Shown here: positions 1 through 28,617 of the stretch, piece after piece | How the letters are laid out: the number at the start of each line of letters is the position of its first letter | How positions within the stretch are numbered: the first letter of the stretch is position 1 | Virus record (IMG/VR): IMGVR_UViG_3300025141_000553 | Span: 1 to 28,617 of that record | Length of the DNA stretch: 28,617 nucleotides | From: a virus | Direction: 5' to 3' (one strand) | Made by a program: the position numbers and the translations under genes | The notes under the pieces: generated by a model | The model's input: the letters and a program-made list of their open reading frames with translations, nothing else | What the model was told of the DNA's origin: nothing | Databases searched by the model: none

Positions 1-190
1 CTTTTTTTGCATAGACATATTTATAAGCCTCCATGATCTCATCTTTGAGATCGGGATATTTCTTAAGGTGCATCTTCCTGTTTCGGGTAACTAGTTCCTT
101 CCACGTCTCGCGTCTTTCTTTTTTTGGTAGATATCTGGCATATTTCATGTGTACTGCGATATCTGAAAGGATTTTGTTAGGTAGCTGCAT
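1..190 (-). CDS. nrdJ: Class II (adenosylcobalamin-dependent) ribonucleoside-triphosphate reductase, N-terminal fragment
   Basis: Only the first 63 codons are present; the gene runs off the left edge. The enzyme would reduce ribonucleotides to deoxyribonucleotides with a B12-generated thiyl radical, feeding phage DNA synthesis. The segment YARYLPKKERRETWKELV, followed by the helix EAYKYVYAKK, resembles as I remember it the N-terminus of monomeric RTPR enzymes such as that of Lactobacillus (TYARWLPEKGRSENWDETV then ERLYKLIYG). The start ATG at 190 lies inside the end of the upstream helicase gene, a 14-base overlap, preceded by GGAGAAAGAGA. That suggests translational coupling. No catalytic residues fall in the fragment, so the class assignment rests on N-terminal similarity alone. 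Confidence 0.8.
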   Translation of the reverse strand, partial: MQLPNKILSDIAVHMKYARYLPKKERRETWKELVTRNRKMHLKKYPDLKDEIMEAYKYVYAKK

Positions 191-1556
191 TCTCTTTCTC
201 CTTCATAAATTTTCTATGCATCTTGTATTTCTCTTTTAAAGCTGTCGACAAATCACCAGGATTCATTGCTGGTGATATAACCGGCGTGTCGACCTGCGCC
301 AATATTTTTATTTGTACCGCTGCGGTATCCATGAACATAGGGAAAACAAGCCCGTCAGGTCCATTTCTATTTTTAGCGACAAACATTCTAGCTGTGTTTG
401 CATTCTTGTCTTTGATGGTCCTCGATATAGAACAAATAAAGTCGGCGACGAAGCATTTGTTAAAAGCTTCTGATATTGATTCCATTGTAACAACCTCTGC
501 ATTCAGGCCGGTCCTATTTGTCTGCGAGGCTGTCCAGACAGGGCACTTACTTTCCTGTGCTATGGCCCTCAAGTTTTCATAAATAGACTCCAACTCATTC
601 CTTTTCTCCTTAAAGTTTGTAGTGGGCTTAAGCAAATCGGCGTAATCCACTATAATCATATCGATTTTGTGATTTCTTTTTTTTAATTTTTCTAGATGAG
701 CCCTAATAGTGTTGGCCGAAGCGGTCTTAGTTGGGTATTCTTTGATTATTAAAGTACCCTTCAAATCACCGATACTTTCTAACACCTCATCCTTGCGATG
801 AAACAAGGTAGACAAAGGTATTGCGCTAATACAACTATCATACCTTTGACCGGTAATGGCTTCTGACAACTCCAAAGTATAATGAACGACGTTTTTACCG
901 GCCTTTATTGCATGAGCGCCTAGATGAGCTAACGCCATCGACTTACCAGCGCCCGTTGGGGCGACAACAACGCCCAACTCGCCCGTACCTAAACCGTTGC
1001 CAGTCAGGCTGTCAATCTTATCCCAGCCAGTTGAAATTGGATTTCTTGCTTTGATTTCGTATCTTAATTCAAAATCCTTGTGAAAATCATGACCAAAGTT
1101 GTTGTCAGTGCCTAGTTTAAGCGCGTCGTCAATAAGCTGTTTTACCTCGTCATAAGATGAATTTTGGATTAAATCAACCGACTGCATCAAAGCTTCTTTC
1201 AGCTTTTGCTTTTTGCAAAAATCTAGGCTGGTTTCCTTAATGTATTTTTCATCTTGTACATCATTGGAGATTATCCTTGTAAAGTAATCTCTTACCTGTT
1301 TTTGTACACCAGGATTATGATTTTCTAGATCGGTTCTCATGACTGAGGCCAAGATCTTAATTGTTGGGTGCACGCCATATTTCTTGCGATAATTGAACAA
1401 TTTTGTTACAAAAACGCGAAGATACTTCAACTCAAAGAAACTTGTATTAAGCACCTCTTCAATTTGATCAGCAAATGGGCGGTCTTCCACAATAAGCTGT
1501 ACTAACGACTCTTGAAATTCTTTTCCGTATTTCGAAAAGCCCATAGGGATATCCAT
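177..1556 (-). CDS. 41: Replicative DNA helicase, T4 gp41 / DnaB superfamily
   Basis: A 459-residue hexameric 5'-3' helicase of the RecA-fold DnaB type that would unwind the replication fork on the lagging strand. T4 gp41 is 475 residues, so this is full length. The Walker A motif APTGAGKS is at residues 199-206. The Walker B strand IIVDYADLL is at 301-309, with D304 as the Mg-coordinating residue. The sensor glutamine Q345 lies in WTASQTNRTG, and the late arginine motif FVAKNRNG is near 392-399. The N-terminal 150 residues are helical, as in the DnaB linker/N-domain. The start ATG at 1556 follows a strong GGAGGAG at short spacing. It is in a tight run with the 5' nuclease upstream and the ribonucleotide reductase downstream. 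No gp61 primase is in the window. Confidence 0.93.
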   Translation of the reverse strand: MDIPMGFSKYGKEFQESLVQLIVEDRPFADQIEEVLNTSFFELKYLRVFVTKLFNYRKKYGVHPTIKILASVMRTDLENHNPGVQKQVRDYFTRIISNDVQDEKYIKETSLDFCKKQKLKEALMQSVDLIQNSSYDEVKQLIDDALKLGTDNNFGHDFHKDFELRYEIKARNPISTGWDKIDSLTGNGLGTGELGVVVAPTGAGKSMALAHLGAHAIKAGKNVVHYTLELSEAITGQRYDSCISAIPLSTLFHRKDEVLESIGDLKGTLIIKEYPTKTASANTIRAHLEKLKKRNHKIDMIIVDYADLLKPTTNFKEKRNELESIYENLRAIAQESKCPVWTASQTNRTGLNAEVVTMESISEAFNKCFVADFICSISRTIKDKNANTARMFVAKNRNGPDGLVFPMFMDTAAVQIKILAQVDTPVISPAMNPGDLSTALKEKYKMHRKFMKEKENAAT

Positions 1557-1585
1557 TAACTCCTCCGTATATTTATTTTAGCAAC

Positions 1586-2560
1586 CTATTGGCGACTGTC
1601 CAGCGAAATTTTGTTTAAATGCTGAAACAGTTCAATGAAGTTAATTTCACCAAATCCGTCCTTCATCATCATCTTCAGAAGCTCGGTTTTGTTAAAGCTT
1701 TGGTCTGGTTCCTCAAGCGTTTCGTTGACCGTTCTCTTCGCCTCCATACTTAAACTAGGAGTATATAGTTGCATCATGTGGTAATTCCTCTTGAATATAT
1801 CTTCGTTCTCCAAGACCACGTTATATGCTTTGACATTTTTGTCCTTTAGCTCTTTCCTGCAAAGGCCTAACATATCGTCAAATGTTACAGATTTCTCTTC
1901 CTTAAGCATGGGGAAGCGCTTGGAGGCCGTTTTGAGGCCGATCCCGCCGACGCCTTCGATATTATCAGACTTATCACCAACGAGGGCCCGGGCCATGGCA
2001 AAGTTATTAGGATGAATATCAAATTTTTCCAAGATGGACTTCTTGTTTAAGACTTCTTTCTGAATGGGTCGGTAAAGGACAGTACTGTCGTCTAACAACT
2101 GGAAGAAGTCTTTGTCACTAGACAAAATAATTTTATGGTGATCCTTGAGGGATTTGTGCTGTGCAACATATGCGATGATGTCGTCGGCTTCGATCGAGTC
2201 AAACATGAATTGGATTACAGGAATCTGATTATAATAATCAATTAGCCTCGTCTGTTGCCAGAACTTGTTCTCTTTTTCATCCTCTGGCGTGAGATTTCTA
2301 ATTGAACGATTCAAGCGAATCGGCTTTCTCCCAGCCTTATAGTCCTTCTTCATAAGCTTGCGCTTCTTGGAGCCGCCGGCGCCGTCCCAACATATCACAA
2401 TCATATCGGGCTTAGATTCTCTAACGACCTTTTGCATGCTCTGAATGCAACCGCGTAAGCCACCGATTGGTGCGCCTTCAGTCGACAGACTTGGGTTAAC
2501 AATATAATTTCGAAAAAACAAATTTAGTTGATCAATGATCAACACTCTCTTCTTACTCAT
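1586..2560 (-). CDS. rnh: 5'-3' exonuclease / RNase H, FEN-1 family (T4 Rnh type)
   Basis: A 324-residue flap/5' nuclease, close to T4 RNase H (305 residues), expected to remove RNA primers and adjacent DNA from lagging-strand fragments. The metal-binding acidic residues of the family are visible: D10 (LIIDQLNL), D59 (VICWDGAG), E124-D126-D127 (SIEADDIIAY), D149 and D151 (SSDKDFFQL), and D196/D199 (GDKSDNIEG). These are followed by the helix-three-turn-helix GVGGIGLKTA at 203-212, which binds duplex DNA. It sits between an unknown 111-residue gene and the gp41-type helicase. The start follows GAGGACTC with good spacing. The alternative reading as the 5' nuclease domain of a split DNA polymerase I cannot be excluded, because the phage polymerase in this cluster is family A and lacks this domain. 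Confidence 0.88.
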   Translation of the reverse strand: MSKKRVLIIDQLNLFFRNYIVNPSLSTEGAPIGGLRGCIQSMQKVVRESKPDMIVICWDGAGGSKKRKLMKKDYKAGRKPIRLNRSIRNLTPEDEKENKFWQQTRLIDYYNQIPVIQFMFDSIEADDIIAYVAQHKSLKDHHKIILSSDKDFFQLLDDSTVLYRPIQKEVLNKKSILEKFDIHPNNFAMARALVGDKSDNIEGVGGIGLKTASKRFPMLKEEKSVTFDDMLGLCRKELKDKNVKAYNVVLENEDIFKRNYHMMQLYTPSLSMEAKRTVNETLEEPDQSFNKTELLKMMMKDGFGEINFIELFQHLNKISLDSRQ

Positions 2561-2571
2561 GAGTCCTCTTA

Positions 2572-2907
2572 TTAGCTTCTATAAATTCTATTTATCACCT
2601 TACCAACTTTATAAGGGATAAAAGAATGAACGCCGTCTATCTTTCTTGCGTCGATAGCCATGCGCTGTATGTGCTCTTCTAATGTAGGCTCCATTTGGAA
2701 AAATTTAACCTTTAAATAGGTTTTTTCAACATTTTTTGAAATTGGTTCAGAGGCCTTGACAACGGTGCAAACGGTGATCCCGCATATTCCGCGAAGATTA
2801 TCCGTGACTACCGTTAATCTTTGCCCTCTGTCAGACCTCATAATCACATCTGCTTCGTACATTGTATCCTTGAGATATTCATGTACAAGTGTCTTAATTG
2901 AACGCAT
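2572..2907 (-). CDS. Conserved-looking hypothetical protein in the replication cluster
   Basis: A 111-residue protein I do not recognise. It looks like a compact alpha/beta fold. Residues 30-55 contain strands (RLTVVTDNLRGICGITVCTVVK), residues 63-72 a strand (KTYLKVKFFQ), then a helix (TLEEHIQRMAIDARKI) and a last strand (VHSFIPYKVGK). This order is reminiscent of ferredoxin-like or ACT-like domains, but that is only a pattern impression. It has a very strong ribosome binding site (GGTGGAGGAG, five bases before ATG) and a candidate promoter element at 2926-2934, so it may begin its own transcript behind uvsX. It has no signal peptide or membrane segment. Confidence 0.75.
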   Translation of the reverse strand: MRSIKTLVHEYLKDTMYEADVIMRSDRGQRLTVVTDNLRGICGITVCTVVKASEPISKNVEKTYLKVKFFQMEPTLEEHIQRMAIDARKIDGVHSFIPYKVGKVINRIYRS

Positions 2908-2925
2908 TATAACTCCTCCACCAAT

Positions 2926-2934
2926 ATAAGTAGT
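2926..2934 (-). promoter_or_regulatory. ACTANTTAT candidate phage promoter element (site 8)
   Basis: The minus strand reads AGACTACTTATATTGG, with 18 bases to the start of the 111-residue gene. The 9-mer ACTACTTAT fits the ACTANTTAT pattern seen upstream of seven structural genes. This is the only site I found in the replication half. Confidence 0.4.
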
Positions 2935-2943
2935 CTAAAGTTT

Positions 2944-2960
2944 ATACATTTCAGATGTAT
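2944..2960 (-). terminator. Weak AU-rich hairpin after uvsX
   Basis: On the minus strand ATACAT-CTGAA-ATGTAT forms a 6-bp A/T-rich stem just behind the uvsX stop codon, followed by AAACTTTAG. The stem is weak and there is no true U tract, so it may only slow transcription or protect the mRNA end. Confidence 0.25.
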
Positions 2961-2962
2961 GA

Positions 2963-4084
2963 TTAATCTTCTGGGTCTACATTATAAAAATTTTCTGCGC
3001 TACCTTCTTTCTTCTCAAACCTCAAAATGATTTCCTCATCCATAAGTTGTAAAACCCTATTTTTGAATTTGTCATCTTTAAGTTTATCTAGCCACCCTGC
3101 TGACTGGAACTTTTCTTCGGTACCGTCTTCATAAGCCAGGGTATACCATGCGCCGCTCTGCTTGATACTGTCAGATATTTTAACTGCCTCAAACCAGCTT
3201 TCCTCATCTTGGATTCCTACGTCGCCACCCCAAACAATTTTAAAGGTACACTCTCTTCCCTCGGTGCCAAAGCGGCTTTTCTTAAGTTTGGCCTTAACTT
3301 CAGACCCAACTCTAAACCCGTGATCATCAAGGAGATACGACGCCTTTGCCTTGCGGCCTGTAAGCCAAATCCTTAAAGAATAGGCGTAGTGCATGGCCTT
3401 GCCGCCGGGGGTCGTATATGGATTAATCATAGCGTCAATCCGGCCGGCGGGGCCTTGTGGGATATTAGTTTTTAGTTGATTAAGAACTAAGAATGTGGAT
3501 TGTGAATTAGCAATTGGAACAGTTAACTTTGACATACCTTTGGCCAAAATTCGAGCCTTGACCGCCATTGATGATTGGGGATTAAAGTCACCCTCAACAT
3601 CGCTAATGGCCGGCGTTAAAGCAAGGCTATCCCATATAAAGAGCATTCTGTTGTCATTGGATCCAAGAAGTTCCTCGATGGTCTCTAACACAAATTCTAC
3701 GCTCTGTGCTTGGACATAGGCCAGCTTATTGATATCACACCCAGCATTTACTAAAAATGTAGGGTCAATCGCTGATTCTGAATCAAAATAAATAACATCA
3801 ATGTCTTTTTCCTGTGCGTTGGCAGCAACTTGTGCGGCCATGTAGGATTTACCAGAGCCCTCAAGGCCTGCTATCTCTACAATCTTGCCCATCGGAACTC
3901 CAGCCAATTGGCCTCTACAGATAATACTATCAAGCCAGCGGGACCCAGTTGCAATCCAGTCCTTCACGGCTGTCGGATTGTCTTTTGTTAAGTTGTGTGC
4001 AACATTAACGCCTGCCTTCTTGTTGATGAGGTTAACCATTTCATTTAAGTTAAGCCTACCGAGCTTCTTGGGTTTCTTTGCCAT
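2963..4084 (-). CDS. uvsX: UvsX RecA-like recombinase
   Basis: A 373-residue strand-exchange protein (T4 UvsX is 391). It would coat single-stranded DNA together with gp32 and drive recombination-dependent replication. Walker A GLEGSGKS is at residues 73-80. The Walker B strand MLFIWDSLAL is at 147-156 with D152. Catalytic-glutamate region FDSESA is at 100-105. The LVLNQLKTN segment with Q203 matches the RecA loop-2 region. The ATG at 4084 is chosen because AAGGA lies just before it and MAKKPKK follows. An in-frame ATG at 4186 would give 34 more residues but would sit almost entirely within the preceding gene. Neighbours are a 117-residue unknown upstream and gp32 beyond it. Confidence 0.93.
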   Translation of the reverse strand: MAKKPKKLGRLNLNEMVNLINKKAGVNVAHNLTKDNPTAVKDWIATGSRWLDSIICRGQLAGVPMGKIVEIAGLEGSGKSYMAAQVAANAQEKDIDVIYFDSESAIDPTFLVNAGCDINKLAYVQAQSVEFVLETIEELLGSNDNRMLFIWDSLALTPAISDVEGDFNPQSSMAVKARILAKGMSKLTVPIANSQSTFLVLNQLKTNIPQGPAGRIDAMINPYTTPGGKAMHYAYSLRIWLTGRKAKASYLLDDHGFRVGSEVKAKLKKSRFGTEGRECTFKIVWGGDVGIQDEESWFEAVKISDSIKQSGAWYTLAYEDGTEEKFQSAGWLDKLKDDKFKNRVLQLMDEEIILRFEKKEGSAENFYNVDPED

Positions 4085-4094
4085 ATTTTGTTCC

Positions 4095-4448
4095 TTAAAA
4101 CTTAAACTTGCTGCGCGACTTCGTATATACCTTGCTCTCTGAAATAAGGTGCTCCCAATCATATGCGGCGCGGCCGTAGCGATCAAACTCTTTCATCGCG
4201 ACACCACGCTTGCGAAATGCTTTGGCCCGGGCGACCAGCGCTGCGCCGGTCATCGCGGGTGGGTTGGTGGGCAAGCCCTTTTTGTTCTTGAGTAGCACGT
4301 TATTCGCTTTCCAATTTTCCCATGCCGGGTGGATCAGGTTAACAACTTCTGCGATGCTACTTGCTTGATTCCAAATATGCATAAACTGAAGTGGCTCAAC
4401 CACATAATACCCACTCACAGCAATAAATTTAACTTCAATATTATTCAC
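4095..4448 (-). CDS. Hypothetical protein between gp32 and uvsX
   Basis: A 117-residue basic protein that I do not recognise. It starts with GTG at 4448, preceded by AATAGGAG at good spacing. Visible features are an aromatic N-terminal half (GYYVVEPLQFMHIWNQ, then HPAWENW), a proline-containing linker (KGLPTNPPAMTG) and a strongly basic C-terminal half with RAKAFRKRG and a KSRSKFKF end. The basic tail could contact nucleic acid. Placement between the single-strand-binding protein and the recombinase makes a recombination or replication accessory role plausible, in the place where one might look for a UvsY-like loader, but I see no sequence support for UvsY itself. Confidence 0.65.
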   Translation of the reverse strand: MNNIEVKFIAVSGYYVVEPLQFMHIWNQASSIAEVVNLIHPAWENWKANNVLLKNKKGLPTNPPAMTGAALVARAKAFRKRGVAMKEFDRYGRAAYDWEHLISESKVYTKSRSKFKF

Positions 4449-4479
4449 TTTATTCTCCTATTTTTGTGATATAAGTTGC

Positions 4480-4503
4480 GGGACCTCTGTAAACCCAGGC
4501 CCC
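4480..4503 (-). other. Hairpin downstream of gene 32
   Basis: On the minus strand GGGGCCT and AGGTCCC pair (7 bp with one G-U) around a 10-base loop, shortly after the gene 32 stop codon. No U tract follows, so this is not a standard intrinsic terminator. It could stabilise the 3' end of an abundant gene 32 message or act on translation of the next gene. Confidence 0.4.
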
Positions 4504-4519
4504 CCTGCGGTTTGCGCTG

Positions 4520-5266
4520 TTAAGACGCGAGAAGCTCCTCAAAAGCCTTATCGACAGAGGAATTCGAAGTATTCTCATACTTTGAGGACTCCGTAGATAC
4601 CTCTTCAGCATCCTCCTCACCCAAGAGATGCTCGTCGAGCATGCTTTGGACCTCGCTCGGCGTCTTACGCGCAGATTGAAAAACGGTTTTATAATCTGGT
4701 ACCGAATCTAGTAACTCTGCAATCTTTTCGTCGGCTGCAGCTAGCTTCGACGGCCGACGACGGGGGGTGATAGTAGTCTGCGGAAACTGTGCTCCAGCAG
4801 GCTTACCGTAATTGATGACAAGGTCTGTGCCTTCATCAACATCAGTAATATCGCCATACTCGGGATTAAGTACGAGGTTCAAAAGCTCCTTGTAAGCCAT
4901 CTTACCGTAGCCCCAGAGTCGAACACCTTGGTCCTCTTCGCCACGAACAAGTACCGGAGAGAAGAAGCGCTGTCGTGCAGACAGGTTCTTCGCCATCTTG
5001 ATGCTCTCGTCGCTGCCTTCCTTATAAAGTTGGCGCACGAAAGAATCAAGAGGACAATCCTCTCCAAAATTCTTCTTCGGGCTCAAGAAACCAGAGTTCT
5101 TACCCAGGTTGTAGTGAAACCAATACTCCTTGAACGGATCGCCGTCAGAAGTCGGGAGAAGACGAATAGTAGTCTCTCCATCTTCCGGACGCCAAAAGTC
5201 CTTCTTTCCGCCGCGATTTTCCAAGGCATCGCGTTTTGCCTTCATTCTATCTAAATCTAAAGCCAT
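4520..5266 (-). CDS. 32: Single-stranded DNA-binding protein, gp32 type
   Basis: A 248-residue gp32 homologue (T4 gp32 is 301), which would coat single-stranded DNA at forks and recombination intermediates. The basic N-terminus (DRMKAKRDALENRGGKKDFWRPEDG) matches the cooperative-binding region. The OB-fold core includes TTIRLLPTSDGDPFKEYWFHYNLG and RFFSPVLVRGEEDQGVRLWGYGKMAY. The C-terminal tail (from about 213) is acidic and serine-rich, as expected for partner recruitment, and ends KAFEELLAS. The usual zinc-binding set appears incomplete: H51 and C71 are present, but S62 and D74 fall where family members have cysteine. The codons look more biased than in neighbouring genes, consistent with high expression. 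Start ATG follows GCAGGAG. Confidence 0.9.
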   Translation of the reverse strand: MALDLDRMKAKRDALENRGGKKDFWRPEDGETTIRLLPTSDGDPFKEYWFHYNLGKNSGFLSPKKNFGEDCPLDSFVRQLYKEGSDESIKMAKNLSARQRFFSPVLVRGEEDQGVRLWGYGKMAYKELLNLVLNPEYGDITDVDEGTDLVINYGKPAGAQFPQTTITPRRRPSKLAAADEKIAELLDSVPDYKTVFQSARKTPSEVQSMLDEHLLGEEDAEEVSTESSKYENTSNSSVDKAFEELLAS

Positions 5267-5352
5267 TTTAAAATCTCCTGCTAATAAGCTATAGTACGGT
5301 CAGTTAATCTCCCAACCGGCTTGAATACATAATAAGAACACAAAATCGAAAG

Positions 5353-6210
5353 TTAAGAAATATTTTCTTCTTGTATCATACTGGCGTAATGCGCCGTGTA
5401 GATATAGTTGTGCTCGTAATCAGTTGAATATATTGCGAAATTCGCACTCACGTTCTCGTCTGAACCTTCGTGAGTAAAATTTCTAATCCTAGATAATAAA
5501 TCTTTTTCTTTATCGAGGGTTTCTTTGTTGACACCAAAGAAGTACCTTTTAATCCTCGGCTTCTGTAAGCCATAGAATAGCCTTTCTTTAAACCCGTCAA
5601 AACTAACCACACCCAGTGTCGCTATTTTGCTGGTCTTGTTGATTTTTGAAAAGGTTGTGAGAAGCGGCTCTGTGTTTTCAAAGACGTTTAGCATATTAAA
5701 TGTGCTGAAAATAATGTTGTTCACATCATTCCAATATTCAGCAATAGACACTTGTTCCAATATTTCCTCAACGCTTTGATTATCGACCACATATAAGCGC
5801 TTAAGCAAATTTGATCTCGCATATTGTTGCAATACGCCAAAGGTAACTTTGTGCTTTAAAGCCGCTTCCTTCGGAAGTGTTCGCATATCTGGCTTAATAT
5901 AGAAGACAGTAAGTTCATTGTTTTTTATTTGCTCCAGTTCGTTATTTTTAATTTGTTCTAAGAACCTCAAGACTATACCAGAAATATTGCCAGACCCACA
6001 TAAAATCACAGTGGTTGGGCCGGCCATGTTCTTTAACTTCAGCTCTTTGTAGTTTTTTTCATAATCCTCGTGGGAATTTTGAGACTCAACTTCGATAAAG
6101 GTGGAATACCCCTTGTTTTCAGCATCAATACAAAAAACACTATATTGTGGTAAATTTTCGAACTTGCTGGCAATTTGGCATCCAGCGTTACCCAGGCCGA
6201 CTATGTTCAT
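5353..6210 (-). CDS. FtsZ/tubulin-superfamily-like protein
   Basis: A 285-residue protein with the layout of an FtsZ/tubulin GTPase, shorter than FtsZ (about 380). The N-terminal strand and phosphate loop MNIVGLGNAGCQIA (1-14) lead to VFCIDAENK (25-33), the position of the NTD segment in FtsZ. ILCGSGNISG (69-78) resembles the tubulin signature GGGTGTG. LTVFYIKPDMRTLPKEAA (100-117) matches the FtsZ strand and loop ending VVTKPF plus the following helix. VVDNQSVEEIL and WNDVNNIIFSTFNML resemble the central helix leading to the activation domain. The start ATG overlaps the polymerase stop codon (ATGA), implying translational coupling. It lies between the DNA polymerase and gp32. An exact tandem repeat of LEQIKNNE (84-91, 92-99) is present. 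Distant or non-polymerising family membership is possible. Confidence 0.68.
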   Translation of the reverse strand: MNIVGLGNAGCQIASKFENLPQYSVFCIDAENKGYSTFIEVESQNSHEDYEKNYKELKLKNMAGPTTVILCGSGNISGIVLRFLEQIKNNELEQIKNNELTVFYIKPDMRTLPKEAALKHKVTFGVLQQYARSNLLKRLYVVDNQSVEEILEQVSIAEYWNDVNNIIFSTFNMLNVFENTEPLLTTFSKINKTSKIATLGVVSFDGFKERLFYGLQKPRIKRYFFGVNKETLDKEKDLLSRIRNFTHEGSDENVSANFAIYSTDYEHNYIYTAHYASMIQEENIS

Positions 6211-7385
6211 GATATTTTTTTCATACTCCCAAAATCCTTCCCAATACTTAAATTAGTTCGCATTTTACCGAAACGCGTCTGTGAGAAACTTGAAATTAAG
6301 CCTTCAATCATGGGTTTGTCCTCTATGCTGAAATCCAGTACGAGACTATCGTGTATACAGAAAGATACAAACGACTTTTTGTTAGTCAACATTTTATCAA
6401 TTTCTATTGCAGATGTTAAGAACATGTCACTTGTTGTGCTCTGAATTAGATAATTAACAGCCTTAGCCTCTGGTGCTTTGATTTTGCGGCCGAAAAGAGT
6501 ATTAACATGGCCATCAATATAATATTGGTTATAAATTTTATCTCGATTAAGATACTCATTTAATTTTTTGTTTTTTGCTTTTGGGTTATAGAGCCAGGAA
6601 AACACCTTTTTCTTTGTTTTATCTCTATCATATTTGCCCTTAAAAATGTTACTGCTAATCCACTCGTGGACATCACCCTCTGGTTGTTGCTGTCCTAAGA
6701 GTCCAAACAACACCCTCAATTCAGCCGCATTGTAATCCAACTCAATAAAACAATCATTTTGTGGCTTTATAGCTGACCTCAACTCTTTGTTAAGAGTCAG
6801 GATAGGAAAGCTACCTTCGCCAGAGGCCAATCTACCAGTTACAGTCGTCCAGGGATTGTAAACAACCCGGGTCGGGCAGTCTTTTACCTTGTTTAACCCC
6901 AAACGGACCTTTTCATTAGTATAGTCAAGGTTTTTAAGGTCAATATTAACCTCGTGAGACTTTATATTGTTCAAAAGCCCTATCAAGTCCCGCATAAAGT
7001 CGTGATTTTCCGGGCGCTGATAAGTACTAAATACATGTTCTGTTATCTTGTTGCGACACTCATAAAAGTCCAATAAGAACTTTTCAGGCACCAGATCATA
7101 GAAACAAACATCAGATAAATTAACCTTGGCCGAGGAGAAGGACTTTAAGAAAGAATTCGCCTTTCTTGTCAGCTTCTGCCAGCGGGGCTTAAGCTCCTCT
7201 GGGCATGCCTGGCCCAATGTTTGGCCCCTGGCCCACAGAATTCCAAAATCTAGATTTTTGGCCTCGAAATTTTTCGAGGGCGCCCAGGTTTTGGAAAGTT
7301 TTAAGCCTGTGGGATTTTGGACTATCTGTCCGTCGTGAAAGATGCCCCTGCACTCGTTCTTGCTGTCTAACACTTGAAAAAGCAA
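6207..7385 (-). CDS. Family A DNA polymerase, compact form without proofreading domain
   Basis: A 392-residue polymerase of the PolA superfamily. The pre-motif TTVTGRLASGEGSFPILTLN (180-199) is followed by motif A ELDYNAAELRVL (215-226) with catalytic D217 and E222. The O-helix R254-K258-F262-Y266 has the same spacing as E. coli R754-K758-F762-Y766. Motif C CIHDS (343-347) has catalytic D346, with serine in place of the usual glutamate after HD. GDVHEW (237-242) matches the conserved D-x-H before the O-helix. The first 170 residues look like a thumb, and no 3'-5' exonuclease or 5' nuclease motifs are visible. The start is TTG at 7385, preceded by AAGGAAAGAG at ideal spacing; no better start exists. 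It is flanked by the 448-residue baseplate-region gene and the FtsZ-like gene. Confidence 0.9.
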   Translation of the reverse strand: MLFQVLDSKNECRGIFHDGQIVQNPTGLKLSKTWAPSKNFEAKNLDFGILWARGQTLGQACPEELKPRWQKLTRKANSFLKSFSSAKVNLSDVCFYDLVPEKFLLDFYECRNKITEHVFSTYQRPENHDFMRDLIGLLNNIKSHEVNIDLKNLDYTNEKVRLGLNKVKDCPTRVVYNPWTTVTGRLASGEGSFPILTLNKELRSAIKPQNDCFIELDYNAAELRVLFGLLGQQQPEGDVHEWISSNIFKGKYDRDKTKKKVFSWLYNPKAKNKKLNEYLNRDKIYNQYYIDGHVNTLFGRKIKAPEAKAVNYLIQSTTSDMFLTSAIEIDKMLTNKKSFVSFCIHDSLVLDFSIEDKPMIEGLISSFSQTRFGKMRTNLSIGKDFGSMKKIS

Positions 7386-7394
7386 ACTCTTTCC

Positions 7395-8741
7395 TTACTG
7401 AATGTTTTTTGTGCCGGTTATGGAGTAATTTACCATTGACGGATTGTCGGCGTGTCTTTTTGCCTCAACCTTTCGCATTTCATACTCGTCATGGCTTATT
7501 CCCTGCCAATAGGCACCCTTGATATTAAATTTAGTAACATGAAAGCCGCGTGTCAAGTCATTTATATATTTTAAGGCGGCGATTTCGCCGAAGAGTCTCT
7601 TTCTCTTAACCGCCTCAACAGCATAAAAATCAAAATTCTCCGGAGTATGTGTATGTCCAGATTCAAGCAGCCTTGTTTTCAAAAGCACTTTCAACCAGTA
7701 CTCATCCATTTCTTCTCCGTCCGTCGGGGGCGCAGATCTTTGAACCTGAACTGTTCTTATGCGCCCAAGCACCTCGTCGTTTAAGTTAAAAGATGATTTT
7801 GTTGACGTATTGCTCTTCTCGCAAATAACATATTGCATTTCTTCATACGTACTAAATTGTGTATAGAAGATCGTATAAAGTTCTATAAACTTATTTCTGA
7901 TATTTAATAACTCATCCAAATAAGCTTTTCTATAGTATGTTTGAAATATGTTCTCGTAACTAACACCCTTATCGTTCATATATTTCTGCGCGCCGTTTAA
8001 AACTCCGCTGTTCTTCTTGTCTAGCAAACCAGATGCGAGGTTATAAACCAGGCGCCATGGCGCATTTTTATCAATCATAAACCCAAATTTTTTAACTTCA
8101 TTGACAAAAAAGAAAAAATTAGGGTCTTTAATATATTTTAAAACCTTAGCATTGTCTTGTAGGCCGAAGCCCTCGGAGGCTATATCTATCATCAGCCCAC
8201 TAGAATACGGAGAGGCGTGGACCGTCGTTATAAAGCCAGTTTTTGTCAAGGGAAACTTATCTATGATACGAATACTATATCGTAAAAATTCCCTAACAAA
8301 ATCCTTAAAGCTGCTTATTTTCTCGTATCTTCTGTTGATGCTTAAGTAGGAGTCAACAAAGTTAGTATACATCTGGTCTATATGATTCCTATATCCGGTT
8401 TCCAGATCACCAGAACTCCACGCTTTCATAACCCTAAGCTTGGGACTATATAGGCCATCTCTGTTGATGAGTCCTGCAGTGCCCACCCTATTAATATTCT
8501 TTTTCATGTCGTCAAAAGCATCGCAAACAAAATCTACTGCAAAGTGGGTTCCCTTGCGGCCACCGTAGATAGTCTTAAGATTGGAATCATCTAATATGAC
8601 AGCATCTCCCTCGCGGTCGACCCTTCCATAAAAAAGATGTTTCCTTTGAATATCAAAATTTTCGACACCAGGAAAATTTGGGTAAAAATCATTTAGATTA
8701 TTCTTAGAATTAAAGATTGCTTCTACTACATTTTGACCCAT
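7395..8741 (-). CDS. Large hypothetical protein, likely virion or baseplate associated
   Basis: A 448-residue protein I cannot assign to a named family. It is rich in aromatic and charged residues, without signal peptide or membrane helices. Segments that stand out are FYPNFPGVENFDIQRKHLFYGRVDREGDAV near 19-47, INRDGLYSPKLRVMKAW near 92-108, and the helical block YLDELLNIRNKFIELYTIFYTQFSTYEEMQYV. The C-terminus includes NIKGAYWQGISHDEYEMRKVEAKRHAD. Its ATG directly abuts the stop of the 942-residue hub candidate, and both are likely co-translated, so a baseplate or tail role is the best guess. It is the last gene before the polymerase. Confidence 0.7.
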   Translation of the reverse strand: MGQNVVEAIFNSKNNLNDFYPNFPGVENFDIQRKHLFYGRVDREGDAVILDDSNLKTIYGGRKGTHFAVDFVCDAFDDMKKNINRVGTAGLINRDGLYSPKLRVMKAWSSGDLETGYRNHIDQMYTNFVDSYLSINRRYEKISSFKDFVREFLRYSIRIIDKFPLTKTGFITTVHASPYSSGLMIDIASEGFGLQDNAKVLKYIKDPNFFFFVNEVKKFGFMIDKNAPWRLVYNLASGLLDKKNSGVLNGAQKYMNDKGVSYENIFQTYYRKAYLDELLNIRNKFIELYTIFYTQFSTYEEMQYVICEKSNTSTKSSFNLNDEVLGRIRTVQVQRSAPPTDGEEMDEYWLKVLLKTRLLESGHTHTPENFDFYAVEAVKRKRLFGEIAALKYINDLTRGFHVTKFNIKGAYWQGISHDEYEMRKVEAKRHADNPSMVNYSITGTKNIQ

Positions 8742-11570
8742 CTATCTCTTTCCTTGCGCTGTTTGTGTGCCAATTACTTTAGTTTCATATTTTCCCGGTG
8801 TTATAGTCGACTGTACCTTGCCTACCAAGTGGTACCCACCTAAATTCATTTGATATGCTAAGGATCCTGCGTCCTCAATTGAACCTAGGCCGGCGAGACT
8901 GGGGTTAACATAATAATACATCCCCGGACTAAACAAGGATGTTCCAATAAGGCTTAAGTCTGTGTTATACGGTAGTTTAAGCTGTGCCATTTGATCAACA
9001 CCTTGTTCTTCGGCCTGTTGAGACCTTAACTCCGTTAAGAAGTTAATATTAACCTTTTTGAATGTCATATCTTTGAGAAGGCCCATGTCAGAGCCAATAT
9101 TAAAATGATATATACCGTCTTTCACGTCCTCAGCGGGATCTCCCCCTCGTTCAAGCAGTGACTTCGCTGTTGTCATATATATCAACAAATAATCATATGA
9201 AGTTTTGATCATTGACTCGGTAGATATTGGCTCAGTCACCTTGCTGGTATACTCTTGTTTAAATTCAGCACTATCTATATCAATAACGCGGCGCTTTGGT
9301 AGAAGCTCCTCTATTTTTCCAACTCTCCTCCCGCATATCATATGGTCAGACCCACCAAAGTCGACTTGTTTACCGGGCAAGGTCAGGGCGAGCATGCTAG
9401 CCCGAGTTTTATCAACCTTGAAAGACTTTGGCATGCCCACTCCCAGCGCTGGGACGACTAGGTTGTTTATCAAGCTGGTTATAAAGCTGCCCAGCGGCAT
9501 TTGTGATCTCCGGCGCCTGACGATTTTATTAATAAACCAAGCTCTAAAATAATTAAAAGACACAGGGAATTGAGCCATGTTAATTCTTTTTATGTTCCCG
9601 TTAGAATCTTTATACTCCATTGGTCCAAGTAGGATACGGGCATTTTTAAGAGGGTACCCTAATGCTGTATTTTTGTCGTCTGGCGGGAAATAGGATTCTG
9701 TTCTAAACACAGAGCGCATATCGTGGGGCCCTGGTGGTCCAGTGAACTCAACATTTTCTTTGAAATTTATCACCCCCATACCAGCATTTTTGCATGCCAA
9801 TTCAATGATGTCACCAAGATATATAAAATAGAATTTATGATTCTTATTCGTTGAACCAAGCACCCCCTTTCTAGCTGGATCAGGCTTTTTCTTTTTCTGA
9901 TCTTTTTCGTCGTCTTTTGATTCAGACTCTACATCAATGGCAGCAGCAATTTCTTGAGCTGCGTCATTCGCAATTTTTGGATCAATTGGATCAACGCGGT
10001 GGCATCTATTAATTAAAACGCCAGTTGAGCCCTTGCCTATGGCAGTTGTTTTAGAAAGAAGATTTTCTTCTTCTGTTATATTATTTTTTTCAATGCCTCT
10101 GGCAGTGGGATCATCCTTAAAAATTATGCCTTTTGACGTTGCAATAGTATCCGCATCTGCGTTGATGCAGAAAAGCCGAGTGCCATCTGAATCTTTTGAC
10201 TCATCGTTACCTGTAATGATCTGGTCTACAAAACTTTTGTAAACATCCTTCTTAAAAGCCCCTATTTTCTTTTTTATTGCTGCGATGGCGGCGTCAATAA
10301 TTTTGTCGTCTTTAAACCAGCCGAAGATAAGTTCGTCATTTTCTTTGATTTTGTCGATGGAAATCCCAACGATTTTCGGATCGATCTCTTTTAAGACAAC
10401 ATTTTTAAAGAAAGTATCCTCCCGGAACATCTTTCTGGCCTTATCTCTTGATTTACACTTATCATCTTTACAGCCGGCGCTTTTTAACTCTTTATGAATA
10501 GAGCCAAGTTGTGCTATCATCTTCGAAACACGAGACATATTATATTGAGCGTCCGCTCTCTTAGATACTGTAACCCCTCCGCTATTTGTAATTCTAAAAG
10601 TGTTTTGAAAAATATTAACCTGATTTGATCCTATTACCGTTTCTATTCTCCCCCGGTAGGTCGCTGTTAAATCAACTTGGCCGTTCTTTTTGATTTTAAG
10701 ATCATAATCCAGCAAACAAAGGGCCACTATAAGATTCATCTTTTCTATATTGGCGATATTTCTGATATCATCTTGTGTGAGGTTCAGGCCGTTTAGTTGT
10801 TCTTTTGAGGGCGCCGTATAGCCCATCAATGCTTTTATCTCATAGTGTTTTGGGTTATAAGTTTCCGTATTCCTATCAATTTTTGCCGGGGCCCAAGTGA
10901 TTAAATCCAAATAACGAAGGCCGCCTTTAGAAAAATGCGGTTCACCAGGAGGGCTAGCTTGTAAATCTTTCAAGCTTTTAAAAGTTAAACTTAATTTACA
11001 ATTAATATTGTTCTCTATTATACCGTGAGCCTCGCCATTTTGGTCTATGCTAAAAGACTTTAGGCCGATGTTGCGCCAAGAGGGTTTAGTGCTTTCATAG
11101 GCCAAGTAGTCTTGCACCGTAGCGGCCGTTTCTTGACCAAAACTATCTGAAAATCTAAATTCTTTATAACAGGGTGTGGGCAAAGCAGCTATTTTAGTAT
11201 CGTCAACAGGCCCGTCCTCTTGATATAAAGCCTCTTCATAATTAACTTTGTATATTCTAATTTTTGGCTGCATTAAAGACAAGGCAGACGTCTTAATCTT
11301 ATAAAACACATCAATGTTATCAATGCCCCGCAACTTGTTGACTATTTGTATAGGGTTGCCATTAATTTGTCTAAATGTTTTATACTGAAAGAGGTGCTTG
11401 TTAGCTGTGTAATAAGTTGCTGCCTTATCTATATTCCGTGAAAGGATATACTGCTCTAGATTTGAAACATTCCTGTCATCATTGGTGATTTTCTTTTTGT
11501 CTTTTACCTTCTGCTTCTTCGCAGAAGAGACTTTGCCCGTGCCGCCGGGAGTTGTAATATCTTTAGCCAT
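8742..11570 (-). CDS. Baseplate hub candidate / large virion structural protein
   Basis: A 942-residue protein. The last 100 residues carry a pattern typical of gp27/gpD-type hub proteins: LSLIGTSLFSPGMYYYVNP, then LGGYHLVGKVQSTITPGKYET. Family members usually show a G-x-P/S-L-F-x-PG segment followed by a G-Y-x-V strand and a closing G-x-Y/F-x-T strand. The N-terminus (2-35) is lysine-rich and probably disordered. Internal charged inserts occur near residues 370-385 (GCKDDKCKSRDKARK) and near 550-580 (SESKDDEKDQKKKKPDPARKG). Position supports a hub: tape measure, 301-residue protein, LysM protein, then this gene, as in many contractile phages. It is far longer than T4 gp27 (391), so it may include extra domains. 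The ATG at 11570 has AGGA eight bases upstream inside the preceding gene's end. Confidence 0.6.
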   Translation of the reverse strand: MAKDITTPGGTGKVSSAKKQKVKDKKKITNDDRNVSNLEQYILSRNIDKAATYYTANKHLFQYKTFRQINGNPIQIVNKLRGIDNIDVFYKIKTSALSLMQPKIRIYKVNYEEALYQEDGPVDDTKIAALPTPCYKEFRFSDSFGQETAATVQDYLAYESTKPSWRNIGLKSFSIDQNGEAHGIIENNINCKLSLTFKSLKDLQASPPGEPHFSKGGLRYLDLITWAPAKIDRNTETYNPKHYEIKALMGYTAPSKEQLNGLNLTQDDIRNIANIEKMNLIVALCLLDYDLKIKKNGQVDLTATYRGRIETVIGSNQVNIFQNTFRITNSGGVTVSKRADAQYNMSRVSKMIAQLGSIHKELKSAGCKDDKCKSRDKARKMFREDTFFKNVVLKEIDPKIVGISIDKIKENDELIFGWFKDDKIIDAAIAAIKKKIGAFKKDVYKSFVDQIITGNDESKDSDGTRLFCINADADTIATSKGIIFKDDPTARGIEKNNITEEENLLSKTTAIGKGSTGVLINRCHRVDPIDPKIANDAAQEIAAAIDVESESKDDEKDQKKKKPDPARKGVLGSTNKNHKFYFIYLGDIIELACKNAGMGVINFKENVEFTGPPGPHDMRSVFRTESYFPPDDKNTALGYPLKNARILLGPMEYKDSNGNIKRINMAQFPVSFNYFRAWFINKIVRRRRSQMPLGSFITSLINNLVVPALGVGMPKSFKVDKTRASMLALTLPGKQVDFGGSDHMICGRRVGKIEELLPKRRVIDIDSAEFKQEYTSKVTEPISTESMIKTSYDYLLIYMTTAKSLLERGGDPAEDVKDGIYHFNIGSDMGLLKDMTFKKVNINFLTELRSQQAEEQGVDQMAQLKLPYNTDLSLIGTSLFSPGMYYYVNPSLAGLGSIEDAGSLAYQMNLGGYHLVGKVQSTITPGKYETKVIGTQTAQGKR

Positions 11571-11571
11571 C

Positions 11572-11907
11572 TTAATATCCTATATAAAATAAAACAGTCT
11601 CAAGAGGAACTGGTATGTATACCACTTCGCCTAAGCTTAAATGAAATTCAGTAGGTTTTTGATTGTAGAATGCAATGACCCACCACATCTCTGGGTTGTT
11701 ATAATATTCATCTGCTAATTTAAAAAACCTGTCTCCTGTCGACCATATATGTGTAATACTATTAAATTTAGACATGTCATCAACAGACGGATGCTTGAAG
11801 GTGGGTGTATTAAATTGCCTAATCTGATCCATCCCCCTTGTTTTCTTAAGGAACCTCTTATAAACCTCTCGATCATTAAGAAATACTCTTTGGTTTTTAT
11901 ATCTCAT
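11572..11907 (-). CDS. 53: LysM-type baseplate protein, gp53-like
   Basis: A 111-residue protein. The second half, STGDRFFKLADEYYNNPEMWWVI followed by AFYNQKP and LGEVVYIPVP, follows the LysM pattern: a strand-helix start (GDRFFKLA), an aromatic-rich second helix (MWWVIAFYN), then a G-x-V-x-Y-I-P strand. T4 gp53, a baseplate wedge subunit, and the P2 gpX family carry such modules. The protein would help build or close the baseplate around the tail tube end rather than bind cell wall, because it has no export signal or catalytic domain. It lies between the 301-residue tail protein and the hub candidate. The start ATG follows AGGAAAAACTATA. Confidence 0.75.
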   Translation of the reverse strand: MRYKNQRVFLNDREVYKRFLKKTRGMDQIRQFNTPTFKHPSVDDMSKFNSITHIWSTGDRFFKLADEYYNNPEMWWVIAFYNQKPTEFHLSLGEVVYIPVPLETVLFYIGY

Positions 11908-11943
11908 TATAGTTTTTCCTATTGCATCCCTGTTTAACCTTTG

Positions 11944-12849
11944 CTAGCTAGTTGGAGGGGTCTCTATTCCACGATCATCATTTAAATCCTGTACATCTAA
12001 TTGATCTTTTTTATTATGTATTGACCCAGGCGCAGCGTTGGCTGTTGCCGGTGGCGACGCATCCTCATATACCGGACCGGATGATGGCATGTCTGCTGTA
12101 TCGCGCACCAAACCAAAATCATATGGATAGCCTGTCGCTCCAAGCCCGCCTCTCCACTGGCCGGTGTTGAAGTCCCAGCCCAATGAATGATCATGGACGA
12201 TATCTAAATTGCAATTCAACTTCATTAATTTAGGAACGAGAATGTTCTTGCCGGCATTTGTGCTGTTTTCAAAACCTGCTGCTTTTATTAGCCCAAAGTC
12301 ATCCTGAAAGGGTTTTATACTAACAAACCCCATACTAGTATCATGTGTGACATTCAAACCTTGAATCACACAAAGGATACCTTGGCCATCGCTTGTTGGG
12401 GACGATATTAAATTAGCATATCTCACACGAAACAGAGGAGATGCTGCAATAGAAGTTGCGGTGCCAGTCTCTTTATAAGAGGGGTAAAGAGAGGCCATTA
12501 ACCAACTTAAATTATTTAAATTATCTAGAGCCATGGCTTTAGAACTAGCTGGGAGGGACCAAGAAATACCTATTGTTCTTTTGCTTTTACTCCATATGTA
12601 AAATGGATCCGTGCGCCCGAAGGGCTGCTCTGCGGTGTGTGATGATTGAATTTTATCTGACATGCTGTCGATATATGCTATAAACTGAATGATTGGGGGT
12701 CTCTTAATGTGCACCGGTATAATTTCTAATAACGTCCCGGCCTCGGCGGGGGCAGAGCTATTAAAATCATTCTTCTTGAACTTAACATTCTGAAAAGTCT
12801 GTTTCCCGCCAGCGTGGGCGGCGGTTTCTGTTTGAAAAAATTTAGGCAT
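11944..12849 (-). CDS. Tail/baseplate structural protein
   Basis: A 301-residue protein next to the tape measure. The central part reads as a folded beta-rich domain: IPVHIKRPPIIQFIAYIDSMSD, then GRTDPFYIWSKSKRTIGISWSLPASS, then a helix ALDNLNNLSWLMASLYPSYKE. It continues with FRVRYANLI and ILCVIQGLNVTHD. I have seen this layout in phage tail and baseplate proteins encoded between tape measure and hub, where tube-initiator (gp48/gp54-type) functions are expected, but I cannot assign it to either. The last 70 residues are Pro/Ala/Asp-rich and probably disordered. The start ATG has GGAG eleven bases upstream. Confidence 0.65.
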   Translation of the reverse strand: MPKFFQTETAAHAGGKQTFQNVKFKKNDFNSSAPAEAGTLLEIIPVHIKRPPIIQFIAYIDSMSDKIQSSHTAEQPFGRTDPFYIWSKSKRTIGISWSLPASSKAMALDNLNNLSWLMASLYPSYKETGTATSIAASPLFRVRYANLISSPTSDGQGILCVIQGLNVTHDTSMGFVSIKPFQDDFGLIKAAGFENSTNAGKNILVPKLMKLNCNLDIVHDHSLGWDFNTGQWRGGLGATGYPYDFGLVRDTADMPSSGPVYEDASPPATANAAPGSIHNKKDQLDVQDLNDDRGIETPPTS

Positions 12850-12864
12850 TTAATTAAATCTCCG

Positions 12865-15000
12865 CTATAGGCCTAGGTTGACGTTATCTAATACGGCTGT
12901 GCCAAAATTTGGATCCAGCTTAAGTTCAAACTCTCCGCCAGGGCCCGGGCCAATACCGCCTGCTTCCTCCAGCATCTCAGTTAGCTTCTTCGTTGCTTTA
13001 GTATTTTCTTCAATGGCTTTTGTGCTAGTCTCGGGGGTTAGAACATCCAATACGTTCTGTACTGTCTCTCGCACCGGCCCAACCACATTTTCCACAGTCG
13101 GCGTTGGTGCCGGCGTTTCCCCAGCTGGCAACACGCCGGAAGAAGACCCCATATTTGCTAGGCCTTGAGCCATTTCCGTCTGAAGCCCCAGCGCGGCGAT
13201 GCCGGTGGTGGCCTCGATGACGCCCTTAGCTACACCAAGTGTACCTTTGGAAACATTTTTTATATCCGCGGCCATATTCGCCATTTGTGTAAATGAACCA
13301 AGGAGGCCCATAGCTGACTTTTCACTAGACTTGGTCGAATTTCTAACTTTTTCAAAGGCAGCAAACATTGTTTTCGCGCCTTGGCCGGCAGCGACACGAG
13401 ATTTCTTAACAAATTCTCGAAATGCGCCGCCTGTGCTAGAAAGATTCTTCTGAAGTTTTTCACCAGATGTCATTGTATTTTCAATTTGCTTTTCAAGTTG
13501 TTCCTGCGACATTGCCGCGGTATCAATACCAGCAGAAATGGCCTCATAGTCCTCTTTTCCACCCAATAGTTTTCCTGCGGCCTCGACATCTAAACCCAAA
13601 GTACTAGCTATGACTTGTTTCACACGGCGATCGGCATCTTCAAAACTTACGCCGGCGGCATCCATGGCTTCTTGAATCATGCTGATCTTATCAGCCGGGT
13701 CGGCATGGACTAGAGCATTAACATCTATTAAGGTATCACCCATCACAGCATTAAAAGCTTGAGCGGCGTTTGCGGCGCCTTTAAAGGTATCAAGACGGCC
13801 GGCTAATTTGCCTAGTTCGCCCACAGCCATGCCGGTTGCGATCGATTGTGCTTCCAAACCAGCGAAGACCTCAACTGCGCGATCACCGAACTGAGCTAGT
13901 GTAGGCATTAAGCCAGTGAAATCTTTCATGGCCTGGCCAACGTTGATACCTAGAGATTTAGACACACTTAACAACGATTTAACAGATTTTGTAGCCTGCA
14001 TTGGTGTTTGCTTAAGGGACTTGGTGAAAATGTTAAGAGCTTTTGTAGACGTCCCTATGTCAACACCAAGTTTGCCCATCCCAGCAACTAGGTTGGCCGT
14101 GAAGGCCGCGGCCTCCGGATGAGCCTCCATGAAGGCCGGCCGGAATAACATAACATTGTTTAAAATGCCCTTCATCGCGTCGCCGGTTTCCTTAGCTGTA
14201 ATCCCGACATTGATTAACGGCCGTTCCATGCCCTCCGGAAACAGGCCTGGCTTACCCATTGCATATAAAGGATCAAGTGCATAAGTAAAAGTGTCGTATA
14301 AATCTTCTGAAAAAAGGCCAGTGGTTTTTGCAATACCTCTGAAATTTTTATCAATTGCTGGGGCCATCCCTGCCAGGCCGGCCTTGATTGCGCCCATGCT
14401 AACTTCCATATTTACACCGAACTTAGTCATGGCTAAGGACATAGCAGCAAAATGTGGAGACTGGGCGAGGCCCTGAATCATAAACAAAGCGCCTCTGCCG
14501 GCCGAGATTCCCGTGTCCAGACCGGTCTTCAGTGCGTCAGTCACCGTACCAATCTGCATTACAGTATCTTTGCCGCGCTTTCGGGCGTTCTCGATGGCTT
14601 TATCAGTTTCAGTATTAGACTCTTTCAGCATCTTGAGCCGGCCTTTCTCGGCCTTCTTACGCTGTTCGGCCGTGGATGCTATGAGCTTCCGAAGCTTCTC
14701 TTCTTGTGTCCCCTCTTTCTTTTTAAGTACCAGGATCCTTTTCATGTGTTCTATTTCAGCCTGTAGGGCAGCTTGCTTTTTCTTGTCCGTCTCTCCCTCC
14801 GCACGGCGTTTCTGGGCTTCAATATTTTTTTCAGTTACTTCATTAAGATTTTCAAAAAGCTTTGTTGTGTCAAGGAGGGCCATGGCCTGGGTGGTGTTGA
14901 GGTCGTCCGAATGTTTGCTTAAATCCTCCATCAGCTGTATTCGCACTCTCAGAAGTTCGTTGAACGCTTCCTGTGTCATGATGTCTTTCTTGTCTGCCAT
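12865..15000 (-). CDS. Tail tape measure protein
   Basis: A 711-residue protein that would fill the tail tube and set its length. Residues about 50-155 are a long charged coiled coil (KRRAEGETDKKKQAALQAEIEHMKRILVLKKKEG and onward). Residues about 155-215 are hydrophobic, Gly/Ala/Met-rich (ISAGRGALFMIQGLAQ, FAAMSLAMTKFG), the type of segment that enters the membrane during DNA delivery. The rest is Ala/Gly-rich helix with KSVKSLLSVSKSLG-like turns, as in many tape measures. A Pro/Thr-rich linker and short coil end the protein. With the usual rule of about 1.5 angstrom per residue, a tail near 105 nm is expected. It follows a terminator and a candidate promoter, so it likely begins the baseplate transcript. 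Confidence 0.85.
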   Translation of the reverse strand: MADKKDIMTQEAFNELLRVRIQLMEDLSKHSDDLNTTQAMALLDTTKLFENLNEVTEKNIEAQKRRAEGETDKKKQAALQAEIEHMKRILVLKKKEGTQEEKLRKLIASTAEQRKKAEKGRLKMLKESNTETDKAIENARKRGKDTVMQIGTVTDALKTGLDTGISAGRGALFMIQGLAQSPHFAAMSLAMTKFGVNMEVSMGAIKAGLAGMAPAIDKNFRGIAKTTGLFSEDLYDTFTYALDPLYAMGKPGLFPEGMERPLINVGITAKETGDAMKGILNNVMLFRPAFMEAHPEAAAFTANLVAGMGKLGVDIGTSTKALNIFTKSLKQTPMQATKSVKSLLSVSKSLGINVGQAMKDFTGLMPTLAQFGDRAVEVFAGLEAQSIATGMAVGELGKLAGRLDTFKGAANAAQAFNAVMGDTLIDVNALVHADPADKISMIQEAMDAAGVSFEDADRRVKQVIASTLGLDVEAAGKLLGGKEDYEAISAGIDTAAMSQEQLEKQIENTMTSGEKLQKNLSSTGGAFREFVKKSRVAAGQGAKTMFAAFEKVRNSTKSSEKSAMGLLGSFTQMANMAADIKNVSKGTLGVAKGVIEATTGIAALGLQTEMAQGLANMGSSSGVLPAGETPAPTPTVENVVGPVRETVQNVLDVLTPETSTKAIEENTKATKKLTEMLEEAGGIGPGPGGEFELKLDPNFGTAVLDNVNLGL

Positions 15001-15027
15001 AGCTAGCTTAAACCCTCATCGCTATCT

Positions 15028-15036
15028 ATAAATAGT
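15028..15036 (-). promoter_or_regulatory. ACTANTTAT candidate late promoter (site 7), tape measure
   Basis: The minus strand reads GCTGACTATTTATAGATAGC, 27 bases before the tape measure ATG and directly downstream of the terminator at 15054-15082. Terminator followed by this element also occurs at 24741/24655 and 22855/22802. Confidence 0.55.
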
Positions 15037-15053
15037 CAGCAAGATAAAATAAG

Positions 15054-15082
15054 AAAACCCTATGCGTACAACATAGGGTTTT
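15054..15082 (-). terminator. Intrinsic terminator after the gp26-like/short-frame pair
   Basis: On the minus strand AAAACCCTATG and CATAGGGTTTT form a perfect 11-bp stem with a 7-base loop, followed by CTTATTTTATC. It overlaps the TAA of the short frame and would end the sheath-tube-chaperone transcript before the tape measure. Confidence 0.85.
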
Positions 15083-15242
15083 AACTTTTAGCATTCTCGA
15101 TTGCTTCTCTTTGAAGATCAAAGTGTTCTCTTAGCTTAGCTAGATACCAACGTCGTAAACCTACCGGTAAATTATAGGCCTCGATGAAGCTCCAGCCGCC
15201 GTGAAACTGAAGTATGAAGAACTCTTCATATACAGCTTCCAT
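15081..15242 (-). CDS. Short tail-assembly-chaperone-like frame (possible frameshift extension)
   Basis: A 53-residue frame starting MEAVYEEFFILQFHGGWSF and ending EAIENAKS. The core HGGWSFIEAYNLPVGLRRWYLAKLREHFD looks like a real folded helical protein. Its frame is +1 relative to the gp26-like gene. It stays open upstream through the T7 run at 15261-15267, reading FFGLGEEYMEAV, so the Met may be internal. It lies between the tube/gp26-like genes and the tape measure, the position of tail assembly chaperones (lambda G/GT, P2 E/E') whose second part is made by ribosomal frameshifting. Independent initiation is also possible because AGGTGA lies seven bases before the ATG. Confidence 0.72.
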   Translation of the reverse strand: MEAVYEEFFILQFHGGWSFIEAYNLPVGLRRWYLAKLREHFDLQREAIENAKS

Positions 15243-15249
15243 ATACTCT

Positions 15250-16080
15250 TCACCTAGGCCAAAAAAACTCCGCAGAAAGCGGAACCTCCACTGTTTGTGT
15301 TTTTAAACAAGCGTGGCATGCGATGCTCTCAGATAATTCCACTCTTGGTGTCAGAGACGAATATAAATCTCTTAAATACTTCGAGTCGGCGGCCGGCATA
15401 TTTTCAACAAAATTAATAACGTCACTGTAGCTACTTTTATCATTAACTGCTACGATAAAGGTGGCCAACATGCCAGTAATAGTGTTTGCTCTACTCTCCG
15501 AATCATCATCCAAATATTTCTTTTCCTCTTGACCAGTGATCGGCGAGATCGACACCTTCATTTTAGAAATTGGTAATTCTACGTCAAAAGTCTTATGCTC
15601 TTCGCTAAAAATAACATTGTTTTCATGTAAATATCTCTCGTCAAAACAATTGCCTGTAATCTCTGCTTCTTTTAAGTCATAAACAAACTCTATTCTGTTT
15701 GTGCACGAGACACACGGTACAGATGCGTTATACTCATTACCATATCCAGAAATTCTAGCTGCTATTATAATGGCAGTCTTATCAGCCAACAGTAGACTGA
15801 TTGGATCAACATCTTCAACAATCAAACTCTCCAAAAGACGATCAATCATGATGCCTTTTTTAATTAAAGCTTGCGAAGACAGTATATCCTCATCTTTAGC
15901 CGTCATAAACTTAATTTCAACCGTTTCTTGGTTAAAAAGTGGGTGTCCTTCGGGATAAAACACCCCTTTGGACGGCAGCTCAACAAATTCAGTCGGGACC
16001 ACATAAGCCAAATTGGCTGACGATGCGGCAGCAGGCTGGGGGCGAGCTTGGGGCCCCGTGCGCCTCTGATTATTTCTCAT
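15250..16080 (-). CDS. 26: gp26-like baseplate hub / tail assembly protein
   Basis: A 276-residue protein of the T4 gp26-like type (T4 gp26 is 208). The N-terminal segment VELPSKGVFYPEGHPLF (33-49), then TVEIKFMTAKDEDILSSQALIKKG (53-76), is the hallmark I use. Two CxxC pairs, C123-C126 (VPCVSCTN) and C255-C258 (CHACLK), could form a zinc ribbon. The protein ends EFFWPR, right behind a run of seven T that allows a shift into the next frame. The location between tube and tape measure suggests a tail-assembly-chaperone role rather than, or besides, a hub role. The first 25 residues are Pro/Ala/Arg-rich and probably disordered. Start ATG has GAGAGG at normal spacing. Confidence 0.75.
   Translation of the reverse strand: MRNNQRRTGPQARPQPAAASSANLAYVVPTEFVELPSKGVFYPEGHPLFNQETVEIKFMTAKDEDILSSQALIKKGIMIDRLLESLIVEDVDPISLLLADKTAIIIAARISGYGNEYNASVPCVSCTNRIEFVYDLKEAEITGNCFDERYLHENNVIFSEEHKTFDVELPISKMKVSISPITGQEEKKYLDDDSESRANTITGMLATFIVAVNDKSSYSDVINFVENMPAADSKYLRDLYSSLTPRVELSESIACHACLKTQTVEVPLSAEFFWPR
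15261..15267 (-). other. Candidate programmed frameshift site (T7 run)
   Basis: The minus-strand sequence GCG GAG TTT TTT TGG CCT AGG TGA ends the gp26-like frame. Skipping one T (+1), or slipping back two, continues as Gly-Leu-Gly-Glu-Glu-Tyr and then the 53-residue frame, giving a product of about 332 residues. The +1 frame has a stop near 15300, so any shift must happen between there and 15250. A homopolymer miscount in the assembly (six T instead of seven) would produce the same fusion. Confidence 0.45.
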
Positions 16081-16098
16081 TTATGCCTCTCTTTTTCT

Positions 16099-16698
16099 CT
16101 ATTGACCTAAAGGTACTCCACCTTCTACAGATGTATACGTAGCATAATCATAAGTGATATCGACAGAAATGTTAACAATTTCTTCACTACCATAATCCAG
16201 GGAGTCACCAAACTTGACACTCTTCAAGAACGCGTTCTTCAGCGTCCACTCTTCGACAACGTTTGTTGCGTCGACTGGGCCGGCGAAATCGCCGGGGTCA
16301 GCGCCGGCGGGAAGAATTATTCCGCCGCCGTCCAACTGTTTAATTGTTACCTCGCCAATAGTGGCGTGTGTACCGACCTTCGTGACACCAGTCATTAAGT
16401 TGGCCTCAGAAATCGGAGCAACATAACCGGAGTTGCGAAGTGCGTTATAAAACTTTGAACCGATATTTGGCTCAACCGCGTCAATAAAGGTAACTGAAAC
16501 ATCTGACCACTTTACAACACCAGGAAACTTAAAAACATGATTTAAAACATTGTGCTCTTTAATAGCCATATCGTAAGACGGCTTTGCGGCGGTCTTCGCC
16601 ATGAAAGTTAAATTTGATAATTCCGAAAAGGTAACCAAAAAGCGGAAAGCCCTTTTTGGTTGAAATCCTCCCACGTTTGTATCTGAAAAGAATGCCAT
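16099..16698 (-). CDS. 19: Tail tube protein, gp19 type
   Basis: A 199-residue protein (T4 gp19 is 163) that stacks into the inner tail tube. It begins with the family-like MAFFSDTNVGGFQPKRAFRFLVTFSEL, then VFKFPGVVKWSDVSVTFIDAVEPN with the tube beta-sandwich pattern. It ends LKNAFLKSVKFGDSLDYGSEEIVNISVDITYDYATY, the strand pair typical of tube proteins. It sits directly downstream of the sheath gene, as in T4. Residues about 120-145 (DGGGIILPAGADPGDFAG) are a Gly/Pro loop that makes it longer than T4 gp19. Start ATG has CAGGAGACT at normal spacing and a candidate promoter element 23 bases upstream. Confidence 0.9.
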   Translation of the reverse strand: MAFFSDTNVGGFQPKRAFRFLVTFSELSNLTFMAKTAAKPSYDMAIKEHNVLNHVFKFPGVVKWSDVSVTFIDAVEPNIGSKFYNALRNSGYVAPISEANLMTGVTKVGTHATIGEVTIKQLDGGGIILPAGADPGDFAGPVDATNVVEEWTLKNAFLKSVKFGDSLDYGSEEIVNISVDITYDYATYTSVEGGVPLGQ

Positions 16699-16721
16699 GT
16701 ATTTAGTCTCCTGTTACTATT

Positions 16722-16730
16722 ATAATTAGT
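16722..16730 (-). promoter_or_regulatory. ACTANTTAT candidate late promoter (site 6), tail tube
   Basis: The minus strand reads AACACTAATTATAATAG, 23 bases before the tube ATG. It would allow extra tube transcripts independent of the sheath gene, which fits the high copy number of tube subunits. Confidence 0.4.
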
Positions 16731-16741
16731 GTTTTAAAAAA

Positions 16742-19700
16742 TTAATCGTCAAAAGAAGCCCCGCTCCTCGTGATAATAAAGTCAAGTGCGATAAACTCGA
16801 TGGCCCGGGCAGGCTTCAAGAAAATCTTTGCATACATGATGTTTCTGTCAACCAAATCAGGCGTCGTAGTAGAATCATCAAGCATGACCTTGAAATCAGT
16901 CAGGCCGTGGCCGGCTTTTATGCCCTCAAGGAAGGGAATTACACGGCCCTTGAAGCGGTCCCAGGTAGCCTGGATGTTCTGGTCAAAGAGAACTTTAGAA
17001 GCGATTCTAGAAATCTCTTTCTTTGTATGAATAAGAAGTCTTCTCACATTAATCCTGTCCAGAGCAGAAGGAGTAACCTGCAAGGTCTTCTGACCAAAGA
17101 TTACAATGCCCTCAGCCGGGAACGTAGCAATCGGATTGATATTTGCGTCATACAGCTTATCTCTGTTATCAGAAGTCAAGCGTTGTCTAACGCCAACCAC
17201 TGGAAGTCCTGCAGAGCCTTCGCTTAAGCCGCCTCTAGTAAATCCAGCAGGAGCGAACCACACCGCAGATTTGCGCTGCGCACTTGAGAAGGTACCCAGT
17301 GCAACCACTGAAGGTGGCACATAAAGCATGCTGTCAGAGAAGATATCGCGAATCTTCACAAACGGATAGAAGGTGCAGCCATAACTAGAGTTGATGGCCA
17401 TGTCCTTAAATTCGTTTGTCACCGCAGTCACAGACCCCAGGTTGCCGCTATCCGTATCCCCGTCGGCGCGCTCGTGTGGCGGCTTATAGTTGCCTGCAAG
17501 GTCAATAACCGCTAAAGCATCTCCTCGCTCTTCCGCGGCGTTGACTAATTGAGTATTGAGGCTCGTGTTGGTGATACCAGGCATTGCAACCAAATCATAC
17601 TCCAAAAAGTCTTTATCGGCAGCCATATCTACGGCCTTCTTGAGGCTGTAATATGTGCTGTTGGCAGCAATTGTCGAAGTATCCATATAGCTATTTCGAA
17701 GCGGATCAGGCTCGGTTACATCAAACCCATCAAAACCACCGAAGACCGGGGAAGTAAATCTATCAAACCCAGTATCTGAACCGGTTAAGACATAGAATGA
17801 GCCAGATTTAGCAGACCAGGACGTTCCGTCGGCGCGGGAGCCAGAAGCATGAAACCCGTGATCTGTCGCACTTCCGGCGCACTGCTTAACATCTTCCAGG
17901 GTGAATGCCCAAGAATACTGCGTGTTACCAGAAGAAGGATTTCCTAACGGGTCCAATGCTGCCGGCATGCCTCGGAACAGATCTAAATTGGTTTTATCAA
18001 ATCTCTTTGTTCCCTTAACGGAAGAGTTATAACCGAAGTAAGCTTTATTAGCAGTTACCATATTACCTTCTGAAGAAGAGACTCTTAATCTCGCAGTCGG
18101 GAATTTTATAGAGGCTGTAAAAGCGTTGGTCGTGTATACCAAATGGTCTGACCCTATTCCAGTGACAGTATACTGGCCAGGAAATGAGCCACTGCCATCA
18201 GCGAGGAGCGACTGGGTTGAGCCAGAAATAATTTCATGAGTTGCCGGAACCAAAGGACCATACACACCCATTGGCAAAAGGCCTTCGCCCTCAGCATTGG
18301 CAATCGCGTCCGAGACCTTAACACGAATATATTGTGAGCGGTTGTCGTTATCACCAAATTCACGAACAACGTTGTTCGTACTATCGAAATCGTAGTGTTT
18401 ATCTCCAATCACTCTCCCAATATATTTAGGCGATGTGGGCCTTAAGTCGACGCCAGAGAAGCGCTCCAGCACGGTGGGGTTATTGTCACTATCGGCGGAG
18501 GCGCGGACGACAACAGAAAAGGTGCCGTATTGATTGTACTTATCCGTGGGTGGCTTGATGTCTTGAATAGAAATCTTGATGTCGCGGTTTGCAACCTCAC
18601 CGTTGCCCGGGTCCTGGGTGCGTCCAGCGCCACCGAGAGCGTAAAAACGGAATAACTTTTCTACATGTGAAGTAGGGTCAAAGTTCGCAGTCGTCCCGCC
18701 TCGGGTGTCTTGCGAGAAGAACCACTGCGTGCCGGCAGCTTTTGCCGCCTGTTTATGATTGGCCCATTTGTCAACTGCAGTGCTCGATCCCTCAAGAGCC
18801 AAAATCGTTCCTAGGAAGTTCGAGCTATCCGTAGCCAAAGTACCGGTGATAGCAAGCTTGCTATTTTCACCGTTTCTTAGGTTGGACTCAAAAGTTTCTC
18901 CAAGCCAGTAACCGACAGTCGAGCCGGCGGGGGTTACATCTGCGTTTGTCAAAGTGGGATTAGTGTTAAAGACTTTACGAATAAAGTTGCTTGAATCGCG
19001 GTCGAAGCTAAACTTAGCAGTCTTCTCAACGTCCGCGGCGCTATCTAAAACCTTGGCGGTGAAGCTTAAACCACTATCACTTTTAATCCAGGTTGCAGCA
19101 GAGCCCGCGATTGTGGTTGCCTCTCTGGACGTTCCGTCAAGAACGACAGCGCCGTTGTTAACATACCAGACAGCAGCAAGGGTACCCGTAACAGCAGGGC
19201 CGGATCCGCCGGAGAAGGCGCCGTCGGCGCCGGATGCGCCGTAGGCCACGGTGACGCCTGCAGGAGCCGTGACATCTGTGTTACCACCAACCCCTGAAGT
19301 GTCCTGAGTCAACGTAAAGGATGTTTCGCTAGTGTACGACGCAGGAGTGAGTGTCATGTTCAGTGCGCCGTCGGCTCTGGCGGCCTCTAAAGCAATATGT
19401 AGAGCTTGAGTGGCCTTTGCCGCGGTGGTGGCTAGTGCAGTACCAAAAGTCCAAGCATTACCAGCCCCCGTGGGCGCTTGATTATAGTTCATACTATTGC
19501 TAGTAGTGAATGTTAATGTGTCTCCATCAGCATTTATCAAGGTTAATATTGTGCTGTCCTCGTCCTCAAGCGCGTCGGTGCCACCGATTACAACAGTCGC
19601 TGCAGCGGTACCAGGGTATCCATCCGGATTTGGAATAACAAACAAACCATAAGCACCACCAGTCGAAGAAGCATCCGTACCGTGAGAAGTTTCAGTTCCA

Positions 19701-20077
19701 CTAGAGTTTTTAGTACTCCAGCCGGCCTTACCTTTAAGGGTATCGGCGGCAGTCGATGCATCGTCGCCCAAAACACGGAAAACAGTGCAAGGTGAGTTAT
19801 TTCTTAACCAAGCCTGCGCTGCATAAGCAGCATATGTAGGAGCGGTCGCGGCGCCGGTTCGCCAAATATCGCCGGCCGCATTGCCGGCTGAAGGGTACCC
19901 GAAGAGAGAGACAAATTCTTTAAACGAATTAACCTTTACAGGTCTGTTGGCTGGTCCTTTCGTAAAACGACCAATGATCATCGGGCCCATACGCTCTGGT
20001 AGGGCTGGTATGCCTGATTCATCAATCTCGTTCAGAAAGACCCCAGGTGAAATAAATTTAAACTTGTCAACTCCCAT
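16742..20077 (-). CDS. 18: Tail sheath protein, gp18 type, unusually large
   Basis: A 1111-residue contractile sheath subunit; T4 gp18 is 659. The start MGVDKFKFISPGVFLNEID with FTKGPANRPVKVNSFKEFVSLFGYPS matches sheath N-termini. The end is the conserved core: FPAEGIVIFGQKTLQ, then ALDRINVRRLLIHTKKEIS, then DLVDRNIMYAKIFLKPARAIEFIALDFIITRSG. The extra length lies in the middle. Residues about 161-293 form a Thr/Ala/Gly/Asp-rich block (LINADGDTLTF, then FTLTQDTSGVGGNTDV, then GAFSGG) that looks like a surface domain. The ATG at 20077 is preferred over one at 20092 because GAGGAG lies at ideal distance and GVDKF follows. A leader hairpin and promoter candidate lie upstream. Confidence 0.92.
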   Translation of the reverse strand: MGVDKFKFISPGVFLNEIDESGIPALPERMGPMIIGRFTKGPANRPVKVNSFKEFVSLFGYPSAGNAAGDIWRTGAATAPTYAAYAAQAWLRNNSPCTVFRVLGDDASTAADTLKGKAGWSTKNSSGTETSHGTDASSTGGAYGLFVIPNPDGYPGTAAATVVIGGTDALEDEDSTILTLINADGDTLTFTTSNSMNYNQAPTGAGNAWTFGTALATTAAKATQALHIALEAARADGALNMTLTPASYTSETSFTLTQDTSGVGGNTDVTAPAGVTVAYGASGADGAFSGGSGPAVTGTLAAVWYVNNGAVVLDGTSREATTIAGSAATWIKSDSGLSFTAKVLDSAADVEKTAKFSFDRDSSNFIRKVFNTNPTLTNADVTPAGSTVGYWLGETFESNLRNGENSKLAITGTLATDSSNFLGTILALEGSSTAVDKWANHKQAAKAAGTQWFFSQDTRGGTTANFDPTSHVEKLFRFYALGGAGRTQDPGNGEVANRDIKISIQDIKPPTDKYNQYGTFSVVVRASADSDNNPTVLERFSGVDLRPTSPKYIGRVIGDKHYDFDSTNNVVREFGDNDNRSQYIRVKVSDAIANAEGEGLLPMGVYGPLVPATHEIISGSTQSLLADGSGSFPGQYTVTGIGSDHLVYTTNAFTASIKFPTARLRVSSSEGNMVTANKAYFGYNSSVKGTKRFDKTNLDLFRGMPAALDPLGNPSSGNTQYSWAFTLEDVKQCAGSATDHGFHASGSRADGTSWSAKSGSFYVLTGSDTGFDRFTSPVFGGFDGFDVTEPDPLRNSYMDTSTIAANSTYYSLKKAVDMAADKDFLEYDLVAMPGITNTSLNTQLVNAAEERGDALAVIDLAGNYKPPHERADGDTDSGNLGSVTAVTNEFKDMAINSSYGCTFYPFVKIRDIFSDSMLYVPPSVVALGTFSSAQRKSAVWFAPAGFTRGGLSEGSAGLPVVGVRQRLTSDNRDKLYDANINPIATFPAEGIVIFGQKTLQVTPSALDRINVRRLLIHTKKEISRIASKVLFDQNIQATWDRFKGRVIPFLEGIKAGHGLTDFKVMLDDSTTTPDLVDRNIMYAKIFLKPARAIEFIALDFIITRSGASFDD

Positions 20078-20101
20078 GTTTTTGCTCCTCAATGTTAAGC
20101 G

Positions 20102-20120
20102 AGTTCATTTTTGATGAACT
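20102..20120 (-). promoter_or_regulatory. Leader hairpin upstream of tail sheath
   Basis: On the minus strand AGTTCAT-CAAAA-ATGAACT forms a 7-bp stem between the candidate promoter at 20130-20138 and the GAGGAG ribosome binding site. It would be at or near the 5' end of the sheath mRNA and could protect it from 5' decay. Confidence 0.45.
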
Positions 20121-20129
20121 TTTTCTTTA

Positions 20130-20138
20130 ATAAATAGT
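20130..20138 (-). promoter_or_regulatory. ACTANTTAT candidate late promoter (site 5), sheath
   Basis: The minus strand reads AAGACTATTTATTAAAG, 52 bases upstream of the sheath ATG in a short non-coding stretch behind the gp15-like gene. Confidence 0.5.
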
Positions 20139-20159
20139 CTTGCTTATTCACAAAATCCT

Positions 20160-20999
20160 TTAAAATCTAAATTGGCCGTCTTCATCCTGAACAACGATTC
20201 TTTCTCTGGCAAACCTTATTTGCACAGCATTTTCTCTTCGGACGACGCGTGGTTGTTTTTGATTCTTGTCGTCGCCAATAAGATAACCAAATACATTCAT
20301 ATTAATTGTTGTTTCATATTTCCTTTCTTCTGCCTGATAATTAGATATATTATTGTCTATTGTATAGTCTTCTTGAATGAAGGCCTCATATCTATTTGAG
20401 TTATACTCAACTATAACCATCTTATGTGCATTGGAGGCTCTTATAAAAGGAGCAAGCAGCTCATTCATTTGCTGCTGATATTCAGTCCTCAAAACAATTT
20501 TATATCCAACATCAACGTAAATCGGTATTGGGATTGTTAAAGTATCATAAACAATTTTTTTGTTTTTCTTGTTGCGATATATTGGATAATTCTTTTGGCC
20601 CCTTCGACGATGAGAGTCAGCATTAGCAAAGTTTCTAGTTTTGTCTTGATTGATGACCTTATTTATAGTTAAATAACCGCCCTTAAGGTCACCAACAGGG
20701 TCGACCTTCGCATATGGAATTACCCTGCTCTTTTCATCTTTTTTAACCGAGTCGCGTTCAATAGAAATAACCGGAAGGATAATCATTCCGGCCTTATCTC
20801 TGCGAATATCATCATCTTTAATGTTGTGTGCTCGCTCAGAGCCAGACCAAATAACTGGAGTTTTTCGGAAGCCCTTGTTTGAGCTTGTTTTTAAGTCCAT
20901 TGTCTCATCGACAAATTTATACACCGCAAAATCAATATCTTCTAAATTAGATTTAAACCTCGGGACATCGCGAGAGGTCTTTTCTTCGTTAAGAGCCAT
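20160..20999 (-). CDS. 15: Tail sheath stabiliser / tail completion protein, gp15-like
   Basis: A 279-residue protein, very close in length to T4 gp15 (272), which caps the tail before head joining. The C-terminal part is the best match: VEYNSNRYEAFIQEDYTIDNN, then RKYETTINMNVFGYLIGDDKNQ, then ENAVQIRFARERIVV, a pattern I associate with gp15-like proteins. The middle has LTIPIPIYVDVGYKIVLRTEYQQQMNELLAPF. Order agrees: neck-like genes before, sheath after, as in T4 13-14-15-18. The ATG at 20999 overlaps the gp14-like gene by 11 bases and has GGGAGGG upstream. Residues 115-150 are strongly basic. Confidence 0.78.
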   Translation of the reverse strand: MALNEEKTSRDVPRFKSNLEDIDFAVYKFVDETMDLKTSSNKGFRKTPVIWSGSERAHNIKDDDIRRDKAGMIILPVISIERDSVKKDEKSRVIPYAKVDPVGDLKGGYLTINKVINQDKTRNFANADSHRRRGQKNYPIYRNKKNKKIVYDTLTIPIPIYVDVGYKIVLRTEYQQQMNELLAPFIRASNAHKMVIVEYNSNRYEAFIQEDYTIDNNISNYQAEERKYETTINMNVFGYLIGDDKNQKQPRVVRRENAVQIRFARERIVVQDEDGQFRF

Positions 21000-21483
21000 C
21001 GAATAAACCCTCCCGTGACTTTATGCACTCTGCTGATATTTCTATTCTACGATCCGCCTGGCCGAAAAGTTCTTTTGGTTGTTTTAAAGTCGTTATTTCA
21101 TAGTATCCGCTTCCATAAGCAATAAAATCTCCCTCGCGAACAAATAAGTTTTGATCCTCTGTTAATCTTCTCTTGTGAAAATGGGCTATCAACTTTGTTA
21201 CCTTGTCAATACCGTATTTATCCGTTCTAGTTTCTTCACCTTGAAACTCAATTAAGGCGTGGACTCTTATCGGGGGCAAAAATGTTTTCACTATCGCCTC
21301 ATTATATAAAGGATGGAAACTGGTGTGCTCCAAATCAATAGGATAGTATGCAACAACCTGGCCAATTACTCTTTCGATTAATTCATCATTGACTTGTTTA
21401 ACCAAGTCTCGTTCTTTTTCACCAAGAAAAAGAGGTGGAGGCGGACTCGTTGGCTGGGACCATTTATTTTTTTCACTCGCCAT
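20989..21483 (-). CDS. 14: Neck protein, gp14-like
   Basis: A 164-residue protein expected at the head-tail joint. The N-terminus is Pro-rich (QPTSPPPPLFLGEKERDLV). The core reads VNDELIERVIGQVVAYYPIDLE, then FHPLYNEAIVKTFLPPIRVHALIEFQG, then IAHFHKRRLTEDQNLFVREGDFIAYGSGYYEI. This domain is typical of the gene lying between gp13 and gp15 in distant T4 relatives, where it is named neck or head-completion protein. T4 gp14 itself is longer (256), so the family name is by position and resemblance. It overlaps the gp15-like gene and begins six bases after the gp13-like stop region, giving one compact operon. Confidence 0.65.
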   Translation of the reverse strand: MASEKNKWSQPTSPPPPLFLGEKERDLVKQVNDELIERVIGQVVAYYPIDLEHTSFHPLYNEAIVKTFLPPIRVHALIEFQGEETRTDKYGIDKVTKLIAHFHKRRLTEDQNLFVREGDFIAYGSGYYEITTLKQPKELFGQADRRIEISAECIKSREGLFDGS

Positions 21484-21489
21484 TTTAAG

Positions 21490-22779
21490 TTATCCTACGT
21501 ATACGAAGTAAGGGAAGGTTTTAGCCACCTCGTTGGTGTTGGTTGTAATGTTCTTTTGAATTTCTGTAATTTTCTCATACGTCAACTCGTCAAGAACCTT
21601 TTGTAGTTCCTCTCGAAGCAACTTTTGTTCTGCTTCGGCCGAGGTGATTAAGTCTTTGCCATTTAAAGTAACGCTGTCGCCAGGAATCGGAATTGCACCG
21701 AATTTAGATCTAATCTGACCAAGAGTCTCTTTTGAGAGAGCAAGAGCAAACCTGCGAATCCATTGTTTACCAACTGAGTTGATATTTTTAAACGGCAGGT
21801 TGGCCAATGGCAATGTACTCATATTATTAACACCCTCAACGCCACTTTCTCTATCACTTTGCTCTTCCCATGGGTCGTCGTCAACAGAGAATTCGAACCA
21901 TATTTTTTCTTGGCTCATGCTAGAGGGTATTGGGAAAATTTTTAAATTATTATTTTTTATCTCGTAAGAATAATGAGAATTTCTTGTGTAGATAGAGTCT
22001 TCGTAGGCCATTGCTTGCAGTTTATTATGCCAAGGGGGGATAACCTCCCAAGTTGAATCGTCCGCATACATACCATACGTCGACATATTGCCAACAGCGT
22101 TCATTCCTCCATAATAACCATAAAACCTCCACATTGCATGAGGAGTTCTATAATATACTCTGCGAATATTGACCCGGTTATTACCTACTTTGTTATAAAA
22201 TAAAGAATCGCTATCAGTTGCAGAGCTTGAAATAATAGATTGCAAATCGTAATCTTGCTGTGATCGTGTGGTGTTGAATGAAGCAGAATAAATTGGAATT
22301 GTGCCCCCTAAACCAACCTCAGTCGCCGCAAGGTCCATGGCCCTCTTGCTATATCCCAACTTAAATTTGGGAAACTTAGTCTCTACATTATCAGTCTTTG
22401 AGTCGTCTGTTCTTTGGCCGTCCGAGTCAAATGTGCCTGTTGTTGCGCCGAGGGAACTATGAAGTATATTCTTTGTCTGATGGACATTAACAATATAAGA
22501 ATACTCTAATACAGCCTCTTCGTAGGCAGCATAAATATTGCCAACTGTCAACTCAATATCTAATACATCGCCTCCAAGCTTCTTATACGTGTAAGTAACC
22601 TGGTCAGCTGCGCCAGTTATAAAGTTATTATCATATAGATCGGCGGTGGTGGTGACATATAACCCAAAAGGATAATGTGTAGTTGTGCCGGCACCATCAG
22701 TGCCCGTTCCGAGGGCTCCTGTCGCGGGCAGTCTGACTGCTGATGTCTGTGAGCTTGGTGTTAAAGTAGGAACTGCCAT
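21490..22779 (-). CDS. 13: Neck protein, gp13-like
   Basis: A 429-residue protein placed where T4 gp13 (309) would be, before the gp14- and gp15-like genes. After a Ser/Thr/Gly-rich start come GGDVLDIELTVGNIYAAYEEAVLEYSYIVNVHQTKN, then VRRVYYRTPHAMWRFYGYYGGM-like aromatic segments (in fact VNIRRVYYRTPHAMWRFYG), then NLKIFPIPSS and EKIWFEFSVDDDPWEEQS. The C-terminal helix ALSKETLGQIRSKFGAIPIPGDSVTLNG is followed by a helical tail with KLLREELQKVLDEL. The helix and the G-x-I-P-I-PG-x-x-V-x-L-N-G segment resemble connector proteins that bind the portal. Its ribosome binding site AAGGAG lies in a hairpin arm described separately. Confidence 0.65.
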   Translation of the reverse strand: MAVPTLTPSSQTSAVRLPATGALGTGTDGAGTTTHYPFGLYVTTTADLYDNNFITGAADQVTYTYKKLGGDVLDIELTVGNIYAAYEEAVLEYSYIVNVHQTKNILHSSLGATTGTFDSDGQRTDDSKTDNVETKFPKFKLGYSKRAMDLAATEVGLGGTIPIYSASFNTTRSQQDYDLQSIISSSATDSDSLFYNKVGNNRVNIRRVYYRTPHAMWRFYGYYGGMNAVGNMSTYGMYADDSTWEVIPPWHNKLQAMAYEDSIYTRNSHYSYEIKNNNLKIFPIPSSMSQEKIWFEFSVDDDPWEEQSDRESGVEGVNNMSTLPLANLPFKNINSVGKQWIRRFALALSKETLGQIRSKFGAIPIPGDSVTLNGKDLITSAEAEQKLLREELQKVLDELTYEKITEIQKNITTNTNEVAKTFPYFVYVG

Positions 22780-22785
22780 TCAATT

Positions 22786-22820
22786 AAGTCTCCTTATCAC
22801 TATAAATAGTTGGGAGACTT
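22786..22820 (-). promoter_or_regulatory. RBS-sequestering hairpin with embedded promoter element, gp13-like gene
   Basis: On the minus strand AAGTCTCC (22820-22813) and GGAGACTT (22793-22786) are perfect 8-bp complements around 19 bases. The right arm holds most of the Shine-Dalgarno AAGGAG, and the loop holds ACTATTTATAG. Read-through RNA would hide the ribosome binding site; RNA started from the loop would lack the left arm and be translatable. Confidence 0.6.
22802..22810 (-). promoter_or_regulatory. ACTANTTAT candidate late promoter (site 4), neck/tail operon
   Basis: The minus strand reads CAACTATTTATAGTGATAAGG, 22 bases before the gp13-like ATG and downstream of the terminator at 22855-22888. 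A start 6-8 bases after the motif would give a leader of about 15 bases containing AAGGAG. Confidence 0.55.
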
Positions 22821-22854
22821 TGTTTTATCCTTCGGAGCTTGACTTACATAAAAC

Positions 22855-22888
22855 AAAACCCCACATTGAAATTCCAAGGTGGGGTTTT
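22855..22888 (-). terminator. Intrinsic terminator after the lysine-rich gene
   Basis: On the minus strand AAAACCCCAC and GTGGGGTTTT form a perfect 10-bp stem around a 14-base loop, followed by GTTTTATG. It ends the head-gene transcript before the neck operon. Confidence 0.88.
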
Positions 22889-22907
22889 TCTCACTAACTT
22901 TGTTAGT

Positions 22908-23024
22908 TTACTTTTCTTTTTTCTTATAAATCTTGGGCTTGATAGAGGCCTTCTTCTTTGGTGCAGGTTTAGCTGCTTGCCTCGCGGCCTCTTTCTTTTT
23001 ACCATTTACAACCATTGCAGGCAT
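22908..23024 (-). CDS. 38-residue lysine-rich small protein
   Basis: A short gene encoding MPAMVVNGKKKEAARQAA, then a Lys/Pro/Ala tail ending KPKIYKKKEK. Thirteen of 38 residues are lysine, with no aromatic residue except one tyrosine. The ribosome binding site AAAGGAG lies at good distance before the ATG, and a strong terminator follows the stop closely, which supports real expression at the end of the head operon. The composition resembles histone tails and DNA-condensing or RNA-binding peptides. I do not recognise the family. A role with packaged DNA or the capsid interior is a guess from composition and position only. Confidence 0.7.
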   Translation of the reverse strand: MPAMVVNGKKKEAARQAAKPAPKKKASIKPKIYKKKEK

Positions 23025-23042
23025 AATATTAATCTCCTTTTA

Positions 23043-23570
23043 TTAACTTTCAACCACAGCGTCGGCGCCGGTGGTGACCTCAGTTATAATTTTGCTATCA
23101 ACAGTATACCAATGATCGCCATCGCTGACCAATTCAAGATAAGAGCCGGGGTGTATATCGGTGACTAACTGAATTTCGTCATGTGAACTACCATTCAACT
23201 GGTTAACCACCATGGCGTTGGATGCATCGTCATCACCATTATCGAATTGAATAACTGTTCCCTTAATAAGTTCACTAACTGAGGCTGTTTTAATTATACG
23301 GGATCCGAAAGTATCTTCAAGAGTCCAAACAAATTTGAAATACAACCCCTTTTTTGCAGTTGGCAGTGTACAAGTTTTATTTGAAGTAGCCATAACAACG
23401 TCAATTAAGACAACAGCGCCGCTGTCAGTCTCGACAAAAGGGTGTGTAGAAGAAGTCCATGATCTGGTAGCATTGGTACCATCAAGCGCGGTTGATGAAT
23501 CCAAATCTTGATTTCCCCAAGTCATATATCTTAGTTTATGTGGATCTAATGCTGGTCTTACTTTGCTCAT
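23043..23570 (-). CDS. Capsid-region beta-rich protein, paralog 3
   Basis: A 175-residue protein, third of three tandem paralogs behind the capsid gene. It keeps the shared landmarks in degraded form: KTCTLP (65-70, RTITLP in the others), KGLYFKFVW (73-81), SELIKGTVIQFD (99-110) and SDGDHWY (149-155). Predominantly beta strands with turns are expected; no signal peptide or membrane helix. It is the most diverged copy, with a longer N-terminus (MSKVRPALDPHKLRYMTWGNQDL) and a Cys inside the RTITLP equivalent. Start ATG has AAGGAG at usual distance. Head decoration, or a small virion fibre or knob protein, is the best guess by position next to the major capsid protein. Confidence 0.75.
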   Translation of the reverse strand: MSKVRPALDPHKLRYMTWGNQDLDSSTALDGTNATRSWTSSTHPFVETDSGAVVLIDVVMATSNKTCTLPTAKKGLYFKFVWTLEDTFGSRIIKTASVSELIKGTVIQFDNGDDDASNAMVVNQLNGSSHDEIQLVTDIHPGSYLELVSDGDHWYTVDSKIITEVTTGADAVVES

Positions 23571-23594
23571 TGTTTGTAAACTCCTTAATATTGT

Positions 23595-24074
23595 CTAGGA
23601 AAAGACATGTCTTAATGTTGCTATATGTTGACCGGTGATATACCAGTGCGATCCATCTGATGTGCAATCAATCATGGTACCAGGTTCAATGTTGGCTGCA
23701 AGGGTTAAGATGCGGTCACTGGAGAGGTCTGGGTACTGAGTGGAAGCGCCTGTTTGGACCATAGCCTTCGTTACGTCGGCGCTGTTGCTGTCATAAAAAA
23801 TAACACGACCTTTAAACAGCTCGGCGGCCGCGCTGGTTTGGATTACCGTGCTCGCAGCGTCCTCCGCCACACCAAATACAAATCGGAAATAGGCTCCTTT
23901 TGATCCCGGGACGCCGGCGACAGCTGGTAAAGTTATGGTACGAGTTGCAGACGCGGCTGCAGTGAAAATTACAGTTGCGCCGGACTCCGGTAGAGAAAAA
24001 GCCTTGCTGGTGTCACCATGAGTTATAACCTTTAATCTTGAACTTTGAGTATTTGCTTTTTGTGATCTTGCCAT
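23595..24074 (-). CDS. Capsid-region beta-rich protein, paralog 2
   Basis: A 159-residue middle copy of the tandem trio. Landmarks: ESGATVIFTAA (30-40), RTITLP (45-50), SKGAYFRFVFG (58-68), AELFKGRVIFYDSNSAD (84-100), EPGTMIDCTSDGSHWYITG (130-148). The SDGSHWY box and the strand pattern before it resemble endings seen in several phage surface proteins. The N-terminus is basic (MARSQKANTQSSRLKV). The gene starts behind a TTTAGGAG ribosome binding site, a few bases after paralog 1 ends, so all three are likely on one transcript from the candidate promoter at 24655-24663. Function is unproven; a capsid decoration role is inferred from position. Confidence 0.78.
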   Translation of the reverse strand: MARSQKANTQSSRLKVITHGDTSKAFSLPESGATVIFTAAASATRTITLPAVAGVPGSKGAYFRFVFGVAEDAASTVIQTSAAAELFKGRVIFYDSNSADVTKAMVQTGASTQYPDLSSDRILTLAANIEPGTMIDCTSDGSHWYITGQHIATLRHVFS

Positions 24075-24093
24075 TTCTAATTAACTCCTAAAA

Positions 24094-24603
24094 TTATGAT
24101 GTTGCAACGGTGACACCAGTTGGTGACCCAATGGAGTGATTTTCCATCGAATACCATTCTGAGCCGTCTGAAATAAATGTGATATACGTGCCATCGTACA
24201 TATTGTTCCCGTAAGTGATAGAAAGATCGTCGGTGCCGTTCAAAAGACCGGCGGCGGCGACAATATCCTGACTGTAATCGGCGGCGTTTGAATCCCAATG
24301 GAAAACATGGCCATTGAGAAATTCTCCCGATTGTGCTACAATTTTCCAAGTATTTCCTGATTCGCGCGCCATAAAAAGAATTCTGACCCAAGCCCCCTTG
24401 GAGGCAGAAGGTAAGGTGATTGTTCTATTTCCTGTATCGGCCGTGATTATATAAGTTTCACCGCTTTCAAGACTGGTGGCGGATGTTCCACCTTGAGGGC
24501 TGGAGTCTCCGGTCAAAGTACTCATTGTCTTGTTAGCCGTTCCGTCTAAAGTTTCGACTCTTCGTCTAGATGCATTAAGAAACGGTCTTCCTGCTTTAGC
24601 CAT
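24094..24603 (-). CDS. Capsid-region beta-rich protein, paralog 1
   Basis: A 169-residue protein, first of the tandem trio after the major capsid gene. Landmarks: ESGETYIITA (46-55), RTITLP (60-65), SKGAWVRILFMA (68-79), GEFLNGHVFHWDSNAAD (93-109), YDGTYITFISDGSEWYSMENH (136-156). The N-terminus is basic (MAKAGRPFLNASRRR), like that of paralog 2. The ATG follows TTAAGGAGAC. The gene has a 5' leader with its own hairpin and candidate promoter and lies beyond a strong terminator, so it is transcribed separately from the capsid gene. A head-decoration or virion surface role is inferred. Confidence 0.78.
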   Translation of the reverse strand: MAKAGRPFLNASRRRVETLDGTANKTMSTLTGDSSPQGGTSATSLESGETYIITADTGNRTITLPSASKGAWVRILFMARESGNTWKIVAQSGEFLNGHVFHWDSNAADYSQDIVAAAGLLNGTDDLSITYGNNMYDGTYITFISDGSEWYSMENHSIGSPTGVTVATS

Positions 24604-24623
24604 AATTTTTGTCTCCTTAAATT

Positions 24624-24647
24624 ACCGGCAAGGGAGGTCTTGCCTGC
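24624..24647 (-). promoter_or_regulatory. Leader hairpin upstream of paralog 1
   Basis: On the minus strand GGCAAG-ACCTCC-CTTGCC forms a 6-bp stem within this interval. Its loop carries CCTCC, which is complementary to Shine-Dalgarno sequence such as the GGAG of the downstream AAGGAG. It lies between the candidate promoter and the gene, so it would be in the 5' leader. Confidence 0.4.
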
Positions 24648-24654
24648 TCATACT

Positions 24655-24663
24655 ATAAATAGT
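24655..24663 (-). promoter_or_regulatory. ACTANTTAT candidate late promoter (site 3), paralog array
   Basis: The minus strand reads ACACTATTTATAGTATG, 51 bases before paralog 1 and downstream of the capsid terminator. It is the first transcription signal after that terminator. Confidence 0.55.
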
Positions 24664-24742
24664 GTATATACCATTTAAAAACCAAAAAATCTCAAAAATT
24701 GATGACGATATTTTTTTGGCCAACTCGTATTTTGATATTAAA

Positions 24743-24774
24743 AAACCCGCCAAGAGAGAACTCAAGGCGGGTTT
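24743..24774 (-). terminator. Intrinsic terminator after the major capsid gene
   Basis: On the minus strand AAACCCGCC and GGCGGGTTT form a perfect 9-bp stem with a 14-base loop, followed by TTTAATATC. It lies just downstream of the capsid stop codon. Confidence 0.9.
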
Positions 24775-24799
24775 AACTTAGATTACTCAGTAAGCAGAC

Positions 24800-26515
24800 T
24801 TAGCTGCCAGACTCACCAAGCAAACCGCGAACCACGACGAGGCCGTACATATCAGGACGGACCATCTTCTTGGCATAACGGGTCATGACACCCTTACGCG
24901 GCACGAAGTCTTCCGTACCAAAGATGGTAGGCGTGACCTGCAGCGGCACGTATGGAGCGTACACATAGCCACTCTCCAAGAAGCTGCCGCCCTTGCGGCC
25001 CACGAGCAGGAGGTTACGAGGGAAGTATGGATCAACCCAAACGTCCCACTTCTTACTCATGCTACCGACGTTGACAGCACCAACGCTGCCCTTATCGGCA
25101 TCAGCAGTAACGCTGGCGCGGAATCCAGAGGTAAACTCAAGGATGTTCGCAACTTCAGGTGAGGTCACCAGGAAGTTCGCGCCACCGCGGAGAGTCTTTC
25201 TGTGGATCTGAGCAGACACGTCATTAATAGTCTCAATGAGAGTCTCATACCACTCGCTAACCGTACCGGTGAAGTCCGGGGCAGCTGCTGTGGCGCCAAG
25301 CTCAGCACCAGTTGTGCGGTCTACGAACAAGCCAGGCGAACGCGACCAGTAATACGTACCAGCAGTGCCACCCTCAATAAGGTCGTGAAGAATCTCACGA
25401 TCGATCTCAAGGGCAATGTGCTCCGAGAGAATCTGCGTAAGCTCAACTTCCGCATCGAGGTTGTGATAGGCATTGAGGTCCTGACCAAGCTCGGGCGACC
25501 ACTTCGCCTTGAGCTTTTTGGTCTGCGCCGTAACAGCGATCGACTCAACTCGAATATCGATTTCGGCAATCTCATTCTTGCTGGTGTTATCACCATAGTT
25601 GCCAGTGCCGGTCTTGGGCTCTTCAAGTGGCCACGGTGTTGAACCAACAACAGAACCGACAGCATCTCCAGTGCCAAAGACATCAGCAACAGGGTATGTT
25701 CCTGTAAGTGCGCCGATGGTCCCGATGGCACTAGTATCGCCAGAATAAACAGTAATGGTAACAGTGTCACCGGAGATACTAGTCAAGCGACGGACGATGC
25801 TCGGGGTATTAGCCACGGCGACGCCGGCGGTGGTGGATAATCCAGCACCAGACTCTTGAATGGCACCAACAGCGTCCTTGTTAAGATCACTAGGGGCAGT
25901 AAAAGTATGCTGCTCGACATAGTGAGTTGGGTTACCAAGAAGATCGGGATCCCAACGAACAAGCTTCTTCTGTGCATCGGTGAGCGAGGAGATCAAAGTG
26001 CTATCCAGCGTCTGGCTGGTAGCCAAAGTCATCGCGCCCGTTGCATGTGAATACATGTTGGCCAGATTGTAGAAACCGCCGCCATCTTCTTTGAGGTCGG
26101 TGACACCGGTCTGGATCTGACTACCGGTCACGCCGCCGCCATAAATCGATTTATTAGCGGGTTGGCCGCCGCGAAGAAACTCAGTGGTGAAGTCCAGGAA
26201 GAAGATGAGGCCCGAGGGCAAACTCATCGGCTGAACCGACACGAGGTCATTAGCTAAGAGGCCGCCGAAAACACGACGGACAATGGGAAAAGCAACACTG
26301 GCGAAACCTTCGACGTCACCAGCTGCCATGGACGAAGCCTCTTTCAGAAGCTGCGAGGCTTGGTTCTCCAAAAGGCGAGCCATGCCATTTTTCTTGGAAT
26401 CATCAGTGATACCCTCAAGAAGTCCAGTAGCTTCCCACTTATCAAGCAGGGCAGCACCTTCTCTCTGGAGGGATCGACTTTTGATACCTTCAGTAAGTTT
26501 TTGTAAAACAGACAT
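24800..26515 (-). CDS. 23: Major capsid protein, gp23 type
   Basis: A 571-residue HK97-fold capsid protein (T4 gp23 is 521). The signature FASVAFPIVRRVFGGLLANDLVSVQPMSLPSGLIFFLDF (71-109) lines up with the T4 segment around MVRRAIPNLIAFDICGVQPM. A helical N-terminal prodomain precedes it. A T4-protease-type site (L-x-E) occurs at LLKE, so cleavage after E59 would leave ASSMAAGDVEG, comparable with T4 cleavage after E65. The C-terminus PDMYGLVVVRGLLGESGS is family-like. The ribosome binding site AAGGAGG is near perfect. Codons look strongly biased and more GC-rich than in the replication genes, consistent with very high expression. The scaffold gene lies 25 bases upstream and a terminator follows. 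Confidence 0.95.
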   Translation of the reverse strand: MSVLQKLTEGIKSRSLQREGAALLDKWEATGLLEGITDDSKKNGMARLLENQASQLLKEASSMAAGDVEGFASVAFPIVRRVFGGLLANDLVSVQPMSLPSGLIFFLDFTTEFLRGGQPANKSIYGGGVTGSQIQTGVTDLKEDGGGFYNLANMYSHATGAMTLATSQTLDSTLISSLTDAQKKLVRWDPDLLGNPTHYVEQHTFTAPSDLNKDAVGAIQESGAGLSTTAGVAVANTPSIVRRLTSISGDTVTITVYSGDTSAIGTIGALTGTYPVADVFGTGDAVGSVVGSTPWPLEEPKTGTGNYGDNTSKNEIAEIDIRVESIAVTAQTKKLKAKWSPELGQDLNAYHNLDAEVELTQILSEHIALEIDREILHDLIEGGTAGTYYWSRSPGLFVDRTTGAELGATAAAPDFTGTVSEWYETLIETINDVSAQIHRKTLRGGANFLVTSPEVANILEFTSGFRASVTADADKGSVGAVNVGSMSKKWDVWVDPYFPRNLLLVGRKGGSFLESGYVYAPYVPLQVTPTIFGTEDFVPRKGVMTRYAKKMVRPDMYGLVVVRGLLGESGS

Positions 26516-26540
26516 TTTTTAAATCCTCCTTATATATTGA

Positions 26541-27668
26541 TTATTGATTGTCTATTCCCGCAAGGGATTTCCAACGATTATACATTGGATTAATTTTTTG
26601 CCCAGTAGAAGAATCGTTTCTTCTGCTTGACAAAATCATTGAAGAACTCTTTTGAACTGCCTCACTCAGTGAATTTGGCTGCGAATTGCGAGAGGTGCTG
26701 CCCACTGTGTTATTGAGTGTTTCAAAAATTACTTTAGCTTCTTCAATAGTTTCGGCGTTCAAAATAGACTCGACAAGCTTGCGCTTTTGTCGCTCATTCA
26801 TGGAGTCGCTATTAAGTGCCTTATTTTGGTATATTAGTTTTGCGTTATTCAGATTGGATTCTTGTAATTTCTTATCCAAAACTAAAACTGTGTCTCTTAG
26901 TTTAATCATATGCGTTTTTGCTTTAGAAACAGATTCTTGTAGTTTGTTGTTCTCCTTTACCAAGGATTCGTTAACAGAATCTAACTCTTGCATGGCTTTG
27001 CGCATGGCCGCTCTTTGTTCTCTAACCTCGGAGTCTTGCTCAAGGGCCAATATTTCCTCCTCAGCGAGGTCAACTTCATTCTGGGGGGTACGCAGCCATC
27101 CGGATTTAGCGCGGGTACCTGGAACATCAACTGTAAGTTTTTCAGCGATGGTATCGAGCAAGCCCTCGTCTAGGTCCATATCTTCATCCAAGTCCTCTTC
27201 ATAAGGATCCCCTTCCTCGTCCTCTTCTGTGGTAGACAGCATCTCTTCAAGTGCTTTGTCATCGATCACGGCAAGCTCTTCTAAATTGTGCTCGTGGAGT
27301 TGAGGGTCGTCAATGAAATCACCGTCAAAACGCATAGTCTCGTTTAATTTAGTGATTTCTTCAAATAATTGGTCCAAAGGAATCTCAATTTGGTCATCGT
27401 TCTCAGAGGTTACGGCCAAAGGGATATTTTCCATCACGGTCGTAACCGCTGGTTCGGTCGCAGGCCCTTCAGCTGCCGGAGCTTCTATTCCCATGTCTTC
27501 ACTAAACTCAAGTGTCGGATCTGTGCCTTCGTCCTGCTCAAGCAGGGTCTCGATGGCACCCTTAATCTGATCTGAGTATTTTTCTAAAACTAATGTTTCT
27601 GCATTTTTAACCGCAGCTTCTTTTAACGCCTCTGCATCGACGATAGCTTGCTCTAACATTGTAGACAT
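26541..27668 (-). CDS. 22: Prohead core scaffolding protein, gp22-like
   Basis: A 375-residue acidic, coiled-coil protein immediately upstream of the capsid gene, the place of gp22 in T4 (269 residues). It would form the inner core that shapes the prohead and is later degraded by the prohead protease. A very acidic stretch lies near 145-172 (TTEEDEEGDPYEEDLDEDMD). A long coiled coil spans about 205-290 (LAEEEILALEQDSEVREQRA through LNNAKLIYQNKALNSD). It is followed by NERQKRKLVESILNAETIEEAKVIFETL, a helix pair common in phage head-core proteins, and a basic end NPMYNRWKSLAGID that may contact capsid subunits. Several L-x-E protease-type sites are present. The start ATG has CTAGGAG upstream. 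Confidence 0.82.
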   Translation of the reverse strand: MSTMLEQAIVDAEALKEAAVKNAETLVLEKYSDQIKGAIETLLEQDEGTDPTLEFSEDMGIEAPAAEGPATEPAVTTVMENIPLAVTSENDDQIEIPLDQLFEEITKLNETMRFDGDFIDDPQLHEHNLEELAVIDDKALEEMLSTTEEDEEGDPYEEDLDEDMDLDEGLLDTIAEKLTVDVPGTRAKSGWLRTPQNEVDLAEEEILALEQDSEVREQRAAMRKAMQELDSVNESLVKENNKLQESVSKAKTHMIKLRDTVLVLDKKLQESNLNNAKLIYQNKALNSDSMNERQKRKLVESILNAETIEEAKVIFETLNNTVGSTSRNSQPNSLSEAVQKSSSMILSSRRNDSSTGQKINPMYNRWKSLAGIDNQ

Positions 27669-27694
27669 ATGAAGACTCCTAGGATTTCTCTATA

Positions 27695-27703
27695 ATAAGT
27701 AGT
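27695..27703 (-). promoter_or_regulatory. ACTANTTAT candidate late promoter (site 2), scaffold/capsid
   Basis: The minus strand reads AATACTACTTATTATAGAG, 26 bases before the scaffold ATG. Scaffold and capsid would share this transcript up to the terminator at 24743-24774. Confidence 0.45.
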
Positions 27704-27758
27704 ATTGTAAGGATTTAAATTCCAATTTTTAAAAAGGAGGCCGAGGGGAAGGCTGTGC

Positions 27759-28511
27759 CTAAACCCTGCCCCCTACTTTGGCTGTTTTATCTCTTGTTGT
27801 ACCTAATATGCTTTTTTGGTTACCTGGTGTGACACCTAGTGTCTTAGATTGTGTTGTTCCTGCTGCATATACGATTTTTGGCGGGGACGCTCCACCGGTC
27901 CAGCCTCCCGAGCCGACGACCCATGGCCCATGAGATGCCTCGACATCAGCGTCATACTGAGCGTCGTGGTCATATTCCAATATTACCAAAGAAACGAGGT
28001 CTTCGTTTTGCATAGCGTCGGACAAAGCAGCAGTACCTGTGATTGGTTGATATGCATTCGCGGCGGGGTAGACAGTCATGACAGATCCTGTCAGAAATTT
28101 ACCGTATATGCTCCCTGTGAAAGCCGAGCCTGACACCCAGCCGTCAAAGTCATTATAATTTGCATTATTTAAAGCAGCAGTGCTGGAAGTGAGATTAGCT
28201 TTGTAAACTATGATATTCAGCGCGTCGCTCGCGGCCCTGCCATATATTTGCAATGAAGTGGCCATCGTACCGGTGACCTCAAGGAGTGGCGCTGTGTCGA
28301 TTCCCGATGTATCAAATACTAAATATGATCTATAGTACGAATGGCCGCGCGCGGCGTGGTACGCATGGCCCGGATAGATCTGACAACAGGGACTACTAGG
28401 GGGGTTGCTGTATACGATGTTGCCCAGGTCCCTGTCCCGGGCGAGATCACCATCTGGGCCGGCGTTGGTGTTGGCGACAGTTTCAGCTAAAGATGCGGTT
28501 AATTCAGCCAT
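27759..28511 (-). CDS. Small structural-looking protein upstream of the scaffold
   Basis: A 250-residue protein I do not recognise by name. It looks like a secreted-type beta sandwich in composition: SYYRSYLVFDTSGIDTAPLLEVTGT, then LQIYGRAASDALNIIVYKAN, then VSLVILEYDHDAQYD. The block Y-R-S-Y-L-x-F-D-x-S, followed by A-x-L-x-x-x-x-L-x-I-Y, resembles the carbohydrate-binding-like domains in which a strand pair presents a structured edge to ligands. The end is basic and Gly-rich (KIVYAAGTTQSKTLGVTPGNQKS). No signal peptide is seen. The ATG overlaps the preceding frame by eight bases (ATGGCTGA). Its place beside the scaffold and capsid genes argues for a virion component, perhaps a surface attachment or decoration protein. 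Confidence 0.68.
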   Translation of the reverse strand: MAELTASLAETVANTNAGPDGDLARDRDLGNIVYSNPPSSPCCQIYPGHAYHAARGHSYYRSYLVFDTSGIDTAPLLEVTGTMATSLQIYGRAASDALNIIVYKANLTSSTAALNNANYNDFDGWVSGSAFTGSIYGKFLTGSVMTVYPAANAYQPITGTAALSDAMQNEDLVSLVILEYDHDAQYDADVEASHGPWVVGSGGWTGGASPPKIVYAAGTTQSKTLGVTPGNQKSILGTTRDKTAKVGGRV

Positions 28512-28617
28512 TCACTATGACCTTCGGCAAATAATATTTATCACCGTTGTAATAACGGTTGTCTGGAGGATTGGCATTCATCTCCTCATAAATAGTATTT
28601 TCGAAGTTATAGTAGCT
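28504..28617 (-). CDS. C-terminal fragment of an unidentified gene
   Basis: The frame is open from the right edge to a TGA at 28504, giving 37 residues: SYYNFENTIYEEMNANPPDN, then RYYNGDKYYLPKVIVNG. The composition (Tyr/Asn-rich with ENTIYEE) looks like protein rather than chance. It overlaps the next gene by eight bases, the usual phage arrangement. In T4 the gene before scaffold is the prohead protease gp21, but nothing in this short piece shows a protease, so no function is assigned. An ATG inside it (with GAGGAG touching it) is less likely to be a separate start. Confidence 0.55.
   Translation of the reverse strand, partial: SYYNFENTIYEEMNANPPDNRYYNGDKYYLPKVIVNG
28588..28596 (-). promoter_or_regulatory. 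ACTANTTAT candidate late promoter (site 1), inside the edge gene
   Basis: The minus strand reads AATACTATTTATGAGG, 76 bases upstream of the 250-residue gene but inside the coding end of the preceding gene. Being within coding sequence and at the longest distance, it is the weakest of the eight. Confidence 0.3.

Follow-up and report, generated by a model that had tools for sequence, protein, structure and literature searches.

The window, the whole 28,617-nucleotide stretch of viral DNA analysed here, carries on its minus strand a gene (5353–6210, ATG start) for a 285-residue protein that is predicted, from an AlphaFold2 model with its Foldseek and VIA matches, to have the tubulin/FtsZ fold. 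On the same strand, this gene is preceded by that for a short family-A DNA polymerase of 392 residues without an exonuclease domain (6207–7385; PF00476, E 3.6e-15) and followed by genes for a gp32-like single-strand DNA-binding protein (4520–5266; PF08804, E 1.2e-13; phrog_1192, E 4e-27), a UvsX-like recombinase (2963–4090; phrog_97, E 2e-54), an RNase H-type 5'-3' exonuclease (1586–2560; PF02739, E 7.5e-28) and a gp41/DnaB-like replicative helicase (177–1556; phrog_19, E 5e-75). Genes for the tail tube, sheath, baseplate and a gp23-like capsid protein lie elsewhere in the window and, together with the gp32-, UvsX-, RNase H- and gp41-like genes, show that the preliminary description was right to speak of a T4-type phage. 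The adjoining DNA polymerase that it named is also real, but the enzyme belongs to family A and is not the family-B gp43 of T4. Its motifs DYNAAELR and HDS are conserved, with HDS replacing HDE at motif C. Directly upstream of the polymerase gene, a 448-residue protein (7395–8741, minus strand) is conserved across the family and has no family match in Pfam or PHROGs; its naming as gp53 was wrong, the gp53-like gene being that at 11572–11907. The tail sheath protein (16742–20092, minus strand) is unusually long, at 1116 residues, and the sheath family matches its C-terminal part only.

The ATG of the tubulin-like gene overlaps the stop codon of the polymerase gene by 4 bases, so that the start-stop coupling proposed for the two genes holds. 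In the H4-S5 loop of the window protein, eight residues (LEQIKNNE) occur twice in tandem, encoded by an in-frame 24-base repeat (5917–5965, minus strand). By reading of the DNA, the two copies are separated by six base differences, all of them synonymous, and the duplicated segment is a low-confidence part of the AlphaFold2 model. The duplication recurs in two relatives from other assemblies (L001 and L030) and is missing from the other relatives aligned; the usual length of the protein is therefore about 277 residues. In one further relative (L039, positions 1858–2673; L131 is the same contig) a frameshift splits the gene.

The AlphaFold2 model of the window protein, built from 23 relatives, has a pLDDT of 88.8 and a pTM of 0.86. 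Each of the 50 matches listed by a Foldseek search of the PDB is an FtsZ, a TubZ or a tubulin, the best with E 5.4e-12, and VIA gives Z scores of 24.5 for CetZ, 22.7 for TubZ, 22.1 for FtsZ and 21.8 for beta-tubulin, with residues 1–284 covered. A second model, of L184, which at 25% identity is the most distant relative found, is of still higher confidence (pLDDT 95.2, pTM 0.92); only tubulin-superfamily structures are among its listed matches, with VIA Z scores of 23.4 for CetZ and 22.4 for TubZ. The two-domain GTPase/activation architecture joined by H7 is present in the models. By these models, the product of ORF 5353–6210 has the tubulin/FtsZ fold, and the identity first proposed for it from a few motifs is borne out from end to end by two family members that share only a quarter of their residues.

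Those motifs, GLGNAGCQIA (residues 5–14), CGSGNISG (residues 71–78) and LTVFYIKPDMRTLPKEAA, are present at the places and in the order first described. They are not chance resemblances, because G5, G7, G10, G72, N144 and N164 are kept in 95–100% of 154 distinct relatives, the sample for all conservation counts given here, and because the gene is under purifying selection (dN/dS 0.04–0.18, median 0.078, 106 pairs). The T1-type loop G5-L-G-x-A-G10 (6181–6198; this and the following sites on the minus strand) supplies phosphate-binding glycines, of which G5 is found in 99%, G7 in 100% and G10 in 99% of relatives. The T4-type loop G72-S-G-N-I-S-G78 (5977–5997) stands at the tubulin signature position and is degenerate (G72 98%, G74 88%, G78 90%): the family has G[SAG]G[KDN][IV][SAT]G against the signature GGGTG(T/S)G, and so keeps the glycines at positions 1, 3 and 7 and loses the threonine and central glycine at the fourth and fifth. 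Asn144 of T6 (5779–5781; Asn in 147 of 154) is aligned with the PND loop of FtsZ by hhalign, in an alignment that is low-scoring but in register. Asn164 of H7 (5719–5721), at the guanine-contact position, is Asn in 151 of 154, with an aromatic residue or histidine four positions ahead of it in most relatives, and D29 is kept in 92%. We take the conserved glycine, asparagine and aromatic positions to be the corresponding nucleotide contacts of tubulin and FtsZ. Neither a fold of another kind nor a loss of conserved GTP-contacting residues, the two outcomes that would have spoken against a tubulin relative, was found. Three residues of H5, Q128, R132 and S133 (5812–5829, minus strand), are kept in 154, 154 and 153 of the 154 relatives and are not obvious nucleotide contacts; they form a candidate partner-binding or structural site.

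The C-terminal half of the protein is more unusual. It had been described as lacking a full-length C-terminal domain; a C-terminal domain is present in both models, but it is compact and built without H8, H9 and H11. The activation-domain helices H8 and H9 are not predicted in either model, H11 and the tail are absent from both, and the window protein stops a few residues past its last strand, with no C-terminal linker or FtsA/ZipA peptide. In FtsZ and tubulin, H8 comes after the T7 loop, the element that switches on hydrolysis of GTP in the adjoining subunit. Here the T7-type loop is E178-N-T-E-P-L183 (5662–5679, minus strand), and its acid, E181, is only 74% conserved (Glu or Asp in 114 of 154 relatives, Lys in 20); the equivalent aspartate of PhuZ has been discussed (PMC3678025). 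With the nucleotide loops conserved, H8 missing and the T7 acid not universal, GTP binding by the protein is likely, whereas a canonical FtsZ-like GTPase activity with filament dynamics is doubtful. The earlier caution that the protein may be a GTP-binding, non-polymerising variant is strengthened, because the T7/H8 region appears remodelled.

Sequence searches alone would have missed the fold, as no sequence model matches the protein. The window protein matched no PDB sequence and none of the tubulin or FtsZ models of Pfam, PHROGs and NCBIfam, a PF00091 search of the window record gave no match, and the Pfam and NCBIfam tubulin and FtsZ models were silent for all seven family members tried. 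With a 47-member family profile, hhalign stayed below threshold; a 58-member profile reached a score of 33.2 against PhuZ and FtsZ, with T1 and T4 in register, compared with maxima of 22.2 for 150 column-shuffled templates and 23.0 for unrelated window proteins. The support from sequence is modest and agrees with the fold. Relatives came from IMG/VR, where successive searches gave 8 loci, then 34 and then 414 confirmed stretches, and twelve large contigs have a single copy per record. None was found by tblastn among 50,697 phage records (INPHARED) or in 84,980 GTDB genomes. A profile search, run without an internal positive control, found no homologue in Microcystis phage Mel-JY01 or Rhodothermus phage RM378, which by their capsids are the closest cultured relatives, and the Mel-JY01 gene between a polA-like gene and gp32 does not read as tubulin-like. 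In the open-access literature, which is what our search covered, we found no account of a tubulin from these viruses.

Wherever flanks are present, the locus order is polA, tubulin-like gene, gp32, UvsX, RNase H and helicase. A search by the polymerase alone returned 80 loci, 78 of which have the tubulin-like gene downstream of polA; the remaining two end 49 and 284 bases past polA, and the gene pair is thus kept in 78 of 78 testable polymerase relatives. Of 142 pairs, 68 have overlapping genes, and most gapped pairs examined have a gene for a MazG-like pyrophosphohydrolase or another short ORF between them. One such insert (L032, 7689–8000, with its like in many of the gapped pairs) encodes a putative MazG-like nucleotide pyrophosphohydrolase, YNKLVRDRIPEII..., named from its motif. 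Distances between the tubulin-like proteins co-vary with those of polA (r 0.81), gp32 (0.81) and UvsX (0.78), as they would if the module were inherited vertically. What the linkage shows is that the genes are inherited and expressed together, not that their products are physical partners.

The polymerase itself has no cultured-phage match by tblastn. In the large contigs of relatives we found neither a family-B polymerase nor a DNA_pol_A exonuclease domain (DNA_pol_A_exo1), and the short family-A enzyme is therefore probably the replicative polymerase of these viruses. A gp45 clamp domain was likewise not found in large relatives, in a search that had no working phage positive control and in contigs that may be incomplete.

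The placement of the gene between those for the polymerase and the single-strand DNA-binding protein points to a tubulin-family protein that acts together with the replication machinery. Taken with the computed fold, the conserved nucleotide loops, the purifying selection and the strict linkage to the short family-A polymerase, this placement is best explained by a minimal and divergent phage tubulin that belongs obligatorily to the replication module and probably serves there as a GTP-binding scaffold or a polymerase accessory. We rank the scaffold first, tentatively, as the likeliest single reading but one that is somewhat more apt to fail than to hold. The protein would bind guanine nucleotide, be made jointly with PolA and act at replicating phage DNA, where it would most likely self-associate head to tail in a GTP-dependent manner, into short filaments or patches by which replication complexes are brought together or positioned. 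Such assemblies would probably be more static than those of FtsZ or PhuZ, because the T7/H8 hydrolysis-trigger region is remodelled. Against the scaffold stand the absence of H8, H9 and H11 from both models, the incomplete conservation of the T7 acid and the degenerate T4; in addition, the protein's correlation with gp32 and UvsX is about the same as that with polA.

Ranked second, and on balance unlikely though a serious contender, is a GTP-binding, non-polymerising accessory of the short polymerase, acting as a nucleotide-dependent switch or as a processivity or targeting factor, much as thioredoxin serves the T7 polymerase. The strict one-to-one linkage with an exonuclease-less polymerase argues for such an accessory, as do the negative searches of large relatives for a family-B polymerase, DNA_pol_A_exo1 or gp45 clamp domain and the absence of the canonical polymer-side helices H8 and H9 from the models. 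However, the clamp result carries the limits given above, the co-variation with gp32 and UvsX is about as strong as that with polA, and about half of the pairs have inserted sequence, often a gene, between polA and the tubulin-like gene. That the replisome of a large uncultured group of T4-type viruses has the protein as an obligate member, serving the family-A polymerase as a GTP-dependent accessory or scaffold, is a possibility to which we give appreciable but clearly minority weight; we know of no tubulin relative with such a role.

Well behind these two comes an improbable reading, that of an anti-division factor, a decoy for capping or poisoning the FtsZ polymers of the host. A conserved nucleotide face beside a remodelled T7/H8 face is what a one-sided cap would look like, and phage inhibitors of FtsZ such as lambda Kil are known (PMC3961180), but identity to FtsZ is only about 9–13% over structural alignments, and a position in the replication module with vertical co-inheritance is unlike that of typical host-takeover genes. 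Slightly less probable again is a TubZ-like partition motor that segregates replicated phage genomes in the infected cell. TubZ ranks near the top of the structural matches (Z 22.7 for the window protein, 22.4 for L184), and phage partition by TubZ is known from work cited in PMC7824862; however, no TubR-like neighbour or tubC-like repeat was noticed at the loci, H11 and the C-terminal tail are lacking, and nothing in the T4-type gene set points to persistence as a plasmid. That the protein is no tubulin at all but a nucleotide-binding protein of Rossmann/TrkA-N-like type whose loops are similar by chance, as weak TrkA_N matches to its N-terminal glycine motif might suggest (best E 0.0009), is very improbable and already contradicted by the fold searches, in which two confident models have listed matches in the tubulin superfamily, C-terminal domain included.

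By fold and nucleotide site the protein belongs to the tubulin superfamily, and by their defining features it is neither an FtsZ nor a PhuZ. Its best structural match is CetZ (rmsd 2.8 over 256 residues), yet identity is 14%, the CetZ chain has 342 residues against 285 here, and there is no profile match; CetZ has a role in cell shape in archaea and is not a phage replication gene. TubZ of Bacillus plasmids and phages aligns over 275 residues and shares a context of extrachromosomal DNA, but at 17% identity, and the phage protein lacks the H11 and C-terminal tail of TubZ and has no TubR gene noticed alongside; no tubC-like array repeats are found near the tubulin-like gene, whose neighbours are replication genes. 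With FtsZ the protein shares the fold and the T1, T6 and H7 contacts, but only 10% identity, and it has no C-terminal linker or peptide, no H8 or H9 in the models and no universal T7 acid.

PhuZ (phiKZ gp39, 201phi2-1 gp59) is likewise a phage-encoded member of the superfamily, with the profile similarity described above; that it is not among the structural matches listed is no argument against this likeness. It is longer, at 315–327 residues, and has a C-terminal H11 and acidic tail, whose role has been described (PMC3678025) and which are absent here in sequence and models. The genomes of PhuZ phages carry genes for chimallin and for a multisubunit RNA polymerase; in nine relatives of 147–190 kb neither chimallin nor the RNA polymerase beta family was detected by sequence, with phiKZ and 201phi2-1 positive as controls, and these viruses are therefore, as far as can be judged at that level, not PhuZ-type nucleus-forming phages. 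The known phage tubulins, PhuZ and TubZ, position or segregate DNA. In the PhuZ genomes examined, PhuZ is not a neighbour of replication enzymes and lies about 8–10 kb from the polymerase gene, whereas the tubulin-fold gene described here sits inside a replication operon; it occurs in more than 400 IMG/VR stretches, its polymerase in more than 580, and it is never missing where this can be checked. The tubulin superfamily would extend to a smaller, stripped form, and genome organisation here ties a DNA polymerase to a cytoskeletal fold.
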